64,000 nucleotides of DNA. Source: an uncultured Pseudomonadota bacterium (GTDB taxonomy: Bacteria; Myxococcota_A; UBA796; GCA-2862545). The notes under the pieces were generated by a model, which saw only the letters and a program-made list of their open reading frames with translations, searched no databases and had not been told where the DNA came from. Where the stretch lies: the NCBI GenBank assembly GCA_913061235.1, contig CAJXTB010000002.1, forward strand, positions 124,001-188,000, given 5' to 3'. Made by a program: the position numbers and the translations under genes. This document shows, one piece after another, positions 1 to 64,000 of the stretch (the first letter of the stretch is position 1; each line of letters begins with the position of its first letter).

Positions 1-1
1 A

Positions 2-967
2 CCCACCTTGATGTTTGCTCTGGGGGCTCTGCGGCACCGGCAGTCTGCTCCCGCCGCCGCTTTTGAGTGGTTTAGATTGGCCAATGAAGCGAGCGGGATC
101 TCCTTCAATGCGGAAAAGACTGCGGCTTACTTTGACCGGCTCAAGCAGCAATACCCAGGGCCGGCTGGTTCGAAGACGGTGTCGGATGAAAATGGCGGAG
201 AGCCGGTGGTCTTTATGGTGGGCATGCCGCGATCTGGAACCAGCCTGACCGAGCAGGCATTGGCAATGCATCCACAGGTGTCGGGTGGTGGTGAGCTGTC
301 AATTCTGCCGAGCATTGTGCGGTTGATTCCGCCAATCCTCCAGAGTGACGTTCAGTACCCCGAGTACACCTCCGAGTTGACGGTCGAGAACCTGGGTGAG
401 CTGGGGCATGAGTACCTAGACAACGTTGCCGAAATCCGTGGGGAGTCGCGGTTTGTGACCGACAAGCTCCCGCACAACTTCATGCATGTGGGCTTCATCT
501 CCCAGATTCTGCCCCAGGCCACCGTCCTCCACTGCCGCCGAAACCCAATGGACAACTGCCTTTCGCTCTTCCAGACGTTCTTCGCAGGCCAACATACCTA
601 TGCATACGCTCTGGACACCATCGCCGCCTACTACCGTATGTATGACGACCTGATGAAGCACTGGCGCGCTGTTGGAATGAACGTCATCGACGTTCCCTAT
701 GAGCGCACAGTGGACGACCTTGAAGGCACGATGCGCGGGCTGTGCGAGCGCCTGGATTTGGAGTGGGCACCTGAGATTCTGTCGTTCCATCAGTCATCGC
801 GAGTGGTGATGACGGCGAGTAATGCTCAAGTGACCAAGCCTTTGTACGCATCCTCGATCGGTCGGTGGAAGGTGTATGAGAAGCAGCTCGCTCCACTCAG
901 GGAAGCGCTGGACGACATCTGCACGGCGTACGCCGCTGAAGTTCCGGAAGCCGCTGCGTCCATCTGA
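2..967 (+). CDS. TPR-sulfotransferase, C-terminal part (5' end outside window)
   Basis: The reading frame is open to the left window edge, so the N-terminus is missing. The first 30 visible residues (FALGALRHRQSAPAAAFEWF...ANEA) look like the last TPR helix pair of TPR-sulfotransferases. The 5'-phosphosulfate-binding loop is GMPRSGTSLTEQ near residue 75, followed by TDKLPHNF near 153 and the 3'-phosphate-binding segment RRNPMDNCLSLF near 180. Members of this family move sulfuryl groups from PAPS to a carbohydrate or protein acceptor; the acceptor here cannot be told. The first in-window start (TTG/ATG at 8-13) is probably internal. The family call is firm; the substrate is unknown. Confidence 0.88.
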   Translation, partial: PTLMFALGALRHRQSAPAAAFEWFRLANEASGISFNAEKTAAYFDRLKQQYPGPAGSKTVSDENGGEPVVFMVGMPRSGTSLTEQALAMHPQVSGGGELSILPSIVRLIPPILQSDVQYPEYTSELTVENLGELGHEYLDNVAEIRGESRFVTDKLPHNFMHVGFISQILPQATVLHCRRNPMDNCLSLFQTFFAGQHTYAYALDTIAAYYRMYDDLMKHWRAVGMNVIDVPYERTVDDLEGTMRGLCERLDLEWAPEILSFHQSSRVVMTASNAQVTKPLYASSIGRWKVYEKQLAPLREALDDICTAYAAEVPEAAASI

Positions 968-1064
968 CCGGTCACCGCCGTGACACCCCATGACAAACTC
1001 ATGGGTACCCCTCCTGAATGAAGCCGGTGTCCTACTCGTCACACTCGGCCTGTAGGAGAACAAC

Positions 1065-1595
1065 ATGACCCGTGGACGCGCTCTACTTCGCAACTTCGTC
1101 GCTACCCCCGAGCCCGCCGAGGCTCGGCCGGCCAAGTTGCCAGCCATGCGCGGCAACCAGACGATGTCTGCGCCAGCGCGTCCGGATCTTTGGCTCCTCG
1201 AGAACGACGTGTCACCGCAGACTCCGGCTGCTGATGTGGAAGACGTGGTCTCCGGACCGCAGGCGCTGTCCGCTGTGCTCCTGGGGGCGGCGCCCGTGCC
1301 GCAACCTCTGCGTCGGCGTCAGGCCCATACATTGGTGCCGTCAGCACTCGATGCCCACTCGTTCACGACCCTCACGGAAGATGATGAGTGGTTCGGTGAT
1401 CTTGCGCCGCCTACCTCGAAGACCTTGGTTGATGAATGGCCATTAGACGACGACACCTTGGAGGGTGAGGTGGTCCACGAGCTGCCCCGCGTCTTGGGCG
1501 CGGTTGTCGAGCTCGGGGTGTTCTTCGCGGGTCTTGCAATTGGCCTTGCCGTGCAGGGAGCGTTTGCATTCGCTGTGTGGACTGCACTGAACTGA
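1065..1595 (+). CDS. Hypothetical protein with one C-terminal membrane helix
   Basis: A 176-residue protein that I do not recognise. The first 140 residues are polar, rich in Pro, Ala and acidic residues, with no clear domain. The last 35 residues (from about 142) form one hydrophobic segment, ELGVFFAGLAIGLAVQGAFA, followed directly by the C-terminus, so it may be a tail-anchored inner-membrane protein. The start is supported by AGGAGA at 1053-1058, seven bases before the ATG. The upstream gap (968-1064) contains a small inverted repeat, CCCATG-N7-CATGGG, with no T-run. The neighbours do not suggest a function. Confidence 0.7.
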   Translation: MTRGRALLRNFVATPEPAEARPAKLPAMRGNQTMSAPARPDLWLLENDVSPQTPAADVEDVVSGPQALSAVLLGAAPVPQPLRRRQAHTLVPSALDAHSFTTLTEDDEWFGDLAPPTSKTLVDEWPLDDDTLEGEVVHELPRVLGAVVELGVFFAGLAIGLAVQGAFAFAVWTALN

Positions 1596-1628
1596 TCTGA
1601 TGTGCGCCGAGCGCACACTCACGGGATG

Positions 1629-1644
1629 TGACGCAACTGCGTCA
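1629..1644. promoter_or_regulatory. Perfect palindrome TGACGCA-AC-TGCGTCA, possible operator
   Basis: Two 7-base arms are exact reverse complements with a 2-base centre, in the 169-base gap ahead of the lipoprotein gene at 1765. The size and symmetry suit a dimeric repressor or activator site. A TTGACA hexamer lies 20 bases downstream (1665-1670) without a convincing -10. No regulator for it is evident in the window. Confidence 0.4.
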
Positions 1645-1680
1645 ACGATTGTGACGACAGCACATTGACACTCAAAAATG

Positions 1681-1741
1681 CCTGCGGCCGTGCTCCGCAG
1701 GTGGTACGAATAAGCACCTGGCACGGTCGGGACCCCGGTCC
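1681..1741 (+). promoter_or_regulatory. Two hairpins in the 5' region of the lipoprotein gene
   Basis: CCTGCGG-N7-CCGCAGG (1681-1701) and GGGACC-CC-GGTCCC (1728-1741) are perfect inverted repeats just upstream of the ribosome-binding site TTGGAGA. Neither has a T-run, so they are not simple terminators. If transcription starts near the TTGACA at 1665, both would lie in or at the edge of the 5' UTR. Confidence 0.35.
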
Positions 1742-1764
1742 CATCACTCTCTTGGAGAACAAAC

Positions 1765-2751
1765 ATGATGCGAATCACGATGCTCGCAGCAATCGCCCTC
1801 ACCGGCGCGTGTGACTGGGACTTCCCGGACTACACAGACGGAGACGGCTTTGATGACGGCTCCAGCGCCTTCCTTCGGGGAGATGCTGATGGCTTCAACC
1901 AGGAGTCGACCTTGTGGTCCGACACTCGCGGTACTGCCGTTGACGAGTTCGGCATCACTGGCGGCGCTGCCATGAACGGCACGACCTGTCAGGTCTACGT
2001 GGACAGCGGAAACATCGGAAACGATGTGAATCCGAACTGGAACGAAGACGAAGAGATGACGGACGCTCTGCCGGATGCTGATGGCGAGGGCGTGGTGGGT
2101 CTGACCATCACCCCAACCGACATCAACCTCGTTCAGTACGACGACTGGGACAGTGGCGTCATTGCTACCTACGAGATCCCCGCGTTGGACGCCCGTTTCA
2201 CGGACGACGGAATTGCAACCATCGACAATGATGGCGGCGGATGCGAAGTCACTTGGGTCTCCCCAGGCGGCGACATCAATGGTCAGGCCATCGCAGCTGG
2301 CGCATGTATCGGCGGCTTTGACGCTACCGCTGCTGGCGTTGCTCTTGTGAACACGTCTGACGGACTCAACCGTGTCACACCGGCCGGTTCAGAATCTGTT
2401 GCGGACTCGCAAGACCTTGTGTCTTGGGACGCCGGACTGGACCTGTTCTACACCGCGAACCGTGGCGAGAACATCATCACTGCCATGACCGACATGGGCG
2501 TGGTCCAGTGGACCGCAACCGTAGACGGCGGCGTGGTTGACCTCGAAGCGTCTGGCGCTCGTGGCATCGTGTTCGTCAGCGTCGAGTACGCAGACCTCAC
2601 CGGTGGCTTGATGCTTCTAGATGGCCTCACGGGTGATGTTGTGAACGAAGCCATGACCGTTAGCGCCGCTCGCGATCTCTCCCTATCGGGTGATGGTCAC
2701 GTGGTCGCTGCTGCCGTCGCTGGCCAGGTTCACTACCTCAGCGTTGAGTAA
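1765..2751 (+). CDS. Putative lipoprotein with beta-propeller-like C-terminal half
   Basis: A 328-residue protein starting with a short signal peptide, MRITMLAAIALTGACDWDF; the Cys in LTGAC is a likely lipidation site. The next 150 residues are very rich in Asp and Gly (DGDGFDDG, NEDEEMTD), as in secreted calcium-tolerant proteins. The C-terminal half has repeated strands such as SWDAGLDLFYTAN, GVVQWTATVDGGVVDLEA and RDLSLSGDGHVVAAAV, resembling PQQ/WD-type propeller blades, but too few for a full propeller. TTGGAGA precedes the tandem ATGs at 1765 and 1768. It is followed by a strong terminator, so it is the end of its transcript. No specific function can be assigned. Confidence 0.78.
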   Translation: MMRITMLAAIALTGACDWDFPDYTDGDGFDDGSSAFLRGDADGFNQESTLWSDTRGTAVDEFGITGGAAMNGTTCQVYVDSGNIGNDVNPNWNEDEEMTDALPDADGEGVVGLTITPTDINLVQYDDWDSGVIATYEIPALDARFTDDGIATIDNDGGGCEVTWVSPGGDINGQAIAAGACIGGFDATAAGVALVNTSDGLNRVTPAGSESVADSQDLVSWDAGLDLFYTANRGENIITAMTDMGVVQWTATVDGGVVDLEASGARGIVFVSVEYADLTGGLMLLDGLTGDVVNEAMTVSAARDLSLSGDGHVVAAAVAGQVHYLSVE

Positions 2752-2781
2752 GTAGTCGCGCTTTCGACTGCAGATGAATGA

Positions 2782-2814
2782 GCCGGGCCTCCGCAAAGGA
2801 AGCCCGGCTTTTTT
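2782..2814 (+). terminator. Rho-independent terminator after the lipoprotein gene
   Basis: A GCCGGGC stem pairs with GCCCGGC, with an inner TCC/GGA pairing, followed by six T's. It lies 30 bases after the stop codon of the gene ending at 2751. Confidence 0.9.
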
Positions 2815-3125
2815 CTTGGGTTCCATGTTGATCTGAAACGTCAGGGACGCTCCGTGTGTACAGCGGTGCCGTACCGGATGACGCATTCCGCGCCGCTTAG
2901 GCACGCACCGAGTTTCTCTGGCGCGATGTTCTGGGGCCTGAAAAAGCCGCGTTGCGCGGGGGCGCGATGCACCCACCTGAACTCCGAATCTCACCGGTCA
3001 AGCTGTTCAGGAAACGCATTACCTCATGGGCAACTTGTAATAATCCTCTGGGCAATGGTTTCGGGCATTGAAGATGTCCGCTATGTTCCGATGGGGTGAA
3101 CGTCGCTCACCACACATGAGACTTC
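2815..3125. other. Intergenic region without a convincing gene
   Basis: About 310 bases between the terminator and the next gene. An 81-codon frame at 2854-3099 has no ribosome-binding site and a Cys/His/Ser-rich composition unlike real proteins here. The segment around 3020-3090 is less GC-rich than its surroundings (TTGTAATAATCC and TATGTT occur) and may hold the promoter of the downstream gene, but I cannot place -35 and -10 elements with confidence. Confidence 0.5.
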
Positions 3126-3962
3126 ATGTTGCAATGTCTACAATCTGCTCATTTGAGTCGCCGCTGGCGAAGCTGGAGTGGTGCGTTTTTGGGGTTGGGA
3201 CTTGTGGTTGTAGGTGTGGTGGGGGTTGAGCCGGCTACGGCATCAGCGCCTCTCTCCATTGCTGTGCGTGGTGGCGTTGACCCGCAGACGGGTGACTTCA
3301 CCACGGTCCAGCCAGGTCTCGGAGTTCACTCCATTGACTTTGGCCACGTCGCCAATGGTGGGCCGCGCCCTCGGACCGGCGCGCGAGTCGACGATGACGA
3401 TGACACGTCCTGGTACGTCGCCACGATGGAGCTGACGGTTGTGCGCAATGCGGACAACTCCCTGGGTATTCAGAGCGTGCGAACACCGACTCCTGCGTAT
3501 GTACGGCCCAGCTTGGGTGGAGCGACCTCACCGGGACCCGACCTGTCTGTCTTCCCAACGAACAGTGTCTCGTCTGCGAATGCTGGAGCCTACCGGTCTG
3601 CCGCGGGTGCGCCGGTCATGAGCCCGATCCCGCGTAGAGCACGTCAGCAACGGCAAGGCGAACGCTTAGACGGCATCTACATCCCGTCTGCGGGCCAAGA
3701 ACTAGCCAATGCCACGACCCACGTAGACGTCTACGTGCGCTTGGATGGTCACGAAGAAGGTGAGGCGTCCGTCTGGTTCAGCTCGCCGCAAGGTGGCGGC
3801 CTGGGAAATGCCGTAGAGTTGATGTTCATCGAGACTCTTGTGGCGCCCAACGTTCCGCTTGGCCAGCCGTTCCTGTGTCAGGTCTCGTTCAAGGTTCCGC
3901 CCTCCGAGTGGGGCCACCAGAACGCAAACGTATCGTTTAGCGCTCGGCCTGCGGGTCGGTAG
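3126..3962 (+). CDS. Secreted hypothetical protein
   Basis: A 278-residue protein with a long n-region and a clear signal sequence (GAFLGLGLVVVGVVGVEP..ATASA) that predicts Sec export, with cleavage near residue 41. The mature part has no motif I recognise. It is rich in beta-type segments (HVDVYVRLDGHEEGEASVWF, ELMFIETL) and low in Cys, consistent with a periplasmic or surface protein. The ribosome-binding site is weak (GAG before the ATG), so the exact start is uncertain. Its 3' end overlaps the convergent M20 peptidase gene by 26 bases. Confidence 0.62.
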   Translation: MLQCLQSAHLSRRWRSWSGAFLGLGLVVVGVVGVEPATASAPLSIAVRGGVDPQTGDFTTVQPGLGVHSIDFGHVANGGPRPRTGARVDDDDDTSWYVATMELTVVRNADNSLGIQSVRTPTPAYVRPSLGGATSPGPDLSVFPTNSVSSANAGAYRSAAGAPVMSPIPRRARQQRQGERLDGIYIPSAGQELANATTHVDVYVRLDGHEEGEASVWFSSPQGGGLGNAVELMFIETLVAPNVPLGQPFLCQVSFKVPPSEWGHQNANVSFSARPAGR

Positions 3963-5400
3963 TTGTGGCTTGGTCGGTGACAATCGACAGCAGCCGGTAG
4001 AGCCCGTCGCGCAGATCGTCTTCGCGAATGTACTCGTTGTGCCCGTGCATCGAGAAGGCTTCGTCCTGGGTGATGCGGATGGGGGCAATTCCGTAGGCGT
4101 GCACGCCAAGCGGGCGCAACAAGATGGAGTCGGTGAACCCGACCGACAAGACCGGCCCGGCAACCGCGTCCGGCTGGTCTTCGGTGACGTAGTTGGCAAT
4201 CGCTTCGTACAGCGGGTCGTCGATGGGGCTCCACGACCCTTGTACAAGGCCGACTTCTTCGATGTGTACGCCTTCCGTTCGGATGAGGTCGCGTAGCTCG
4301 TCTACGAACGCTTCTGGCTCGGTCTCAGGCTGTAGGCGGCAGTCGTAGTGGGCCACGCTGCGGCCTGACACGGTGTTGTGGGAGCCCGCGCCGAGCAATC
4401 CGGTCACGTTGCAGGTGTTGCTTGCTGTGGCCCGTACCGCAGGCTCTCGCAGCAGCTTTCCCTTGGCCAGTGTGCGAACCCAGAAGGGGCGCGTCAACAC
4501 AGCGCCGGTGAGTCCACGCTGGTGGCGGCCCACGGCATCCAGCAGCTCGTACATGGGCTCGGGGATGCGGTAGCGAACCTTTCGGCGCTCTAGGTCGGAC
4601 AGGGCGCTGATCAGGCGGTCAGGCGACTGGTCTGGCAACGGTGTGGACCCGTGGCTCGGCTCACCGGTAGCGACAATGTCGACCCAAGCCGTGCCTTTCT
4701 CGCCAACGCTGATGAAGTAGGCGGCTTGCCCGTCGAACAGTGCGTCTTCTACACCAATGCCGCCTTCGTTGATGAGGTGACTACAGCCAAAGTCGTCCCA
4801 GTTGTCTGCGACCCAGCGGGCTCCGGTGTTGTCGACTTCTTCGTCGGACACGGCGAGCAAGATGATGTCGCGGTTGAGGGGAACATTGAGTCGTGCCAAG
4901 TAGGACATGGTCAGCGCTTCCATCAGCCCCAGGGACTTCATGTCCAGAGCCCCACGACCCCAGATGCGGCCTTCGTCGTCTACCGTTCCGGAGTAGGGCG
5001 GATTGTCCCAATGCTCGGCATCTCCGGGGACAACGTCCAGGTGAGACAACAGGCAGAGCGGCGCTTGCTCACCGGAACCTGGTAGCGTTGCAATGAGGTT
5101 GACGTGTCCGGGCCGGTACTCAATAATATCGCTTCGAATGCCATCTTCGGCCAAGATGTCAGCCAGGAACTGGGCGGCGTCGCGCTGGCCGGTGGGGTTG
5201 GACGTGATGGGGTTGACCGACTCAATTCGCAGGTAGTCGGCCATCTGTGCACTGGCTTTCTCGCCAGCCTCGTCCCAGTCGATCTGGTCGCGCACGGCTC
5301 GCACGTGGTCGGGAGCGACGAATGCAGCAGGGGCTTTCGGGACGCAGCCCAGCAAACCGAGCGGGGCGAACAAGGAAACAACAGTCAGGAGTGTGCGCAT
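3937..5400 (-). CDS. M20-family metallopeptidase, lipoprotein
   Basis: A 487-residue zinc-dependent hydrolase of the M20 (ArgE/DapE/carboxypeptidase) family. The metal site is complete: SHLDVVPGD (His120, Asp122), GRGALDMKS (Asp153), SDEE (187-188), NEGG (Glu212) and a C-terminal MHGHNEYI (His about 452-454). A dimerisation insert runs from about 235 to 370. The start MRTLLTVVSLFAPLGLLGC gives a lipobox with Cys19, so the enzyme is probably anchored in the periplasm and acts on peptides or acylated amino acids; the substrate is unknown. The gene lies 9 bases downstream of the SGNH lipoprotein gene, suggesting one transcript. Confidence 0.9.
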   Translation of the reverse strand: MRTLLTVVSLFAPLGLLGCVPKAPAAFVAPDHVRAVRDQIDWDEAGEKASAQMADYLRIESVNPITSNPTGQRDAAQFLADILAEDGIRSDIIEYRPGHVNLIATLPGSGEQAPLCLLSHLDVVPGDAEHWDNPPYSGTVDDEGRIWGRGALDMKSLGLMEALTMSYLARLNVPLNRDIILLAVSDEEVDNTGARWVADNWDDFGCSHLINEGGIGVEDALFDGQAAYFISVGEKGTAWVDIVATGEPSHGSTPLPDQSPDRLISALSDLERRKVRYRIPEPMYELLDAVGRHQRGLTGAVLTRPFWVRTLAKGKLLREPAVRATASNTCNVTGLLGAGSHNTVSGRSVAHYDCRLQPETEPEAFVDELRDLIRTEGVHIEEVGLVQGSWSPIDDPLYEAIANYVTEDQPDAVAGPVLSVGFTDSILLRPLGVHAYGIAPIRITQDEAFSMHGHNEYIREDDLRDGLYRLLSIVTDQATTTDPQAER

Positions 5401-5409
5401 GGGCCGTCT

Positions 5410-6867
5410 TTAGCGTGTTGGCTCGTAGGCTGCGCACTGCTCAACATCCAAGCCGTCGTTCGCGAGCTGTTCGGCACGCCACGGGTCTTGGGCACGGACG
5501 GCTTGTAGGTCGACACGGGGCAAGGTGACGTCCCAGGCGTCTTCCATCACCGCTAGGGTCTCGTTGGCCAGCAAGGCGTAGCCGGTGTCGCTGAAGTGGA
5601 TGCCGTCGGTGGAGAGCAGTCCGCCGAATGCCCGTGGGGTGAGGACTTCGTCGCCAACCTCAAGACCCTCGGACTCAATACGGACCAGAGCGGCATTGAC
5701 TGGTACGGCGTAGATATTTGAAAACCGTTCCGCCTGCTCGTAGACGGTGGCGTCTAGAGCCGCACCGCGAGCATCAATGGCGGCGAGACGGTCATCTGCC
5801 CAGGCCTCCGCCTGTTCACGGGTGTCTCCAGCATCTATCCGGTGGCCAATCGCGGCTTGCCGTTGGGGCGCGGTAAGCGCAATGAGGGACGGTCGAGGAA
5901 GGGTTGCAATGAACACTTCTGCGTCTGTGGCCGCCAGTCGCTCAATGAGCGCGATGAGGTCGGGCTGGGCCTCTTCGAGCGGTGTCATCTCGCCTGGGTC
6001 TAAGCGCCAGCTAGAGGCGATTGGCGTGATGATGTCGTTGCCGTACACGTCGAAGAGTAGGATGGTTGTTGGGTCTAGTTCTTCGAGGAAGTCTAGGGGG
6101 ACGTCGAAGACGGGGTCCCCAATGCCGCCTTCGGCGTCGTACACCAAGTGGGCCAAGAAGCTCTGACTGAAGCGGTCGGGGCCATTGAGTACGGTACCGA
6201 CTCGGAAGTCACCCACGGCCAGGTTCATGGGGAGCAGCTCTGGGTCTTCGCGGGTGTACGCGTAGTCGAACTGACCGGTGCTGGGATCAATGGCGGTCGC
6301 CACAACGTCTAGGGCAGCGTCGCTGACGAAGCTTCCAGTGCCGGGAGCTGCGCACGACGGTGGTGGACGGAGGTCTGATGCCCCCATCTGCGGCAGGAGG
6401 CCCGGGACGAGAAGGGGCAGTGTGTGCATGCCGCCGGTGGCTCGGGCAAGCTGGGCTGACGGGCTCATGAGCGCGCCTTGTCTCGACGGAGTACCGCCTT
6501 GAACCCCCATGCCGAGAGAGGCACCGATCGTGACGATGCGGGCCAAGTGCGGGTCAGCGGGCTCGTCTACGACGGCGTCAGTAGGCCACACCTCTCCGCC
6601 GGAGGACAGGGCGATTTCCCCGGCTGGTGCACCTTGGAACAGTCCAGTGAGCGTGGTGCCGTTGAGCTGTGCGTTGATGAGGTGGTACGGTCCTAGGCGA
6701 AGGGTGGGCACGTCGAGCTCCACGTCCTCCGGGACTTCGATGACCACGCTGATGTAGCCGCTACCTGGCAGCGTTGCTGGCAGCACGGACACCTCGGACA
6801 TCACCTCAGTGGACCCGGAGCAGCCGGTGAGCGCTAGGCCGATTGCCGCAAGCGCACTCGGTACCAC
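5410..6867 (-). CDS. SGNH/GDSL-like hydrolase lipoprotein
   Basis: A protein of about 485 residues with SGNH-hydrolase landmarks: block I VTIGASLGMG with the candidate nucleophile Ser near 117, and block V DGIHFSDTGYALLAN with the Asp/His pair near 421-424. Such enzymes are serine esterases or lipases. The signal sequence VVPSALAAIGLALTGCSG has a lipobox with Cys16. The frame is open to 7020, but those extra residues would lie deep inside trkH and precede a signal peptide, so I prefer the GTG at 6867. Even so it overlaps trkH by 34 bases and no good ribosome-binding site is visible, which suggests coupling to trkH translation. The substrate is unknown. Confidence 0.75.
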   Translation of the reverse strand: MVPSALAAIGLALTGCSGSTEVMSEVSVLPATLPGSGYISVVIEVPEDVELDVPTLRLGPYHLINAQLNGTTLTGLFQGAPAGEIALSSGGEVWPTDAVVDEPADPHLARIVTIGASLGMGVQGGTPSRQGALMSPSAQLARATGGMHTLPLLVPGLLPQMGASDLRPPPSCAAPGTGSFVSDAALDVVATAIDPSTGQFDYAYTREDPELLPMNLAVGDFRVGTVLNGPDRFSQSFLAHLVYDAEGGIGDPVFDVPLDFLEELDPTTILLFDVYGNDIITPIASSWRLDPGEMTPLEEAQPDLIALIERLAATDAEVFIATLPRPSLIALTAPQRQAAIGHRIDAGDTREQAEAWADDRLAAIDARGAALDATVYEQAERFSNIYAVPVNAALVRIESEGLEVGDEVLTPRAFGGLLSTDGIHFSDTGYALLANETLAVMEDAWDVTLPRVDLQAVRAQDPWRAEQLANDGLDVEQCAAYEPTR

Positions 6868-8288
6868 GCGTCTGGGTGAAGCAGGGCAAGCACAGTCAAT
6901 ATTTCGAGTCGCCCAATCCACATGGTCCCCGTCAGTAGAACTTTCATCCAAGAAGGTAGCGTACCGAAGCTGCCCATGGGGCCTACAACACCAAATCCCG
7001 GACCCACGTTGGACAAACAAGCCAGCGCTGCGCTGAATCCGTCCATGGGACTCATGCCGCCAGCAACGAGGATGGCGCCAATGACGAAGTAGCCACCTGC
7101 GTACAGAAGCACGAGGGTGAACACGGCGCGCATGGCTTGGTCAGGAAGGCCACGACCCGAGTAGACGACGGGAAGCACGGCGCGCGGGTGCAAGACCTGC
7201 CGAATCTCGCGAATGATGTGCCGGCCCGCGAGTAGGTGTCGAATCGCTTTGGGACCACCAGCCGCAGAGCCGGCGCATCCGCCAACCACCATGACCACCA
7301 CAAGCACCATCTTGATGGCCAGCGACCACTGGTTGAAGTCGGCGGACGCGAACCCAGTGCTGGAGATGAGGCTGCTGGACTGAAAGGCGCCCATTCGCAG
7401 GCTCTCAAAGCTTGGAACACCGCCGGTCAGCAGGGCGGCAACGGCGAGTGCACCACCACCGGTCACCAGGGCGTAGAAGTAGAACTCGTCGTCTTTTAGC
7501 AGCTCTCGCGGGCCCTTCGTGAACAGGCGTACCTGAAGGGGGAAGCTGGCTCCGGCCAAGAACATGAACACAACAAGTACCCACTCTGCCGATGGGTTCT
7601 GGTAGCCAGCGATGCTGGAACCGTTCGGTGAGAAGCCACCTGCAGCGAGGGTTGTCAGCGCGTGAACAAAGGCTTCATAGAACGAAAAGCCAGTGAGCAT
7701 CAGGCTTGCACAGCACACCGCAGTGAGCATGCAGTATAGCGTCCACACCCGTGAGGCGGCTTGGCGAACGCGCGGAGCGACTGAGTCGCCCGATGAATAC
7801 GAGGCTTCGGCAAAGAACAGTTGGCGGCCTGCAATGCCGAGGGCAGGCAGGACGACCACGAACAGGGCGATGACCCCAAGTCCACCGAACCACTGGGTCA
7901 TGGCTCGCCACAGAAAGAAGGACCGGTCGTACAGCGTGAAGTCGGTCAGGATTGTCGCGCCGGTCGTTGTGAATCCGCTCATGGACTCAAAGATGGCGTC
8001 TGGTAGGGACAGACCAAGAAGGCTGTAGGGCACCGCACCCATCACGGCGATGGCAATCCAGGTTCCAGCAACGATGGCCAGCGCTTCTTCGCGGTAGAAG
8101 GTCTTGGGTGCCTTGAATCGCCAAGATGCCAAGGTTCCAACGGCACCGGCGAACGCGGCGGAGCTGACGAATGCGACCACGCTCCACCAGTTTCCGTCCC
8201 ATGCTGCGAGAAGAATCGGCAGAACGAAGGCCAACGCAAAGTAGCGGGTGATGACGCCAATGACGGCGGCGACGACCTGGATGCGCAT
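6834..8288 (-). CDS. trkH: Trk-type potassium uptake protein, channel subunit
   Basis: A 484-residue polytopic membrane protein of the TrkH/KtrB superfamily. Four pore repeats carry the degenerate selectivity-filter motifs SGFTTTGAT, LAAGGF, SSTGFAS and NVGPGFG, each with the invariant Gly that lines the K+ pore. The length matches TrkH rather than the shorter KtrB. It forms the K+ channel dimer controlled by the TrkA ring at the cytoplasmic face. Its ATG directly follows the trkA stop codon (TAGATG), so the two are translationally coupled. The 3' end overlaps the SGNH lipoprotein gene. Confidence 0.96.
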   Translation of the reverse strand: MRIQVVAAVIGVITRYFALAFVLPILLAAWDGNWWSVVAFVSSAAFAGAVGTLASWRFKAPKTFYREEALAIVAGTWIAIAVMGAVPYSLLGLSLPDAIFESMSGFTTTGATILTDFTLYDRSFFLWRAMTQWFGGLGVIALFVVVLPALGIAGRQLFFAEASYSSGDSVAPRVRQAASRVWTLYCMLTAVCCASLMLTGFSFYEAFVHALTTLAAGGFSPNGSSIAGYQNPSAEWVLVVFMFLAGASFPLQVRLFTKGPRELLKDDEFYFYALVTGGGALAVAALLTGGVPSFESLRMGAFQSSSLISSTGFASADFNQWSLAIKMVLVVVMVVGGCAGSAAGGPKAIRHLLAGRHIIREIRQVLHPRAVLPVVYSGRGLPDQAMRAVFTLVLLYAGGYFVIGAILVAGGMSPMDGFSAALACLSNVGPGFGVVGPMGSFGTLPSWMKVLLTGTMWIGRLEILTVLALLHPDAWYRVRLRQSA

Positions 8289-9641
8289 CTACTGGGCCTC
8301 GACAATGTGCGGCGAGGCGAAGTGTAGTCGGGCCTCGTCTTCACAGTCGATGGAGGTGACGATGAGCAGGTGGTCGTTTGCCTGCAAGACGGTGTCACCG
8401 CGAGGAATGATGACCTTGTCGTCGCGAATCAGGGCGCCAACAACCGCGAAGAGCTGTGTGGCCATGGCGGCGAGGGTGGTTGGTGGGAAGGTCTCGGGCA
8501 GCTTGATGTTGATGATGTGGACGTCGCCGTGGTCGAGCTCAGCTTTGACCTCGAAGCGGTTCTCCACAATGTCGTGGGTCACCCGGCGAATGGCGGCACC
8601 TCGGGCCGAGCGCACAACATCAATACCCACGCGCTCGAACAGACGCTCGTTGGACAGGCGGTCGGCGCGGGTAATGATGCGGGGAATACCGAGGGTCTTG
8701 CCAATGAGGCTGACCAACAGGTTGTCTTGGTCGCCGCTGGTCAATGCTAAGAGCACGGATGTGTCTTCGGCGTGCTCCTGTTCCAGCAGGTCCAGGTCGG
8801 TACCGTCGCCGTGGATGACGAGACCACGGATTTTGGGCGCGATGCATTCGCAGCGGTCGCGGTCAGCCTCGATGATTTTGACAGTCCATCCGGCGCTCTC
8901 TAGGCCCTGGGCCACCGAAAGTCCCACGCTGCCACCGCCAACAATGAGCACGTCTTGCGCGTCGTAGCCGTGGTCGCTTGAGCGAAGGAAGCGGTACAAG
9001 ACTTCGTGAACACCACGTGGAGTTCCCATGGCCGTGACCGTGTCTCCCGCTTGAAACTGCGAGGCGCCATTTGGGATGAAGGCCTTTCGATCGCGCTTAC
9101 CGAGCACTAGTACGGCGTTGTTGGGTAGCGTGAGGTCAGCCAGCGCTCCCTCGGTGATCGGAGCGCCGGCTTCCACAAGGTGACGCAGCAGCCGGATGCG
9201 GCCCCCTTCAAAGTGCTGCGCGTCCAGGGCGCCTGGCACGCTGACAATGCGAATCATCTCTTCAGCGAGCTGTTCGGCTGGGCGGATGAGCGCGTGGATA
9301 CCTAGGGTCTCCGCCAAGTTCACGTCGACGGTGTGTTGGTCGGTTGGGTTGTTCAGCAGACACAAGGTTCGTCCGGCTCCGAGGCGAGCTGCGAGCACAC
9401 AGGCGACTAGGTTGGCTTCGTCGGAGTCGGTAGCGGCAACAAACACACCACAGCTGGACACATTGGCGGCGTCTAGAATGGTGGAGGAGGTGGGTGAGCC
9501 ACGGATAATATGAACATCAATGATGTCCAAACGGGTGCTTTGAAGCCCCTCTGGAACAATGAGCGAGACTGCATGGCGCTTCATCAGCAGCTCAGCGACA
9601 TGGGTAGCGACCTCACCGGCCCCAGCAATGGCGATATTCAT
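8289..9641 (-). CDS. trkA: Trk potassium uptake system, nucleotide-binding regulatory subunit
   Basis: A 450-residue cytoplasmic protein with two tandem RCK modules. The first Rossmann fold opens with MNIAIAGAGEVATHVAELL and the second with VLIVGGGSVGLSVAQGL followed by the acidic strand end IIEADRDRCE; each is followed by an RCK_C domain (about 135-210 and 365-450). TrkA gates TrkH in response to NAD(H) and ATP/ADP. GGAG lies 6 bases before the ATG. It is the first gene of trkA-trkH-(SGNH)-(M20), all on the minus strand with minimal spacing. Confidence 0.96.
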   Translation of the reverse strand: MNIAIAGAGEVATHVAELLMKRHAVSLIVPEGLQSTRLDIIDVHIIRGSPTSSTILDAANVSSCGVFVAATDSDEANLVACVLAARLGAGRTLCLLNNPTDQHTVDVNLAETLGIHALIRPAEQLAEEMIRIVSVPGALDAQHFEGGRIRLLRHLVEAGAPITEGALADLTLPNNAVLVLGKRDRKAFIPNGASQFQAGDTVTAMGTPRGVHEVLYRFLRSSDHGYDAQDVLIVGGGSVGLSVAQGLESAGWTVKIIEADRDRCECIAPKIRGLVIHGDGTDLDLLEQEHAEDTSVLLALTSGDQDNLLVSLIGKTLGIPRIITRADRLSNERLFERVGIDVVRSARGAAIRRVTHDIVENRFEVKAELDHGDVHIINIKLPETFPPTTLAAMATQLFAVVGALIRDDKVIIPRGDTVLQANDHLLIVTSIDCEDEARLHFASPHIVEAQ

Positions 9642-9720
9642 GATGCACTCCGCGTGCCCACGTCATCCGCGCAGATGAATTGGTCAAGTGCGATACAAGC
9701 ACATGGAGCAAGGAGGTCAG

Positions 9721-10287
9721 GTGAGTGGCTACTACGACTGGGCGCCGTCGGTGCCATTGTCGCGACCGTTGGTGTTGACCGGATTCCTTGGTTCCAAGTT
9801 GGGCAGGGTAGCCAATGTGCTGTCGGGCCTTACAGGCTACCGATTGGTGGACTTGCCGCGTGGGGTGGAGCACCGAGCGGGAAAGACCCTGGGAGCACTG
9901 GTTGTGGCCGAAGGGATTCAGGCCGTTGCGGATCACGAGACCGCACTGCTGAAGCAGGCTCTGCGTGTTCCGCCAGCGCCCATTGTGGCACTGGGGCACC
10001 GAACGCTTCTCGAACGGTCGAATCGTGGCTTGGTGAGTCAAGAAGCAACGTTGGTGTACGTGCAGGTGTCGCTCGATACAGCCGTTCGACGTGTTCGTCG
10101 GGACATTGGCGAGAACGGGGCCAATCACTACGCGTGGTTTGAGGGGGCGCTACCGGACCACAACGATCTGCGGCGCCTCTATCTGCCGTTGAAGCCAGGG
10201 TACGAGGCGGCAGACCACGTGGTCTCTGGAGAGGACACGGCGAGCAAGACTGCGCAAGCAATCTTGGCACTCATCCAACCTACGTAG
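9721..10287 (+). CDS. Shikimate-kinase-like protein with a degenerate P-loop
   Basis: A 188-residue protein with the layout of shikimate kinase (about 170 residues): strand 1 and a loop (LVLTGFLGSKLGRVA), then GYRLVDLP, an Arg-containing HRAG segment, and LVYVQVSLDTAVRRVRRD. In active enzymes the loop reads GFMGxGKSTVG; here two residues are deleted and the GKS/T triplet is gone (GFLGSKLGR, about residues 21-29). The usual GGG motif reads LGHRT. ATP binding and kinase activity are therefore doubtful. The GTG start at 9721 is chosen for the AAGGAGG at 9710-9716; an upstream ATG at 9688 lacks such a site. The 3' end overlaps the convergent rsuA-like gene by 8 bases. Confidence 0.72.
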   Translation: MSGYYDWAPSVPLSRPLVLTGFLGSKLGRVANVLSGLTGYRLVDLPRGVEHRAGKTLGALVVAEGIQAVADHETALLKQALRVPPAPIVALGHRTLLERSNRGLVSQEATLVYVQVSLDTAVRRVRRDIGENGANHYAWFEGALPDHNDLRRLYLPLKPGYEAADHVVSGEDTASKTAQAILALIQPT

Positions 10288-11014
10288 GTTGTGAGTCGGC
10301 TTTGGGCTTTAGTGCGCCACTTGTGAGCTGCTCGGCCCATGCGAGCTCGGCTTCTGTGGCTTCACGCCAGGTCTCTTCTTCGAGGCCGTCCAGTGAGAAA
10401 CCACCGAGACGTGTGCGGTGGAGAGCTGTGACCGGGTGGCCGGCATTGGCGAGCATACGACGAACAATGCGGTACTTGCCGAGGGTGATGCTCAACGTCA
10501 CGAGCTGGCCGTCAATCGCGTCGACGCGGGCAGGGTGAATGCCGTGGGCGGTCTCCACTCCTTCGGCCATGCGCTCGACCAATCCAGGATCAATGTCGCC
10601 TTCAACGGTGGCCTCGTAGGTCTTGAAGACCTTGTGACGAGGGTGCAGCAGTCGCTGGGTCAGCTGACCGTCGCGGGCAAAAACGAGCAGCCCTGAGGTG
10701 TCAGCGTCAAGCCGGCCAACAGGGTGCAGACCTAGATCCAACAGCTCATGCGCCGCTTCTGTGAGCGAGCGCCGGCCGATGGGGTCGCCGACGGTGCAGT
10801 GGGTGCCGGTGGCCTTGTGAAAGACTGCGACCTCGATGCGCGAGCCGAGATCTTCGCCGTCAAGCGCCACCAGCTCTTCGTCGATCGAGTGGGCGACGTC
10901 CCGAATGACAACACCATCGACGCGAACGCGTCCCTGGCGAATCACGGTTCGTGCGCGTTTGCGAGGCAGACCACTGGCGTGGGCGAGGTACTTGTCGAGT
11001 CGTTGGCGAGGCAT
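10280..11014 (-). CDS. rsuA: RsuA-type 16S rRNA pseudouridine synthase
   Basis: A 244-residue enzyme that isomerises uridine to pseudouridine in rRNA. An N-terminal S4 RNA-binding domain (RLDKYLAHASGLPRKRA, about 5-60) precedes the catalytic domain with the active-site Asp in GRLDADTSGLLVF (about 100-112). The C-terminal EGRYHQVKRM-like segment reads KYRIVRRMLANAGHPVTALHR, as in the RsuA/RluB/RluE/RluF group. RsuA modifies U516 of 16S rRNA in E. coli; RluB-like specificity cannot be excluded, so the symbol is provisional. It is divergent from the small gene at 11061. Confidence 0.85.
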   Translation of the reverse strand: MPRQRLDKYLAHASGLPRKRARTVIRQGRVRVDGVVIRDVAHSIDEELVALDGEDLGSRIEVAVFHKATGTHCTVGDPIGRRSLTEAAHELLDLGLHPVGRLDADTSGLLVFARDGQLTQRLLHPRHKVFKTYEATVEGDIDPGLVERMAEGVETAHGIHPARVDAIDGQLVTLSITLGKYRIVRRMLANAGHPVTALHRTRLGGFSLDGLEEETWREATEAELAWAEQLTSGALKPKADSQPT

Positions 11015-11060
11015 GGGCAGGAGGTATCGCAGTAGAGTGCCGGCAACGAGTGGAGGCGGT

Positions 11061-11336
11061 GTGTCGTTCGTAAAGCTGACCCGAATGGTCGAACAAAAGA
11101 CGAAGGATGGCCCGCGCGGCGAGCTGCGTGCGTTCGCCTTTCGCGGAGTGAGTCCGATCTGGGTGGCCGAGTCGCATGTCTCAGCGGTGGGAACCTTCCA
11201 GGGCTACGTCACTGACGACGACTACGAGCTTGTCGAGCGCGACATCACCGAGATTCGCCTCGCAGGTAGTCCAGAGGTGTTGTACGTCGGCGAGACCATC
11301 GAGACGGTGCTGAAGGCGTTCGACATTGACGACTAG
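11061..11336 (+). CDS. Small hypothetical protein (91 aa)
   Basis: An unrecognised soluble protein with a basic N-terminus (KLTRMVEQKTKDGPRGE) and an acidic, beta-rich remainder ending in LKAFDIDD. It has no signal peptide or membrane segment. The GTG at 11061 is preceded by GGAGG (11052-11056); an ATG at 11085 is the alternative start. The frame continues further upstream, but those codons lie opposite the rsuA-like gene and give a Ser/Arg-rich, unlikely protein. Its last four bases overlap the convergent kinase gene. Confidence 0.6.
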   Translation: MSFVKLTRMVEQKTKDGPRGELRAFAFRGVSPIWVAESHVSAVGTFQGYVTDDDYELVERDITEIRLAGSPEVLYVGETIETVLKAFDIDD

Positions 11337-13048
11337 CGGGTTGCGGACCAGTCGATGGTTCGGTCACGCCCGCCACTGGTGTACGACCCGGAGAGCCGGC
11401 TGTTCGTGGCCCGACCGCTGAAGCGAAAGTCACCGGCCGTAAAAGTCAGCGCGCCACCTGGGGCCAGTGTTCCATTGACCGCCTCGGTGCGCACAGTCGG
11501 ACCGAGAGACAGGGTCATTCGGCCACCCACGGTGCCATCTGCGGTGGAGTCCAAGCTCAGCGTCATGCGCTGGCGACCGGCAGTACCCGACCACCCGCCC
11601 TGGAGTTGAAGCAGCGCCGCGGGTTGCGGGGCCGTTTCGGGTTGTTGCGTTGGCTCGGGTTGGGGGGCTGTCACAGCCACTGCGGCGACAACGGGCTCTG
11701 GAGCGGGTTCAGTGTCAGGCTCTACAGGCTCGGTGTCCGGTTCTGACGGCTCGACTTCGGTGTCGGGCTCGAGCCGTGGCGTTGAAGCGGGGGCTGGCCT
11801 GCCGCTACCAGCAGGCGGTGCGGCGACGGGCTGTGGCGCGACCGCCTCGGTGTCGGCCGGCAGCTCGGCGTCTGCAATCCCGTCAGTGTCGGCGTCTGGT
11901 TCGGTGTCAGCGTCTGTACCGGCGACGACAGGTGGCGGCTGTGGAACCGTCGCAGCCTGTGTAAGTGCGGCTGCCGTTTGGGTCTGCTGCACGTTCACCC
12001 AGAGAACGGCTGCGAGTGCGGTCAGGCTGATCAGCAGTCCCACCACACCGATACCCAGCCACAATCCGGCGATACGCTTTGATGGCGGTGCTTCGGCGTC
12101 TGGTACATTCGTATTGGGCTGGTTGAACGTTGAGTTCTTGCTGGTTGTAGGGAACGACGGTCTAGACAGGGTCAATGACACCTGTTTGTTGTGCTGGCCG
12201 TCGGAGAACTGTTCGAGCAGGCTGGGGTGGTCGCTGTACAACAAGGCTGCGAACTCGGCACAGCTCTGTAGCCGCTCGGCCGGGTCGCGGTCGATGGCGC
12301 GCTGAACGACGGTGCAGACCCCCAGGGGAATGTCCGGACGCAGCTCGTGCAGCGGCGTGGGGACCTCGTTCGCGGTTGCATACACAGCGACCATACCGTC
12401 CGCGATGCTGTAGGCCCGTGTTCCCGTCAGCAGCTCGTACAGGATGATTCCCAGAGCGAAGACGTCCGCTTGCTTGCCGGCTGTAGAGGCGTCGCTCAGT
12501 TGTTCAGGAGCCAGATACCCTGGAGTACCCATGGTCACGCCAACCTTGGTCATGCCGGAGGCTGTCTCCAGCACTACTTTGGCCAGTCCGAAGTCGGTGA
12601 CCTTGGGGGTGATGGTGCTTCCGGAGCGGGCGAGCATGATGTTGGCTGGCTTGAGGTCGCGGTGAAGAACACCGGCGTTGTGGGCGGCGTCCACAGCGGC
12701 AAGAACGCCAGAGAACATGCGAAGTGCGGCATCTACTGGTGTGGGGCCCGCCAGAATGATGGCCTCGAGGGTGTCGCCGTTGATGAACTCCATCAACAGG
12801 CCCACTTGGCCTTCGTGACGGACCAAGTCCACTACAGACACGATGTTCGGGTGCTTCAGCTGTGCCTGGATTCGCCCTTCGAGCACCATTCGCTCTGCGA
12901 GCTTTTCACGGCGCCACGTCAGGAGCTTCAGCGCGTATTCGGAGCCCAACTCCATGTGTCTGACGCGAAAGACTTCCGCCAGGCCGCCCTGGCCAATCAG
13001 TGCCAGGACCTCAAAGCGGTTGTCAACGATGTCGCCGGGCTTGAGCAT
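11333..13048 (-). CDS. Hanks-type Ser/Thr protein kinase with one membrane helix
   Basis: A 571-residue receptor-like kinase. The cytoplasmic kinase domain (about 12-275) has the Gly-rich loop IGQGGLAEVF, Lys41 in YALKLL, the catalytic loop HRDLKPAN (129-136), DFG at 152-154 and APEQ at 180-183, so it should be active. A single transmembrane helix spans about 327-352. The outer part begins with a Pro/Glu/Thr/Asp-rich linker (about 380-470) and ends in a compact beta domain of about 90 residues (GGWSGTAGRQRMTLSLDS to the end) that may be the sensor. The ATG overlaps the stop of the barrel-protein gene (TGATG), so the two are coupled. Target proteins are unknown. Confidence 0.93.
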   Translation of the reverse strand: MLKPGDIVDNRFEVLALIGQGGLAEVFRVRHMELGSEYALKLLTWRREKLAERMVLEGRIQAQLKHPNIVSVVDLVRHEGQVGLLMEFINGDTLEAIILAGPTPVDAALRMFSGVLAAVDAAHNAGVLHRDLKPANIMLARSGSTITPKVTDFGLAKVVLETASGMTKVGVTMGTPGYLAPEQLSDASTAGKQADVFALGIILYELLTGTRAYSIADGMVAVYATANEVPTPLHELRPDIPLGVCTVVQRAIDRDPAERLQSCAEFAALLYSDHPSLLEQFSDGQHNKQVSLTLSRPSFPTTSKNSTFNQPNTNVPDAEAPPSKRIAGLWLGIGVVGLLISLTALAAVLWVNVQQTQTAAALTQAATVPQPPPVVAGTDADTEPDADTDGIADAELPADTEAVAPQPVAAPPAGSGRPAPASTPRLEPDTEVEPSEPDTEPVEPDTEPAPEPVVAAVAVTAPQPEPTQQPETAPQPAALLQLQGGWSGTAGRQRMTLSLDSTADGTVGGRMTLSLGPTVRTEAVNGTLAPGGALTFTAGDFRFSGRATNSRLSGSYTSGGRDRTIDWSATR

Positions 13049-13983
13049 CAGTCTGTTCGGTTCCGCTTTCGAAGGACGTCGTTGAGGCTCATGCCTATGC
13101 TGACGATGATCTGGTCTGATGGGTTGTTAACGCTGTAGGCGGTACGCCAGAGGCTGACCACGAACACGTTGTTGCGATTATCACGGACGAGGGCCTTCAA
13201 CCCAGCGCTGACTAGAGTTGTCCGAAGTGCGCCGAGGCGGTCGGGGTCGTTGACCTCGATCTCACTGAAGTTCACCCCGGAAAGACGGTGCTGGGCGGAG
13301 ACCGCTGGGCCGAAAGCGAGGACGCCGCGCGGGGAGAAGAAGGCCTCGAAGGACGCGCCGACGTGGTCTCCAGGAACGCGGCGCGACCCCACTTGCAGGG
13401 GAAAGGTCCGCGTATTGGGAATTCGGTGCAAGTAGAACAGATCGAGCGACGTGGACCAGTAGCCACCCTCGCCACCCAGCGAGAACGAGCGACCTGCCGC
13501 GAGCTTTCCGCCCAAGTCGGTGGTTCCTTCGCCAGCGTTGGTCAGTCGTGCACGAAATGGCGCCGCTAACCCTCCGAAGCGAACGATTCCCCCAAGGGCT
13601 AGACTCAGCGGTGCACCTGCGACCTCGTCGAAGATGAGCCCCTTGACGTTGGCTTCTAGGACGCCGACTGTATGGGTGGTCTCACAGGCTTCTAGGCCGA
13701 GAGCGAGGCAATCAGCGGCATCATCACGATTCGCATGGGACGCCGAGTAGGGGATGCGCAGCTCAGCCTCGAGCCTGGGTGCGACGCCGTAGGTGATGGT
13801 TCCAGACGCGGTGATGGTGCTGATGCCCTCACCAACAGGAAGCGTCTGCCGTCCGCTGTCCGTAGGCGAAGACAGGTTGTTGAACTGGTCACCTTCGAGC
13901 CCGATGTACACGTTGGCAACGCCCGTCCCCGGAACCCAAGGTCCAGTCCCCGCCGTTGCTAGTGCTATCCACAATGCCCACAT
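13048..13983 (-). CDS. Putative outer-membrane beta-barrel protein
   Basis: A 311-residue protein with a short signal sequence (MWALWIALATAG) and a mature part made of alternating beta strands with aromatic girdles (TITYGVAPRLEAELRIPYSA, SLALGGIVRFGGL, STSLDLFYLHRI, VFVVSLWRTAYSVN), as in the outer-membrane transporter families that resemble FadL or the meta-pathway phenol-degradation proteins. The last strand does not end in the classical Phe, because a basic tail RKRNRTD follows. It sits directly upstream of, and overlapping by one base, the membrane Ser/Thr kinase gene, which suggests a shared envelope role. The specific ligand is unknown. Confidence 0.68.
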   Translation of the reverse strand: MWALWIALATAGTGPWVPGTGVANVYIGLEGDQFNNLSSPTDSGRQTLPVGEGISTITASGTITYGVAPRLEAELRIPYSASHANRDDAADCLALGLEACETTHTVGVLEANVKGLIFDEVAGAPLSLALGGIVRFGGLAAPFRARLTNAGEGTTDLGGKLAAGRSFSLGGEGGYWSTSLDLFYLHRIPNTRTFPLQVGSRRVPGDHVGASFEAFFSPRGVLAFGPAVSAQHRLSGVNFSEIEVNDPDRLGALRTTLVSAGLKALVRDNRNNVFVVSLWRTAYSVNNPSDQIIVSIGMSLNDVLRKRNRTD

Positions 13984-14059
13984 ACTGTCCCCTTGATGCT
14001 TTTGGGTATGGGCTGAGTAGTCTGCCGGTTACCACCTGATGTGCTTCCACAGCAACAGA

Positions 14060-15568
14060 CTACACAGGTGCAGCGGTCTGTGGAGTCGGGGGGATGACCG
14101 CTTGTGGCACGAAGGACTCGCGCATGCCGATGGCGCGGGAGTCCACAGCGGTGGTCGGGTCGGACGGTATGACTAGACGAAAGTGAGCCCCCCGCGTCGA
14201 CGGCTCAAGTGTCAGGCGGCCACCGATCTCGCTTGCCGCAAGGGCGCTCGCATGTAGACCGAAGCCGTGACCATCATCCTTGGTCGTGAATCCATGGGTG
14301 AAGATGCGTTCCTGCAGTGCTTGCGGAACCCCATGGCCGGTGTCACGAACGTCAAAGCGGACATCGGTGCCTACCTGACGACATCGGATGGTGATGGTTC
14401 GCTCACCGTGGGCATTGCGCAGGGCATCTCGGGCGTTGCCGATGAGGTTGGTGAGAATCTGAATCACCCGGTGTCGGTCTGTCGATAGACGCAATCCTGT
14501 GGCGAGGTCTTCGTCCAACACAATCTCATGACGTTTTAGGCTTGCTTCGAGTAGCAGCCGAGACTGAGCGAGCAGGTCGGCGGCCTGTACGACCTCAACG
14601 ATGGCTCCGGTCGTGGCCAAACGTTGCTGTGCTTGGACGATGGCGGCGACATGCTCCGCTGACTGACGGATTCGGGCGAGCTCGTCGCGCAGATGGGTTC
14701 GTCTGCCGGCGATGGATTCGTCGAGTCGGTACAGGTATTGGGCAACTTTGTGCTGCTTTTCTGCGCTGACCTCTCCCTCAAGAAGGGCTGCCACACGGTC
14801 CAGACTGAAGTCGGACCGGTCCACTGCAGTGATAGCTAGGGCCACAGACGTGTTGACGCCGTTGAGAGCATTGCCCACGTTGTGCAGGACACCGGTGGCT
14901 ACCTCGCCCATACCTGCTCGTCTGGCGATATGCAGCATCTCTCCAATGGTTGTGTCGAGGGTGGCGCGGGTTTCTTCATGGCCGTACACCTCGGCTTGCA
15001 GCGCCTTGTTGGCACGTTCAACAACGCCCATCGAGTGGTGATGGCGCCGTCTGGTGTTCCAGGCTGAAAACATCAAGACTGCAGCTAGGCCACCGTGACT
15101 CATGGCTAGCACAACTGGTGAAGCCTCGTTTCTGGACGGGAATCGTCCGACAAGGTGCATTATGAGAAGGCTTCCGATGGCGCTAGCGGACACAACCATC
15201 ATGGGTCGAACGCTCTTTCGCCCGCCAAGTGCAATGGCCATGAAGGGGGGCATCGCTGCCCACAGCATTTCCGGAGACGACAGGCCGTTGGTCATCGTCG
15301 CCCGGCTCGCGACTGCGGCCACAAGAATTGTGCACCCGAAACTAGCCGCTACACACGGCCTTACCCGTCCCGCTGACAAGGCTGCCAACAGGCAGGCCGC
15401 GCCCAGGGTCAGCGGCAGTACTGGATGGGCCCCGACCTGGCCGAAAACTCCCGCTCTTGCGCCCCAAATCGCTAGAGATATGCCGAATACCGTGAACAAT
15501 AGGCGCAGCAAGGATTCGTGTGTTTTGTCAACATCACCGCGCGCGACCGATGGGCGAAACTTCAGCAT
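14060..15568 (-). CDS. Membrane-bound sensor histidine kinase (orphan)
   Basis: About 502 residues: five or six hydrophobic segments in the first 170 residues, a short coiled region, then the dimerisation helix with phospho-acceptor His near 229 in GVLHNVGNALNGV, and a HATPase domain with N-box NLIGNARDAL, G1 DTGHGV, F-box IFTHGFTTK and G2 GHGFGLHASAL. The HNVGN form of the H-box is typical of a subgroup common in myxobacteria and related organisms. The frame runs open to 15760, but that would include tRNA-Val and its terminator, so the ATG at 15568 is preferred. No response-regulator gene is adjacent and no periplasmic sensor domain is seen, so the signal is unknown. Confidence 0.88.
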   Translation of the reverse strand: MLKFRPSVARGDVDKTHESLLRLLFTVFGISLAIWGARAGVFGQVGAHPVLPLTLGAACLLAALSAGRVRPCVAASFGCTILVAAVASRATMTNGLSSPEMLWAAMPPFMAIALGGRKSVRPMMVVSASAIGSLLIMHLVGRFPSRNEASPVVLAMSHGGLAAVLMFSAWNTRRRHHHSMGVVERANKALQAEVYGHEETRATLDTTIGEMLHIARRAGMGEVATGVLHNVGNALNGVNTSVALAITAVDRSDFSLDRVAALLEGEVSAEKQHKVAQYLYRLDESIAGRRTHLRDELARIRQSAEHVAAIVQAQQRLATTGAIVEVVQAADLLAQSRLLLEASLKRHEIVLDEDLATGLRLSTDRHRVIQILTNLIGNARDALRNAHGERTITIRCRQVGTDVRFDVRDTGHGVPQALQERIFTHGFTTKDDGHGFGLHASALAASEIGGRLTLEPSTRGAHFRLVIPSDPTTAVDSRAIGMRESFVPQAVIPPTPQTAAPV

Positions 15569-15655
15569 TTGGGGTGCATCGGTCCGGTGGTGCTTGTGAG
15601 TAAGCACTGGGTAGGAATCATGTCCCTCGGGCGGGTGCCACCCCAAATCCCCAAC

Positions 15656-15689
15656 AAAAAAGACCGCCGAGACAAGCGTCTCGACGGTC
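15656..15689 (-). terminator. Rho-independent terminator of tRNA-Val
   Basis: On the minus strand a 12-base stem (GACCGTCGAGAC / GTCTCGGCGGTC, one G-U pair) with a GCTT loop is followed by six T's, 11 bases after the tRNA 3' end. It separates the tRNA transcript from the downstream histidine kinase gene. Confidence 0.92.
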
Positions 15690-15699
15690 ATTCGATGAG

Positions 15700-15774
15700 T
15701 GGTGGTCGATACTGGACTTGAACCAGTGACTTCCACCGTGTGAAGGTGGCACTCTCCCACTGAGTTAATCGACC
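15700..15774 (-). tRNA. tRNA-Val (anticodon CAC), CCA encoded
   Basis: The minus strand folds as a cloverleaf. The acceptor GGTCGAT pairs with ATCGACC, followed by discriminator A and an encoded CCA. The D arm contains AGTGGGAGAGT, the anticodon stem is CCACC/GGTGG with loop TTCACAC, and the T arm is ACTGG-TTCAAGT-CCAGT. The anticodon CAC reads the Val codon GUG. On the minus strand upstream, TTGCCA and GATAAG could be a weak promoter. It is a single-gene transcript ended by the adjacent terminator. Confidence 0.96.
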
Positions 15775-15796
15775 AAGGGCCGGCCGCTTATCGACT

Positions 15797-17452
15797 GTGG
15801 TGGCGTGTGGCAAGGCCTGTTGCGTCGGTTCGCGACAACTTGCGCATGAAGCGGGTACAGTAGGCGCCATCGTACGTGTATTGCCAACGTTCCTCCGTCG
15901 ACGAGGAGATCCTAAACCCGCCTTAGCATCAGAGCTCGACTGGTCAGCGAGTGTTCACGATGACAGTCAGGTTGAGCTGACGTTTGACTACACGGCGTCC
16001 GAACCGGGTGAAAAGGGCATTCTCGTAGACGATGCGCGGCCACGCTTCGATGTGGATGTGTACCTAGTAGCGCCAGCGGCGTTGGATCTAGACTCCGATA
16101 CCTACCCGAAAGAACGCTTTCTGGCGGACCTGACCCATCGCATGCGGCTGCATGCGCCTGAACTGCCCGGCTTCAGTGAAGGGCGGGTTGTGGCACTGGA
16201 CAGGTACCTCGAGTTGGATCTGGACTTCGCGGCCAAGTCGGCGCTGGCCCCCCGGGTGATCCAACAAACCAAGCTCTTCGCCAATCACTTTAACTTCCGC
16301 CTGAAACAAGTGTTTGTTGGTGATCAACCGCGCCCGGGACTCAAGTACAAGCGAGATCTTGCAGAGACCATTTCGCTGCTCGACAATTTCCGCGCCAGGT
16401 ACGCCGATCCCATGCGGGAGTCGTCGTTGTTGTTCGATGACGCGGTCCGTGAAGCGGTGCTCTGGGTAGAGGCCTACCTGTCTGACCGCGCTCGCTCGGC
16501 ACTCTCGCGAGTGGCCTTGGCCGGCAAGCGCAAGGCATTGCGCGCGCTGGTTCGCGAAGCGGAACACGAGGTCGTTGACTCGCCCTTGAACGACGGTGAA
16601 GATGACGAGGCCGTCGAACGCTACTTCCACCGCTATGGACAGCTGAAGAAGTACGTGGCTGAGGTGCTCTACCTCAATCGGCATGAGCTGCACCGCGACC
16701 GGCTGTACCGAAACCTGGCTGCCGCGACCGGTGCTGCCATTGCCGCCATGTTTGCCGAGACCGCTCGCTACTACAACAACACGGCGACAGGCACCACGGA
16801 CTTTGGCTTTCGCGTAGCCTTCTTCCTGGCGATCGCGGTGATGGCCTATGTGTTCAAAGATCGCCTGAAGGATCTATCAAAAGAGTACTTCGGACGTCGC
16901 GTAATGAGTGCTGTTCCTGACCGTGACTCAGAGCTGATGTTTAACTACGTGGATGAATCCGGTAGTAAGCAACAGGTGCTCGTCGCCCAGCATCATGAGT
17001 TCGTTCGGCACACTCAGAGCCATTCGCTCCCAGAGGATGTGGCGTACGTGCGACAGCGTTGCGAGGCCGCCGACCCGGGAATTGACCGGGATGTCTTGCG
17101 CTACAGCAAAGTCACTTGGTTGATGCCGCAGGCGCTCAACGTGCTCGAATACACCACGCTGTCGGTCAAGGATATTCTAAGGCTCGACCTGACCAAGTTC
17201 CTGTCGCATCTGGACAACCCGCTCAAGGAGCTGGCCCTGTACGACTCCGAGGAAGGGTCTGTCGTTGTTGAGGCGGCGAAGGTGTACCACTTGGACTTGG
17301 TCATCCGCATGGGGCGCAGTGTGCCAACATCCGAGGGCGTGAGCTCGCGCGTTCGTGTTGAAGTGGTGCGGGTCGTGTTGGACAAGAACGGCATTGTCCG
17401 ACTCGAAGAACCCATTAGTCGTGGTCGCTACCGCTATATGGACGTCCGATGA
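15797..17452 (+). CDS. Uncharacterised membrane protein with two central helices
   Basis: About 551 residues, family not recognised. The N-terminal half is soluble and acidic/basic mixed. A central pair of hydrophobic segments (LAAATGAAIAAMFAET near 310-325 and FRVAFFLAIAVMAYVF near 340-355) is followed by a large soluble C-terminal part ending in basic, beta-rich RGRYRYMDVR. Both large parts are probably cytoplasmic, with the two helices forming a hairpin. The start is uncertain: GTG at 15797 lies close to the divergent tRNA promoter, and a TTG at 15881 is an alternative. It overlaps the next gene by four bases (ATGA) and heads a coupled membrane operon. Confidence 0.72.
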   Translation: MVACGKACCVGSRQLAHEAGTVGAIVRVLPTFLRRRGDPKPALASELDWSASVHDDSQVELTFDYTASEPGEKGILVDDARPRFDVDVYLVAPAALDLDSDTYPKERFLADLTHRMRLHAPELPGFSEGRVVALDRYLELDLDFAAKSALAPRVIQQTKLFANHFNFRLKQVFVGDQPRPGLKYKRDLAETISLLDNFRARYADPMRESSLLFDDAVREAVLWVEAYLSDRARSALSRVALAGKRKALRALVREAEHEVVDSPLNDGEDDEAVERYFHRYGQLKKYVAEVLYLNRHELHRDRLYRNLAAATGAAIAAMFAETARYYNNTATGTTDFGFRVAFFLAIAVMAYVFKDRLKDLSKEYFGRRVMSAVPDRDSELMFNYVDESGSKQQVLVAQHHEFVRHTQSHSLPEDVAYVRQRCEAADPGIDRDVLRYSKVTWLMPQALNVLEYTTLSVKDILRLDLTKFLSHLDNPLKELALYDSEEGSVVVEAAKVYHLDLVIRMGRSVPTSEGVSSRVRVEVVRVVLDKNGIVRLEEPISRGRYRYMDVR

Positions 17453-19077
17453 TAATGGGCCTGTTGTTTGCGATTGCCGGCTTTGCCCTGGTCTTAGCAG
17501 GGCTGCGCGGCGTTGCAGCCACACTGACGGACACCCTCGTGACGCGGCTTCGCGAATCGGTCGTGCCGTGGTTTGAGCGGTCCGTTGCGGCCTACACGGT
17601 GGGCATCTGGGGCACCGTTGTTCTCCAAGCCAGTGCAGCGAGTGTGTTGGTGGTGATGGCCTTGGCCCACCGTGGCGTACTGAGCGTAGAGACGGCGGTT
17701 GTCTTGGTGCTTGGAGCATCGCTCGGCTCCGCGCTTAAGCTGTGGCTATTTATGCTTCCTACCACTGTTCTGGCGACACTACTGGTGGGGGCGGGCAGCC
17801 TGTGGCTGCTGTGGACGCGAGGACTCGCTCGTCGACGCCTTGCCCGTGGAGTGCTCTCGTTAGGCCTCATCTACCTCGGCTGGCACCTCTCTCTTCACGG
17901 CGTTGAGCCTCTGCTGGCAAATCCGGATGCCTTGGGCATCTTGGCCGGGCTGGACATCGGGACCTTGTTTGGGCTCGGTCTTGTGGTCACGATTGGCGTG
18001 GTTGCAGCCACCATGGTTCAGTCGAGTACCGCCGTTGTTCTCCTGTGTGTGGCACTTGTCGGACAGGGCATACTGCCGCTGGAGCTTGCGACTGCGATTG
18101 TGCTCGGGGCAAACGTGGGTACGACAGTGGCTCCGGTCATTGCAAGCGTCGAGTACAGCTCTGGCAGTCGGGTTGTGGCCTTCCTTCACATGTTGACCCA
18201 GGCTGTCGGCGTGTTTTTGGCTTCGCTGTTCTTCCACTCGTTCCTGGTGCTGACCGCGGGCCTGTCGGAGGTGCTCGGCGTTCAGGCGCCTGGTAGCCAG
18301 CTCATCATGGCGCACACCGTGTTCAACGTCATCAACAGCGCGATGTGGCTGCCGGTTGCTCCGCTGCTGGCTCGCCGCATCTTGGGACCGGCGGAAGAGC
18401 GTCGCGCCATGCCATTCTTGGCACGGTCCGTTCGGCGGATGTTGGCCAAGCTGCCAGAAGAGGCGGCCGCCGAAATCTCTCGCGAGCGGGACACCGCACT
18501 ACGGCAGACAAAAGTGTTCGTAGACAGGCTGACAGCGCAGCTGTTGGTCCACAGTGAGAACTCGTCCATCCGTGCACCCTATGACCTGCGTGCCCGCGTA
18601 CTCGGCGTTCAGGAACTCATTGCAGAGGTCGCTGTTCGTGGTCGTGTTGCACTGCCAGGACGGTTTCGCCAGTTCCTGTCCGAGCTCAACACGCTTGAAG
18701 ACTTGCTCGACGAGGCCATTTCTCTGACGCGTCGTCTAGAGCAGGAGTCGAGCCGTGTGCGTGTCCTTCGAGCGGTTCGACTGGAGGAGCCGCTCCGGCG
18801 GTACTCGCAAGGTCTCGAGCAGGCCTGGGCGGTCCGTATTCATGGCAAGGGAGACATTGCACCACGCGGCGCGTTCTCGGAGATTGAGCGCGAGATCTAT
18901 GAACGTATTCAAGCGTCCGGACGCGTGGACGAAGCCGACTGGATGGAGCTTGCCCACCAGGTCTCGCTGCTTCAGCGCATCTGGACCCGCGTGATGGACC
19001 TCGTGGCGCTGAACATGGCGGACCAAGTGCCGGCGGAGGCGCCACTGGTGGAAGCTCCGTTGGTGGAAGAAGCATGA
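17449..19077 (+). CDS. Na+/phosphate cotransporter family protein with PhoU-like tail
   Basis: A 542-residue protein of the NptA/PhoU-associated family. Two inverted repeats of membrane helices fill residues 1-330. The second repeat has intact signatures, VQSSTAVVLL (about 187-196) and GANVGTTVAP (about 223-232). The equivalent parts of the first repeat are altered (LQASAASVLV and GASLGSALK). The C-terminal 200 residues are a helical bundle like the PhoU domain. The family imports phosphate with sodium, but many bacterial members are uncharacterised and the altered first repeat makes the substrate uncertain. It overlaps both neighbours by ATGA, so it is translated as part of an operon. Confidence 0.88.
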   Translation: MIMGLLFAIAGFALVLAGLRGVAATLTDTLVTRLRESVVPWFERSVAAYTVGIWGTVVLQASAASVLVVMALAHRGVLSVETAVVLVLGASLGSALKLWLFMLPTTVLATLLVGAGSLWLLWTRGLARRRLARGVLSLGLIYLGWHLSLHGVEPLLANPDALGILAGLDIGTLFGLGLVVTIGVVAATMVQSSTAVVLLCVALVGQGILPLELATAIVLGANVGTTVAPVIASVEYSSGSRVVAFLHMLTQAVGVFLASLFFHSFLVLTAGLSEVLGVQAPGSQLIMAHTVFNVINSAMWLPVAPLLARRILGPAEERRAMPFLARSVRRMLAKLPEEAAAEISRERDTALRQTKVFVDRLTAQLLVHSENSSIRAPYDLRARVLGVQELIAEVAVRGRVALPGRFRQFLSELNTLEDLLDEAISLTRRLEQESSRVRVLRAVRLEEPLRRYSQGLEQAWAVRIHGKGDIAPRGAFSEIEREIYERIQASGRVDEADWMELAHQVSLLQRIWTRVMDLVALNMADQVPAEAPLVEAPLVEEA

Positions 19078-19490
19078 CCGAGCGTGCGTGGGTGTTGGTG
19101 AGCGCTCTGGTGTTGGTCCTCACGGCAACGTTGTGGTCCCTGTGGCTGTCCACGGGTGCGCTGGACCCGGTGCAGGTTGCTGAACGGGAGGGGGAGGCGC
19201 TGCTGTCGTTGTACAGGGTGTCTGAGTGGCAGGATGACGGCCGTGTTCGCTTGGACAAGGGCAGTCGAACAGCGATTGTTACGGGCGTGGACCCCAGCAT
19301 CTTGATTGGCGAAGACATCTCCGTGGCCGTTGTTCCGACTCCGGATGGGACGTGGACTGCGACCTGGGTGGAGCGGCATCCGGGGCGTCCTGCGAAGCGA
19401 TGGCTCGGGCTTGTTGGCATGGGGGCAGCGGCCGGCCTCTTGGTCTTTGGAACGCGGCTACGGGACAGGCGGATGTGGTTCCGTGGCTGA
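19074..19490 (+). CDS. Small membrane protein with two helices
   Basis: A 138-residue protein, not recognised. The N-terminal helix (VLVSALVLVLTATLWSLWL, about 7-25) is followed by an 80-residue soluble domain with beta character (TAIVTGVDPSILIGEDISVA) and a second helix (WLGLVGMGAAAGLLVFGT, about 110-127) with a basic end RLRDRRMWFRG. The positive-inside rule puts the C-terminus in the cytoplasm and the middle domain in the periplasm. It overlaps its upstream neighbour (ATGA) and the next gene by 8 bases. Confidence 0.72.
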   Translation: MTERAWVLVSALVLVLTATLWSLWLSTGALDPVQVAEREGEALLSLYRVSEWQDDGRVRLDKGSRTAIVTGVDPSILIGEDISVAVVPTPDGTWTATWVERHPGRPAKRWLGLVGMGAAAGLLVFGTRLRDRRMWFRG

Positions 19491-19995
19491 TCTGGTGACA
19501 CATCTGTGTACGGCGTTGTTGCCGGGTGTCTTGATCGCCGGCCCGCGTGCGACGTGGCTGGCCTTGGGCGTTGTGGCTCCGGATCTGGCAGCACGCGTTC
19601 CAGGGCTGGCACTCGACATCTTGCGGCGCCTTAGCGTACCGATTCCAATCAATATCGAGGCGCCCTTTGCGGTCATGCACATGCCGATTGGCGTGCTGTG
19701 TGGTGCGGTTCTGGTCTCGCAGATTGTGCACCCAGAGCAGCGTCGTCAGGCACTTGTCTGGCTGATTGCGGGAGGGGCGCTGCACTTGGCTGTGGACGCT
19801 CTGCAGGACCATCACGGTCATGGCTATTTTCTTCTGTTTCCATTCTCGACTCAGCGCTACGAGCTGGGCTGGATGGGCAGCGAGGCGACTGTGGCTTGGG
19901 CACCTTGGCTGGCACTCTTGACCGCTGTTGTGTGGGGCGTGCGCTGGGCTTGGCTGCGTCAGAGAGCGCGTTCTGGACGGGCGATTCGCAAGTAG
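19483..19995 (+). CDS. YdjM/DUF457-like membrane metal-dependent hydrolase
   Basis: About 170 residues with four or five hydrophobic segments and the family's polar signature inside the membrane: GGALHLAVDALQDHHGHG followed by LLFPFSTQRYELGW, which matches the HxxxD...G...L.PFS..R pattern of inner-membrane proteins annotated as metal-dependent hydrolases. The biochemical role of this family is not established. The GTG at 19483 is preceded by AGGCGGA and overlaps the preceding stop codon. It closes the four-gene coupled set that starts at 15797. Its 3' end overlaps the convergent gene by 37 bases. Confidence 0.75.
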   Translation: MADLVTHLCTALLPGVLIAGPRATWLALGVVAPDLAARVPGLALDILRRLSVPIPINIEAPFAVMHMPIGVLCGAVLVSQIVHPEQRRQALVWLIAGGALHLAVDALQDHHGHGYFLLFPFSTQRYELGWMGSEATVAWAPWLALLTAVVWGVRWAWLRQRARSGRAIRK

Positions 19996-20783
19996 GTGGC
20001 TGCGGGAACACTGATTCCGATGACCGCTACAACCCACGCGATGACAGCCCCTGGAGCCCCGAGGGAGGGCATGACGGTTGCGGCGACGAGGGCGTAGACG
20101 GAGACGGCGGACGACCCGAGGACGATTGGACCGATGGCCCCCAGAGGCACGGCTTCACCCTGGGAAATCCACAAGGACACCATGGTCGTCAAGAAGATGG
20201 CCGGAAACACGCTCGCCACCCCTGCGGCCACAGGTCCGATGATGTGTGCGAGCGCAATGGCCACGCCAATCGCGGTGGCTGCAAGTACGCCGCGCATCAG
20301 CAGAGTCAGCGGGCTGACGCGTCGGCTGCCCTTCGGGGCTGGGGGTAGGTCTTGGCACAGCACGATTCCGAAGACCATCAGGCCAACGGCGGCAACAGCC
20401 CCGAGGGCGCTTGCGGGTATGCCTCGGGCCATCAGGGCATCGGCGCCCAAGACAGTGGTCACAGCGGCGACTAGCCACGCCGAAACAGACAACAGCGCCA
20501 TCATTGCGAGGCGGCGACGTAGGCTTGTGGCGGGAAGTCGTGGCGGGATGACGCGCCACAACCATAAGAACGCGGCGTTGAGTGCCATGCCAACGGGAAC
20601 GACAGCCATCGCATCACGCAGGTCTGCGCCAGAGCCTGCCGCGGCCAGACCCAACGAGGCTGGAACAATCGTGGTTGGCAGTGCGCTGAGCACGCCACCT
20701 AGGCGTCCTCCGAAGCGTTCTACGGCAACGGTAGCGCCAATCGCGACCACTCCGGCGAGAGCAATGTGTACGGCTTCTTGCAC
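19959..20783 (-). CDS. Polytopic membrane protein of unknown function
   Basis: A 274-residue protein made almost entirely of hydrophobic helices (eight or nine). It opens with MQEAVHIALAGVVAIGATVA, then ERFGGRLGGVLSALPTTIVP, whose GG..G.LS.LP pattern recalls GlpM/DUF3147-like small membrane proteins, with a comparable motif in the second half (VAAGVASVFPAIFLTTM), as if duplicated. No transport or enzymatic motif is recognised. It lies three bases downstream of the small membrane protein gene at 20787, on the same strand. Confidence 0.75.
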   Translation of the reverse strand: MQEAVHIALAGVVAIGATVAVERFGGRLGGVLSALPTTIVPASLGLAAAGSGADLRDAMAVVPVGMALNAAFLWLWRVIPPRLPATSLRRRLAMMALLSVSAWLVAAVTTVLGADALMARGIPASALGAVAAVGLMVFGIVLCQDLPPAPKGSRRVSPLTLLMRGVLAATAIGVAIALAHIIGPVAAGVASVFPAIFLTTMVSLWISQGEAVPLGAIGPIVLGSSAVSVYALVAATVMPSLGAPGAVIAWVVAVIGISVPAATYLRIARPERAL

Positions 20784-20786
20784 GCT

Positions 20787-21023
20787 CTAGGTGGACTCGG
20801 GTCGCGTGGCAATGAGCCACAAGGCTGGTCCCAAGCACATAAGCAGCACAGCACCTACCACGTATACGCTTCCCGATACTTCGAAAGATGCGGCTGCGGC
20901 CAGGTTGTCGGCCTGCATAGCGGCGGTCGCTCGCAACCCCTGTGTGCTTGCGACCCACAGCATGACAACAGCCACCATGAAGCTCGGGACGATGGCAATC
21001 AGTGCGCGGGCGGTTGTGGTCAT
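20787..21023 (-). CDS. Small two-helix membrane protein
   Basis: A 78-residue protein with two hydrophobic segments (ALIAIVPSFMVAVVMLWVA and SVYVVGAVLLMCLGPALWLIA) joined by a polar loop containing QADNLAAAASFEVSG. A good ribosome-binding site, AGGAGAG, precedes the ATG. The 3-base gap to the next gene implies one transcript with the 274-residue membrane protein. The function is unknown. Confidence 0.72.
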   Translation of the reverse strand: MTTTARALIAIVPSFMVAVVMLWVASTQGLRATAAMQADNLAAAASFEVSGSVYVVGAVLLMCLGPALWLIATRPEST

Positions 21024-21173
21024 GAGCTCTCCTAAGCGTATTGTGACCGGTGGGTTTACCCGGGCAAATTCGATCGGCCTTTGAGGCCCGTATCCACCTT
21101 GTTGTGGCGGTGTGTGGAACGGGGCGCGGGACCGACGGGGCTCGGTGGGGTAGACTGGCCATCGGGAGAGACC

Positions 21174-21866
21174 GTGGGCCGCTTCATCGTCGTCGAAGGC
21201 TTGATTGGAGTGGGGAAGACCTCGCTATGTCGCTTAATGCGCGACGAGTGGGGAGCGGAACTCATCCTAGAGCCATCTGAGACCAATCCATTCTTGGGGC
21301 CGTTTTACGCAGACCCCGACCGCTACCGCTTTCCGGTCCAGATGTTCTATCTGGTGAACCGGTGGCGTCAGCAGGACCGTATTCGTCAGCCAGAGCTGTT
21401 CGACGAGCTGATTGTCAGCGACTACATCTTTCAGAAAGACAGGATGTTCGCGGAGAAGACCCTCGACTCAACCGAGCTCGACCTGTACGATCGCTTCGCC
21501 TTGGCGCTTGACGAGCACAGTCCCGCTCCCGATCTGGTCATCTACCTACATGCGCCTCTCGACACGATCATGGAACGCATTGCGCGGCGCCAGGCGGTCG
21601 GAGAAGACGCCATTACCCGCGAGTATCTCCAAGACTTGTCGGATCGGTACGACGTCTTGCTGGAAGGCTGGAACCAGTGTCCGGTGTTGCGACTGTCGAA
21701 CGACGAGATCAACTACGTCGACTCCGAAGAGGGGCAACGGCGGGTACTACAGATCATCGATGCAACTCTGCATGGAAGACCCATTCCCGAGCCTGATGGC
21801 GAGGCCGTCCCTGGATCCGTACCGGACCGGGAGATTCAAGCCGAGTTGTTTGGCCCGGGCGCTTAG
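21174..21866 (+). CDS. Deoxynucleoside kinase family protein
   Basis: About 230 residues, like the dGK/dAK family. The start of the protein holds the P-loop EGLIGVGKTSL (about 8-18), followed by SDYIF as the DRY/DRS-type segment (about 81-85) and a lid helix with arginines (ERIARRQAVGED). These enzymes phosphorylate deoxynucleosides for salvage. The GTG at 21174 is chosen because it begins the first beta strand and is preceded by GGGAGAG; the frame is open upstream to 21081 but that part is atypical. It is followed after 12 bases by panB, an arrangement also known from other bacteria. Confidence 0.85.
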   Translation: MGRFIVVEGLIGVGKTSLCRLMRDEWGAELILEPSETNPFLGPFYADPDRYRFPVQMFYLVNRWRQQDRIRQPELFDELIVSDYIFQKDRMFAEKTLDSTELDLYDRFALALDEHSPAPDLVIYLHAPLDTIMERIARRQAVGEDAITREYLQDLSDRYDVLLEGWNQCPVLRLSNDEINYVDSEEGQRRVLQIIDATLHGRPIPEPDGEAVPGSVPDREIQAELFGPGA

Positions 21867-21878
21867 GAGGACAGGACT

Positions 21879-22712
21879 TTGGCACGTAAAAGCGTGTTGG
21901 ACCTTCGGAAGAAGAAGGCCGACAACGACAAGATTGTGATGGTGACCGCCTACGACTGGACCATGGCCCGATTAGTGGACAAGGCCGGCGTAGACATGGT
22001 CCTGGTTGGCGATTCCCTCGGAATGGTGGTCCAGGGACGGCAAGACACACTGCCGGTCACCGTAGACGAGATGGTCTACCATTCCCGTTGTGTTGCAGCG
22101 GGCTTGGAGCAAGCGCACTTGGTCGCGGACATGCCGTTCATGTCCTACCAGATCAGCCCAGAACAGGCGCTGATGACCGCGGGTCGGTTGATGAAGGAAG
22201 GCATGGCCCAGTCGGTGAAGCTTGAGGGCGGTGAGCGTAGCGCCGAGGCAGTCCGTCGCATTGTGCAGGCGGGTGTTCCCGTAGTGGCGCACGTTGGCCT
22301 GACCCCGCAGTCCGTTCACGCGATGGGGGGCTTTAAGGTGCAAGGTCGCTCGGAAGTTGACGCAGAGCGCGTGCTGCGCGACGCCTTGATTGTGGAGGAA
22401 GCGGGTGCATTTTGCCTGGTCCTCGAAGGCATGCCGACAGACCTCGCCGCCGAGATTACTGCGCGCCTAGACATTCCAACTATCGGCATTGGCGCAGGGC
22501 AACATTGCGATGGCCAAGTGCTCGTCGTCAACGATTTGCTCGGCATGAATACCGACTTCAAGCCGAAGTTCGTCAAGCACTACGCCAACTTGGAACAGAC
22601 CATCATTGGCGCTGTCGAGACCTACGCCTCGGAAGTTCGCGACGGCAGCTTCCCCGACCATGCGCACAGCTTCAACCGCAAGACACCTCGAAAAATCGCG
22701 AAGTTATACTGA
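21879..22712 (+). CDS. panB: 3-methyl-2-oxobutanoate hydroxymethyltransferase
   Basis: A 277-residue TIM-barrel enzyme that adds a hydroxymethyl group from methylene-tetrahydrofolate to 2-oxoisovalerate, giving ketopantoate in pantothenate and coenzyme A synthesis. Signatures are MVTAYDWTMARLVDKAGVD, LVGDSLGMVVQG (Mg2+-binding Asp), DMPFMSYQ, VKLEGG, AHVGLTPQSVHAMGG and IGIGAGQHCDGQVLVVNDLL. The TTG start at 21879 is supported by AGGAGG eight bases upstream. It lies in an operon with the kinase gene upstream and panC one base downstream. Confidence 0.96.
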   Translation: MARKSVLDLRKKKADNDKIVMVTAYDWTMARLVDKAGVDMVLVGDSLGMVVQGRQDTLPVTVDEMVYHSRCVAAGLEQAHLVADMPFMSYQISPEQALMTAGRLMKEGMAQSVKLEGGERSAEAVRRIVQAGVPVVAHVGLTPQSVHAMGGFKVQGRSEVDAERVLRDALIVEEAGAFCLVLEGMPTDLAAEITARLDIPTIGIGAGQHCDGQVLVVNDLLGMNTDFKPKFVKHYANLEQTIIGAVETYASEVRDGSFPDHAHSFNRKTPRKIAKLY

Positions 22713-22713
22713 T

Positions 22714-23553
22714 ATGAATGTGTTGACCTCCCCCGAAGCCATGACCGCTTGGGCCAGTGAGCGCCACGGCGACCGAATCGGCTTGGTACCCACCATGGGC
22801 TTTCTGCATGACGGCCATGTGTCGTTGATGAAGCGTCTACGGTTGGAGGTCGACCACCTCGTCGTCAGTATCTACGTCAACCCTCTGCAGTTTGGCGAGG
22901 GGGAGGACTTGGCCGTCTACCCACGGGACCTACCGGGTGACCTCAAGCGCTGCAAAGAGGCCGGTGTTGACGCAGTCTTCGCCCCTGAGGAACTCTACCC
23001 GCAGGGATTTCAGACCTCTGTCAGCGTGCACGACCTGTCCCAAGGGTTGTGTGGCGACCGCCGTCCTGGACACTTTGAGGGTGTGTGTACCGTTGTTGCC
23101 CGCTTGTTCGGCCTGACCCGGTGTACCACCGCCATTTTTGGTGAGAAGGACTTCCAGCAGCTGACTGTCCTGCGCAGAATGACCCGTGACTTGGCCCTGC
23201 CAGTGCGCATTGTGCCCGGCGAACTCATCCGCGACATTGACGGTGTGGCCTTGTCCAGCCGCAACAAGTACCTGTCCGACCCACAGCGACTGCAAGCGCG
23301 CACACTGCACCATGCGCTGTACGCCATGCGCGATGCGTTTCAGGACGGAGTGGTGGGGGTCGCCGAGTTGGTGGCTGTAGGGGCCCAAATCCTCAACGTC
23401 GACAGCTTGGACTACTTGACCATTGCAGACGCGGACAGCTTGGCACCGCTGGCAACCGTGGACCGTCCCGCCCGTGCACTTGTTGCTGGAAACGTTGGTA
23501 AGACACGGCTCATCGACAATATCGCTATTGGACCGGACTTCCCGTGGACATGA
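22714..23553 (+). CDS. panC: Pantothenate synthetase (pantoate-beta-alanine ligase)
   Basis: A 279-residue enzyme that condenses pantoate and beta-alanine using ATP. It shows VPTMGFLHDGHVSLM with the HxGH nucleotide motif, VSIYVNPLQFGEGEDL, FGEKDFQQL and the KMSKS-like LSSRNKYLS. The length matches the family (about 280). The ATG at 22714 follows the panB stop by one base; longer versions of the frame run inside panB and are not credible. The 3' end overlaps the next small gene by ATGA. Beta-alanine supply (panD) is not in the window. Confidence 0.96.
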   Translation: MNVLTSPEAMTAWASERHGDRIGLVPTMGFLHDGHVSLMKRLRLEVDHLVVSIYVNPLQFGEGEDLAVYPRDLPGDLKRCKEAGVDAVFAPEELYPQGFQTSVSVHDLSQGLCGDRRPGHFEGVCTVVARLFGLTRCTTAIFGEKDFQQLTVLRRMTRDLALPVRIVPGELIRDIDGVALSSRNKYLSDPQRLQARTLHHALYAMRDAFQDGVVGVAELVAVGAQILNVDSLDYLTIADADSLAPLATVDRPARALVAGNVGKTRLIDNIAIGPDFPWT

Positions 23554-23876
23554 ACCTGTGGGCCTTCTTCGGGCTCATTGCAGTGATGGCGGTCAACCAG
23601 CTCGTGATGCGTGTTGGCGGGCTGAAAGCTCGTGCGGCGGTGTTCTACAGCCTCCAGATGCTCAATCTCGTTGCCGGTACCGCTCTGCTGTGGTTCGGCA
23701 TGCCCGGCTTTGAAGACTGGCCTGCGGTGGGCTGGATGATTGGCTTGTTACTGTTCTTTCGCGTGGTTCAGAACAACATGTCGCGCGCCCAGTGGCTGCG
23801 TGAGGATGCCCAGGACGACGACAAGAACGAGCGACGCGAAGCGATTGCGGAGGCGCTGCGTCGCGGGAAAGAGTGA
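23550..23876 (+). CDS. Small membrane protein coupled to panC
   Basis: A 108-residue protein with three hydrophobic segments (LWAFFGLIAVMAVNQLVM, LNLVAGTALLWFGM, VGWMIGLLLFFRVV) and a charged C-terminal helix (RAQWLREDAQDDDKNERREA). It is not recognised as a known family. The ATG at 23550 overlaps the panC stop as ATGA; a GTG six bases earlier is also possible. It may share the pan operon only by position. Confidence 0.68.
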   Translation: MNLWAFFGLIAVMAVNQLVMRVGGLKARAAVFYSLQMLNLVAGTALLWFGMPGFEDWPAVGWMIGLLLFFRVVQNNMSRAQWLREDAQDDDKNERREAIAEALRRGKE

Positions 23877-23884
23877 CCGGAGCG

Positions 23885-25024
23885 CTACTGCGGCAGGTTG
23901 TCTAGGTAGCCAACCATGCAGGTTGCTTGTGGGCTGCGCTGACTGCCGCCAACGGACGAATAGGTGTACGAACCGCCACTTCCGGTGATCCACTCGTAGG
24001 TGTTGCACGTGTGAACCGATGGGACCCAATACCCGTCGCCGGTTCCGGTGCCAATGGTGCCAGGGGTGATGATGGAAGCTCCGGCCTGACTCGCCAACAA
24101 CTGGCACTCGTCGTAGTACTTCTGGCCGTAGTCTTGGTACTTCCACGTGTCGCCATCGTAGGTTGTGGTGCTCGCTAGCGGGCTATTGTGGCCTGTGGTG
24201 TCTCGGGCGTCGCGGGCAATGACACAGGCACGGCTGGTCGAGATGGCGGCCTGGGCGTAGGTGGCCCACCGTGCCCACATGGCGCTGCTTCCGTTTCGAT
24301 GAGGTGCCCAGCCATTTGTGGCAGCGCTACCGCTTGTAGACGTGTACACGTTGGAGTTGACCATGGCGCCACGGCTCGATGCCTCGGCCATACACTGCTT
24401 CCACGGCATGTTTCCTAGGTCGACGTAGGGGGTCGCGTGTGTGTTGATGTACGAGCAGCCGCTTGCGGTGGCCGCGGGTGAGAATGGCTCCGTGTTGTGG
24501 ATGGAGGGTCCGCTGTATGGAGAGCCATTGCCCGCCGGTACCCAGTTCGTGCCATCGCAGATAAACAGACCTGCGGCCTGGGTGTCGTAGATCAGTTGGC
24601 CGACCTGGCCTTCGCAGTCGGTGGCCACTGGAGACACGTCAATGACCCGGACACCGCCGGCAACGGTCGCGTAGGGCACCGCGCGCATGCGCTGGCGCTC
24701 GCCAAGTAGCGGGCCTCCAACCCCAAGCTGCAGCCCCACCCACAGGCGGTCGCGGGCCATGATGTCGGGGGTCAGCGTAGCTACCGAGCCAAGGTCCAGG
24801 CTCAGGTAGCCATCCGCGGGCGTCACTGTGAAGGTGTCGGACCACACGGCATTGGCTGCAAGTTCGCCATCGTATAATGAGGCCACAACCTCGATTTCGC
24901 CGTTTACAGGACCGCCCGCGGCATCAAGGACGCGTCCCTGCCACGTAAACTCGACGGACTGGGCATTGGCAGTACTTGCAAGTGTCGAGAGGACCGCTGC
25001 AAAAGATAGAGCGCGAAACCACAT
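23885..25024 (-). CDS. Secreted protein of the tail-fibre-like QGR(L/V)LD family
   Basis: About 379 residues. A signal peptide MWFRALSFAAVLSTLASTANA is followed by a domain (about 25-130) with the pattern WQGRVLDAAGGPVNGEIEV..SLYDG..W...DGYLSLDLG, then RMRAVPYATVAGGVRV. This N-terminal module is shared with many secreted proteins of Myxococcota and Planctomycetes and with the gene at 33079. A short disulfide-type segment (DCEGQVGQLIYDTQAAGLFICDG) leads to a C-terminal part (about 185-379) rich in Ser, Thr, Tyr and Cys that I do not recognise. The ATG at 25024 is supported by GGGGGAG. Surface attachment or ligand binding is inferred only. Confidence 0.8.
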   Translation of the reverse strand: MWFRALSFAAVLSTLASTANAQSVEFTWQGRVLDAAGGPVNGEIEVVASLYDGELAANAVWSDTFTVTPADGYLSLDLGSVATLTPDIMARDRLWVGLQLGVGGPLLGERQRMRAVPYATVAGGVRVIDVSPVATDCEGQVGQLIYDTQAAGLFICDGTNWVPAGNGSPYSGPSIHNTEPFSPAATASGCSYINTHATPYVDLGNMPWKQCMAEASSRGAMVNSNVYTSTSGSAATNGWAPHRNGSSAMWARWATYAQAAISTSRACVIARDARDTTGHNSPLASTTTYDGDTWKYQDYGQKYYDECQLLASQAGASIITPGTIGTGTGDGYWVPSVHTCNTYEWITGSGGSYTYSSVGGSQRSPQATCMVGYLDNLPQ

Positions 25025-25074
25025 AATGAACTCCCCCAAATGGCCGCAGGCTATCACAGGGCAGCGAGTACGGC

Positions 25075-26298
25075 CTACTGTACTGCGAGGGCGTGGAGCT
25101 CGTCGTCTGTGAGCGATTCCTTCGCACCCTTCGCCTTCGCGAAGATGCGCTGAACAGTCTCTTCATCTTCCGGGAGTCCACGCTCGTGTAGCCACCAGCG
25201 AACGTTGCTCGTCCCACTCATAGGGCCCACGCCGATTTCCTGCTTACGTCCGAACCAGCTTGCGGGCACGCCGCTGTAGATGCGGTCGGCAAGGTCCGTG
25301 TCGCCCATCTTGAGCGCTTTGATGACGGCGGCTGCGTGTACGCCGGTCGCTGTTCGGAACGCGTCGCGGCCGAATACTGGGTAGTTCCACGGGATGGGCC
25401 AGTCGCCACCGTCGCTGACTAGCTCGATGACTTCTGCCAGCGCATCAAGGGCGGGCATGTCGACGCCGTGCAGCTTGAGGTTGACCAACAGCTGGTCGGT
25501 GGACGTATTGCCAACGCGCTCGCCGATACCCAGCATGGTTCCGTGTACGCGGTCGCAGCCCGCTTCAATAGCGGCCATGGTGTTGGCGAGTGCCATGCTG
25601 CGGTCGTTGTGGCCGTGGAAGTCGACGCGCACGCGGTCACGGGCGCCGAGCTCTTCGAGCAGCTTGAGGGTCCAGCTGACCAGCGCTTTGACGCCGTGGG
25701 GAGCGGCTGCGCCGACGGTGTCGCACAGGATGAGTCGGTCAGCACCTTCTTCGACGGCAGCAGTGAACAGACGACGGAGGGTGTCCGGCGAGCTGCGTAC
25801 GGTGTCTTCGGTCACAAAGCTGGTAGGCAGGCTCTCCTTGACGCCCATGCGAACGGCTTCACGGGTCAGCTTCTCCAGCCTGTCTTCGTCCCACTTCTCG
25901 GCCATCATTCGAATGGGCGAGCTGCCAAGGAAGGCCATGACTTCGATGGGCATGCCCGTCTTCTGGCTGATGTCGATGATGGGGTTGATGTCGTTCGGGT
26001 GGGTGCGACACGCGGCACCGAGGGCCAAGGGAAGCTTCTCGTCGCGCACCAGCTCAGCGAGCGCCGTGGCGTCGTCTACGGCGCGCTGGCCAGCACCGGG
26101 CAGACCAATGCTGATGCTGTAGATGCCCATCGTTGCGATGAGACGAGCAATCTCGAACTTGCGCTCAATCGACGGGTCCGTGACGGACGGGCTCTGCATG
26201 CCATCGCGCAGAGTCTCGTCGTGAATATTCGGAAAGCGCAGTTTGGGGGCTTCCGCGACGGAGTTGCCGCTCCAGTCATAGATCACGTCGTCGGTCAT
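25075..26298 (-). CDS. 2-isopropylmalate synthase-like HMGL-family enzyme
   Basis: A 407-residue TIM-barrel enzyme of the DRE-TIM/HMGL family. The first motif is HDETLRDGMQSP (about 26-37), where most synthases have DTTLRDGEQ; the metal ligand Asp27 and Arg31 are kept but the usual Glu is Met. The metal-binding HGHND is at 228-232, followed by GIGERVGNTSTDQLL. The C-terminal 80 residues are helical, and the roughly 120-residue leucine-sensing LeuA domain is absent. It could make isopropylmalate, homocitrate or (R)-citramalate. A leuB-like gene at 31289 favours a role in leucine or a related 2-oxoacid extension. The ATG at 26298 has GGAGCG upstream. Confidence 0.82.
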   Translation of the reverse strand: MTDDVIYDWSGNSVAEAPKLRFPNIHDETLRDGMQSPSVTDPSIERKFEIARLIATMGIYSISIGLPGAGQRAVDDATALAELVRDEKLPLALGAACRTHPNDINPIIDISQKTGMPIEVMAFLGSSPIRMMAEKWDEDRLEKLTREAVRMGVKESLPTSFVTEDTVRSSPDTLRRLFTAAVEEGADRLILCDTVGAAAPHGVKALVSWTLKLLEELGARDRVRVDFHGHNDRSMALANTMAAIEAGCDRVHGTMLGIGERVGNTSTDQLLVNLKLHGVDMPALDALAEVIELVSDGGDWPIPWNYPVFGRDAFRTATGVHAAAVIKALKMGDTDLADRIYSGVPASWFGRKQEIGVGPMSGTSNVRWWLHERGLPEDEETVQRIFAKAKGAKESLTDDELHALAVQ

Positions 26299-26374
26299 GC
26301 TCGCTCCGGGGGAGAGCGGGCATAACCGGACCGTCAACGAGGTCACACCACACGCTGCAACGGGGCTGCCGTCG

Positions 26375-29152
26375 CTACCGAACCCAGATGTGCCACTCAC
26401 TGTCCACGCGCTGGTTGCCGATGTAGCCGAACTGACCCGGTGCGTTGGTCCATGTGCCGTACCGAGCGCCGTTGCCCTCGGTGTCGGCGTCACCGCGGCC
26501 TGCGCCGCTGCCGAGGTAGAAGATGCCCCAGCTCCAGTAGCCGTTGGTGCGGGCTGCGGTGGAGGGGTGCATGGAGGGGTTCCGCGCAACGATGACGCCG
26601 GTATCTTCGAATGGACCTACAATGTCGACGGTGTTGGCGAGGCGGCTTCCGTTCCATAGCGCCCAGTTGTCTGCGGTAAAGCCGCTGTAGTAGCGAGAAT
26701 TACGATTCACCGGGTTGGTGGCTCGGAGCAGCGTGCTGCTGTCGATGTGCCCTTCAAACTTGCGGAAGTCATGGTTTGACCAACGAGCGGTGGGGTCTGC
26801 AGCGTTGCCACTGTCCGTAGCGAACCAGTCCTCCGACCATCCGGGGAAAGGCGTGTTGTCGTTGACATTGCGAGAGGCCATTGTGGCGAGAAGGGTCCAA
26901 CCACCGCTGTCCGACGTCATGTCACAATACGCTTCGAAGGCCGCCGACTCACCGAGGCCTTCGGGATCAATCCAGTAGCGGCCATCGCTGCCGGCCAAGC
27001 CGGACTCGAAGATGGTGCCGCAGGTCTCGCCAGCGGTGGCGGCGCTGCGCCCGTCGCCGTCGACTAAATCTTCATCTCCGCGAATCCAGAGGGTCTGCCA
27101 GGTGTGGTAGTTGAACACGCCGCCGTAGCCTTCCAGGTATCCGGGATGCGACTCGGGGTCTTGGTACTGAGACAGCGGCACGACCTGCATCCACCAGCAG
27201 CCGTAGCTATCGCCGGTGTCTACGTCAGAGGAACGCGCGTACACGCCGTGACGCGTGTAGTAGGCGTCGTGTAGGCCGTTGAACCCGCCACAGGTGGTCG
27301 ACAGCTCGCCGCTGTCGAAGCGGAAGTCGCTGCCGTCTGTGGTGGCGGTGAAGGGGTCGTGGTCTTGGCTCCAGATGGTGAAGTGTTCCCGCACATCTGT
27401 GTTCCAGGTGCCTTCGTTTCCGACCTCAAGACGCAGCGTGTAGCGCCCGTTGACCGAGAAGTCGTCACGGCGACCGAGTGCGGAGTAGTCGTCGTCATCT
27501 ACGCTACCGACGTCTTCGTAGTTGTCCCGGTCCCACCAGGTTGGCCAGTGCGTCGAGAACAGTCGGGTCCAGCCGCCGCCGTCGCGGTCCATGTCACAGT
27601 AGAACTCCTCAGCGGTGCCGGAGCCGGTTGGGTCTAGCCAGTACATGCCGCTCTCAACGCCACATCCGGAGGTCAGGACGGTCGCGCAGGACAGACCCGG
27701 GTTGGTCTCGGTGTTGCCAGGAACGCCGTCATCGGCGGTGCCGTTGCAGTCGTTGTCGACGTCGTCACAGACCTCGGTTGCCTCTGGGTAGATGTCCGGG
27801 TCCAGATCGTTACAGTCGGTGTTGTCCTCGACGTGAAGCGTGGGCAGGTCGCAGGCGAGTGCGGACCGCTCTGGGTCGCCAAAGCCGTCGTCGTCGGCGT
27901 CTAGGTAGTAGGTGTTGGGGTCGATAGCGGCGTTGTCGGCGGTGCCATCGCAGTCGTCGTCGCGGTCGTTGCACAGCTCGTCTCGGCCTGGGGCAACCGC
28001 GAACAGCGTGTCGTCGCAGTCGTCATCGTTGGCGACGTACGCCTCGGGTTGGGTGCACGACCGCAAGGAGGGGCCGTCTCCAAAGCCGTCTTCGTCGACG
28101 TCTGAGAACCAGATGGAGGCGTCTACTGCATTGGCGTCGGGAGCGTCTCCACAGCTGTTGTCCAGCTCGTCGCACACCTCCACAGCGCCTGGGTAGACCG
28201 TGTTGTCGCTGTCGTTGCAGTCGGTGTTGTCGGCCACAGCGCCCAGGGGACGCTCGCAGGCAATGACTAGGGTCGTGGGGTCTCCGAAGCGGTCGGCGTC
28301 GAGGTCTGTGTACCAGGACAGGGCGTCTACGGCGTCTTCATCAATGTCCGCATCGCAGTCGTCGCTGATGCCGTTGCAGCGCTCAATGGCGTCGGGGTGG
28401 ATGGCGCTGTCGCGGTCGTTGCAGTCGGTGCTGTTGAGGGACGCTGTCTCGGGCACGTCGCAGGCGATGGTCTCGGTGAGCAGGTCTCCGAAGCCGTCTC
28501 CATCGATGTCTTCGTAGAATGTGGTGCCATCGGTAGCGTCGTCGTCCACGTCGCCGTTGCAGTTGTCATCGGTGTTGTTGCACAGCTCTGGGGCGTCGGG
28601 GTGGATGTCGGCGTTGGTGTCATCACAGTCGGTGTCGGCGGTGGCCCAGCCTTCGTCGCGCGGCACACATAGAGCCGTTGGTAGGCCGGCTCCAAAGCCG
28701 TCTCCGTCAGCGTCTTGGAAGTACTCAATGCCGTCGATAGCGACGTCGTTGAGCAGGCCATCGCAGTTGCGGTCTACGCCGTCGCAGAACTCCTCTGCGC
28801 CTGGGTAGGTATCTGCGGCGTCGTCATTGCAGTCGCCGCCGGTCTCGGTCCACTCCGTGCCAGGTGCATCGCAGGCGCGGATGGAGCTGAGGCCGCCAAA
28901 GCCGTCGCCATCGGTGTCTTCGAAGTAGGCGATGCCTTGCGTGGGGTCGTCGTCGATTAGGCCATCGCAGTCGTTGTCGATCCCGTCGCACAGCTCTTCG
29001 GCGCCAACGAAGCTTGTGGCGTCATTGTCGTTGCAGTCGACGTCGTTGAGCTGGCCGTCTCCGTCCAGATCGACGGTATTGGCCTCGAGAGTGCCGCTCC
29101 GGCACCCCGTAGACGCAGCCAAGCACAGCCCAAAAAGAATGACCGAACGCAT
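26375..29152 (-). CDS. Large surface lipoprotein: seven MopE-type motifs plus two fibrinogen-like domains
   Basis: A 925-residue protein with lipobox LAASTGC (Cys17). Residues about 30-500 hold seven copies of the MopE-type putative metal-binding motif (for example DCNDNDATSF..ELCDGIDNDCDG), each separated by a YFxDxDGDGFG-type segment that resembles calcium-binding loops. Residues about 505-700 and 740-925 are two domains with the fibrinogen C-terminal pattern: SGMYWLDPTGSGTAEEFYCD then MDRDGGGWTRL, and DGRYWIDPEGLGESAAFEAY then CDMTSDSGGWTLL. The ATG at 29152 has GGGGGAG seven bases upstream; an earlier ATG at 29164 does not. Metal binding and adhesion or carbohydrate recognition are likely from family knowledge; the partner is unknown. 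Confidence 0.9.
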   Translation of the reverse strand: MRSVILFGLCLAASTGCRSGTLEANTVDLDGDGQLNDVDCNDNDATSFVGAEELCDGIDNDCDGLIDDDPTQGIAYFEDTDGDGFGGLSSIRACDAPGTEWTETGGDCNDDAADTYPGAEEFCDGVDRNCDGLLNDVAIDGIEYFQDADGDGFGAGLPTALCVPRDEGWATADTDCDDTNADIHPDAPELCNNTDDNCNGDVDDDATDGTTFYEDIDGDGFGDLLTETIACDVPETASLNSTDCNDRDSAIHPDAIERCNGISDDCDADIDEDAVDALSWYTDLDADRFGDPTTLVIACERPLGAVADNTDCNDSDNTVYPGAVEVCDELDNSCGDAPDANAVDASIWFSDVDEDGFGDGPSLRSCTQPEAYVANDDDCDDTLFAVAPGRDELCNDRDDDCDGTADNAAIDPNTYYLDADDDGFGDPERSALACDLPTLHVEDNTDCNDLDPDIYPEATEVCDDVDNDCNGTADDGVPGNTETNPGLSCATVLTSGCGVESGMYWLDPTGSGTAEEFYCDMDRDGGGWTRLFSTHWPTWWDRDNYEDVGSVDDDDYSALGRRDDFSVNGRYTLRLEVGNEGTWNTDVREHFTIWSQDHDPFTATTDGSDFRFDSGELSTTCGGFNGLHDAYYTRHGVYARSSDVDTGDSYGCWWMQVVPLSQYQDPESHPGYLEGYGGVFNYHTWQTLWIRGDEDLVDGDGRSAATAGETCGTIFESGLAGSDGRYWIDPEGLGESAAFEAYCDMTSDSGGWTLLATMASRNVNDNTPFPGWSEDWFATDSGNAADPTARWSNHDFRKFEGHIDSSTLLRATNPVNRNSRYYSGFTADNWALWNGSRLANTVDIVGPFEDTGVIVARNPSMHPSTAARTNGYWSWGIFYLGSGAGRGDADTEGNGARYGTWTNAPGQFGYIGNQRVDSEWHIWVR

Positions 29153-29266
29153 AGTCTCCCCCATGAAGAGAGACTACCGCATTCGGTGCAAGTGCCGGGC
29201 AATTTGCGCGTCCCCCGGAAGTGGGACGGAGCGGCAGCCGATGGGGCAGCCGCTCTCAATTAGTCG

Positions 29267-30463
29267 CTAGACGGCCTCAACAACCACGCTGATGCCCTGG
29301 CCACCACCGATGCAAGCACCGGCTAGACCGAGCTTGTCACCGCGGCGACGCAGCGCGTGAATGAGCGTTGCCGTGATGCGGGCGCCGGATGCGGCGAGGG
29401 GGTGAGCCAAGGAAATGGCGCCGCCATTGACGTTGGTGATGCTGCGGTCGAGGCCGAGAGCCTTCTCAACGGCGAGGTACTGTGCGGAGAACGCTTCGTT
29501 GATCTCGACGAGAGCCATGTCGCTGACTTGCATACCGGCCATCTTGAGGGCCTTCTGCGAGGAGGGCACGGGGCCGATGCCCATCAGGTTCGGGTCAACG
29601 CCTGCGATTCCCCAGCTGACCAAGCGAGCGATGGGCGTCAGGCCCTTCTTCTCGGCCCACTTGGCGTCTGCCACGATAAGCGCACCGGCGCCGTCGCCAA
29701 TGCCAGATGCATTGCCAGCGGTCACCACACCGTCCGCCTTAAAGACGGGACGGAGCTTGGCGAGCTTCTCGAGGGAGCTGTTGCGTGGGTGCTCGTCCTT
29801 GGTGAAGACGACGTCTCCCTTGCGGCCCTTGATGGTGATGTCGACGAGCTCGTCATCAAAGCGTCCGGCGGCGTCTGCGGCTTCCCAGCGGTCTTGCGAG
29901 AGCTTGGCGTACTCGTCGACTTGTTCGCGGGTGATGCCGTACTTCACAGCGAGGTTTTCGGCGGTGATAGCCATGGGGTCGCCGGTGTAGCTGTCCTTGA
30001 GGCAGGCAAACAGCAGGTCTTCCATCTTGGGCGACTGGCCGAAGCGTGTGCCGTCACGCATGCCGTGAACAACGTGCGGAGCTTGGCTCATGGACTCGGT
30101 GCCGCCACACAACACAGCGTTGGCTTGACCGGTCAAGATCTGCTCTGCAGCAGAGACGACGGCCTGAAAGCCCGAGCCGCACAGGCGGTTGATGGTCAGT
30201 GCTGGCACTTCGATGGGGAGGCCAGCGCGCAAGCCGATATGACGTGCCATGTAGATGGCGTCATTTGCGGTCTGAAGGACGTTTCCGAAGATGACTTGGT
30301 CAATGTCGTCCGGGGCCACGCCGGCTTGCTCAAGAGCAGCCTTGGCCGCTGGAATGGCAATGTCCGTCGCGGTCAGAGACTTGAGTGACCCGTTCATCGT
30401 CCCAAACGGGGTCCGAACTGCGGAGAGGATGACGATGTCGCGCTTGCCGATGTCGAGATTCAT
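29267..30463 (-). CDS. Acetyl-CoA C-acetyltransferase (thiolase)
   Basis: A 398-residue thiolase. The acyl-accepting Cys95 is in NRLCGSGFQ; the second-site triad is NEAFSAQ, His354 in LAHPLAASGAR and Cys384 in GACIGGGQG. The length and motifs fit biosynthetic acetoacetyl-CoA thiolases (AtoB/PhaA type). It condenses two acetyl-CoA, the first step toward HMG-CoA, and so can feed the mevalonate genes at 36-40 kb; a role in fatty-acid or polyhydroxyalkanoate metabolism is equally possible. The ATG at 30463 is chosen over upstream codons because the family begins just before the strand RDIVILSAVRTPFG. Confidence 0.93.
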   Translation of the reverse strand: MNLDIGKRDIVILSAVRTPFGTMNGSLKSLTATDIAIPAAKAALEQAGVAPDDIDQVIFGNVLQTANDAIYMARHIGLRAGLPIEVPALTINRLCGSGFQAVVSAAEQILTGQANAVLCGGTESMSQAPHVVHGMRDGTRFGQSPKMEDLLFACLKDSYTGDPMAITAENLAVKYGITREQVDEYAKLSQDRWEAADAAGRFDDELVDITIKGRKGDVVFTKDEHPRNSSLEKLAKLRPVFKADGVVTAGNASGIGDGAGALIVADAKWAEKKGLTPIARLVSWGIAGVDPNLMGIGPVPSSQKALKMAGMQVSDMALVEINEAFSAQYLAVEKALGLDRSITNVNGGAISLAHPLAASGARITATLIHALRRRGDKLGLAGACIGGGQGISVVVEAV

Positions 30464-30586
30464 GAGGGCTCCATTGGAAAGGAGGCCCGCATAATCGGTC
30501 TGTCCGAAGCGGCGGCATTGCAAACGAAAATGGACGCGTCCAGCGCTGTCCGTGAAGGGTTCGGTTTGGCGTCACACAGAGCGGAC

Positions 30587-31279
30587 ATGCTCATCTTCTT
30601 CCTGTTTGCCTGCACTGAACTCACCGGTACCTTGGTGGCGCCCGACGAATCCGACACCGCAGTTGCCGAGCCTCGTGTTGAACGAACGCTTGCGTCCGAG
30701 CCATCAGATTGGACGGTTGTTCTTGAGATTGCCTGGCCTGACACCAGGCCAGGGGGCCGCCCGATCGATGCTCATTTCTCGTGGCTGGCGCTGGCCGTTC
30801 ACGACGCAGATGTGTCGATGTGGGCGCAGGGTGAGCGGGCGAGCCAGGGCATGATTGACATGGCCGAGTGGGGCGGAACCCAGCAGCTCGTCTTGGAGAT
30901 GGAGGGCTACGGGGTGGATGTGTGGGAGTGGCGCAACTGGACCTGTCCGGCGGGCATTGTTCACGACAACTGTGACGACGCTGCCCGGACCATCCGTCTT
31001 GAGGGCGGAGAGACGCTGTTTAGTGCTGCCAGCATGGTGGGGCCGAGTCCGGACTGGTTTGTCGGCGTGGACAGCGAGCCGCTTGTCGACGGCGAGTACT
31101 GGCTGGATGAGGTCGTCATTGACCTGTTTCCAATGGACGTCGGAACCCGCGATGCGAACGCGTGGGAGCTGTATGGCGACGTCAGCTCACCGGTTCAAGG
31201 CATCTCACCGATTACCGCTGTCAGCGGTCAGCTGATTGGCCCTGGGCAGATTGGACGGTTGACGCTGATTCGTTGGTAG
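30587..31279 (+). CDS. Spondin-N domain lipoprotein
   Basis: About 230 residues from the ATG at 30587. The mature protein matches the spondin N-terminal domain: WTVVLEIAWPDT, HFSWLALAVHDADVSMWAQG, MIDMAEWGG, and the hallmark SMVGPSPDWFVGVDS followed by EVVIDLFPMDVGTRDA. In animals this domain occurs in F-spondin and mindin matrix proteins; bacterial copies are known in secreted proteins. The start MLIFFLFACTELTG has a lipobox-like LFAC, but only eight residues precede the Cys, so a TTG about 21 bases earlier, giving a longer signal peptide, is possible. It is divergent from the thiolase gene. The function is inferred as surface or matrix binding. Confidence 0.85.
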   Translation: MLIFFLFACTELTGTLVAPDESDTAVAEPRVERTLASEPSDWTVVLEIAWPDTRPGGRPIDAHFSWLALAVHDADVSMWAQGERASQGMIDMAEWGGTQQLVLEMEGYGVDVWEWRNWTCPAGIVHDNCDDAARTIRLEGGETLFSAASMVGPSPDWFVGVDSEPLVDGEYWLDEVVIDLFPMDVGTRDANAWELYGDVSSPVQGISPITAVSGQLIGPGQIGRLTLIRW

Positions 31280-31288
31280 AGGCTGCTC

Positions 31289-32341
31289 CTACAAGCGAGC
31301 CAGCACACGGTCCGTCACTTGCGATGTGGTCAGCGTTCCACCCAACTCTGGCGTGACTTCGTCTGCCAGAAGGGTCTGCTGGACAGCGTTCTGAATGCGG
31401 GTCTCCAGCTCAGGATGGCCGAGGAAGGTCAGCATCATGCCAGCGGACAGGAATGTGGCCAGGGGATTAGCCTTGCCTTGCCCAGCGATGTCCGGTGCCG
31501 AGCCATGTACCGGCTCAAACAGGGAGACCTTTCCGGGGTGGATGTTGCCAGAGCCTGCCAAGCCAATGCCGCCCTGAATCTGAGCGCCGAGGTCGGTGAT
31601 GATGTCGCCGAACAGGTTGTTGGTGACAATGACCTCGAAGCGCTCGGGAGCGCGAACAAGCTCCATGGCGAGAACATCAACGTACAGGTGGAAGTTCTCG
31701 ATGGCCGGGTATTCGCTGGCGACTTCCTTGAACGCGCGCTGCCACAGGTCGTGACCGTGGCGCATGGCGTTTGCCTTGTCACTCATACACACGCTCTTGC
31801 GACCGTGCTCTTCGGCGTACTCGAAGGCGGCGCGGATGATGCGCTCGACGCCCTTGCGGGTGTTCATCTCCGCTTCAATGGCGACCTCGTCGGGTGTCCC
31901 GCGCTTGAACTGGCCACCAATGCCCGTGTACACGCCCTCGGTATTCTCGCGGAATACGACGATGTCTACGTCTTCTGGGCCCTTGTTCTTTAGCGGGCAC
32001 TTGCGGGCGTCCAACAAGGTGATGGGGCGGAAGTTCACGTACAGGTCGAGCTTGAAGCGCATGCCCAGCAAGATGTCCCGCGCGTGTTGCTGTCCCTTGA
32101 CGCGGGGGTCGCCTAGGGCACCCAGGAAGATGGCGTCAATGTCTGACTGAAGCCACTCAATGGCACCTTCTGGCAGGGAGACACCGTCTCTTAGGTACCG
32201 TTCCGCTCCCCAGTCGAGGTGGGTGTACTCGAACGCGAGCCCGTCGGTCTGTGCCGCCAGGTGGTCGAGAAGGCGAACTCCCTCGGGTAGAACTTCGTTT
32301 CCAATCCCGTCGCCGGGAACCAATGCGATGCGGTGAGCCAT
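31289..32341 (-). CDS. leuB: 3-isopropylmalate dehydrogenase-type enzyme
   Basis: A 350-residue beta-decarboxylating dehydrogenase of the isocitrate/isopropylmalate family. It shows the start RIALVPGDGIGNEVLPEG, YVNFRPITLL, FRENTEGVYTGIGG, the catalytic Lys in MSDKANAMRH, the metal-binding NNLFGDIITDLGA, and EPVHGSAPDIAGQGKANPLA. It oxidises 3-isopropylmalate (or a homologue such as homoisocitrate, or tartrate) with NAD+. Substrate-loop residues (ILLGMRFKLDLY) differ from E. coli LeuB, so the symbol is provisional. A synthase-like partner is at 25075; leuCD are not in the window. It is convergent with the spondin gene (9-base gap). Confidence 0.84.
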   Translation of the reverse strand: MAHRIALVPGDGIGNEVLPEGVRLLDHLAAQTDGLAFEYTHLDWGAERYLRDGVSLPEGAIEWLQSDIDAIFLGALGDPRVKGQQHARDILLGMRFKLDLYVNFRPITLLDARKCPLKNKGPEDVDIVVFRENTEGVYTGIGGQFKRGTPDEVAIEAEMNTRKGVERIIRAAFEYAEEHGRKSVCMSDKANAMRHGHDLWQRAFKEVASEYPAIENFHLYVDVLAMELVRAPERFEVIVTNNLFGDIITDLGAQIQGGIGLAGSGNIHPGKVSLFEPVHGSAPDIAGQGKANPLATFLSAGMMLTFLGHPELETRIQNAVQQTLLADEVTPELGGTLTTSQVTDRVLARL

Positions 32342-32494
32342 GTCATCTCCAGTGCGGCCCGCCTATCGTAGTCCGGCGCGGTGGACCCATGCGGGTGGGA
32401 GGACTGAAGGGGTGGCGGTCGAGAAAGGTACCGGAGCGTTCGACCGACCTGGTGTGTAGGCATACAGGCCGTTCTGTGCCCAAGGAGGACCTAC

Positions 32495-32761
32495 ATGTCC
32501 AGTGAACCCTATGACTCGCCCGATGAAAAGAACAGCAAGACACCCGGCTGGGTGTGGGGATTGGGCGGCGCTGTCGTGGCGACCCTGTTCGCCCTCGTAG
32601 TGGTTGTCCCGCTAGTGTTCATCGTCATTATCGCCTTCCTGACGCTGCTCGGAACGTCCATCAACGAGAAGTTCGAGACGGTCGGAGGCACCGTTCAGCC
32701 AGCCGGCGGTGGCTCGTCAATTCACCTGTTCATGCTGCCCGAGTCTGCTCCGTTCGAGTGA
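32495..32761 (+). CDS. Small single-helix membrane protein (88 aa)
   Basis: An unrecognised protein with a charged N-terminal 17 residues, a long hydrophobic stretch of about 35 residues (WGLGGAVVATLFALVVVVPL continuing with VFIVIIAFLTLL) that could span the membrane once or form a hairpin, and a polar C-terminus. A strong AAGGAGG lies seven bases before the ATG. Its neighbour at 32911 has the same design. Confidence 0.72.
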   Translation: MSSEPYDSPDEKNSKTPGWVWGLGGAVVATLFALVVVVPLVFIVIIAFLTLLGTSINEKFETVGGTVQPAGGGSSIHLFMLPESAPFE

Positions 32762-32778
32762 CGTTCTTCTTCGGACAT

Positions 32779-32882
32779 GTGCGCGTTGTTCACCCATGTA
32801 CGCGCACCTGAACCGGTAGGGTGTGTCCTCCCGTGGTCCCAGAGCGGCGTCGCTAAGGCAGTGTTGGGGCGGCTGCTCTGGG
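32779..32882. repeat. Two inverted repeats between the small membrane genes
   Basis: GTGCGCGT-N13-ACGCGCAC (32779-32807) has perfect 8-base arms, and CCCAGAGCGGC (32838-32848) pairs with GCTGCTCTGGG (32872-32882), with one mismatch over 11 bases. Neither is followed by a T-run. They fill the 149 bases between the genes ending at 32761 and starting at 32911 and may act as processing or regulatory structures. Confidence 0.35.
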
Positions 32883-32910
32883 TGCGATACATGGCGCATC
32901 TGGAGGACAC

Positions 32911-33066
32911 ATGGTGGATGAGGCCCAACCTGGCGACAACGAAACGCAGCCCTACCGTGGCCGCGCAGACAAGAGCGGCTTGTTTATCGGCGGCATGGTG
33001 CTGCTGGTCATTGTTGTGCCCATCCTGATTCACCTGGTCAAGATGGCCTTGGGCGTTGCGACCTAG
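32911..33066 (+). CDS. Very small membrane protein (51 aa)
   Basis: A 51-codon frame starting MVDEAQPGDNETQPYRGRAD, then SGLFIGGMVLLVIVVPILI and HLVKMALGVAT. It combines a polar N-terminus and one membrane helix, like a smaller version of the gene at 32495. GGAGG at 32902-32906 sits four bases before the ATG. The frame, ribosome-binding site and clear hydrophobic segment support a real gene despite its size. The function is unknown. Confidence 0.6.
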   Translation: MVDEAQPGDNETQPYRGRADKSGLFIGGMVLLVIVVPILIHLVKMALGVAT

Positions 33067-33078
33067 CTCCACAGGCGG

Positions 33079-34035
33079 CTAGTCGATCAGGCGCGCGCAC
33101 GTCACCCAGGCACCCGTCGGGATGCTGATGACACCATTGGCAGTCACTGTGCCGGTGCAGGTTGAGGACGCGGCAGAGCCCGCATTTGCCGGGCCGCATG
33201 ACGTGATGCGAGACTCCGGCGTGTTGGAGTTTGGACCCCGCACGGCGTACAGAACGTACACATTGCCGCCCGGAAAATCTTGTTGCCAGATCTGGGTGGG
33301 ATTCTGCCATTCGGAGACCGTATTGCAGCTTGAACCAATGTCATAGCGGGGTTGTGGGATATTGTCTTGGCAAGCAACGTTGTTCTCGGTTGCGGATGGC
33401 ATGCCGAGGCTTGAGGCCGCGCAGAATGCCGACCAGTCTGCATCTGTCGAGAAGATCACGTCTTCCACTGCCTGAACCAGGGCCCACTCTCCTACAAACC
33501 CGGGGCGTCGTGCTGCGACATAGTCTCCAGGTTCTGGGGGAGCCGGGTCGCCAACGGGAATGTAGGTTCCGTTGTGGCAGAGCAGCAACACGCCGGAAGA
33601 ATCGTCGTACCCAAGGGAACCGGCGGCTGTACATGGACCCTCGGCTCTGACCGGGACCTGAACCCCGCCGGCGCTCATGGCGAAGGGCACGCTGCTAAGT
33701 GGGTGCCGCGTTTCCAGGACGTTTCCGGCGGCTGAAACCTCGATCCAGACGTCCCCGTCCGCGAAGTCATCGGAGTTGAGGGGTTGTCCGGAGTCCGACG
33801 TCACCAAACGAACGGCGTAGTACCCATCTTCGATGGGCTCATTGCTGAATTCACGTGTCCAAAACGGTGTAGTGTCTGCTGACGCACCGTACAGGGAGAT
33901 GCTGATGTCAATCTCACCTTGAACGGGGCCGCCATCGGACCCGAGCAGCCGGCCTTGGTGAACAAGCGTGTTTGGCGCCGCGCTTGCGATGGCAGAGGTG
34001 ACCAGAAGTGAGAGAGCTACGAGACACGGTTTCAT
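33079..34035 (-). CDS. Secreted protein, paralogue of the gene at 23885
   Basis: About 318 residues with signal peptide MKPCLVALSLLVTSAIASA. The module at about 20-125 (LVHQGRLLGSDGGPVQGEID, SISLYGASADTTPFW, DGYYAVRLV, HPLSSVPFAMSAGGVQVPV) aligns with the N-terminal module of the gene at 23885, including the following Cys-spaced segment (GPCTAAGSLGYDDSSGVLLL, CHNGTYIPVGD). The C-terminal domain differs, containing PGFVGEWALVQAVEDVIFST and several Cys (ACQDNIPQ, SSCNTVSEW, ITSCGPANAG, STCTGTV). The ATG at 34035 begins the signal peptide; upstream codons do not fit. Confidence 0.8.
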   Translation of the reverse strand: MKPCLVALSLLVTSAIASAAPNTLVHQGRLLGSDGGPVQGEIDISISLYGASADTTPFWTREFSNEPIEDGYYAVRLVTSDSGQPLNSDDFADGDVWIEVSAAGNVLETRHPLSSVPFAMSAGGVQVPVRAEGPCTAAGSLGYDDSSGVLLLCHNGTYIPVGDPAPPEPGDYVAARRPGFVGEWALVQAVEDVIFSTDADWSAFCAASSLGMPSATENNVACQDNIPQPRYDIGSSCNTVSEWQNPTQIWQQDFPGGNVYVLYAVRGPNSNTPESRITSCGPANAGSAASSTCTGTVTANGVISIPTGAWVTCARLID

Positions 34036-34193
34036 GGAGGCTTCCCAAGATGTCGTTTGGGTACCAAGGTACAGCGTGAGCACCGATTCGTCGAAACCAG
34101 GTCGTCAGGTTCAGGCAGAATGTCTGCCGTGTTTGTGACTGGATAGGCGCTAGGGTTCGAACGCGACCGACTGTCAGGCGAACCACACCGTGT

Positions 34194-35273
34194 CTAGGCG
34201 TAGCGGTGCATCAGCCGGGCGCGTACCGAACTTCCACCAGGCAGCCAGCGCTCGAGTGCGGGGTCAATGACCAGCGGACTGTGAGCGAGGTCTTGAACCG
34301 ATGCGCAGCCCGTCAATAGACATGCCACGCGAATCTCGTGAGTGATTTGGTCAATCTGTTCCTTCACCGCATCTTCTCCGCCGGCGTTGTGAGCCATGAG
34401 GAACGGCCGGGCCATGCCACCAGCGGTCGCTCCGAGGGCGAGTGCTTTGGCAATGTCCAGTCCATGGCGAATGCCGCCAGTGGCGATGAGCGTGTCGAAA
34501 GCCAAGTCGGCGACCTGGGTAATGCTGGCGGCAGTTGGAATGCCCCAGTCCCAGAAGCGCTCGCCAAGGGCCTTGGTCTTCGCCCGCGCACGCAGGGTCT
34601 CCACAGCAACCCAGGAGGTTCCCCCAGCGCCACTGATGTCGACGTGGCGGACTCCGGCGTCATGGAGCTTCAGCCCGACCTGCCGCGACATGCCAGCACC
34701 GGTTTCTTTGGCGATGATTGGGATGTCGAGCTCGGCGGTGAGACGGGCCAGGGCCGCGACCACACCGCGGAAGTTGGTGTCACCGCCGGCCTGAACGACC
34801 TCTTGCGCGGGATTGAGGTGGACGCACAGCGCATTGATGCCCGTTGTCCCAATCATGTCAGCGATTTGCTGGGTAGATGCTGCGGCGGCTTGAACACCGC
34901 CGATATTGCCGAACAGAACGGCATCGGGTGCTACGTCGCGGACGTGGTAGCCGAGGGCGTTTCCGTCTTCGAGCAGGGGACGCATAGAGCCGAACCCGAA
35001 GGCGATTCCTGCGTGTTGAGCTGCACTCGCGAGGCTCTTGTTGATGCGCTCAGCACGATCAACGCCACCCGTCATCGCGGAGATGACCACTGGCGCGCGA
35101 ACGGGAAATCCGGCGACGGTGGTCGCCAGTGAAATGGCGTCAACGTCCAGCTCTGGCAGGGCGTTGTGCACGAGCTGGACGGCATCCAACAGAGTGGTCT
35201 TCTGCTGAAAAGCGACGTCGTCAGTGGCACAAAGGTCGAGGTGGTCGCCCTTTCGGCGGCTGTGTTCGCTCAT
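34194..35273 (-). CDS. fni: Type 2 isopentenyl-diphosphate isomerase
   Basis: A 359-residue FMN-dependent TIM-barrel enzyme that interconverts isopentenyl and dimethylallyl diphosphate. It begins RRKGDHLDLC (the RKxDH substrate-binding segment), and shows SAMTGG, FGFGSMR, HLNPAQE, IAKETGAGMS, the flavin-phosphate-binding ISGAGGTSW and ATGGIRHGLDIAKALALGA. The ATG at 35273 has GGGAGA upstream and matches the family N-terminus; earlier codons are Arg-rich. It fits functionally with the mevalonate operon 1-5 kb away, from which it is separated by the divergent HDOD gene. Confidence 0.95.
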   Translation of the reverse strand: MSEHSRRKGDHLDLCATDDVAFQQKTTLLDAVQLVHNALPELDVDAISLATTVAGFPVRAPVVISAMTGGVDRAERINKSLASAAQHAGIAFGFGSMRPLLEDGNALGYHVRDVAPDAVLFGNIGGVQAAAASTQQIADMIGTTGINALCVHLNPAQEVVQAGGDTNFRGVVAALARLTAELDIPIIAKETGAGMSRQVGLKLHDAGVRHVDISGAGGTSWVAVETLRARAKTKALGERFWDWGIPTAASITQVADLAFDTLIATGGIRHGLDIAKALALGATAGGMARPFLMAHNAGGEDAVKEQIDQITHEIRVACLLTGCASVQDLAHSPLVIDPALERWLPGGSSVRARLMHRYA

Positions 35274-35403
35274 GTGGTCTCCCGGTGCGCGCTCGTAGCG
35301 CCTTGGACTGAGATTCGCTTGCCGCTGTGACGCCAACAAACCGTTGGCATTGCAGCTTCAGCGAACGGCTCGGTGTGCCGACTCGGCAGCAGGAGGAATT
35401 TCT

Positions 35404-36342
35404 ATGTCGGCCCGTGACATGATCAATCGTATCGCTCGCTACCGCGCGTGTCTGTGGACGGAGGCGCCGAGCGAAGATGACTTGCGTCGGGAGATAGCCG
35501 AGTCGAGTGCTGCGGCAGCCTTTGGTAAGCAGGGCATTGCTCCACTGCCGGAGAGTGTCCTGCGACTCTCAGAAGTCCTGGCTCACCCCGACTTCAAGGC
35601 CGGAGACGCGGTTGCGGCTCTCGAGGGCGACCCTGCGTTGGCGATTGATGTGCTCCGGCTGGCCAACTCACCGGCATTCTGCGGCCTTGTCGGCTGCCAG
35701 ACCACGGCTGAAGCCTTCAATCGCCTGGGGGCTGTGCGCATCAAGGACCTGGTTGTTGTCTCGTACCTTGAGGAGCTGGGCGCCGCGATGTCGGGCTACA
35801 GCCGCATTGCCTTTGACCATAGTGTGCGCGTGGCACAAATTGCGCGTGCTCTACCTGCCAACGCTACCTGTACACCAGAGCGGCTGTATTTGTGTGGCTT
35901 GGTCCATGACATCGGAACGACGCTGTTGGACCAATCGGGTGAGTTTACCTACTACATTGGTCACTATGAAGATGACGAAGAGCAGTGCGCGGCTGAACGC
36001 AGCGCCCTTGGTTTTGACCACACCACTCAGGGGGCCGTTGCCGCCGAGATGTGGAAGCTTCCCGAGCCCATTGCGCAGGTATTGGTTGCACATCACAACA
36101 TCGAGGAAGCGATTGGGCGGCCCGGTGATGCTGGACGCATGTCTGCTTGCTTGGTCGTTGCGGAAGAGCTTGAGCATCTCTCCCGCGATTCTGACCAGCT
36201 ATCTGAAGACGTCTTTGACCACGTTGCGAGCTCCGCTGCAGCGCAACAGCTCGGATTGACGGCCAAAACGCTTCAGGCACTGTGGGCGGAGCACATTGTG
36301 GGTGAACTTCACACAGCGGCGAGCGCGAAGTCGGCTGCATAG
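35404..36342 (+). CDS. HDOD-domain protein
   Basis: A 312-residue cytoplasmic protein. The HDOD domain (about 50-255) contains PLPESVLRLSEVLAHPDF, VLRLANSPAF, FNRLGAVRIKDLVV, FDHSVRVAQIARAL, LCGLVHDIGTTLLDQ and VLVAHHNIEEA. Unlike many HDOD proteins, an HD pair (HDIG) and other His residues are kept, so metal binding or residual phosphohydrolase activity is conceivable. HDOD proteins act in signalling and stress regulation without a common mechanism. The ATG at 35404 has AGGAGGA seven bases upstream. It is divergent from fni and convergent with the mevalonate operon. Confidence 0.88.
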   Translation: MSARDMINRIARYRACLWTEAPSEDDLRREIAESSAAAAFGKQGIAPLPESVLRLSEVLAHPDFKAGDAVAALEGDPALAIDVLRLANSPAFCGLVGCQTTAEAFNRLGAVRIKDLVVVSYLEELGAAMSGYSRIAFDHSVRVAQIARALPANATCTPERLYLCGLVHDIGTTLLDQSGEFTYYIGHYEDDEEQCAAERSALGFDHTTQGAVAAEMWKLPEPIAQVLVAHHNIEEAIGRPGDAGRMSACLVVAEELEHLSRDSDQLSEDVFDHVASSAAAQQLGLTAKTLQALWAEHIVGELHTAASAKSAA

Positions 36343-36350
36343 AGCTGGGC

Positions 36351-37223
36351 CTACCAGATGACCTCGCGCGCACCATGGGGGTCTACGCGCACGCTCAACA
36401 CTGTGAAGCCGTCCTGGGCGCATCGCAGCCGGAAGTCCAGTGCCTGGCCGCCATCGTGAAACAGGGCCACGGCGACGTCACCACCCCCCGCACCACTCGG
36501 TTTGGCAGCCCCTCCGCAGTCATCCGCCAGGTCGACTAGGCGGTCGAGAGCGGTCGTTCGGTAGTCGATACCTGCACGCTCGGCCATGGCCTCGAGCAGT
36601 GAGCGGTTCTCGCCGAGTGCGGCGACAGGGTCTTTTGTGAAGTCGTTCACAATGCTCGTGCTCATCTGAACGAAGGAACGGCGACGGGACTGGGCGCGGT
36701 ACATCTGCACGCGCGGGCCGGTCTTCGCAGACGTGCCGCTGTACACGATGATGGGCTCAATGGATGGACCTGGGCTCACCTTGCCGTCTTCAACCCGCAT
36801 GACGCCGCCGTATACAGACGCCAAGATATCGATTCCCGAGCCGCTACCTTGTACTTCGCGATGAACACGCATGGCAATGTCGGCCAGGGCGTGTCGGTCG
36901 AGCTTGTGTCCACCAAGAACGCTTCCCGCCAGGCATGCAGCGACGACCGAGGCCCCAGAGCCGCCGAGGCCGGCCTTTCCAGCCGTGTTCGTTGGGTTGT
37001 GGTCGGAGAACGTGTAGTGTCCGGCTGGAGCGTGAACGGCGGTTAAGGCGGCTCGAACGAAGGTATCGTCGAGCCCGTTCGGTACCGTGATCTGCAGTGT
37101 GTCCGCTGGGATGACCTCGCACTTTACGCCGCTGTCCACGGCGGCAACAATGGCTGGAGCCCCATCTAGGACCGCGTATTCGCCAACAATGACGAGCTTT
37201 CCGGGTGCAACAAAGGTTCTCAT
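36351..37223 (-). CDS. Phosphomevalonate kinase (GHMP family)
   Basis: A 290-residue GHMP kinase that converts 5-phosphomevalonate to the diphosphate. It shows the N-terminal VAPGKLVIVGEYAVLDGAPA, the ATP-loop KAGLGGSGASVVAACLAG and the C-terminal AKPSGAGGGDVAVALF, the last being typical of phosphomevalonate kinases. The ATG at 37223 overlaps the mvaD stop by four bases (ATGA); a longer frame exists upstream but encodes an Arg-rich sequence and is rejected. It is the last gene of the mevalonate operon. Confidence 0.9.
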   Translation of the reverse strand: MRTFVAPGKLVIVGEYAVLDGAPAIVAAVDSGVKCEVIPADTLQITVPNGLDDTFVRAALTAVHAPAGHYTFSDHNPTNTAGKAGLGGSGASVVAACLAGSVLGGHKLDRHALADIAMRVHREVQGSGSGIDILASVYGGVMRVEDGKVSPGPSIEPIIVYSGTSAKTGPRVQMYRAQSRRRSFVQMSTSIVNDFTKDPVAALGENRSLLEAMAERAGIDYRTTALDRLVDLADDCGGAAKPSGAGGGDVAVALFHDGGQALDFRLRCAQDGFTVLSVRVDPHGAREVIW

Positions 37224-38176
37224 GACAAGACCGGCGCGCCGCCGGGACCGAGGCGGTGAACGACGGCGGCGTGGGGAGCGAGGGCGGCGTGAACGGCGTC
37301 TGCGTCTGCGGCTGCACACAGCACCTTGACGTTGGGGCCGGCGTCCATGGTCAGCCACGCGCTGGTTCCCGAATCGCGAAGGGCCATCACCGCGTGGATG
37401 CAGGCGATTGTGCCGGGCTGTGCGTAGAACACGGGTGGGGTGCACGTGGTCATTGTGGCGTGCATCTTGTGAGTAGATTGCTCCATGACCCGACCAAGGG
37501 CCTCGAGGTCTCGGTTGAGCACGGCGGCGCGAGCGACCTCAACGTCGGCGGCAGCCGTCTTCACCCAGGTGCCGTAGTAGGGCGATGTCTCCGCGGACAG
37601 GCGCATCGCTGGGCGTGACCCGATGGCCTTCTTGGCGTCGCTCACGACTGCTACAACCATGGCAACGTCCCAGTGGTCCTTAGGGGCCACGGGTACACCA
37701 ACGCTGTCTGTTCCGTCCTCCCGGGTTCCCATTTCCCACTCGACAAAGCCGCCCCAGAGGCTGCGCGAGGCCGAGCCAGATCCCTGACGCGCGAGGACAG
37801 AGAGTGCCTGGGCGTCGAGGTCTTGGCCGGCTGCCGCCGCTCCTGCGACTGCGAGCGCTGCAAACCCAGAGGATGACGAGGCAAGGCCAGCAGCAGTCGG
37901 AAAGTCGTTGGCAGTCGTGACCGCACATGGAGGACGACGGGGGTCGATAAGGTCAAGAAAGTCGAAGATACGCTTGGATTCGCCAGGCGTTGCTGGGCGT
38001 CCGTCGAGCTGGGCGCGGTCGGCCTCACTGCCCCAAGTCACCGTGGTTCGCGTTGTGAACGTGTCGAGTGTCAACGACAAGGACGGAACAGCAGGGAGGT
38101 TCAACGGTCCATTGCGCTTGCCCCAATACTTGACCAGGGCAATGTTCGGGTGGACGGTCGCAGTAGCAGTGGCCAT
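37220..38176 (-). CDS. mvaD: Diphosphomevalonate decarboxylase
   Basis: A 318-residue GHMP-fold enzyme giving isopentenyl diphosphate. Signatures are NIALVKYWGKRN, PAVPSLSLTLD, the P-loop-like NDFPTAAGLASSSSGFAAL, GSGSASRSLWGGFVEW (Arg/Ser active-site segment), ETSPYYGTWV and MDAGPNVKVLC. The length matches the family. Its ATG overlaps the mevalonate kinase stop by one base (TGATG). Confidence 0.95.
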   Translation of the reverse strand: MATATATVHPNIALVKYWGKRNGPLNLPAVPSLSLTLDTFTTRTTVTWGSEADRAQLDGRPATPGESKRIFDFLDLIDPRRPPCAVTTANDFPTAAGLASSSSGFAALAVAGAAAAGQDLDAQALSVLARQGSGSASRSLWGGFVEWEMGTREDGTDSVGVPVAPKDHWDVAMVVAVVSDAKKAIGSRPAMRLSAETSPYYGTWVKTAAADVEVARAAVLNRDLEALGRVMEQSTHKMHATMTTCTPPVFYAQPGTIACIHAVMALRDSGTSAWLTMDAGPNVKVLCAAADADAVHAALAPHAAVVHRLGPGGAPVLS

Positions 38177-39039
38177 CAGGCGGCTCCGGTGGCAATGGGC
38201 GTACAGAAGGCATCGATCCCGGCGTGGACCGCTCTGGCGACAAGCTGGTCGGGACTGTGGGTGACAGCGAGAACAACACCACCGCCGCCGGCACCGGCGA
38301 GCTTGGCGCCGGTTGCACCTGCATCCATGGCGAAGTGCACCAGGGAGTCTAGTGCTGGAGTGCTCACGCCGAGCTCACCGAGAAGCTGGTGGTTGTTGTA
38401 GAGCAGGGGGCCGAGGCGGTCCAGATCGGTCAGCGCTGCCTGAATCTGTGGCGTCAACGCGCCAATGGCGTTGAGAATAGGCGTGTTCTCGGGGTGCCGC
38501 TCGCGGACGCCGCCGACCAACTCGCGCGTATTGCCGGCGGTGCCACTGTCCAAGACCACGACGGTCAGGGCAGGACAGGGCAGCGAGGTCCACACCGGTC
38601 CGGTGTCCGTGCGCCGAAAGTGAACCAGTCCACCGAGTGCGGCGACCGCGTTGTCGATTCCGCTCGGGGTGCCGTGAAACAACGTCTCGACCGCAAGCGC
38701 TTGTTCGTGCGTCTGCTCGGTGGTCAGCATGGTGTGGGTTGCGCATGCATAGGCCCTGACCAATGCCACGGACAACGCTGCGGACGAGCCCATACCGCGG
38801 CCCATCGGGATGTCCGAGGTCAGCTGCACTCGCCAGCCAGTAGGAGAGATGACGCCATGCACAGCTCGTATCAGCTGCTCATCGACACCTTGGGCACTGT
38901 GAACCGATGTTGGGCCCTCGACCGGCTGCAGGTCTACGGTCGTCGTGCGCTGGACCCCGATGGCCAAGGCCGGATGGCCATAGACCACCGCGTGCTCGCC
39001 ACACAAGATGAGTTTGCCACAGCCCGAACCGCTAGCCAC
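38176..39039 (-). CDS. Mevalonate kinase
   Basis: A 287-residue GHMP kinase that phosphorylates mevalonate. It shows GKLILCGEHAVVYGHPALA, PMGRGMGSSAALSVAL (ATP loop), HGTPSGIDNAVAALGG with the catalytic Asp, and KLAGAGGGGVVLAV. The GTG start overlaps the HMG-CoA reductase stop by 8 bases. Bacterial enzymes are usually about 290-330 residues, so this one is compact. Confidence 0.94.
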   Translation of the reverse strand: MASGSGCGKLILCGEHAVVYGHPALAIGVQRTTTVDLQPVEGPTSVHSAQGVDEQLIRAVHGVISPTGWRVQLTSDIPMGRGMGSSAALSVALVRAYACATHTMLTTEQTHEQALAVETLFHGTPSGIDNAVAALGGLVHFRRTDTGPVWTSLPCPALTVVVLDSGTAGNTRELVGGVRERHPENTPILNAIGALTPQIQAALTDLDRLGPLLYNNHQLLGELGVSTPALDSLVHFAMDAGATGAKLAGAGGGGVVLAVTHSPDQLVARAVHAGIDAFCTPIATGAA

Positions 39040-40324
39040 CGCGAAGCTCGCCTAGCACGCGCTCTGCATAGGCCACCGAGTAGTCGCGCTTGGCACACAG
39101 GGCCATTGCTACGCGAGGGACCTCGGCAGTCGTGGCGCCGGCAGTCGCCGCTACCGTGCGTGCGTGCATACGCATGTGACCCGCTTGGATACCCTCTGTC
39201 GCCAATGCCTTGAGTGCGCCCAGGTTCTGAGCGAGCCCAACGGCCACTGCGACGCGCGCGAGGTCATTGGCCTTTTCGGCACCGAGCAGCGCCAAGTTGG
39301 CTTGCACGGTGGGGTGTACGCGAATCGTCCCGCCAACCGTGCCGAACTGAACGGGAAGCTCGATGGAGCCTACGAGCATGTCGCCGTCGAAGCGCCAGGT
39401 CGTCATAGGGCGGTAGTGGCCGTCTCTGGCACACCAGGCATGTGCGCCGGCTTCGATGGCTCGCCAGTCATTGCCTGTGGCCAGTGCCACGGCGTCGATA
39501 CCGTTCATCACACCCTTGTTGTGGGTTGCGGCTCGGTAGGGGTCTGCCCACGCGAAACGCCAGGCGCTGGCGATTCGTTCAGCAACCTCTGTTCCCTTGA
39601 GCGTAGCGGTCGACAAGTACTTGGGGTCAATGCGAACGGTGGCCTTGGCCAGACGCTTGTCCGCCAGGTTCGAGAGAATTTTCAGCCCGACCTGCTCGCC
39701 TGTGATGCCTTCAACTAGCGGAGCCAAGTGCTCGACCACGGTGTTGACCATGTTCGCACCCATGGCGTCTACGCAATCTAGGTGGATGTGTAGGACCACC
39801 ATGTCTTCGCGTGGGTAGCCCGGCTCGTCATACACAACGTGTCGAACGTCAATGCCGCGCATACCGCCGCCACGCGCAACCAATCGGGGATGGATGGTGG
39901 CTGCTTGAGCGAGCAGCTCATCTCGAGCGGCCTCTAGCTTAGAGACAGCCTCGGCAGGGGCTTGCACATTGGTGAGCTGGAGCTGCCCAATCATGATGTC
40001 CGAGCTGGACTCGGTCACAAAGCCACCGCTTCGGCGTGCCAGGCGTGCCATGTTCGAGACTGCTGCAACGACAGAAGGCTCCTCAACGACCATGGGGACA
40101 AGACGGTCGGCCCCGTCGATACAGAAGTTCACCGCGACTGCATTGGGCAGAGAGAACGTTCCAATCACGTTCTCGACCATGAGGTCGGCGTCTTGTAGAC
40201 GTAGCCCTTCATCACGCCACGGTGCCAAGGCGATGTCTGCGCCGGCGTCTTGGAGTGCTTTGACGCGTTCATCCGGGGACAGTTTGTAGAACCCTGGAAT
40301 TCGCGATGTCTCGTTGCCGCTCAC
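39032..40324 (-). CDS. mvaA: Hydroxymethylglutaryl-CoA reductase, class II type
   Basis: A 430-residue enzyme reducing HMG-CoA to mevalonate. The sequence follows the bacterial class II (Pseudomonas mevalonii MvaA) pattern: ENVIGTFSLPNAVAVNFCID, catalytic Glu in VVEEPSVVAAVSN, VDAMGANMVNTV, catalytic Lys in THNKGVMNGIDAV, GGTIRVHPTV and the late catalytic His in QAGHMRMHAR. It is the first gene of the four-gene mevalonate operon, which argues for a biosynthetic role here. No HMG-CoA synthase is adjacent. Confidence 0.95.
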   Translation of the reverse strand: MSGNETSRIPGFYKLSPDERVKALQDAGADIALAPWRDEGLRLQDADLMVENVIGTFSLPNAVAVNFCIDGADRLVPMVVEEPSVVAAVSNMARLARRSGGFVTESSSDIMIGQLQLTNVQAPAEAVSKLEAARDELLAQAATIHPRLVARGGGMRGIDVRHVVYDEPGYPREDMVVLHIHLDCVDAMGANMVNTVVEHLAPLVEGITGEQVGLKILSNLADKRLAKATVRIDPKYLSTATLKGTEVAERIASAWRFAWADPYRAATHNKGVMNGIDAVALATGNDWRAIEAGAHAWCARDGHYRPMTTWRFDGDMLVGSIELPVQFGTVGGTIRVHPTVQANLALLGAEKANDLARVAVAVGLAQNLGALKALATEGIQAGHMRMHARTVAATAGATTAEVPRVAMALCAKRDYSVAYAERVLGELRGG

Positions 40325-40351
40325 GTGTGTGTGCCTCCCCGTGCGCTGGTA

Positions 40352-40375
40352 ACGGCCCGCAGCGTCACGGGCCGT
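40352..40375. promoter_or_regulatory. Hairpin between acyl-CoA synthetase and mvaA
   Basis: ACGGCCCG and CGGGCCGT are perfect 8-base arms with an 8-base loop, within the 54 bases between the stop of the acyl-CoA synthetase gene and the start of mvaA on the same strand. It lacks a T-run, so it may be a Rho-assisted terminator, an RNA-processing site or an attenuator. Confidence 0.45.
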
Positions 40376-40378
40376 GCA

Positions 40379-42241
40379 TCAAAGAGCCGCGACAGTATCC
40401 GTGTAGAATCCATCAAGAATGTCCTTGTATGTGTCTTCGACAATACGCCGCTTCACCTTCATAGACGGCGTGAGCTGTCCATTCTCAACAGTCATGTCTT
40501 CGGGCAAAATCGCAATCTTCTTGATGGTCTCGTAAGAGGCAAGGTCTTCGTTGATTGCCTTGAGGTCATCCCAGATAAGCGCCTTGACTTCTGGCTTACT
40601 GGCGAGGTCTGCATAGTCTGTGTAGGTGATACCGTTCTTTGCGGCCCACTTGCCAACGCTGACCTCATTGATGGCGACGAGGGCCACGCAGAAGTTGCGC
40701 TTGTCACCATGCATCAACACCTCTGAGACGTACAGACAGCGTGCTTTGAGCATGTTTTGTACGTGAGCCGGGGCGATATTCTTGCCGCCAGCGGTGATGA
40801 TGATCTCTTTCTTTCGGTCGGTGATCTTGACGTGACCGGAGTCGAGCACGGTGCCAATGTCGCCGGTGTGCAGCCAGACCGTGCCGTCTTCGTCCGTTGA
40901 GAGGGACTCGGCAGTCGCTTCGTCGTTGTTGTAGTAGCCCTTCATGATTCCGCGGCCGGACATGAGGATTTCGCCGTCTTCGGCAATCTTGACTTCGGTG
41001 CCGGGAATGGGCTGGCCAACAGTGCCGAACTTGAACGCATCTGGCGGGTTGAGCGTGCTTGCTGCGCTCGACTCGGACAGGCCGTAGCCTTCGAGAATGA
41101 GGATGTCGCAGGCGTGGAAGAACTCAGCGATTTCCTTGGACAACGGCGCACCGCCGCTGACGAAGAAGCGCAGCTTTCCACCGAATTTCGCCTTGACCTT
41201 GCTGAAGACCAGCTTGTCTGCGATGGCGTACTTGAGCTTGAGTAGGCCTGTTGGCTCTTTGCCGTCCTGGCGCAGTCGGCTCACCTGGCTGCCGATGTCG
41301 AGGGCCCAGGCGAACAGCTTGTACTTGACGCCACCCGCCTCGCGCGCGTCCGTGACAATCTTGTTGTAGGCCTTCTCGAAGATGCGTGGAACGGCACCCA
41401 TCCATGTGGGGCTGGTCTCGCCGAGGTTGTCGACGAGGGTGTCGATGTCACCGTCCACCACCGTGGGCACGCCCAAACGGATGAAGATGACCTGCATGAC
41501 CTTCGCGAAAACGTGCGACAGGGGCAGGAATAAGAACTGCTTGTCGGCGGGGGAGATGAAGCCCACAGAGTCGATGGCTTCTGCTTCGTAGACCCACGAG
41601 TCATGCGTGAGAATGACACCCTTGGGCTTACCCGTTGTGCCGCTCGTGTAGATGAGCGTAGCCATGCTGTCAGGCTCGATGGCGGTGTGTGCGGCTGTGT
41701 AGGCATCTGGGTTGGCCTGGGCGTACTCGCGGCCTTCCTTGCGGAATTGGGCGAGTGACTTGACCCAGCCATCTTCCGTGCTGGTGCCGTTGAAGACGAT
41801 GACTTGGCGAATGTGAGTCAGCAGCCCACGGACTTCTTGGAGCTTCGCCACCTGAGCGTCTGTGTCACAAAACACAAGCACTGCACCGCAATGGTTGATG
41901 ATGTACTCGCACTCTTCGGGCGTATTGCTTGGGTAGACTGTGGTGGTTGCACCGGCAGCACACAAGATGCCCATGTCCACCAAGATCCACTCGACGGACG
42001 TTCCAGCCAAGATGCAGCAGCGGTCTTCCCGCTCGAGGCCAAAGCTCAACAGGCCGTTGGCGATTTCCCGCGACGCGTTCTCAGCCGTGTTCCAGTTCAT
42101 GGACGCCCACTCACCATCCTCACGGAAGATCATGGCGGTAGCGTCTGGTGTGGACTGGCAACGGTGGTGCCACATGTCCGGAACGGACCGGAAGGAAGCG
42201 GCGGACAGCGGTTCAGCGTTGGGCATGGCGTTCTCGTGCAT
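40379..42241 (-). CDS. Long-chain acyl-CoA synthetase (AMP-forming)
   Basis: A 620-residue member of the ANL superfamily, like FadD15/FACL enzymes. It has the AMP-binding loop LIYTSGTTGKPKGVIL (about 197-210), LPLSHVFAK, GAVPRIFEK, the A4 motif EGYGLSESSA, WLHTGDIG (ATP-ribose Asp) and DRKKEIIITAGGKNIAP (linker to the C-terminal subdomain with the catalytic Lys region). It activates fatty acids to acyl-CoA through an acyl-AMP. Two ATGs (42241 and 42226) are possible, neither with a strong ribosome-binding site. It lies upstream of mvaA on the same strand; a functional link is unproven. Confidence 0.93.
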   Translation of the reverse strand: MHENAMPNAEPLSAASFRSVPDMWHHRCQSTPDATAMIFREDGEWASMNWNTAENASREIANGLLSFGLEREDRCCILAGTSVEWILVDMGILCAAGATTTVYPSNTPEECEYIINHCGAVLVFCDTDAQVAKLQEVRGLLTHIRQVIVFNGTSTEDGWVKSLAQFRKEGREYAQANPDAYTAAHTAIEPDSMATLIYTSGTTGKPKGVILTHDSWVYEAEAIDSVGFISPADKQFLFLPLSHVFAKVMQVIFIRLGVPTVVDGDIDTLVDNLGETSPTWMGAVPRIFEKAYNKIVTDAREAGGVKYKLFAWALDIGSQVSRLRQDGKEPTGLLKLKYAIADKLVFSKVKAKFGGKLRFFVSGGAPLSKEIAEFFHACDILILEGYGLSESSAASTLNPPDAFKFGTVGQPIPGTEVKIAEDGEILMSGRGIMKGYYNNDEATAESLSTDEDGTVWLHTGDIGTVLDSGHVKITDRKKEIIITAGGKNIAPAHVQNMLKARCLYVSEVLMHGDKRNFCVALVAINEVSVGKWAAKNGITYTDYADLASKPEVKALIWDDLKAINEDLASYETIKKIAILPEDMTVENGQLTPSMKVKRRIVEDTYKDILDGFYTDTVAAL

Positions 42242-42475
42242 TCAAAAGTTCGTCTGGGCGCAATACCGCTGGCGGCTGGTCAGCACGCGACAACGGAGGG
42301 GCAAGCTGGCAGCAAACACAGGTCGCTGTCTGGCCAAGGACAGGTAGCTGCTGCGCCTGCGCCATCCGATTCGGAGGCGCTCAACGCTGTAACTTGGATT
42401 CGGCCGAAAGGAACGCAGCCGGTGGATAGGCCAACACCAGATGACGACTGCGTGACATTCAGGGTTCTGGACGGA

Positions 42476-43258
42476 TCACTTGGCCTCGAGCAGCCTGCGA
42501 AGCGGTGAGACCCGAGTAATGCCGGCTTCGTTCAGCGCCACGTCTACAGCAACCATGACGCGAGCCTTCGTGGGGCCAAATGTCGCGGCCTCGGTCCAGG
42601 CGAAGCACTTTACGCGAACACCGCCAGGGACAACGTCAACAACAGCGGTTCCTACGCCTGGTTCCGCCAACACACCTTCAATGTCGCGGATAGCGCCGGG
42701 CAACAGGTCCATTGCCGCTTGTGCTTGGCCGCTCTCGATGTCCAAGTCCACGTCAATACGGCGTGTTCCAGCGCGCGTGTAGTTGCGGATACTGGCCTTG
42801 ATGATGTTGTTGTTGGGCACGTTGATGATGGCGCCTTGTGGCGTCTTGATGCGCGTCATGAACAGCGTCAGCATCATGATTGTACCGGTCTCGCCACCGG
42901 CGTCGACGAGGTCACCAGCGGTGAATGGCCGCAGGGTCAGGAGCACTGCACCCGCGGCAACATTCGCCAACGAATCACGTAGGGACAGGCCAATCGCCAA
43001 TGTTGCCGCACCAAGAATGGCGGTGACGCTGGTGAGGTTTACACCAAGCTGCTGGAGGGCCGCGACCAGCGCAATGATGACAATGACTGGCTTGATGAGC
43101 GACGCGACCAGCTCGCGGGCGAGGGGGTCCATTCCGCTTCTAGACAGTCGAATGCTGGCCACGCCAGCTAGCCATCCTCCGGCAACGAAGCCGAGAACAA
43201 CAATCAAAACGGCGATCAGCAGCATCCAGGCAAACGCGAGCATGGTGGCTCCAAGCAC
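42476..43258 (-). CDS. MscS-family mechanosensitive channel
   Basis: A 260-residue protein with three N-terminal helices. The pore-lining TM3 segment (GAATLAIGLSLRDSLANVAAG) carries the Gly/Ala-rich face and the typical LxDSLxN turn, followed by the beta domain signature RPFTAGDLVDAGGETGTI and INVPNNNIIKASIRNYTR. Such channels open on membrane tension and release solutes during hypo-osmotic shock. The length is close to E. coli MscS (286). No neighbour is clearly linked to it; the dppC-like gene lies 42 bases downstream in gene order but belongs to a separate operon. Confidence 0.93.
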   Translation of the reverse strand: MLGATMLAFAWMLLIAVLIVVLGFVAGGWLAGVASIRLSRSGMDPLARELVASLIKPVIVIIALVAALQQLGVNLTSVTAILGAATLAIGLSLRDSLANVAAGAVLLTLRPFTAGDLVDAGGETGTIMMLTLFMTRIKTPQGAIINVPNNNIIKASIRNYTRAGTRRIDVDLDIESGQAQAAMDLLPGAIRDIEGVLAEPGVGTAVVDVVPGGVRVKCFAWTEAATFGPTKARVMVAVDVALNEAGITRVSPLRRLLEAK

Positions 43259-43300
43259 GAGGGAATCGACTCCACCCGGATGGGGTGAAGACCCGTGGGG

Positions 43301-44545
43301 CTATCGGCCCCGGAGCTTCGGGTCGAGGGCGTCGCGAAGGCCGTCGCCAAGTAGGTTGAGCGACATGACCGCGCCAACGATGCACAGGCCAGGGAAGATG
43401 GCAATCCACGGGGCGTTGATGAGCGAGTCCTTGCCGTCCGTGATGATGTTGCCCCACGTCGGAATGGGCTGCGGCACACCAAGACCAAGGAAGGACAAGC
43501 CAGCCTCAACGAGCATGGTCGAGCCAATCGCCAACGAGCAGTACACGATGACTGGAGCCAAGGCGTTCGGAATCAGGTGGCGCAGAACAATGCGCGGCGA
43601 GCTGAAGCCAAGTGCGCGTGCTGCCTGAATGAACTCTTGCTGCTTGAGTGAGAGGACCTGGGAGCGCACAATTCGGCAGACTCCCATCCAACCGGTCAAG
43701 CCCAAGATGACCACGATGAGGTAGATACCCGCGGTTCCCGTCAACCGGAACATGCCAGTAATCGCCAGCAAGAGAACCAGACGTGGTAGCGACAGGAGCA
43801 TGTCCACGAACCACATGATGGCGCGGTCTGCCGCACCGCCGAGGAAGGCGGCCGTCGCACCCAAGACCGTACCGATGGTCGCTGCGAGAGTGACGGAGAT
43901 AAGTCCGATAGTCAGCGAGATGACGCCGCCGAAGAGCACGCGGGAGAAGACGTCCCGTCCGTACTTGTCGGTGCCCATCAGGAACCAGCGGGCTTCCGTG
44001 AACTCCACTCCGCTCCGAGCCGGAGGCACGTACATACCAGGCGCTGCGGACACGTTTCCTGCACCGGTTGTAATGGGGTCGAACGTGGCAATCATGGGTG
44101 CAAGGACAACGAAGATGACCAGGATGAGCACGCCGAAGAGGCCCAGCATACCTGTGTTATGGCTCGTGAACTTGCGCAAGAAGATGGCGCGGTTCGAGTT
44201 GTACTCGGCTTCGGTCTGTTCCTTCGGTCTCGCATGACGGTATGCGGCGAACCACGTGGTTCCGGCAATGACGAAGAAGCCTAGAACGGACACGACACCG
44301 TGCCAGCTTAGAGGGCGGGCTCTCTCGAGCTCTGGGCGAACCAGGCCGTTCGGCCATGGCCACACGACTTGGTCCACAATGGGGAACCCAGCAAACGCGG
44401 CCCAGGCGAGAATACTGACAATCAGCATCAGGCCAACGCCTGTAGTGAACTTGCCGGTCAGGATGTGCCCAAGGCCAGGAATGGCCATGCCAGCCCAGGC
44501 TTGAGTCGGCGGCTTTGCGGCTTTGCGCTTTACAATAGCAGTCAT
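43301..44545 (-). CDS. Peptide-type ABC transporter permease (DppC-like) with N-terminal extension
   Basis: A 414-residue inner-membrane permease. The C-terminal 250 residues are a standard binding-protein-dependent permease domain with GTDKYGRDVFSRVLFG, the EAA-type coupling segment QEFIQAARALGFSSPRIVLRH and GLSFLGLGVPQPIPTWGNII. DppC proteins are about 300 residues; here about 110 extra N-terminal residues include two hydrophobic segments (GLMLIVSILAWAAFAGF and VVSVLGFFVIAGTTWFAA). The ATG at 44545 follows the dppB-like stop by 10 bases; longer versions are Ser-rich and unlikely. It forms a heterodimer with the product of the upstream gene. Confidence 0.9.
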   Translation of the reverse strand: MTAIVKRKAAKPPTQAWAGMAIPGLGHILTGKFTTGVGLMLIVSILAWAAFAGFPIVDQVVWPWPNGLVRPELERARPLSWHGVVSVLGFFVIAGTTWFAAYRHARPKEQTEAEYNSNRAIFLRKFTSHNTGMLGLFGVLILVIFVVLAPMIATFDPITTGAGNVSAAPGMYVPPARSGVEFTEARWFLMGTDKYGRDVFSRVLFGGVISLTIGLISVTLAATIGTVLGATAAFLGGAADRAIMWFVDMLLSLPRLVLLLAITGMFRLTGTAGIYLIVVILGLTGWMGVCRIVRSQVLSLKQQEFIQAARALGFSSPRIVLRHLIPNALAPVIVYCSLAIGSTMLVEAGLSFLGLGVPQPIPTWGNIITDGKDSLINAPWIAIFPGLCIVGAVMSLNLLGDGLRDALDPKLRGR

Positions 44546-44555
44546 AGGTGCGCCC

Positions 44556-45686
44556 TCAGTCGAACTTGATGCGCGGGTCAACCAGCGCATAGGCGAGGTC
44601 AGCGAGGATATTTCCTGCGACCACGACCAGGGTGAACATGAAGAAGCACGCGATGATGAGTGGCGTGTCTTGCTCGAAGATGGCGAGGAGGATGGTCCGA
44701 CCCATTCCTGGCCATGCGAAGACCTGCTCAACGAGCACGCTGCCGCTGAAGAGGAACGGTAGAGACAAGCCCATCAGCGTAATGATGGGCAGTAGTGCGT
44801 TGCGCAGGGCGTGCTTGCGAATGACCACGCCTTCGGGCAGACCCTTGGCGCGAGCGGTTCGAATGTAGTCCTGGCGGATGACCTCAAGAAGGGAGGACCG
44901 CATGTAGCGAGCCGTACCCGCCGCAGACGCCAACCCCATGGCCAATCCAGGCAAGATGAGGTGGATGCAGCGGTCTATGAAGTGCTGCCATCCTGTCTGG
45001 TCGAAGGCGTTGAGGTCGTAGGGGCCGCTGAAGGGGAGCAGGCCTAGGTACGTGCCGAAGATGAGCTGGAGCATCAGGGCCAGCCAGAAGCTGGGCATGC
45101 TGTAGAAGAACAGGCTGCTGATGCTGATTCCGGTGTCCGCTGGGCGGCCGTTCTTCACGCCCTGAACGGTGCCCAGAAGGATGCCGGTCGGGAAGATGAT
45201 GAGCAGGGTGACGGCTGACAACAGCAGGGTGTTTGGCAGTGCTTCAGCGATAATCTCGAAGACAGGCCGTTCCTGGCTCATCGAGCGTCCGAAGTCGAAC
45301 ATCACGATGTTCTTCAGCATGATGCCGTAGCGAACAATGGCCGGACGGTCGAGGCCGTACTTGGCCTCGATGAGGGCCTTGACCTCTGGCGTGACATTCG
45401 GATTGAAGAACTTGCTGGAGATGTCTCCAGGCGACAGCTCAATCAGGATGAAGATGAGCGTGCAGACGCCCAGCAACAGCGGAATGGCGAGCACAAGCTT
45501 GCGCAGAAAGTACAGCAGCAGGTTTGCCGACTGAAGCAGTACCAAGAACACCACAAACGACAGCGCGAGGGCGATGTACGTTGGGGTGGACATGAATCCG
45601 AATGCAGCTGTCGAAACCGCACTAAGTGCGAGTCCGACGAGTTGCGCCGCCCCTAAATAGGACGCGTTGATGCCGTTGTTGGCCAT
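44556..45686 (-). CDS. Peptide-type ABC transporter permease (DppB-like)
   Basis: A 376-residue permease. After an N-terminal extension with about two hydrophobic segments, residues about 60-376 match DppB/OppB: LRKLVLAIPLLLGVCTLIFI, LIELSPGD, GLDRPAIVRYG, DFGRSMSQERPVFEII, the coupling motif DYIRTARAKGLPEGVVIRKH and the ending ALVDPRIKFD. It is the pair partner of the DppC-like permease and is expressed downstream of the binding protein. It is longer than usual (about 310-335), the extra part being the N-terminal 60 residues. Confidence 0.91.
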   Translation of the reverse strand: MANNGINASYLGAAQLVGLALSAVSTAAFGFMSTPTYIALALSFVVFLVLLQSANLLLYFLRKLVLAIPLLLGVCTLIFILIELSPGDISSKFFNPNVTPEVKALIEAKYGLDRPAIVRYGIMLKNIVMFDFGRSMSQERPVFEIIAEALPNTLLLSAVTLLIIFPTGILLGTVQGVKNGRPADTGISISSLFFYSMPSFWLALMLQLIFGTYLGLLPFSGPYDLNAFDQTGWQHFIDRCIHLILPGLAMGLASAAGTARYMRSSLLEVIRQDYIRTARAKGLPEGVVIRKHALRNALLPIITLMGLSLPFLFSGSVLVEQVFAWPGMGRTILLAIFEQDTPLIIACFFMFTLVVVAGNILADLAYALVDPRIKFD

Positions 45687-45710
45687 TGAATCCGGTCTCT
45701 CAGGAAAGGA

Positions 45711-45738
45711 GGCCCGCTAGCGAAAACTCGCGCGGGCC
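45711..45738 (-). promoter_or_regulatory. Intercistronic hairpin between binding-protein and permease genes
   Basis: GGCCCGC and GCGGGCC arms, with an inner GCG/CGC pairing, sit in the 74-base gap between the binding-protein stop (45761) and the dppB-like start (45686). Such structures often stabilise the upstream binding-protein message and reduce downstream expression. There is no T-run. Confidence 0.55.
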
Positions 45739-45760
45739 GGAGACGAACAGTGCGGAAGGG

Positions 45761-47467
45761 CTAGTACTTGACGCGGTCAGCAGGGACCGACCAACGCTGC
45801 AAGTGGCCGTATGGCGACAGCAGGTCGATTTCGGTATTTTCGAACCGGTCGGAGACACCCACGATTTCGTTCTGCCACCACAGGAACATGTACGGTTGCT
45901 CGTCGTAGATGACCTGCTGCAGTTCCATCCAGATGGGGGCTGCTTCTTCGGGGATTGGCGTACGCAGGCCTTGGTCAATGAGCTCGTCGGCGCGTGCGTT
46001 GCTGAAGCCGGTGAAGTTGAACTCGTACTTCTTAGGCGTGCAGTCTTCTTGGCCTTCGGCGCAGACAACGTCGCTGTGCCACAGTCCTGATGGGTCAACG
46101 AAGAGGCCCGCGGACCAGCCAGCGAGTGCGGCTTCGTAGTCCTTGAGGCGAAGGTTCTCGAAGAACGTGTTGGACTCGAGCTGCTCAATGTTGATCTTGA
46201 CGCCAACTTCGGCCAGGTTCGACTGGATGAACACGGACGACTGTGCACGGCGTGAGTTGCCCGTATTGGTGGTCAAGGTGAACTCGAACTTCTCACCGTC
46301 CTTGTCCAAGATGCCGTCACCGTCAGAGTCGGTCCAGCCGGCTTCAGCGAACAAGCGACGTGCTTCTTCTTGGCTGTAGGACAGTGGGGTGATGCTGTCG
46401 TTGTGAACGCCACACAGCTCTGGGGTAATCGTACCAACAGAGCGGCGAGCGTACGCAGTACCGTCGGAGCTGGTGAGCAGCTTGCCGATGATGTCATCCA
46501 CGTTGGTACCGTGAGCGAGTGCCCGACGAACGCGGACGTCTTGGAACAATGGATTGCTCAAGTTCCACGCAACGTAGTCATTTGAGCGGTAGCCGCGCTT
46601 GACCAGGTTGATCTCAGGGTGGTTCTCGCGCAGGGCGTCGGCGTCAGAGACCAAGATGGACTCCATTAGGTCGACTTCGCCAGCCTGGAGCTTCAACAAA
46701 CGGGTGTTGTACTCGGGGATAATCTGGAAGACGACGCGCTTGAGCTTGGTCCGGTCTTCGGCAGGGCCGGTGAAGTTCTCGTTCGGCTCCATGACGATTC
46801 GCACGTTCGGGTCGTGCTCAGCGAGCTTCCAAGGGCCGGTTGACATGGGATTGCGGGAGTAGTCGTGTCCGCGCAAGGAAGCGCGGTCGGCTCCCTCCAT
46901 GATGTGCTTGGGAATGATTGGAACACTGGACGCGTGAGACATCTGCGTGTCGCGGTCGTACGCTTGCGTGAAGTGCCACTCGATGTGGTGGTCGTCAATG
47001 ACGAGCGGGTCCTTGCCGTCCACCATGCGGTCCACGAAGGAGACGCGTGGGCTGGCTACGACTGGGTCGCGGACGAGGTCGTAGGTGAACTCGACGTCTT
47101 CAGCGGTCAACGGGTGACCGTCGGAGAAGGTGATGTCGTCCCGCAAGGTCATGGCCAAGACGGTTCCGTCTTCGCTCCATTCCCACTCTGTGACAATGCC
47201 CGGGGCTTTTTTCAGCGAGCAGTCAAATGCCGCATCAACCACTGGGTAGTTGATCATTTGCATGATGTAGCCGTCTGCAGCGCTCTCGGAGACGCCTGGT
47301 GTCAGCTGGCCGATGTCCGACTGCCACGGGATCACGAGCATGTCCGCGCGACCATCTGCTTCGACGGCTGGGCCCGATGATGAGCCTCCAGAGCAACCTT
47401 GAGTCAGCGCAAGACCGCCGCCAAGGGCAGCGAGGGAGAGAGCGGAGAGGACAGACAGACGGCGCAT
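45761..47467 (-). CDS. Peptide-type ABC transporter substrate-binding lipoprotein
   Basis: A 568-residue solute-binding protein of family 5 (DppA/OppA type). Signal sequence MRRLSVLSALSLAALGGG is followed by LALTQGCSGGSSSG with a lipobox Cys. Family features are ITFSDGHPLTAEDVEFTYDL, MSTGPWKLAEHD, RVVFQIIPEYNTRLLKLQAG, ALAHGTNVDDII and YSQEEARRLFAEAGWTDSDG. A DSDGDGILDKDG segment near 380 resembles a calcium-binding loop, common in the SBPs of this kind. Start ATG 47467 with GGAGG upstream. It heads the operon with the two permease genes; ATPase subunits are not encoded nearby. Confidence 0.93.
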   Translation of the reverse strand: MRRLSVLSALSLAALGGGLALTQGCSGGSSSGPAVEADGRADMLVIPWQSDIGQLTPGVSESAADGYIMQMINYPVVDAAFDCSLKKAPGIVTEWEWSEDGTVLAMTLRDDITFSDGHPLTAEDVEFTYDLVRDPVVASPRVSFVDRMVDGKDPLVIDDHHIEWHFTQAYDRDTQMSHASSVPIIPKHIMEGADRASLRGHDYSRNPMSTGPWKLAEHDPNVRIVMEPNENFTGPAEDRTKLKRVVFQIIPEYNTRLLKLQAGEVDLMESILVSDADALRENHPEINLVKRGYRSNDYVAWNLSNPLFQDVRVRRALAHGTNVDDIIGKLLTSSDGTAYARRSVGTITPELCGVHNDSITPLSYSQEEARRLFAEAGWTDSDGDGILDKDGEKFEFTLTTNTGNSRRAQSSVFIQSNLAEVGVKINIEQLESNTFFENLRLKDYEAALAGWSAGLFVDPSGLWHSDVVCAEGQEDCTPKKYEFNFTGFSNARADELIDQGLRTPIPEEAAPIWMELQQVIYDEQPYMFLWWQNEIVGVSDRFENTEIDLLSPYGHLQRWSVPADRVKY

Positions 47468-47496
47468 TGGGCCTCCGTGGGGTTCAGCGAGCGAGC

Positions 47497-47525
47497 CTTG
47501 TACCAGTCGCCTGGGAGCGGGGCAA
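47497..47525 (-). promoter_or_regulatory. Candidate sigma-70-type promoter of the ABC importer operon
   Basis: On the minus strand TTGCCC (47525-47520) and TACAAG (47502-47497) are separated by 17 bases, each matching four of six consensus positions. Transcription would start about 20 bases ahead of the binding-protein ATG. Confidence 0.4.
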
Positions 47526-47559
47526 GGGCGGTAGGGTCGAGAGTGCGCCAAACGACGTG

Positions 47560-47582
47560 CCTGTGAACGGTGTATTCACAGG
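47560..47582. promoter_or_regulatory. Perfect inverted repeat CCTGTGAA-N7-TTCACAGG, possible operator
   Basis: Eight-base perfect arms lie 35 bases upstream of the candidate -35 of the ABC importer operon, with an extra half-site GTTCACA immediately after (47583-47589). The centre-to-centre spacing suits a dimeric transcription factor. It resembles neither a CRP nor an FNR consensus exactly. Confidence 0.45.
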
Positions 47583-47675
47583 GTTCACATCTCCCCGACA
47601 TGTTGGATTTGGAGGTTTGCGCGCGTGACCCGGAATCAGGCTGCTTGCGCGGTGCAGGTGGCGCTGCTCCAACGA

Positions 47676-48590
47676 CTAAGGGGCTGTGCAGATGGCTTCG
47701 GTGCAGGTGGCGTCGTCGTCGCAGGAGTTGTCGGTGCGGCAGACGTGGCCTACTTCTCCTAGCTCTGCCCAGGTCATGGGGAGCTGCTCGGTGGTGTCGT
47801 TGAGCCAGCGGTACGCGGTGAAGACGGACGGGCCAAAGCCGTCGACCGTCAGGCAGTCGGCGCTGTCACTGGTGCACTCCACAGACAGTAGGTGTCGGGT
47901 GCGCAGGACGAAGTCGCGGGGCCCTAGGGCGATCTGCTCGCCGGCGAATGCGTAGTCCTCGATGAGCTCGCGGGACTCGACGAAGAATCGCTCGACTTGC
48001 TCTAGGGCATCGTTGTTTCGGTCCTCTTCGAGCCAGGCATGGTCCATGTCAAGTTCGTACGACACGCCTGGGTAGACCACCAATCGTCCGCCAGTCTCGA
48101 AGCCGTCTGTGGCGGTGACGAGGGCCGTTGGTCCGACAGCACGCAGGTCTGCGACGGCAGGCAGGGGGAAAATATCGGGGGGATGCGCGGTGGCGCTCCA
48201 CGTGGTTGTGCCGTCGGTGAGCACGACCTCGATGTCAGCTATGAGGTCGCGCGGCAGGCTGGCCGAGGTGAAGACCGGGTAGGGGATGTCGTCGCCACCG
48301 CAGGCCTCGCCCCTGGCTTGTAGCGGACCGAGATGGGAGAAGGCGGCGGGCTGTCCGTTGAAGGTCGCGGTCGCGCCGTCGAGGCGAACGCAGGGCAGAC
48401 CACCGAGGGTCAAGCTGACGGTCATGGTGTGTGGGCCGTCGCCCTCCTCCACGCCGCTGCCGTGCTCGGTGTTTACGCGAATGGTGGCGGCCGGAGTGGT
48501 GTGGTCGGCCAGCGTGGTGGGCTCGATGTCGCGCAGCGGGGTGCACGCGGCGAAGACGAGTGGCAGCAGAGCTGTGTGCAGTGCTCTCAC
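47676..48590 (-). CDS. Hypothetical lipoprotein with cysteine-rich C-terminus
   Basis: A 304-residue protein starting at GTG with MRALHTALLPLVFAACTPLR, a good lipobox (FAAC). The body is beta-rich without recognised domains. The final 35 residues contain clustered Cys (HVCRTDNSCDDDATCTEAIC), as in the short Cys repeats of many myxobacterial surface proteins, and probably form disulfides. It is preceded, with a four-base overlap, by a possible 48-residue frame (48587-48733). Confidence 0.72.
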   Translation of the reverse strand: MRALHTALLPLVFAACTPLRDIEPTTLADHTTPAATIRVNTEHGSGVEEGDGPHTMTVSLTLGGLPCVRLDGATATFNGQPAAFSHLGPLQARGEACGGDDIPYPVFTSASLPRDLIADIEVVLTDGTTTWSATAHPPDIFPLPAVADLRAVGPTALVTATDGFETGGRLVVYPGVSYELDMDHAWLEEDRNNDALEQVERFFVESRELIEDYAFAGEQIALGPRDFVLRTRHLLSVECTSDSADCLTVDGFGPSVFTAYRWLNDTTEQLPMTWAELGEVGHVCRTDNSCDDDATCTEAICTAP

Positions 48591-48733
48591 AACCGACCCA
48601 TCTGTGAAGAAGCCACGCGTTTACCCTTGTTGATGACGGCATCATCGGTCCCATCTAGGCCGATTTGACACATGAATTTGTTGAAGCTGCCTAAGGACAT
48701 CGCGCCGCCGTTTGTAGGGGTGCAGCGTTCCAT
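48587..48733 (-). CDS. Possible small ORF coupled to the lipoprotein gene (48 aa)
   Basis: A frame beginning MERCTPTNGGAMSLGSFNKF and continuing MCQIGLDGTDDAVINKGKRV to a stop that overlaps the lipoprotein GTG (GTGA). The same frame is open further upstream, past several protein-like codons, to the end of prmC, so it could also be the remnant of a longer gene. No ribosome-binding site is evident and codon use is less GC-rich than neighbours. The composition looks like a real protein, but support is weak. Confidence 0.33.
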   Translation of the reverse strand: MERCTPTNGGAMSLGSFNKFMCQIGLDGTDDAVINKGKRVASSQMGRL

Positions 48734-48797
48734 CATAACCAAGTACGCGGCCCGTAGATGAGCGTTGAAGAGGCTTCCTGGGCGCCGCTTCGCCCGT

Positions 48798-49652
48798 TCA
48801 GCCGTCTTGCGGCGTCAACGCCCCCACAACTCGGTCAATCCCCGCGAGGTCCTTGCGCGTGAAGATGTCTGTCATGCCAGCCCGGCGCATGATGTCAGCG
48901 ACACCCGGTGCCTGGTGAATGCCGACCTCCACAATCACGCCACAACGAGCCCGGCGACGCGCCTCTGGAATCAGCTCTCGGTAGATGTCTAGGCCGTCTT
49001 TGCCGCCGTCCAGTGCCAGGCGTGGCTCGTGGCGGCTGACCTCTGGCATTAGCGCATCAATGTCACCCGCCGGAATGTATGGAGGATTGCTGATGACCCA
49101 GTCGATAGGTCGCTTATCGGGGATGGGGGTAAGCAGGTGCCCCTCGAGCACAGCCACACGCTGCGCCAGCTCCAGTCGGGCCACGTTGTCGCGCGTGGTC
49201 GCGAGGGCTTCGGGAGAGATGTCCGTCGCGTAAACGCGAACTTCGGGTCGCTCCATCGCAATGGCTAGGCCAATGGCGCCCGAACCACAGCCAACATCTG
49301 CGATGTATGCCGCCTGATTCAGCTCTAGTCTCTCAAGAGCGGCGTCGACCAGGGCTTCTGAGTCTGGACGGGGGACGAGCACACCGGGACGGACGGCGAG
49401 GTCGTCAATGGTGTGAAAGCCGACCGTGCCCAAGATCCAAGCCAGCGGCTCACGGTTGCCACGCCGAAGAACGAGCGGACGCAGTGCGTCCAGTTCAGCG
49501 GGTGCCATGGGGCGGTCGAACTGTAGGTACAAACGCATGCGGGCCATGTTGAGCACGTGGCCGAGCATCAGCTCCGCTTCGAGGCGTGGTGCGTCGATGC
49601 CCTTGTCACGGAGGTAGCGCTCAGTGCGCGTGAGGATGTCGACCAACTCCAT
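48798..49652 (-). CDS. prmC: Peptide chain release factor N5-glutamine methyltransferase
   Basis: A 284-residue enzyme that methylates the Gln of the GGQ motif in release factors. It has an N-terminal helical domain (LVDILTRTERYLRDKGIDAP), the AdoMet-binding ADVGCGSGAIGLAIA (119-133), YATDISPEAL and the NPPY motif (189-192) that holds the Gln substrate. It lies 6 bases downstream of prfA, its substrate gene, as in many bacteria. Confidence 0.95.
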   Translation of the reverse strand: MELVDILTRTERYLRDKGIDAPRLEAELMLGHVLNMARMRLYLQFDRPMAPAELDALRPLVLRRGNREPLAWILGTVGFHTIDDLAVRPGVLVPRPDSEALVDAALERLELNQAAYIADVGCGSGAIGLAIAMERPEVRVYATDISPEALATTRDNVARLELAQRVAVLEGHLLTPIPDKRPIDWVISNPPYIPAGDIDALMPEVSRHEPRLALDGGKDGLDIYRELIPEARRRARCGVIVEVGIHQAPGVADIMRRAGMTDIFTRKDLAGIDRVVGALTPQDG

Positions 49653-49658
49653 GGCCGT

Positions 49659-50744
49659 CTACAGTCCTTCGGCAGCCAACAGAGTGGCTTGATGCTCGGT
49701 GGTCAGCGCGTCTACGAGTGGGTCCAAAGACCCATCAATGATGCTGTCGAGCTTGTACAGAGTCAGGTTGATCCGATGATCAGTGACGCGGTTCTGAGGG
49801 AAGTTGTAGGTGCGAATACGCTCACTACGGTCGCCTGAGCCAATCTGCGCCTTTCGGTTGGCAGCTTCTTCGGCATGGGCCTTGGCTTGCTCTCGCTCGA
49901 GAAGGCGTGCCTTCATGACGCGCATGGCGGATTCGCGGTTCTTGTGCTGGGACTTTTCGTCTTGACACTGAACAATAAGCCCGGTGGGAACATGTACAAT
50001 TCGGACTGCACTGTCTGTCGTATTGACCGACTGACCACCTGGACCACCTGCGCGCATGGTGTCGATGCGGAAGTCGTTCATGTCGATGTTCAGCTCCACT
50101 TCGTCGGGCTCTGGGAGCACGGCGACGGTGGCGGCTGAGGTGTGGATACGGCCTTGGGACTCGGTCGCTGGCACACGTTGCACGCGGTGAACACCGGACT
50201 CAAAGCGGAACGCTGTGTAGGCGTTCTTACCGGTGACACTGACTACGACTTCTTTGATTGCCGTAGCTTTTCCACCGCCTCCGACCGACGGAGTGCTGAT
50301 GGTGATCACCTTGAAGCGCATACCGTTGGACTCACCGTATCGGGTGTACATCCGGTACAAGTCACCTGCGAACAGTGCGGCTTCGTCACCACCGGTTCCC
50401 GCTCGAATTTCGAGCAGGACGGGGCGGCCTTCGTAGGGGTCGGCAGGGAGGAGCAGCAGACGCAATGCATCTTCTGCCGCCACGATGGCTGGCTCCAAGA
50501 CCGCGATCTCAGCCTTCGCCATCTCCTTCATCTCGTCATCGTCTTCCGATGCCATCTCTTTGGCATCGTCCAACTCTTCCATGAGGCGACGCAGATCTTT
50601 CCCAGCGTCGACTACGCGGCTCAAGTGCGAGTGCTCAGTCGACAAGTCGGTGAGACGCTTCACATCTTGGGCAACGTCTGGGTCCATGAGCTGTTGGTTT
50701 ACAGACTCAAGACGCAGCGCGATGGAATCTACTTTCGCGAGCAC
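49659..50744 (-). CDS. prfA: Peptide chain release factor 1
   Basis: A 361-residue class I release factor. The stop-codon specificity tripeptide is PAT in [14 protein letters not shown] (RF1 type, reading UAA/UAG), and the hydrolytic motif is GGPGGQSVN (Gln about 238). It ends with the usual [13 protein letters not shown]. The GTG at 50744 is chosen: the frame is open to 50861, but GGAGG lies just before the GTG and RF1 proteins are about 360 residues. The operon order is rho, rpmE, prfA, prmC. Confidence 0.95.
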
Positions 50745-50864
50745 GGAGGCCTCCGATGGCGGGTGTCTGCGAATCATGCGCAGACGACATTCGCCCTTCG
50801 GATGGACCGATGGGCGGGTTGGGCGAATGAAACACAATGTCCCATTCGCGGTACCGCCCAATAG

Positions 50865-51164
50865 CTACGCTTCGGCGGTCTCTGCTTCGGCTTCTGGCTC
50901 TTCGCCAGCAGCTTCGGCGGTGCGCTGGAAGCCGTACTTCTGGTAGTACTTCTCGACGCGACCTTCGGTGTCCATGAGCTTCTGGGTACCAGTGTAGAAT
51001 GGATGGCTCTCGGAAGAGATCTCCATAGTGATACTCGGGTACTCTTGGCCCTCGTAGGTGGTGGTTTCTTTGGACGCAATCGTGCTGCGGGTCAAGAATT
51101 CGAATCCGTTTTGGATGTCCTTGAACACGACAAAACGGTACTCTGGATGGATGTCGGCCTTCAT
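50865..51164 (-). CDS. rpmE2: Ribosomal protein bL31, type B (zinc-free form)
   Basis: A 99-residue protein. The first 80 residues match bL31 type B: MKADIHPEYRFVVFKDIQNG, FLTRSTI, SITMEISSESHPFYTG and KYYQKYGF. The zinc-binding CxxC pairs of the primary form are absent, as in C-minus L31. An acidic Ala/Glu tail of about 18 residues (AGEEPEAEAETAEA) follows. The ATG at 51164 has GGAGA six bases upstream. In this locus most bacteria carry bL31, so the zinc-free form may be the main copy here. Confidence 0.93.
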   Translation of the reverse strand: MKADIHPEYRFVVFKDIQNGFEFLTRSTIASKETTTYEGQEYPSITMEISSESHPFYTGTQKLMDTEGRVEKYYQKYGFQRTAEAAGEEPEAEAETAEA

Positions 51165-51203
51165 GAGATTCTCCTGGCGTGGGCGTGCCACGCGAACGGG
51201 GCC

Positions 51204-52424
51204 TTAATTGCCTGATCCGACTGCGCTGTCAAGTGCGGGAGCGGACCAAGCCAACAGTGCGTGGCCATCTTCGAGATCATCCCCGGTCAAGCTTTTGCGC
51301 CACTGTAGGTAGGCAGTGTGTTCTGCGTCAGTGAGCAAGCGCTCGACGCGTCGGGTGCCGGAACGATGAACATCGATCGGCGGGCGCAGGCCGCGGTTGG
51401 CCAGCGTGGTGGACAAGGTGCATTCCCAGTTGACGACGTCTCGGAGGTCGTCGAGCAGGGCAGCATCGATTGGGTTGTTGCTGTCGCCGCTGACAACGCC
51501 AATGACGGTGAGGCTTCCACCTTCTTCGAGAGCCCGTGCAGCCCCCATGTAGCGACGCACACGGTGAAGGGCAGCGGTGTCCACACCACCCCCGTGACGT
51601 TCGCCGGTGGCGGTGTCAGACAAGCAGCCGCGCAGCAAGCGAGACAGGCTGTCGACAATGAGAACAACGTCGTCTCCGCGCTCGACCATGCGACGTGCAC
51701 GCTCAAAGACGATGTCTGCGACTTGGACGTGTCGGGCAGGGGGCTCGTCGAACGGAGTGGCGATGATCTCTGCTTTGGAGTGCTTACGCCACTCTTGGAT
51801 CTCTTCCGGCCGTTCGTCGATGAGCAGGACAGTGACGTCCAGGTCTTCGTCAGCCGTCAGGGCATCACACAGCTCGCGAAGCATGCCTACGCGACCTGTA
51901 CGGGCAGGCGCTGCGAGAACGCCACGCTGGCCTAAGCCAAGCGGTGCAACGCGGTCCACGGCTGAGAGCAGTGGGTAGGCGCCGAGCTGGATGCGGTCGT
52001 CTGGATAGATCGCAGTGAGCGTCTCAAAGGACGGAGCATCGACACCCGGGCGGTCGCTGTTGACCAAGAGCACGCGCAGCAGCGCTAGGTAGCGTTCACC
52101 TTCTTTGGGAGGACGAACCTGACCGATGACGGTGTCGCCCGTCTGAAGCTTGAAGCGTCGAATCTGGCTCTGCGACACGTAGATGTCGTCGGAGCCGGGC
52201 AGGTAGTTGGTGTCGGGCGAGCGGAGAAAGCCAAAGCCTTCGCCGTGAACTTCCAGGACGCCACGACCCAGAGTCGTGTTTTCAGCTTCTGCTTCGGCGG
52301 CAGCTATCGAGTAGACGAGGTCTCGACGATGCAGGGCATCAGCGTTGCGCACACCGAGGTTCCTGGCTTGCTCTACAAGCAGCGCCGGCTCCATCTCCTG
52401 GAGCTGAACGAGGTCGGATGACAT
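51204..52424 (-). CDS. rho: Rho-like transcription termination factor with degenerate Walker A
   Basis: A 406-residue protein with the Rho N-terminal helical domain (MEPALLVEQARNLGVRN), the cold-shock-like RNA-binding domain (GEGFGFLRSPDTNYLPGSDD), and the RecA-like ATPase. Kept: the catalytic-Glu segment LLIDERPEEIQEW, Walker B VVLIVDS (about 253-259), GGVDTAALHRVRRYMGAAR and the Arg-finger segment HRSGTRR (about 353-359). Changed: Walker A, normally APPKAGKT, reads APARTGRV (about 172-179), so both lysines are Arg and the Thr is Val. The Q-loop reads ATGERHGGG and the R-loop lacks its KGTGN-type residues. The ATG at 52424 follows a good promoter. ATP-driven translocation is doubtful. Confidence 0.88.
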   Translation of the reverse strand: MSSDLVQLQEMEPALLVEQARNLGVRNADALHRRDLVYSIAAAEAEAENTTLGRGVLEVHGEGFGFLRSPDTNYLPGSDDIYVSQSQIRRFKLQTGDTVIGQVRPPKEGERYLALLRVLLVNSDRPGVDAPSFETLTAIYPDDRIQLGAYPLLSAVDRVAPLGLGQRGVLAAPARTGRVGMLRELCDALTADEDLDVTVLLIDERPEEIQEWRKHSKAEIIATPFDEPPARHVQVADIVFERARRMVERGDDVVLIVDSLSRLLRGCLSDTATGERHGGGVDTAALHRVRRYMGAARALEEGGSLTVIGVVSGDSNNPIDAALLDDLRDVVNWECTLSTTLANRGLRPPIDVHRSGTRRVERLLTDAEHTAYLQWRKSLTGDDLEDGHALLAWSAPALDSAVGSGN

Positions 52425-52486
52425 GGGGTACCGAGGTGGTAGGGAGAGGGGTGGGAACCGAGGTCCGGCTCCGCGGGGGGAGCGGC

Positions 52487-52515
52487 AGTATCGCGACAAG
52501 GTGGGACCGTGTCAA
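52487..52515 (-). promoter_or_regulatory. Sigma-70-type promoter of the rho operon
   Basis: On the minus strand TTGACA (52515-52510, perfect -35) and GATACT (52492-52487, four of six -10 positions) are separated by exactly 17 bases. Transcription would start near 52480, giving a GC-rich leader of about 55 bases before the rho ATG. Upstream, GTCCC-N5-GGGAC (about 52598-52612) forms a small hairpin outside the transcript. Confidence 0.7.
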
Positions 52516-52678
52516 ACCCTACACGATCCACAGCTTGATACGCCAGTTTGTTTGTGCTCTCTAGCCGAAAAATCTCTGTGATCAGCTTATTCCCGATGTC
52601 CCGGCGCGGGACAGAGGGGTGACAGACAGCCCATCCAGGGTTCACTAAAGTCGTAGCGGCGCGGAAATTGGGGCGTCT

Positions 52679-52710
52679 GACGGCTCCGCTAGTCGACTGG
52701 CGGAGCTGTC
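52679..52710. repeat. 32-base near-perfect inverted repeat downstream of ligA
   Basis: The two 15-base arms pair throughout on the plus strand, with two G-U pairs, around a central CG. The core CCGCTAGTCGA/TCGACTGGCGG is the same as in the terminator at 61564-61599. There is no T-run, so it may be a Rho-type terminator stem for ligA or a dispersed palindrome. Confidence 0.5.
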
Positions 52711-52712
52711 CG

Positions 52713-54851
<2,139 letters not shown>

Positions 54852-54879
54852 CTACGGTTGCGCTCTCGTTGGGGACCTC

Positions 54880-55899
54880 GTGCGTACTAGACCGCTTCTT
54901 CTACTGTTGTTGCTGCCTTTGTTGTCAGCAGGCGACATTCAAGTTGCCCAGCAAAAGCTACTGGCTGGGCGCTACTTTGAGGCGCTGCAGGAGTTTCGCG
55001 ACGTCACCGAAGAGACACCATCACTGCCTGGCGGCTGGATTGGACTCGCTCGCAGCTATGCGGGGCTTGGCCAATGCGCCGAAGCGATTGAAGCGATTGC
55101 TCCTTGGCGTGCATCGGGTGCATACAATGCGCGCGCTGCGGTCGTAGAGGGCTGGTGTTGGTACCGTCTCGGGGAGTACTCCCAGGCCATTGAGACGGCT
55201 GACGACGCGCTGCTGCTCAAGCCAAACTTGGCACCCGCCCTGTACCTACGCGGCCTGTCGGAAGCGGCTAGCGGTGACAGCGTTGCGCTGGCAGTGACTC
55301 TGGAGGAGCTTCAGCCCACTCTGCGCGGCGAGATCATGGGGCCGTTGGCGGAAGGGTGGGACGCTGTTGAGCGCGGTGATGAGGCGGACCTTCTAGCCGC
55401 AACACACACGCTGGCAGGATTGACACTGCTGTATGCGGACTCCGGTGTCGCTCCGCAGATGGCGTTGATGGAGGCACAGCGCTCGTTGGATGTTGGCGAC
55501 CCGCTCACGGCGTACGAGGTGTTGACGGCCACGCTGGACAGCACTGGCGACCAAGTCCGGGTCCAGCTCTTGCGTGCTGAGGCGCTGCGTCGCATGGGGC
55601 GTGCCCAGGCAGCTCTGGCGGTGTTTCGAGCACCGAATCTTCGCCCACGAAACTCTTCGTTGCCGCGAGCGATTCGCGTCCGCGTACTGGTCGACTTGGG
55701 CAGGACGGACGCCGCGATTGGCCGATTTGCAGACTTGCTGGCGTCGCCACATCCGGAAGATGCGGCCAGTGGTTGGTATCTGGCTCGTGCCGTTGGAGAC
55801 GAGGTCCGGCAGGCGCAGTTCCGCGATGCGTGGCAGGTGTTGAACCTCAATCCCGACCGCACGCTTGAACAGCTCATCCCGATTGCCAGTCAGCCGTGA
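54880..55899 (+). CDS. Secreted TPR protein
   Basis: About 339 residues from the GTG at 54880, starting with VRTRPLLLLLLLPLLSAGD, a clear signal sequence. Four or five tetratricopeptide repeats follow: LLAGRYFEALQEFRDVTEET, GWIGLARSYAGLGQCAEAIE, GWCWYRLGEYSQAIETADDA, AEALRRMGRAQAALAVFRAP and VLVDLGRTDAAIGRFADLLA. TPRs mediate protein contacts in the periplasm. The frame is open upstream to 54709, opposite ligA, but that part is basic and precedes the signal peptide. Its stop overlaps the next gene's GTG (GTGA), so the two products are probably made together. Confidence 0.8.
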   Translation: MRTRPLLLLLLLPLLSAGDIQVAQQKLLAGRYFEALQEFRDVTEETPSLPGGWIGLARSYAGLGQCAEAIEAIAPWRASGAYNARAAVVEGWCWYRLGEYSQAIETADDALLLKPNLAPALYLRGLSEAASGDSVALAVTLEELQPTLRGEIMGPLAEGWDAVERGDEADLLAATHTLAGLTLLYADSGVAPQMALMEAQRSLDVGDPLTAYEVLTATLDSTGDQVRVQLLRAEALRRMGRAQAALAVFRAPNLRPRNSSLPRAIRVRVLVDLGRTDAAIGRFADLLASPHPEDAASGWYLARAVGDEVRQAQFRDAWQVLNLNPDRTLEQLIPIASQP

Positions 55900-58112
55900 G
55901 TTGGCGCGGGCTCGCATCGATCGCTGTACTGGGGATGGCCGCGTGCTGGAGCTCTGAACCTGAGCCGGAAGCAGTTGACCAGCGTCCGAACGTGGTGCTC
56001 ATCACGCTGGACACCACGCGTGCGGACCGGCTCGGAAGCTACGGCTACGACGGCGGCCAGACTGACACCTTGGATGCTCTCGCAAGCGCCGGTCGTCGGT
56101 ATGAACAGGCCTACTCGGTGCTTCCGCTGACCATCCCGGCTCATGCATCGCTCTTCACTGGCCTGTACCCACCGCACCACACCATTCGCAGCAATGGGGG
56201 CGGGGTCTTGCAGCCCGAGTTCACCACACTGGCCGAGGTCTTGGCAGGGAACGGATGGCGAACGGCGGCATCGGTTGCGGCCTTCGTGACCACGCCGGTC
56301 TGGGGCTTTGACCAAGGCTTCGACGTCTTCATGGCCGAAGGCATTGGCGGCAGTAGCAACCTGTGGCACGGCGAACGACCCGCGCAGGTCGTGGTCGACG
56401 ATGTTCTGCGCTGGAAGCAGGGGCAATCCAGCACGGATCCGCTGTTTGTGTGGGTACACTTGTTCGACGCGCACCTTCCGTATCGAGCGCCTGAGCCGTA
56501 CACGACAGCGATGCCAGACCGGCCCTACGACGCCGAGCTTGCCTACATCGACGACCAAGTGGCGCGGCTGGTCGAGGCGTTCGGGGTCGACGACACGGTC
56601 TTCGTCATTGTGGGGGACCACGGTGAGGGACTGGGCGAGCACGGCGAGTCTACACACGGCCTGTACACCTACAACAGCACTCAACATGTGCCGTACATTG
56701 TGAGCGGTGCAGGCGTGCAGCCTAGCGTTGTCAGCACGCCGACTAGCGTTGTCGACGTCGCCCCCACCTTACTCCACTTGCTCGGGCTTCCGCCCCTTGA
56801 AGGCGTAGATGGCGCGGTTGTCCCAGGCGCCAGTCGCCCGCTGTACATGGAGTCGTGGCAGCTCGCCGAGCGCTTTGGCTTGGCGCCGCATCAGACACTG
56901 GTCGACGGCGACTACGTGTTCATTGAACAGCCCAGACCAGAGCTGTACAACGTGCGTAGTGACCCGTCGCAACAGCACAATCTTGCACAAGCGGACCCCG
57001 TGCGGGTTGCGGAGATGCGCCAAGCGTTGGCAGCGCTGGGCATGTCCGAGCCCACCGTGGCCACCGGCGTGGCAGACCCAGAGCTATCCCTGCAGCTCGA
57101 GTTGTTGGGCTACGTTCAAGGGAGTGCAGCAAACGCAGACCTCGCAGACCGGCCTGACGCCAAAGACCACCAGGCCTTGCTGGACGGCATGATGCGTGTG
57201 CCACAGCTGGCCGAGAGTGGAGACCATGCAGGTGCACTTGTGCTGCTGACCGAGCTCGCTGGGGGCTACCCGACCCTCATCGATATTCAGCTTCGCCGGT
57301 ACCGTACATTGCGAGAGCTGGGTGACACCGCTGGGGCTGTCGACCAGCTGCATGCCATTCGCGAGACCTTCCCGGACAGTGTCGCCGGTCGTCACGCAGA
57401 AGCGGCGTCGCTGATGGCAACAGGGGAGTTCTCGGCGGCATCAGCGTTGTATGTGCAGCTTGCGGCTGAGATGCCGTACCACCCCAACCTCCGCTCTCGT
57501 GCGGTCTGGGCATTGATGCAGCAGGAGGGGCCGCCTGAGCAGGCTCTTGCACTTGGCTTGTCGATGTTGGAACAGACCCCGGAGGACACCGCTGTCTCGG
57601 CACTTGTGGGCCTGATGCTGATGCACCGTGGTGACCCCGAGGCCGCTGCACCGTACCTAGACCGCGGCTGTGATGCGGACCGTCCGCTGCGCACTGTGTG
57701 CCAGCATGTCGGTGTGCGTGCTCAACTCTCTGGCGACGCTGAGCGGGCTCGAACACGACTGGACCGCGAACTGCGCTTTCACCCCACCAACGATGCTGCC
57801 CTGCGGGCCATGCAGGTTCTCCTGTCCGACGAGAAGGACTGGACCTTGCTGATTGTGGCCGTCGAACGATTGTTGCTGTTGCGCGGGGACAGTGCCGTGT
57901 TGCGACACGCCCAAGCCCAAGCCTTGTTCAACCTGGAAGACTTCGCAGCGTCTCGCGTGGCGTTGGACAAGGGACTGGCGCTTCAGCCCGAGTGGAGCGC
58001 ACTGCTGTTGCTCGACGCCAACTTGCTGGCGAAAGAGGGACAGATGGTGCTCGCTCAGGAGCGGTTCGAGCAAGCGACAACGGCACGGACTGCCGAGGAC
58101 GCGGCACCGTAG
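55896..58112 (+). CDS. Sulfatase-fold lipoprotein with C-terminal TPR region
   Basis: A 738-residue protein. Signal and lipobox are LGMAAC (Cys17). Residues about 30-400 are an alkaline-phosphatase-superfamily (sulfatase) domain: NVVLITLDTTRADRLGSYGY (metal Asp39), LPLTIPAHASLFTGLYPP, and the metal site GDHGEGLGEHGE (about 240-251). The catalytic Cys/Ser of sulfatases (CxPxR) is Thr79 here, as in a subfamily with TLPSHASLFTG-type sequences, so formylglycine is not formed and a phosphatase or phosphotransferase activity is more likely. Residues about 430-738 are TPR-like repeats. It is coupled to the upstream TPR gene. The substrate is unknown. Confidence 0.86.
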   Translation: MSWRGLASIAVLGMAACWSSEPEPEAVDQRPNVVLITLDTTRADRLGSYGYDGGQTDTLDALASAGRRYEQAYSVLPLTIPAHASLFTGLYPPHHTIRSNGGGVLQPEFTTLAEVLAGNGWRTAASVAAFVTTPVWGFDQGFDVFMAEGIGGSSNLWHGERPAQVVVDDVLRWKQGQSSTDPLFVWVHLFDAHLPYRAPEPYTTAMPDRPYDAELAYIDDQVARLVEAFGVDDTVFVIVGDHGEGLGEHGESTHGLYTYNSTQHVPYIVSGAGVQPSVVSTPTSVVDVAPTLLHLLGLPPLEGVDGAVVPGASRPLYMESWQLAERFGLAPHQTLVDGDYVFIEQPRPELYNVRSDPSQQHNLAQADPVRVAEMRQALAALGMSEPTVATGVADPELSLQLELLGYVQGSAANADLADRPDAKDHQALLDGMMRVPQLAESGDHAGALVLLTELAGGYPTLIDIQLRRYRTLRELGDTAGAVDQLHAIRETFPDSVAGRHAEAASLMATGEFSAASALYVQLAAEMPYHPNLRSRAVWALMQQEGPPEQALALGLSMLEQTPEDTAVSALVGLMLMHRGDPEAAAPYLDRGCDADRPLRTVCQHVGVRAQLSGDAERARTRLDRELRFHPTNDAALRAMQVLLSDEKDWTLLIVAVERLLLLRGDSAVLRHAQAQALFNLEDFAASRVALDKGLALQPEWSALLLLDANLLAKEGQMVLAQERFEQATTARTAEDAAP

Positions 58113-58118
58113 GGCCAG

Positions 58119-58853
58119 CTACTCGTAGTAGCTGATCTCGAAGACTTGGTAGTACGAGATGACGTTGGTCCAGGTCATGGTGTTGTCTTCGAGGGTAGCG
58201 GGGCCGGCAGCGAACCACTGGGCTTCAATCTCGATCTCATTGCCGTCGTCGTCGTATCGAGTCGTGTCGCCGGAACCATCGTAGAACTGCAGCAGAGCGC
58301 CGCCGGTCTCCACATCTTCGGTGTCGGGCAGGTCGAAGGACGGGTGGTAGGCCACGACGTAGTCCATGACTGGGAACGCGTTGGCCCAGTCGGTATCGGC
58401 GTACCAGTACTCGCAGTAGGGGCCCTCACCAGCGACGGTTGGGGCCTCATGTGTCAGCTCAAACGCGAAGTCGCACCCTTCGCACGTGACAGTGCTCTCG
58501 TTGTTGTCGGAGTCCACACCCTCTTGGGTCAGGTCAAACGGCTGGCCACTCACTGGGTAGACGTACTCACACAGAATATCGCCAGCGTTGCCGAGCGCAC
58601 CGTCTGTGGCAGCACGGTCGAAGATCTGCGTAGTTCCAGTGTAGTTGACCGCATCACCACCAGAAAAGGTGATGTCAGCTTGCCCAGCAATGCCAAAGAC
58701 ATCCACGCCGGTCTCGAAAGCGGCAGCATCTGTGCCTTCGGTGCTCTCGGTTCCAGCCTCAGTTTCTTCGGTGTCTTCAGTGCCGTCGCACGCCGTCAGG
58801 GCCGCTGTAAGAGTGGCAATAGCGAGCAAGCCGCTGAACTGGATCAAGCGCAT
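58119..58853 (-). CDS. Hypothetical lipoprotein, acidic
   Basis: A 244-residue protein: MRLIQFSGLLAIATLTAALT then ACDGTEDTEETEAGTESTEG, a lipobox and an acidic Glu/Thr linker. The mature domain is acidic with four spaced Cys (DILCEY, TVTCEGCDFAFEL, GPYCEYWY) that may form two disulfides. No family is recognised. The ATG at 58853 is preceded by GGGAGA. It is convergent with the sulfatase-like gene (6-base gap). Confidence 0.72.
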   Translation of the reverse strand: MRLIQFSGLLAIATLTAALTACDGTEDTEETEAGTESTEGTDAAAFETGVDVFGIAGQADITFSGGDAVNYTGTTQIFDRAATDGALGNAGDILCEYVYPVSGQPFDLTQEGVDSDNNESTVTCEGCDFAFELTHEAPTVAGEGPYCEYWYADTDWANAFPVMDYVVAYHPSFDLPDTEDVETGGALLQFYDGSGDTTRYDDDGNEIEIEAQWFAAGPATLEDNTMTWTNVISYYQVFEISYYE

Positions 58854-58960
58854 CACGCGTCTCCCGGGGGAAGGGGGGCCGAACTGACTCGGAGTGGGCG
58901 AACCCTACTTGTGCGATTTGTGAACCGCAACTTCCTGGGCAAGCCCCGCTGACGAGCGAC

Positions 58961-59968
58961 TCAGCGCAAGGCAGTCCAGCTGTTGCTTGGAAAGTCCCCG
59001 GAGGTTGGGGGATTCGCCGCAATCACGTACACCGCTCGCCGGTTTCGCGGCTCATCGGTGCCGTCGGCAGTTGCGACCGCCAATACGCGCTCCCCGAAAC
59101 CCTGCCAGGCAATGTCGCCGGTGAACCCACGTGTACGGAACCACGCAGCGATTGCTCGTGCGCGTCGGCCGGACAGAGCCGCGTTTGTTCCGGCGTCGCC
59201 AACGGTGTCGGTGTAGCCGCCTACGTACAGTTTCGCGTCGACCACTGAGCCGTAGCGTTCCAGCACGCCTTCGAGGTCTGTCCAGGCTTCTTCGAGCTTG
59301 GGTTCCTGTTCGGCAACAATGGCGTGTTCTCCGCTACCGAAGACCACGTCTTCATGGGGGATAGCGTAGGACCAGGGAATGAGCGTCAGAGTTGCGTTTG
59401 CGCCCTGGGCGTCTGACGCTTCGATCTCGAGCTTCACGACTTCTTGATCGTTCGGGTACCAGGTCAGCCGGGGGTCTGCGTCATTGGGGGCAGCGCGACC
59501 GGTTCCGACGACAACACCGCCTACACCAATGGCGCGCACTCGGGCTTCAGCGAGCGGCCGTGCAGCATGAACGGTGACCATGCCACCGGTCAGATCAATG
59601 TCTTCGAGGGTGGCGTCCAGCGACAAGGCACCGATAATTGAGACATCAAAGTTCAGGTTCATCGAGCCGGACGCGCCGGTGTCTGCGACGACTGCGAGCT
59701 CGCCGCGACACGACTTGGTGTCTGCGGAGTTCCAGCGGCCAGGAAGCGAGATGGTCTCCACATTTCCCTGCGCGACCTGATGGGTGGACGAGGTGCTTGT
59801 GCCGCCGCAGTCCATGTTCAGGTCCAGGCGAACCGGTTCGTTGGCGCGAACACGAAGCTCAGGCGTCTCTCCCATAGGGACGCTTCGGTCGTACTCAAGC
59901 GAGATTACATCCTGGGCGAGGGCGGGCAGGGACCAAGCGAGGGACAGGGTGACGATAGCTGTGCGCAC
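58961..59968 (-). CDS. OmpA-family C-terminal domain protein
   Basis: A 335-residue exported protein. The signal peptide VRTAIVTLSLAWSLPALAQ starts at the GTG at 59968; earlier codons do not fit. Residues about 20-200 are beta-rich and unrecognised. The C-terminal 120 residues are an OmpA-like peptidoglycan-binding domain: LYVGGYTDTVGDAGTNAALS (the GHTD-type motif with Tyr for His), GRRARAIAAWFRTRGF, WQGFGERVL and EPRNRRAVYVI, with the Asp and Arg that bind diaminopimelate. It probably tethers a periplasmic or outer-membrane assembly to the wall. It is divergent from the aldehyde dehydrogenase gene (64-base gap). Confidence 0.87.
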   Translation of the reverse strand: MRTAIVTLSLAWSLPALAQDVISLEYDRSVPMGETPELRVRANEPVRLDLNMDCGGTSTSSTHQVAQGNVETISLPGRWNSADTKSCRGELAVVADTGASGSMNLNFDVSIIGALSLDATLEDIDLTGGMVTVHAARPLAEARVRAIGVGGVVVGTGRAAPNDADPRLTWYPNDQEVVKLEIEASDAQGANATLTLIPWSYAIPHEDVVFGSGEHAIVAEQEPKLEEAWTDLEGVLERYGSVVDAKLYVGGYTDTVGDAGTNAALSGRRARAIAAWFRTRGFTGDIAWQGFGERVLAVATADGTDEPRNRRAVYVIAANPPTSGDFPSNSWTALR

Positions 59969-60032
59969 AAGGGACTCCGGGCTCTGGCTGTCACAACCGA
60001 TTAAGCCGCGCGGCCCTTCCCTGGAGTGAGCC

Positions 60033-61544
60033 ATGACCGATCTTCTTTCCCGTCTCGGACTGTCCGACGTCAACAACGGAGCCTTCTGCGACGGCGCAAT
60101 GACGACTACGGGTCGCATCGTCGAGAGCTTCAACCCTGCAACTGGCGAGGCCATTGCAAGTGTCCGCCTCGCAAACCTCGCTGATTACGAGACCATCATC
60201 ACCAAGGCTCAAGAGAGCTTCTTGAAGTGGCGCATGGTTCCCGCTCCCAAGCGCGGCGAGATCGTCCGTCAGATTGGCGAAGCGCTTCGCGAGCACAAAG
60301 ACGACCTCGGCCGTCTCGAGAGCATTGAGGTCGGCAAGGTGCTGTCCGAAGGCCTAGGCGAAGTCCAAGAGTCCATCGACATGGCCGACCTGTGCGTCGG
60401 CATGTCCCGTCAGCTCAGCGGCTTGACCATGCACTCCGAGCGTCCGCAGCACCGTATGTACGAGCAGTGGCACCCCATGGGTGTTGTCGGCATCATCACC
60501 GCGTTCAACTTCCCGAATGCTGTGTGGGCCTGGAATGCTCTGGTCGCGCTCGTCGCCGGCGACACCATGATCTGGAAGCCATCGCTCAAGGCACCGCTCA
60601 CCGCGATTGCCACGCACCTCATCTGCGACAAGGTCATGCAAGAAAATGGCTTTGGCGGCGTGATGTCCCTCATCATCGGTGACGACGTGGACGTTGGCTC
60701 GGCCATGGTCGACGACCGTCGCATCCCGCTCATCTCCGCAACTGGCTCCTGCCGCATGGGCCGCATTGTCGGCGCTCGCGTCGCACAGCGCCTTGGCCGG
60801 TGCTTGCTGGAGCTCGGTGGCAACAACGCCATCATCGTTCACAAGGACGCCGACTTCGACCTCGCCGTTCGCGGTGTGGCCTTCGGCGCTGTCGGTACTG
60901 CCGGGCAGCGCTGCACGTCGACCCGTCGCCTGTTTGTTCACTCGGACATCGTCGAGAGCTTCACCGAGAAGCTTGTCGCAGCGTACGACTCCATCGAAGC
61001 TGGTGACCCGCTCGCTGAAGGCACACTGCTTGGACCACTCATCGACGAAGACGCCGTCAAGACCTACGAAGCGGCTATTGCCAAGGTCAAGGCTCAAGGT
61101 GGCGAGATTCTCTCGGGTGGCGAGCGTATCGACCGTCCCGGATTCTACGTACGCCCGACCGTCGTTCGCGTTCGCGGTGACCTGCCGGTTGCCAACGAAG
61201 AGACCTTCGCTCCGATCCTGTACGTGTTCGAGTACACCGAGCTGGCAGACGCCATCGCGCGTCAGAACAGTGTCGATCAGGGCCTGTCTAGCGCCATCTT
61301 CACCGATAGCTTCCGCGCTGCAGAGGGCTTCTTGGCTCACAATGGCTCGGACTGTGGAATCGCTAACGTCAACATCGGAACCTCCGGTGCTGAGATTGGC
61401 GGCGCATTCGGCGGCGAGAAGGACACCGGCGGCGGTCGCGAAGCCGGCTCGGATTCGTGGAAGGCGTACATGCGTCGTCAGACCTGTACGCTCAACTGGA
61501 GCCCGGACCTGCCGCTCGCTCAAGGCGTGACCTTCGACATCTAG
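60033..61544 (+). CDS. Aldehyde dehydrogenase family 7 (alpha-aminoadipic semialdehyde dehydrogenase type)
   Basis: A 503-residue NAD+-dependent enzyme. The catalytic Cys294 lies in GTAGQRCTSTRRLF and the general base Glu260 in LLELGGNNAI; the nucleotide-binding segment is WKPSLKAPLT. The ALDH7 (antiquitin/AmaB) signature is nearly exact: NVNIGTSGAEIGGAFGGEKD, then TGGGREAGSDSWKAYMRRQT. These enzymes oxidise aminoadipate semialdehyde in lysine breakdown, and related betaine or peroxidation aldehydes. The start has CTGGAGTG upstream. Codon use is strikingly regular and C-rich, suggesting high expression. No lysine-catabolic neighbours are present. Confidence 0.94.
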   Translation: MTDLLSRLGLSDVNNGAFCDGAMTTTGRIVESFNPATGEAIASVRLANLADYETIITKAQESFLKWRMVPAPKRGEIVRQIGEALREHKDDLGRLESIEVGKVLSEGLGEVQESIDMADLCVGMSRQLSGLTMHSERPQHRMYEQWHPMGVVGIITAFNFPNAVWAWNALVALVAGDTMIWKPSLKAPLTAIATHLICDKVMQENGFGGVMSLIIGDDVDVGSAMVDDRRIPLISATGSCRMGRIVGARVAQRLGRCLLELGGNNAIIVHKDADFDLAVRGVAFGAVGTAGQRCTSTRRLFVHSDIVESFTEKLVAAYDSIEAGDPLAEGTLLGPLIDEDAVKTYEAAIAKVKAQGGEILSGGERIDRPGFYVRPTVVRVRGDLPVANEETFAPILYVFEYTELADAIARQNSVDQGLSSAIFTDSFRAAEGFLAHNGSDCGIANVNIGTSGAEIGGAFGGEKDTGGGREAGSDSWKAYMRRQTCTLNWSPDLPLAQGVTFDI

Positions 61545-61563
61545 TCGTCCGTCCCAAAAAGAG

Positions 61564-61599
61564 ACCCCGCTAGTCGATGAATCGACTGGCGGGGTTTTT
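61564..61599 (+). terminator. Rho-independent terminator after aldehyde dehydrogenase
   Basis: The arms ACCCCGCTAGTCGAT and ATCGACTGGCGGGGT pair over 15 bases with one G-U pair, followed by five T's, 20 bases after the stop codon. An A-run on the 5' side could also serve transcripts from the other strand. Confidence 0.92.
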
Positions 61600-61665
61600 C
61601 TTTGGTCGGACTCAGGTTGGCTGAGGTTCTCGACCGTCGGAATTCGGCTGGCGGGGACGTTCGCA

Positions 61666-61880
61666 GGTTGGGAGGTCAGAAGACAGATGTCAGAAGTCAG
61701 AGCAGACGTCGCTAGCGACGCCGGCGAGTCAAAGGTGATGGCCGGTAGAAGTGGCTGAGCGCGACTCGTAAGCTCCAACATCGACGTTGATGGCAGGCTG
61801 CACCAGAGATGTCACCCTCGCGCCCTGCGCAAGCCGGTCGCTCTGACCTCTGATGTCTGACCTCTGACATCCTCCCAACC
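61666..61880. repeat. Long inverted repeat of GTCAGA-rich arms
   Basis: The left arm (61666-61703) and the reverse complement of the right arm (61840-61880) agree at 33 of 38 aligned bases apart from a 3-base gap; both begin GGTTGGGAGG and end AAGTCAGAGC or AGGTCAGAGC. Each arm consists of TCAGA-type short repeats. The 136 bases between hold no frame of note. It fills the 346-base gap between the aldehyde dehydrogenase and the gene ending at 61891. Confidence 0.75.
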
Positions 61881-61890
61881 GAGGTCTACG

Positions 61891-62298
61891 CTACTTCTTT
61901 GCGGGCTTCTTCTTTGCCGCGGGCTTCTTCTTCGCCGCAGGCTTCTTCTTGGCTGCGGGCTTCTTGGCTGCGGGCTTCTTGGCTGGCGCAGGCTTCTTCG
62001 CTGGTGCGGGTTTGGTCTCGACCGGCGGTGTCTCGAGCGCTTCGAGACGACGGGTGAGGGCGGAGAGCTGGTCTTCGACGTCGCTCACACCATCTGCACC
62101 AGACTCGGCGGTCGCGAGTGCGCTCTTGGCAAGCTGATGGGCCTGCTTTGCGGCGGTCAGTGCTTCGCGAGCAAGGTCCAGCGCGTCTGCTGCCGTGCGG
62201 TCCTGGTTCTTGAGCAGGATGGACGCCACAAGGGCCTCCACTCGCTCATCGACAGCGGACCCTGAGAACATGTTGAATAGCTGTGTCCGTAGACCCAT
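61891..62298 (-). CDS. Coiled-coil protein with histone-H1-like Lys/Ala/Pro tail
   Basis: A 135-residue cytoplasmic protein. Residues 1-90 are helical with heptad-like segments (AADALDLAREALTAAKQAHQ, VEDQLSALTRRLEALE), recalling short phasin or coiled-coil proteins. The last 45 residues are almost only Lys, Ala and Pro in KPAAKK/KKPAAKK repeats, like histone H1 and the bacterial H1-like proteins. That tail suggests nucleic-acid binding, or binding to another polyanion such as polyphosphate or a polyhydroxyalkanoate granule surface. Which role applies cannot be told here. The start ATG has GGAGGTAC-type upstream sequence. Confidence 0.78.
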   Translation of the reverse strand: MGLRTQLFNMFSGSAVDERVEALVASILLKNQDRTAADALDLAREALTAAKQAHQLAKSALATAESGADGVSDVEDQLSALTRRLEALETPPVETKPAPAKKPAPAKKPAAKKPAAKKKPAAKKKPAAKKKPAKK

Positions 62299-62336
62299 TG
62301 CGTACCTCCAGATGGGCAGCGACTATCGTGTCGGGC

Positions 62337-63500
62337 TCATCCGGCCACTTTGGGGGCGTAGACTCCGAAGACCCCATCTGCGATGTCTTCGGTCTCCCCG
62401 TTGTGCAAGTCCACCCGCCACAGGCGACCGGGTCCATTTGGGTCACCCTGACCGAGCATGTTTCCGGGGAGTAGTAGGTAGCGGCCCGATGGGTCCATCA
62501 GGTGGTGCGATTGGCTGTATTGCTCGAAGAAGCGCAGGTAGAAGCCAAGGTCGCGCGATGGGTAGAGCTCTGCCAGCGGGGTGACTTCGCCATCTAGACC
62601 GATGCGCTGCCAGCTCAACAGGTTCTTTCGAGTGTCCACCCGGGCGGTGATGATGGCTTGGCCGTCTGGACTCCACATGTAGGCCAAGCAGGGGGCATCG
62701 GACAGCTCTCGGACCTCGCCGCTGACCACGTCTACGAGTCCCAGCTGCCGGTAGGGTGTGCCGTCGCCATCTGTTGCGACGGCCCGTGCGATGGTTCGGC
62801 CATCTGGCGACGCGGCCATCGCGATCAGTCCCTCGAGATTCTCAAGCACATGCAGCTCGGCGTCGAGCGCGGATGACGTGACGAGCTGGGTCTTGTTCGG
62901 TTCGTGGTGAACAAAGACTGCCCGTTCACCCATCCACAGAGGCGCACAGAAGTTGCCTGGACGGCCCGGGAGAATGGTGCTGCCCCGGTTGCCACCGATG
63001 GCCATGCGCTGCATCTGCGGGCCTGCCGTCGGATTGCCGACGAATGCGGCTACATGAGACGGACCGGCCCAGGTGAAGAACAACGGGGAGCCGGTCGCCA
63101 TGTGGCTCTCTTGGCCGTGTTCGGAGATGCTGAACACCGTCAGCGACAGATCCGTACCCTTCTGGGTGAGCACAGCGACGTGCTGGTCTCCTGGGGCCCA
63201 GAACAGGTAGATCGGCAGGCGGTCGCCAAGGTCAGCAATCTCCCGCGCCTGCACACCGTCCGCATCTAGGACGTAGAGCGCAGCGGTGTTGCGGCCCTTT
63301 CCGGGAAGTCTGAAACACGCGATGTGCTTGGCGTCCGACGACCACGTTGGCCACGAGAAAGGAGCGGATTCGGTCGCCTGGACGTCCCAACCTCCCCAGA
63401 TCAAGGGGATGTCGATGGCGCCGTGGGCGATGGACTTGCCAGACGGGGTGAGCGTCCACACCGAACGGTCGGCGGCAATGGCGGCAATACAAGTGGTCAA
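62337..63500 (-). CDS. TolB/WD40-like beta-propeller protein
   Basis: A 387-residue protein without a signal peptide. It contains repeated PD40/WD40-like blades: PTWSSDAKHIACFRLPGKGR, LFWAPGDQHVAVLTQ, AMAASPDGRTIARAVATDGD, YMWSPDGQAIITARV and MDPSGRYLLLPGN, enough for a six- or seven-bladed propeller. Such domains bind proteins or peptides; an enzymatic peptidase tail is absent. Its start overlaps the stop of the TetR-type regulator gene by four bases (ATGA), so both are co-translated. Confidence 0.82.
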   Translation of the reverse strand: MTTCIAAIAADRSVWTLTPSGKSIAHGAIDIPLIWGGWDVQATESAPFSWPTWSSDAKHIACFRLPGKGRNTAALYVLDADGVQAREIADLGDRLPIYLFWAPGDQHVAVLTQKGTDLSLTVFSISEHGQESHMATGSPLFFTWAGPSHVAAFVGNPTAGPQMQRMAIGGNRGSTILPGRPGNFCAPLWMGERAVFVHHEPNKTQLVTSSALDAELHVLENLEGLIAMAASPDGRTIARAVATDGDGTPYRQLGLVDVVSGEVRELSDAPCLAYMWSPDGQAIITARVDTRKNLLSWQRIGLDGEVTPLAELYPSRDLGFYLRFFEQYSQSHHLMDPSGRYLLLPGNMLGQGDPNGPGRLWRVDLHNGETEDIADGVFGVYAPKVAG

Positions 63501-64000
63501 GCTGACTCCGTAGGGGGGTCCATTGGGGGGGCAAGAATGCCATTGAGAATGAGGTTGATGCCGTCAGTGGTCAACCCGGTGGCGTCGGGTCGGACACCGA
63601 TTGCGGCCTCTCCGGCAAACCCGTCGATCATGGCTTTTAGCATCTGTGCAACAACGCTTGGGTCTAGGGGGCGGAAGGTGCCCTCGGCAACGCCTTGGGC
63701 AATGATCCCGGTGACTGCATCCAAGAAGCGCTGGTGGACCGCTTGCACTTCTTCGCGAATGGTCTCGTCGCGAACGGCTTGCTCGGTCATCATCAAAAAG
63801 AACTTCGGCGGCGTCTTGAGGCCGGCAAAGTACTGAAGGTAGCGCTGACCCAGGTCTAGAAGCTTGATGTGGGCCAGGCGATTGTCTCGTTCTGCCTCGT
63901 CAATGAAGGCGTGGGTGTTCTCATGCTCTTCGTGTACGAGCGCCAAGAACAGCTCCTTCTTCGACGGGAAGTAGAAGTACACAGCTCCCTTCGACAGTCC
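63497..64000 (-). CDS. TetR/AcrR-family transcriptional regulator (N-terminus outside window)
   Basis: The frame is open to the right window edge; 167 residues are visible. It opens with the recognition helix end of a TetR DNA-binding domain, GLSKGAVYFYFPSKKELFLA, so roughly 40 residues are missing. The C-terminal ligand-binding domain includes a helical dimer interface (VVAQMLKAMIDGFAGEAA). It overlaps and is upstream of the propeller gene, which it may control together with itself. The effector is unknown. Confidence 0.88.
   Translation of the reverse strand, partial: GLSKGAVYFYFPSKKELFLALVHEEHENTHAFIDEAERDNRLAHIKLLDLGQRYLQYFAGLKTPPKFFLMMTEQAVRDETIREEVQAVHQRFLDAVTGIIAQGVAEGTFRPLDPSVVAQMLKAMIDGFAGEAAIGVRPDATGLTTDGINLILNGILAPPMDPPTESA

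Follow-up and report, generated by a model that had tools for sequence, protein, structure and literature searches.

Does the tight coupling of four genes in one operon mean that their products act together? The question is raised by four open reading frames, here called P1 to P4 (Table 1), in the window, the whole stretch of 64,000 nucleotides that was analyzed. A sequence-only reading of this DNA had described overlaps of 4, 4, and 8 bases between these genes and had proposed that their products form a complex or share a process at the inner membrane. The ORF coordinates confirm the overlaps, with all four genes on the plus strand, and the coupling of P1 to P2 extends far beyond the window genome. 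However, a single four-gene system was rejected by gene neighborhood surveys: the operon consists of two independent, individually conserved pairs, P1-P2 and P3-P4, placed side by side.

Table 1. Coordinates of the operon and adjoining features in the window
Feature	Position	Strand	Remarks
tRNA-Val (cac)	15700..15774	-	divergent, directly upstream of the operon
P1 ORF	15797..17452	+	551 aa; GTG start at 15797 uncertain, true start probably later
ATGA overlap, P1 stop/P2 start	17449..17452	+	4 bp
P2 ORF	17449..19077	+	542 aa
P2 tail, stretch predicted alone	18394..19074	+	six predicted helices as two three-helix groups
ATGA overlap, P2 stop/P3 start	19074..19077	+	4 bp
P3 ORF	19074..19490	+	138 aa
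P3/P4 overlap GTGGCTGA	19483..19490	+	8 bp
P4 ORF	19483..19995	+	170 aa counted from GTG at 19483

The GTG start of P1 is uncertain: residues 1 to 44 of its AlphaFold2 model have a pLDDT below 50, visual inspection shows no clear ribosome site, and the tRNA-Val lies close by on the opposite strand. A scan of positions 15600 to 20100 detected no sigma-70-type promoter. The GC contents of P1 (0.586) and P2 (0.619) were compared with that of the window (0.615), and an alien base composition of this pair was not seen; recent transfer thus gets no support from base composition.

The single process proposed for the four genes did not survive the survey of relatives, since the four occur together in no other of the 58 relative genomes searched. 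Orthologues that are never adjacent had been named in advance as the observation that would count against it; the four genes as a set show this, but neither of the two pairs does. In the order's other families, none of 14 loci places a P1 relative beside a relative of P2, P3, or P4. One complex or pathway of all four proteins, to which the overlaps on one strand would point, is very improbable in our view: the set is seen in the window genome only, P3-P4 is coupled in relatives to SPFH genes by the same 4-bp overlap that joins P2 to P3 here, and neither P3 nor P4 was found at the loci of other phyla (L172 to L183) where the P1 and P2 subfamilies defined below, P1A and P2A, stand together.

P3 is a small membrane protein which, by inspection, has two helices with a small domain between them, and it is the upstream partner of P4. 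The two are present in many relatives that have no P1-P2, and 35 of 38 loci retain their 8-bp overlap. An SPFH pair precedes P3-P4 in nine relatives of the same family, the place held by P1-P2 in the window. NfeD occurs beside SPFH; P3 was rejected as an NfeD-like protein, since its 16 members gave no NfeD match at an E value of 1 and scattered weak matches only. P4 had been called DUF457-like, DUF457 being the old name of PF04307 (YdjM). This description suits some homologues (L112, L115, L137, and L138), which exceed the PF04307 gathering score of 29, but P4 of the window reaches only 23.1 bits. The homologue L102 also falls below, at 27.1, and a profile scan found no YdjM match in L106 and L130. 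Across 41 P4 sequences, D3, H7, D34, R38, H66, R87, H101, D105, Q108, and H110 are invariant.

By profile, P2 is a Na/Pi cotransporter, as the sequence-only reading had recognized, and phosphate is its probable substrate. It matches PF02690 over two stretches with 98 bits (gathering score, 29.1; E = 6e-28) and NF037997 with 94.9 bits (cut-off, 50); against TIGR00704 (Na/Pi cotransporter II-related), it stays below the trusted cut-off (119.7 versus 210.1 bits). The Na/Pi core spans about 315 residues and is followed by a C-terminal tail which, according to the structure prediction, has a PhoU fold, with the pair of three-helix bundles known from solved PhoU structures. The tail model matches PhoU structures 4q25 and 1xwm with a Z score of 17.1 and an rmsd of 2.8 over 192 residues. 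Its top eight structure matches are PhoU, PhoU-like, or an unnamed protein (1sum), and the PhoU rows are followed by plant ALMT channels at Z scores of 14.9 and below and then by 8.4. The PhoU-like tail noted earlier is therefore retained as a predicted fold, but it is not recognizable as PhoU by sequence: the PF01895 profile matched 1 of 12 members, at an E value of 0.21 only, and hhalign gave a probability of 0.2% for the tail against E. coli PhoU. The [ED]xxxD metal motif of PhoU has no position common to 13 tails.

In a tree with 36 other Na/Pi rows, E. coli YjbB among them, the 12 linked P2A transporters form a single clade (100/100), which may be exaggerated because the comparison set came mostly from the window's phylum. 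The P1A subfamily is likewise a clade, with 12 rows and 100/100 support, and contains all 11 rows linked to P2A. P1A lies directly upstream of P2A in Planctomycetota, Vulcanimicrobiota, Sericytochromatia, Cloacimonadota, Oligoflexales, and the window genome. Among the 12 best P1 loci, 11 have P1A adjoining P2A, with a 4-bp overlap in seven of these linked loci, a 1-bp overlap in three, and a 1-bp gap in one. The same association is seen from the transporter side. P2A genomes found from that side alone were all linked to P1A (9/9), searches with P2 in three phyla found P1A adjoining in 7/7, 6/6, and 4/5 P2A genomes, and, of the P2A genomes in which adjacency could be assessed, 21 of 22 have the two genes side by side; in one P2A genome they stand apart. 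P2A is present in all 12 P1A genomes examined, the unlinked one included, and P1A was found in the flank of none of 78 other, non-P2A Na/Pi loci. At one locus, SixA, PPK1, Ppx, P1A, and P2A follow each other on one strand (the first three named by inspection); a general link of P1 to polyphosphate operons was rejected, as it is seen at 1 of 94 loci only. One open frame covering both genes in genome G521 (L290) was rejected as a fusion and ascribed to a frameshift, because the last ~45 P1A residues are in another frame.

P1 itself stays unrecognized, as it was at first sight. Profile and sequence searches gave no match in Pfam, NCBIfam, or PDB, the P1 profile found chance-level matches only in PDB sequences, mostly coiled coils, and a first scan of genome contigs with P1 alone gave zero matches. 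The protein belongs to a large family that carries no Pfam or NCBIfam name; we found no paper on this family in the literature on phosphate transporters, where there is no name to search by. The AlphaFold2 model (pLDDT, 84; pTM, 0.82) predicts a two-helix transmembrane hairpin, N- and C-terminal beta parts, and a helical bundle. Assignment to a known fold was dropped, since Foldseek returned zero PDB matches at an E value of 0.001 or better and the best VIA-align match, a long-helix protein with a Z score of 8.2 across 74 residues, stays at a level that can reflect a common arrangement according to the tool. As the domains were folded only as a whole chain, a new fold is not claimed. Beside P1 relatives, a Na/Pi gene is absent from 68 of 80 named loci and from all 14 loci of the window's order; thus, the basic activity of P1 need not concern phosphate. 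In Bacteroidota, a P1 relative directly follows the gene of a DASS (PF00939) symporter in five of eight loci; this branch is distant and lies outside P1A. NaPi-II has been modeled on the DASS protein VcINDY, as one account describes (PMC6325988).

We favor, with a probability of about 0.55, a reading in which two pairs have been joined: P1-P2 would be a Na+-coupled Pi transporter with a dedicated partner, and P3-P4 a separate pair of the lineage. Phosphate handling at the membrane, which had been suggested for the whole operon, remains the likeliest theme, for the P1-P2 pair. P2 would carry inorganic phosphate as an NptA/SLC34-type transporter, its PhoU-fold tail acting as a regulatory domain, and P1 is most likely an accessory or regulatory subunit of this carrier, in a complex that we infer. 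Anchored in the membrane beside P2 by its hairpin, P1 would expose to the cytoplasm a beta-plus-helical body rich in conserved Arg and Lys; this body may sense phosphate, polyphosphate, or a head group as its anionic signal, then adjust transport or relay the state of P2. P3-P4 would combine the small membrane protein with a putative metal-dependent hydrolase of the YdjM-like type, and the pair would be coupled in translation to whichever gene lies upstream, be it the SPFH pair in several relatives or P1-P2 here.

Two other accounts of P1-P2 have to be weighed against a carrier with its subunit. P1 could serve generally as a membrane scaffold or as a factor associated with lipids, the tie of its subfamily P1A to a Na/Pi gene being only historical, by co-transfer. 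The spread of its family across many phyla with lineage-specific neighbors (for example, a RuvB-like gene, a HAD-like gene, or CYTH) would fit, as would a fold without a clear match, yet we consider this unlikely: P1A and P2A stay paired in several phyla, overlapping by 1 or 4 bp, P2A is kept in every P1A genome tested, and there is a second, separate tie to a Na+/anion symporter in Bacteroidota. Less likely still is a transceptor, in which P2 has given up transport wholly or partly and informs the cell about phosphate through its PhoU-fold tail and P1. In its favor, and against the reading of P2 as a carrier, substrate motifs are degenerate in 4 of 22 P2A (L177, L307, L178, and L179), where P1A is still adjacent, and the PhoU domain of NptA is described as having regulatory roles on PhoPR (PMC13170248). 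However, at the two places where the NaPi-II motif has QSSS in both repeats, P2 of the window keeps QASA (at 60) and QSST (at 191), most P2A sequences retain QASS/QSSS, and inspection of the loci listed noticed no sensor kinase beside the pair.

More tentatively, the P1 family may form an unrecognized class of accessory subunits whose Na+-coupled anion transporters have one of two related folds, NaPi and DASS, with P1A serving the PhoU-tailed Na/Pi carrier and another branch, in Bacteroidota, serving DASS beside a CYTH (triphosphate-type) enzyme; carriers without substrate motifs would then make a pure sensor pair in some lineages. If this doubtful but possible generalization were true, the class would be a bacterial counterpart, of another fold, of the accessory domains through which phosphate carriers are linked to the phosphate or polyphosphate state of the cell.

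The locus cautions that tight coupling of four genes need not mean one function. P4 resembles YdjM through its weak profile match but differs in its score below the gathering level and in its fixed partner, P3. In the Bacteroidota loci, as in P1-P2, a Na+/anion symporter gene and a member of the P1 family adjoin each other on one strand; in contrast, the transporter belongs to another family (DASS, SLC13), the gene order is reversed, and CYTH lies upstream. E. coli YjbB, a putative phosphate exporter, has a core homologous to that of P2 (27% identity over ~310 residues; hhalign, 99.6%), but it falls outside the P2A clade, and its neighbors in K-12 are metH and pepE, with no P1. A similar layout, a Na/Pi core followed by a C-terminal PhoU domain, is described for NptA of S. 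aureus (PMC13170248), although P2 is coupled to a separate partner gene, P1A, and has a tail that only the predicted fold relates to PhoU. The same recent source argues that every family of bacterial phosphate importers is served by an accessory regulator of its own (PMC13170248). P1 would likewise be a dedicated accessory of one transporter family, as PhoU and PitR are, but it differs from them in its own transmembrane hairpin and beta-plus-helical architecture, and its fold searches gave no clear PhoU match. As a steady partner of one Na/Pi clade over several phyla, P1 would add to these a class of regulator without a clear known fold, and the two-gene P1-P2 system would make the control or direction of NptA- and YjbB-like carriers testable.

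Four open reading frames, each overlapping the next, had been proposed from the sequence alone, and ORF reading of the window bears out both the frames and their overlaps. The four genes are two conserved pairs in one local combination: the membrane protein P1 with the Na/Pi cotransporter P2, and the two-helix membrane protein P3 with the YdjM-like protein P4. The scientific interest lies in the first pair, in which P1A (the P1 subfamily that holds the window protein) is a widespread, unnamed membrane partner of P2A, the clade of PhoU-tailed Na/Pi carriers that holds P2.

Features of the four-gene locus, in window nucleotides, and of the predicted P1 model, in residues
Feature	Position	Strand	Remark
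Histidine-kinase-like ORF	14060-15760	-	as listed
tRNA-Val	15700-15774	opposite to operon	upstream of P1
P1	15797-17452	+	551 residues
P2	17449-19077	+	Na/Pi cotransporter with C-terminal tail
P3	19074-19490	+	138 residues
P4	19483-19995	+	YdjM (PF04307)-like
P1 N-terminal strands	residues 47-118		predicted model
P1 helical part	residues 132-291		predicted model
P1 helical hairpin	residues 301-370		predicted model; two hydrophobic segments inside, by inspection
P1 C-terminal strands	residues 376-550		predicted model

By sequence comparison, P1 represents a family without a name. Neither Pfam nor NCBIfam gave a match above cut-off for the window protein, and 15 family members searched against Pfam returned only two stray hits, each in a single member; PDB sequence searches produced no match with P1 alone and chance-level matches with the family profile. 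The set of related genomes comprised 57 besides the window's own; P1 relatives (~28% identity) occur in 14 of these (15/58 with the window genome), none of them among its 20 same-family members. The family profile was positive in 98/377 genomes of the window's phylum, and a scan of named genomes returned 543 stretches spread over many phyla, of which the best 80 were analyzed. No relative of P2, P3, or P4 lies near the 14 P1-family loci of the window's order.

The pairing of P1A with P2A is evident from the P1 side. Directly downstream of P1A, a Na/Pi cotransporter of the P2 type was found in 11 of the 12 top-scoring named loci (L172 to L183, from Planctomycetota, Vulcanimicrobiota, Sericytochromatia, Cloacimonadota, and Oligoflexales), with junctions of a 4-bp overlap in seven, a 1-bp overlap in three, and a 1-bp gap in L172; the exception, L175, has its P2A elsewhere in its genome, on a different contig. 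In the remaining 68 named loci, searched with the P2 sequence alone, no such gene was found in this position. In the P1 tree, the window protein groups with L182 (support 95/98) within a 12-row P1A clade (100/100) made up of the tree's 11 linked rows, those with P1A directly upstream of P2A, and L175; none of the 51 rows outside it is linked. L180, with its P1 broken between two reading frames, counts as linked but enters neither the tree nor alignment A3. The window genome measures 7.18 Mb, and its phylum is probably Myxococcota: in this tree L170, a locus from the same phylum as the window, joins the Myxococcota-labeled L200 at zero branch length. On the transporter side, all 12 linked P2A rows fall into one clade (100/100), apart from 36 further Na/Pi rows, among them Escherichia coli YjbB; this grouping is to be read with caution, since the comparison rows come mostly from the window's phylum. 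In L290 (1-2586), P1A and P2A share one open frame via a frameshift near the P1A end.

The same linkage emerges from the P2 side, where a P2A-profile search separates P2A from other Na/Pi genes by a clear score gap. P1A lies directly upstream in 7/7 P2A genomes of the L173 phylum (149 genomes searched, 11 with any match; a contig end interrupts the G525 pair, and the G521 P1A is frameshifted), in 6/6 of the L183 phylum (386 searched, 78 with any match; lowest P2A 409 bits versus 241 for the next Na/Pi gene), and in 4/5 of the L172 phylum (392 searched, 186 with any match; 396 versus 279). Among the 377 genomes of the window's phylum, 129 of which gave some match, the window genome alone has a full P2A, at 578 bits versus 245 for the next gene; the same-family genome G010 has a fragment resembling P2A where a contig begins, not judgeable for linkage, and by-eye comparison of the matches listed revealed no adjacent P1 and P2 places in other genomes of the phylum. 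Overall, linkage holds in 21 of the 22 P2A genomes that could be judged, a total that also takes in L178, L179, and L182. All nine P2A genomes found through P2 alone (G521, G523, G524, G525, G537, G543, G1004, G1022, and G1033) are linked, and P1A was absent from the ~1.5-kb flanks of all 78 other Na/Pi loci.

Outside the P1A-P2A pair, the Bacteroidota loci and L183, P1-family neighbors are unrelated housekeeping genes. In eight Bacteroidota loci (L205, L214, L224, L233, L241, L246, L248, and L250, with L224 almost devoid of upstream DNA), a DASS symporter is directly upstream of the P1 relative in five, and six have a CYTH gene; the L233 symporter matches PF00939 (Na_sulph_symp; E = 9e-53) and the L214 gene matches CYTH (E = 5e-16), the other assignments being made by similarity to these two. 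The P1 relatives of L205, L214, L233, L241, and L248 (and L246) follow DASS and CYTH genes, and in L246, the CYTH gene overlaps the P1 relative directly. Counting the P1A-P2A pair and these DASS neighbors, two branches of the family, though not most, are associated with Na+/anion carriers. One of 94 loci, L183 (5055-12209, Sericytochromatia), carries SixA-like, PPK1-like, and Ppx-like genes (named by sequence inspection) followed by P1A and P2A, all on one strand. In L190, L199, L201, and other Myxococcaceae loci, the P1 relative precedes HAD-like and pyruvate-dehydrogenase-like genes; the HAD-like gene has a weak PF03767 match in L222. A RuvB-like gene directly precedes the P1 relative in L184, L185, L197, L212, L223, L226, and L235 (Oligoflexales and kin).

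The P1 structure model, built from 63 sequences, has a pLDDT of 84.0 and a pTM of 0.82; a search with the model of the whole protein gave no clear PDB structure match. The start of P1 is uncertain, since the first 44 residues fall below a pLDDT of 50 and no obvious ribosome site was seen by eye at any in-frame start codon within the first 60 codons (GTG 15797, GTG 15800, and TTG 15881). The upstream histidine-kinase-like ORF as listed overlaps the tRNA-Val gene, and its listed start is therefore too early. In the 63-row alignment, P93, A313, Y351, K354, D355, K358, and D375 are invariant, and positions at least 90% conserved include R117, R279, K284, R356, R419, R462, and R525; the large basic share of the conserved residues suggests that they contact an anion or a head group.

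The second pair has a different distribution. P4 is present in 43/57 other genomes searched (44/58 with the window's own), and gene neighborhoods were retrieved from 40 of the 43. In 38 of 41 P4 loci, P3-like ORFs form clusters, those of L112 and L115 a small separate one. A P4 start is recognizable in 38 of the 41 loci and lacking in 3; of these 38, 35 retain a stop codon where P3 and P4 overlap by 8 bp in the window. Deoxynucleoside-kinase-like, panB, and panC genes, named by inspection, follow P4 in the window and several other loci. An SPFH-cluster gene precedes P3 in nine same-family loci (L103, L105, L106, L108, L110, L111, L112, L115, and L116), seven with a 4-bp overlap like that of P2 and P3 in the window; Pfam confirmed Band_7 in both L112 SPFH genes. 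Several of the nine carry an uncharacterized ~194-residue protein before the SPFH genes, and its L112 copy has no Pfam match. The window genome gave one match to the SPFH lipoprotein (29% over 144 residues) and no close copy; P1-P2 thus holds the position of the relatives' SPFH pair. It may have displaced that pair in a single step; the base composition of P1-P2 shows no trace of recent acquisition.

The P2 tail, modeled alone from 13 sequences (pLDDT 84.5), is predicted to adopt a six-helix PhoU fold. The top eight VIA-align rows (Z = 17.1 to 15.2 over 195 to 179 residues) are PhoU or PhoU-like proteins and, in one case (1sum), an unnamed protein; below them come plant ALMT channels at 14.9 or lower with further PhoU-like rows interspersed, then 8.4; the best Foldseek match is a PhoU-like protein (E = 0.029, probability 1.00). 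Sequence comparison did not find this PhoU identity, and the [ED]xxxD motif is not conserved in the P2 tails. The core matches PF02690 and NF037997, as well as SLC34A2 structures (E = 3e-17). QSSS is the repeated motif of NaPi-II, carriers modeled on the DASS protein VcINDY, according to PMC6325988; the window P2 has QASA and QSST at these places. The motif is degenerate at one or both places in 4/22 P2A sequences (L177, L307, L178, and L179), and some P2A proteins therefore need not transport, judging from these residues. All four still lie directly after P1A. P2 may act as an importer or an exporter. Its core is 27% identical to that of E. coli YjbB, which PMC11389368 uses as a phosphate exporter. 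PhoU-type accessory regulators, as outlined in PMC13170248, form three clades, each tied to a single phosphate-transporter family, with the NptA PhoU domain among them.
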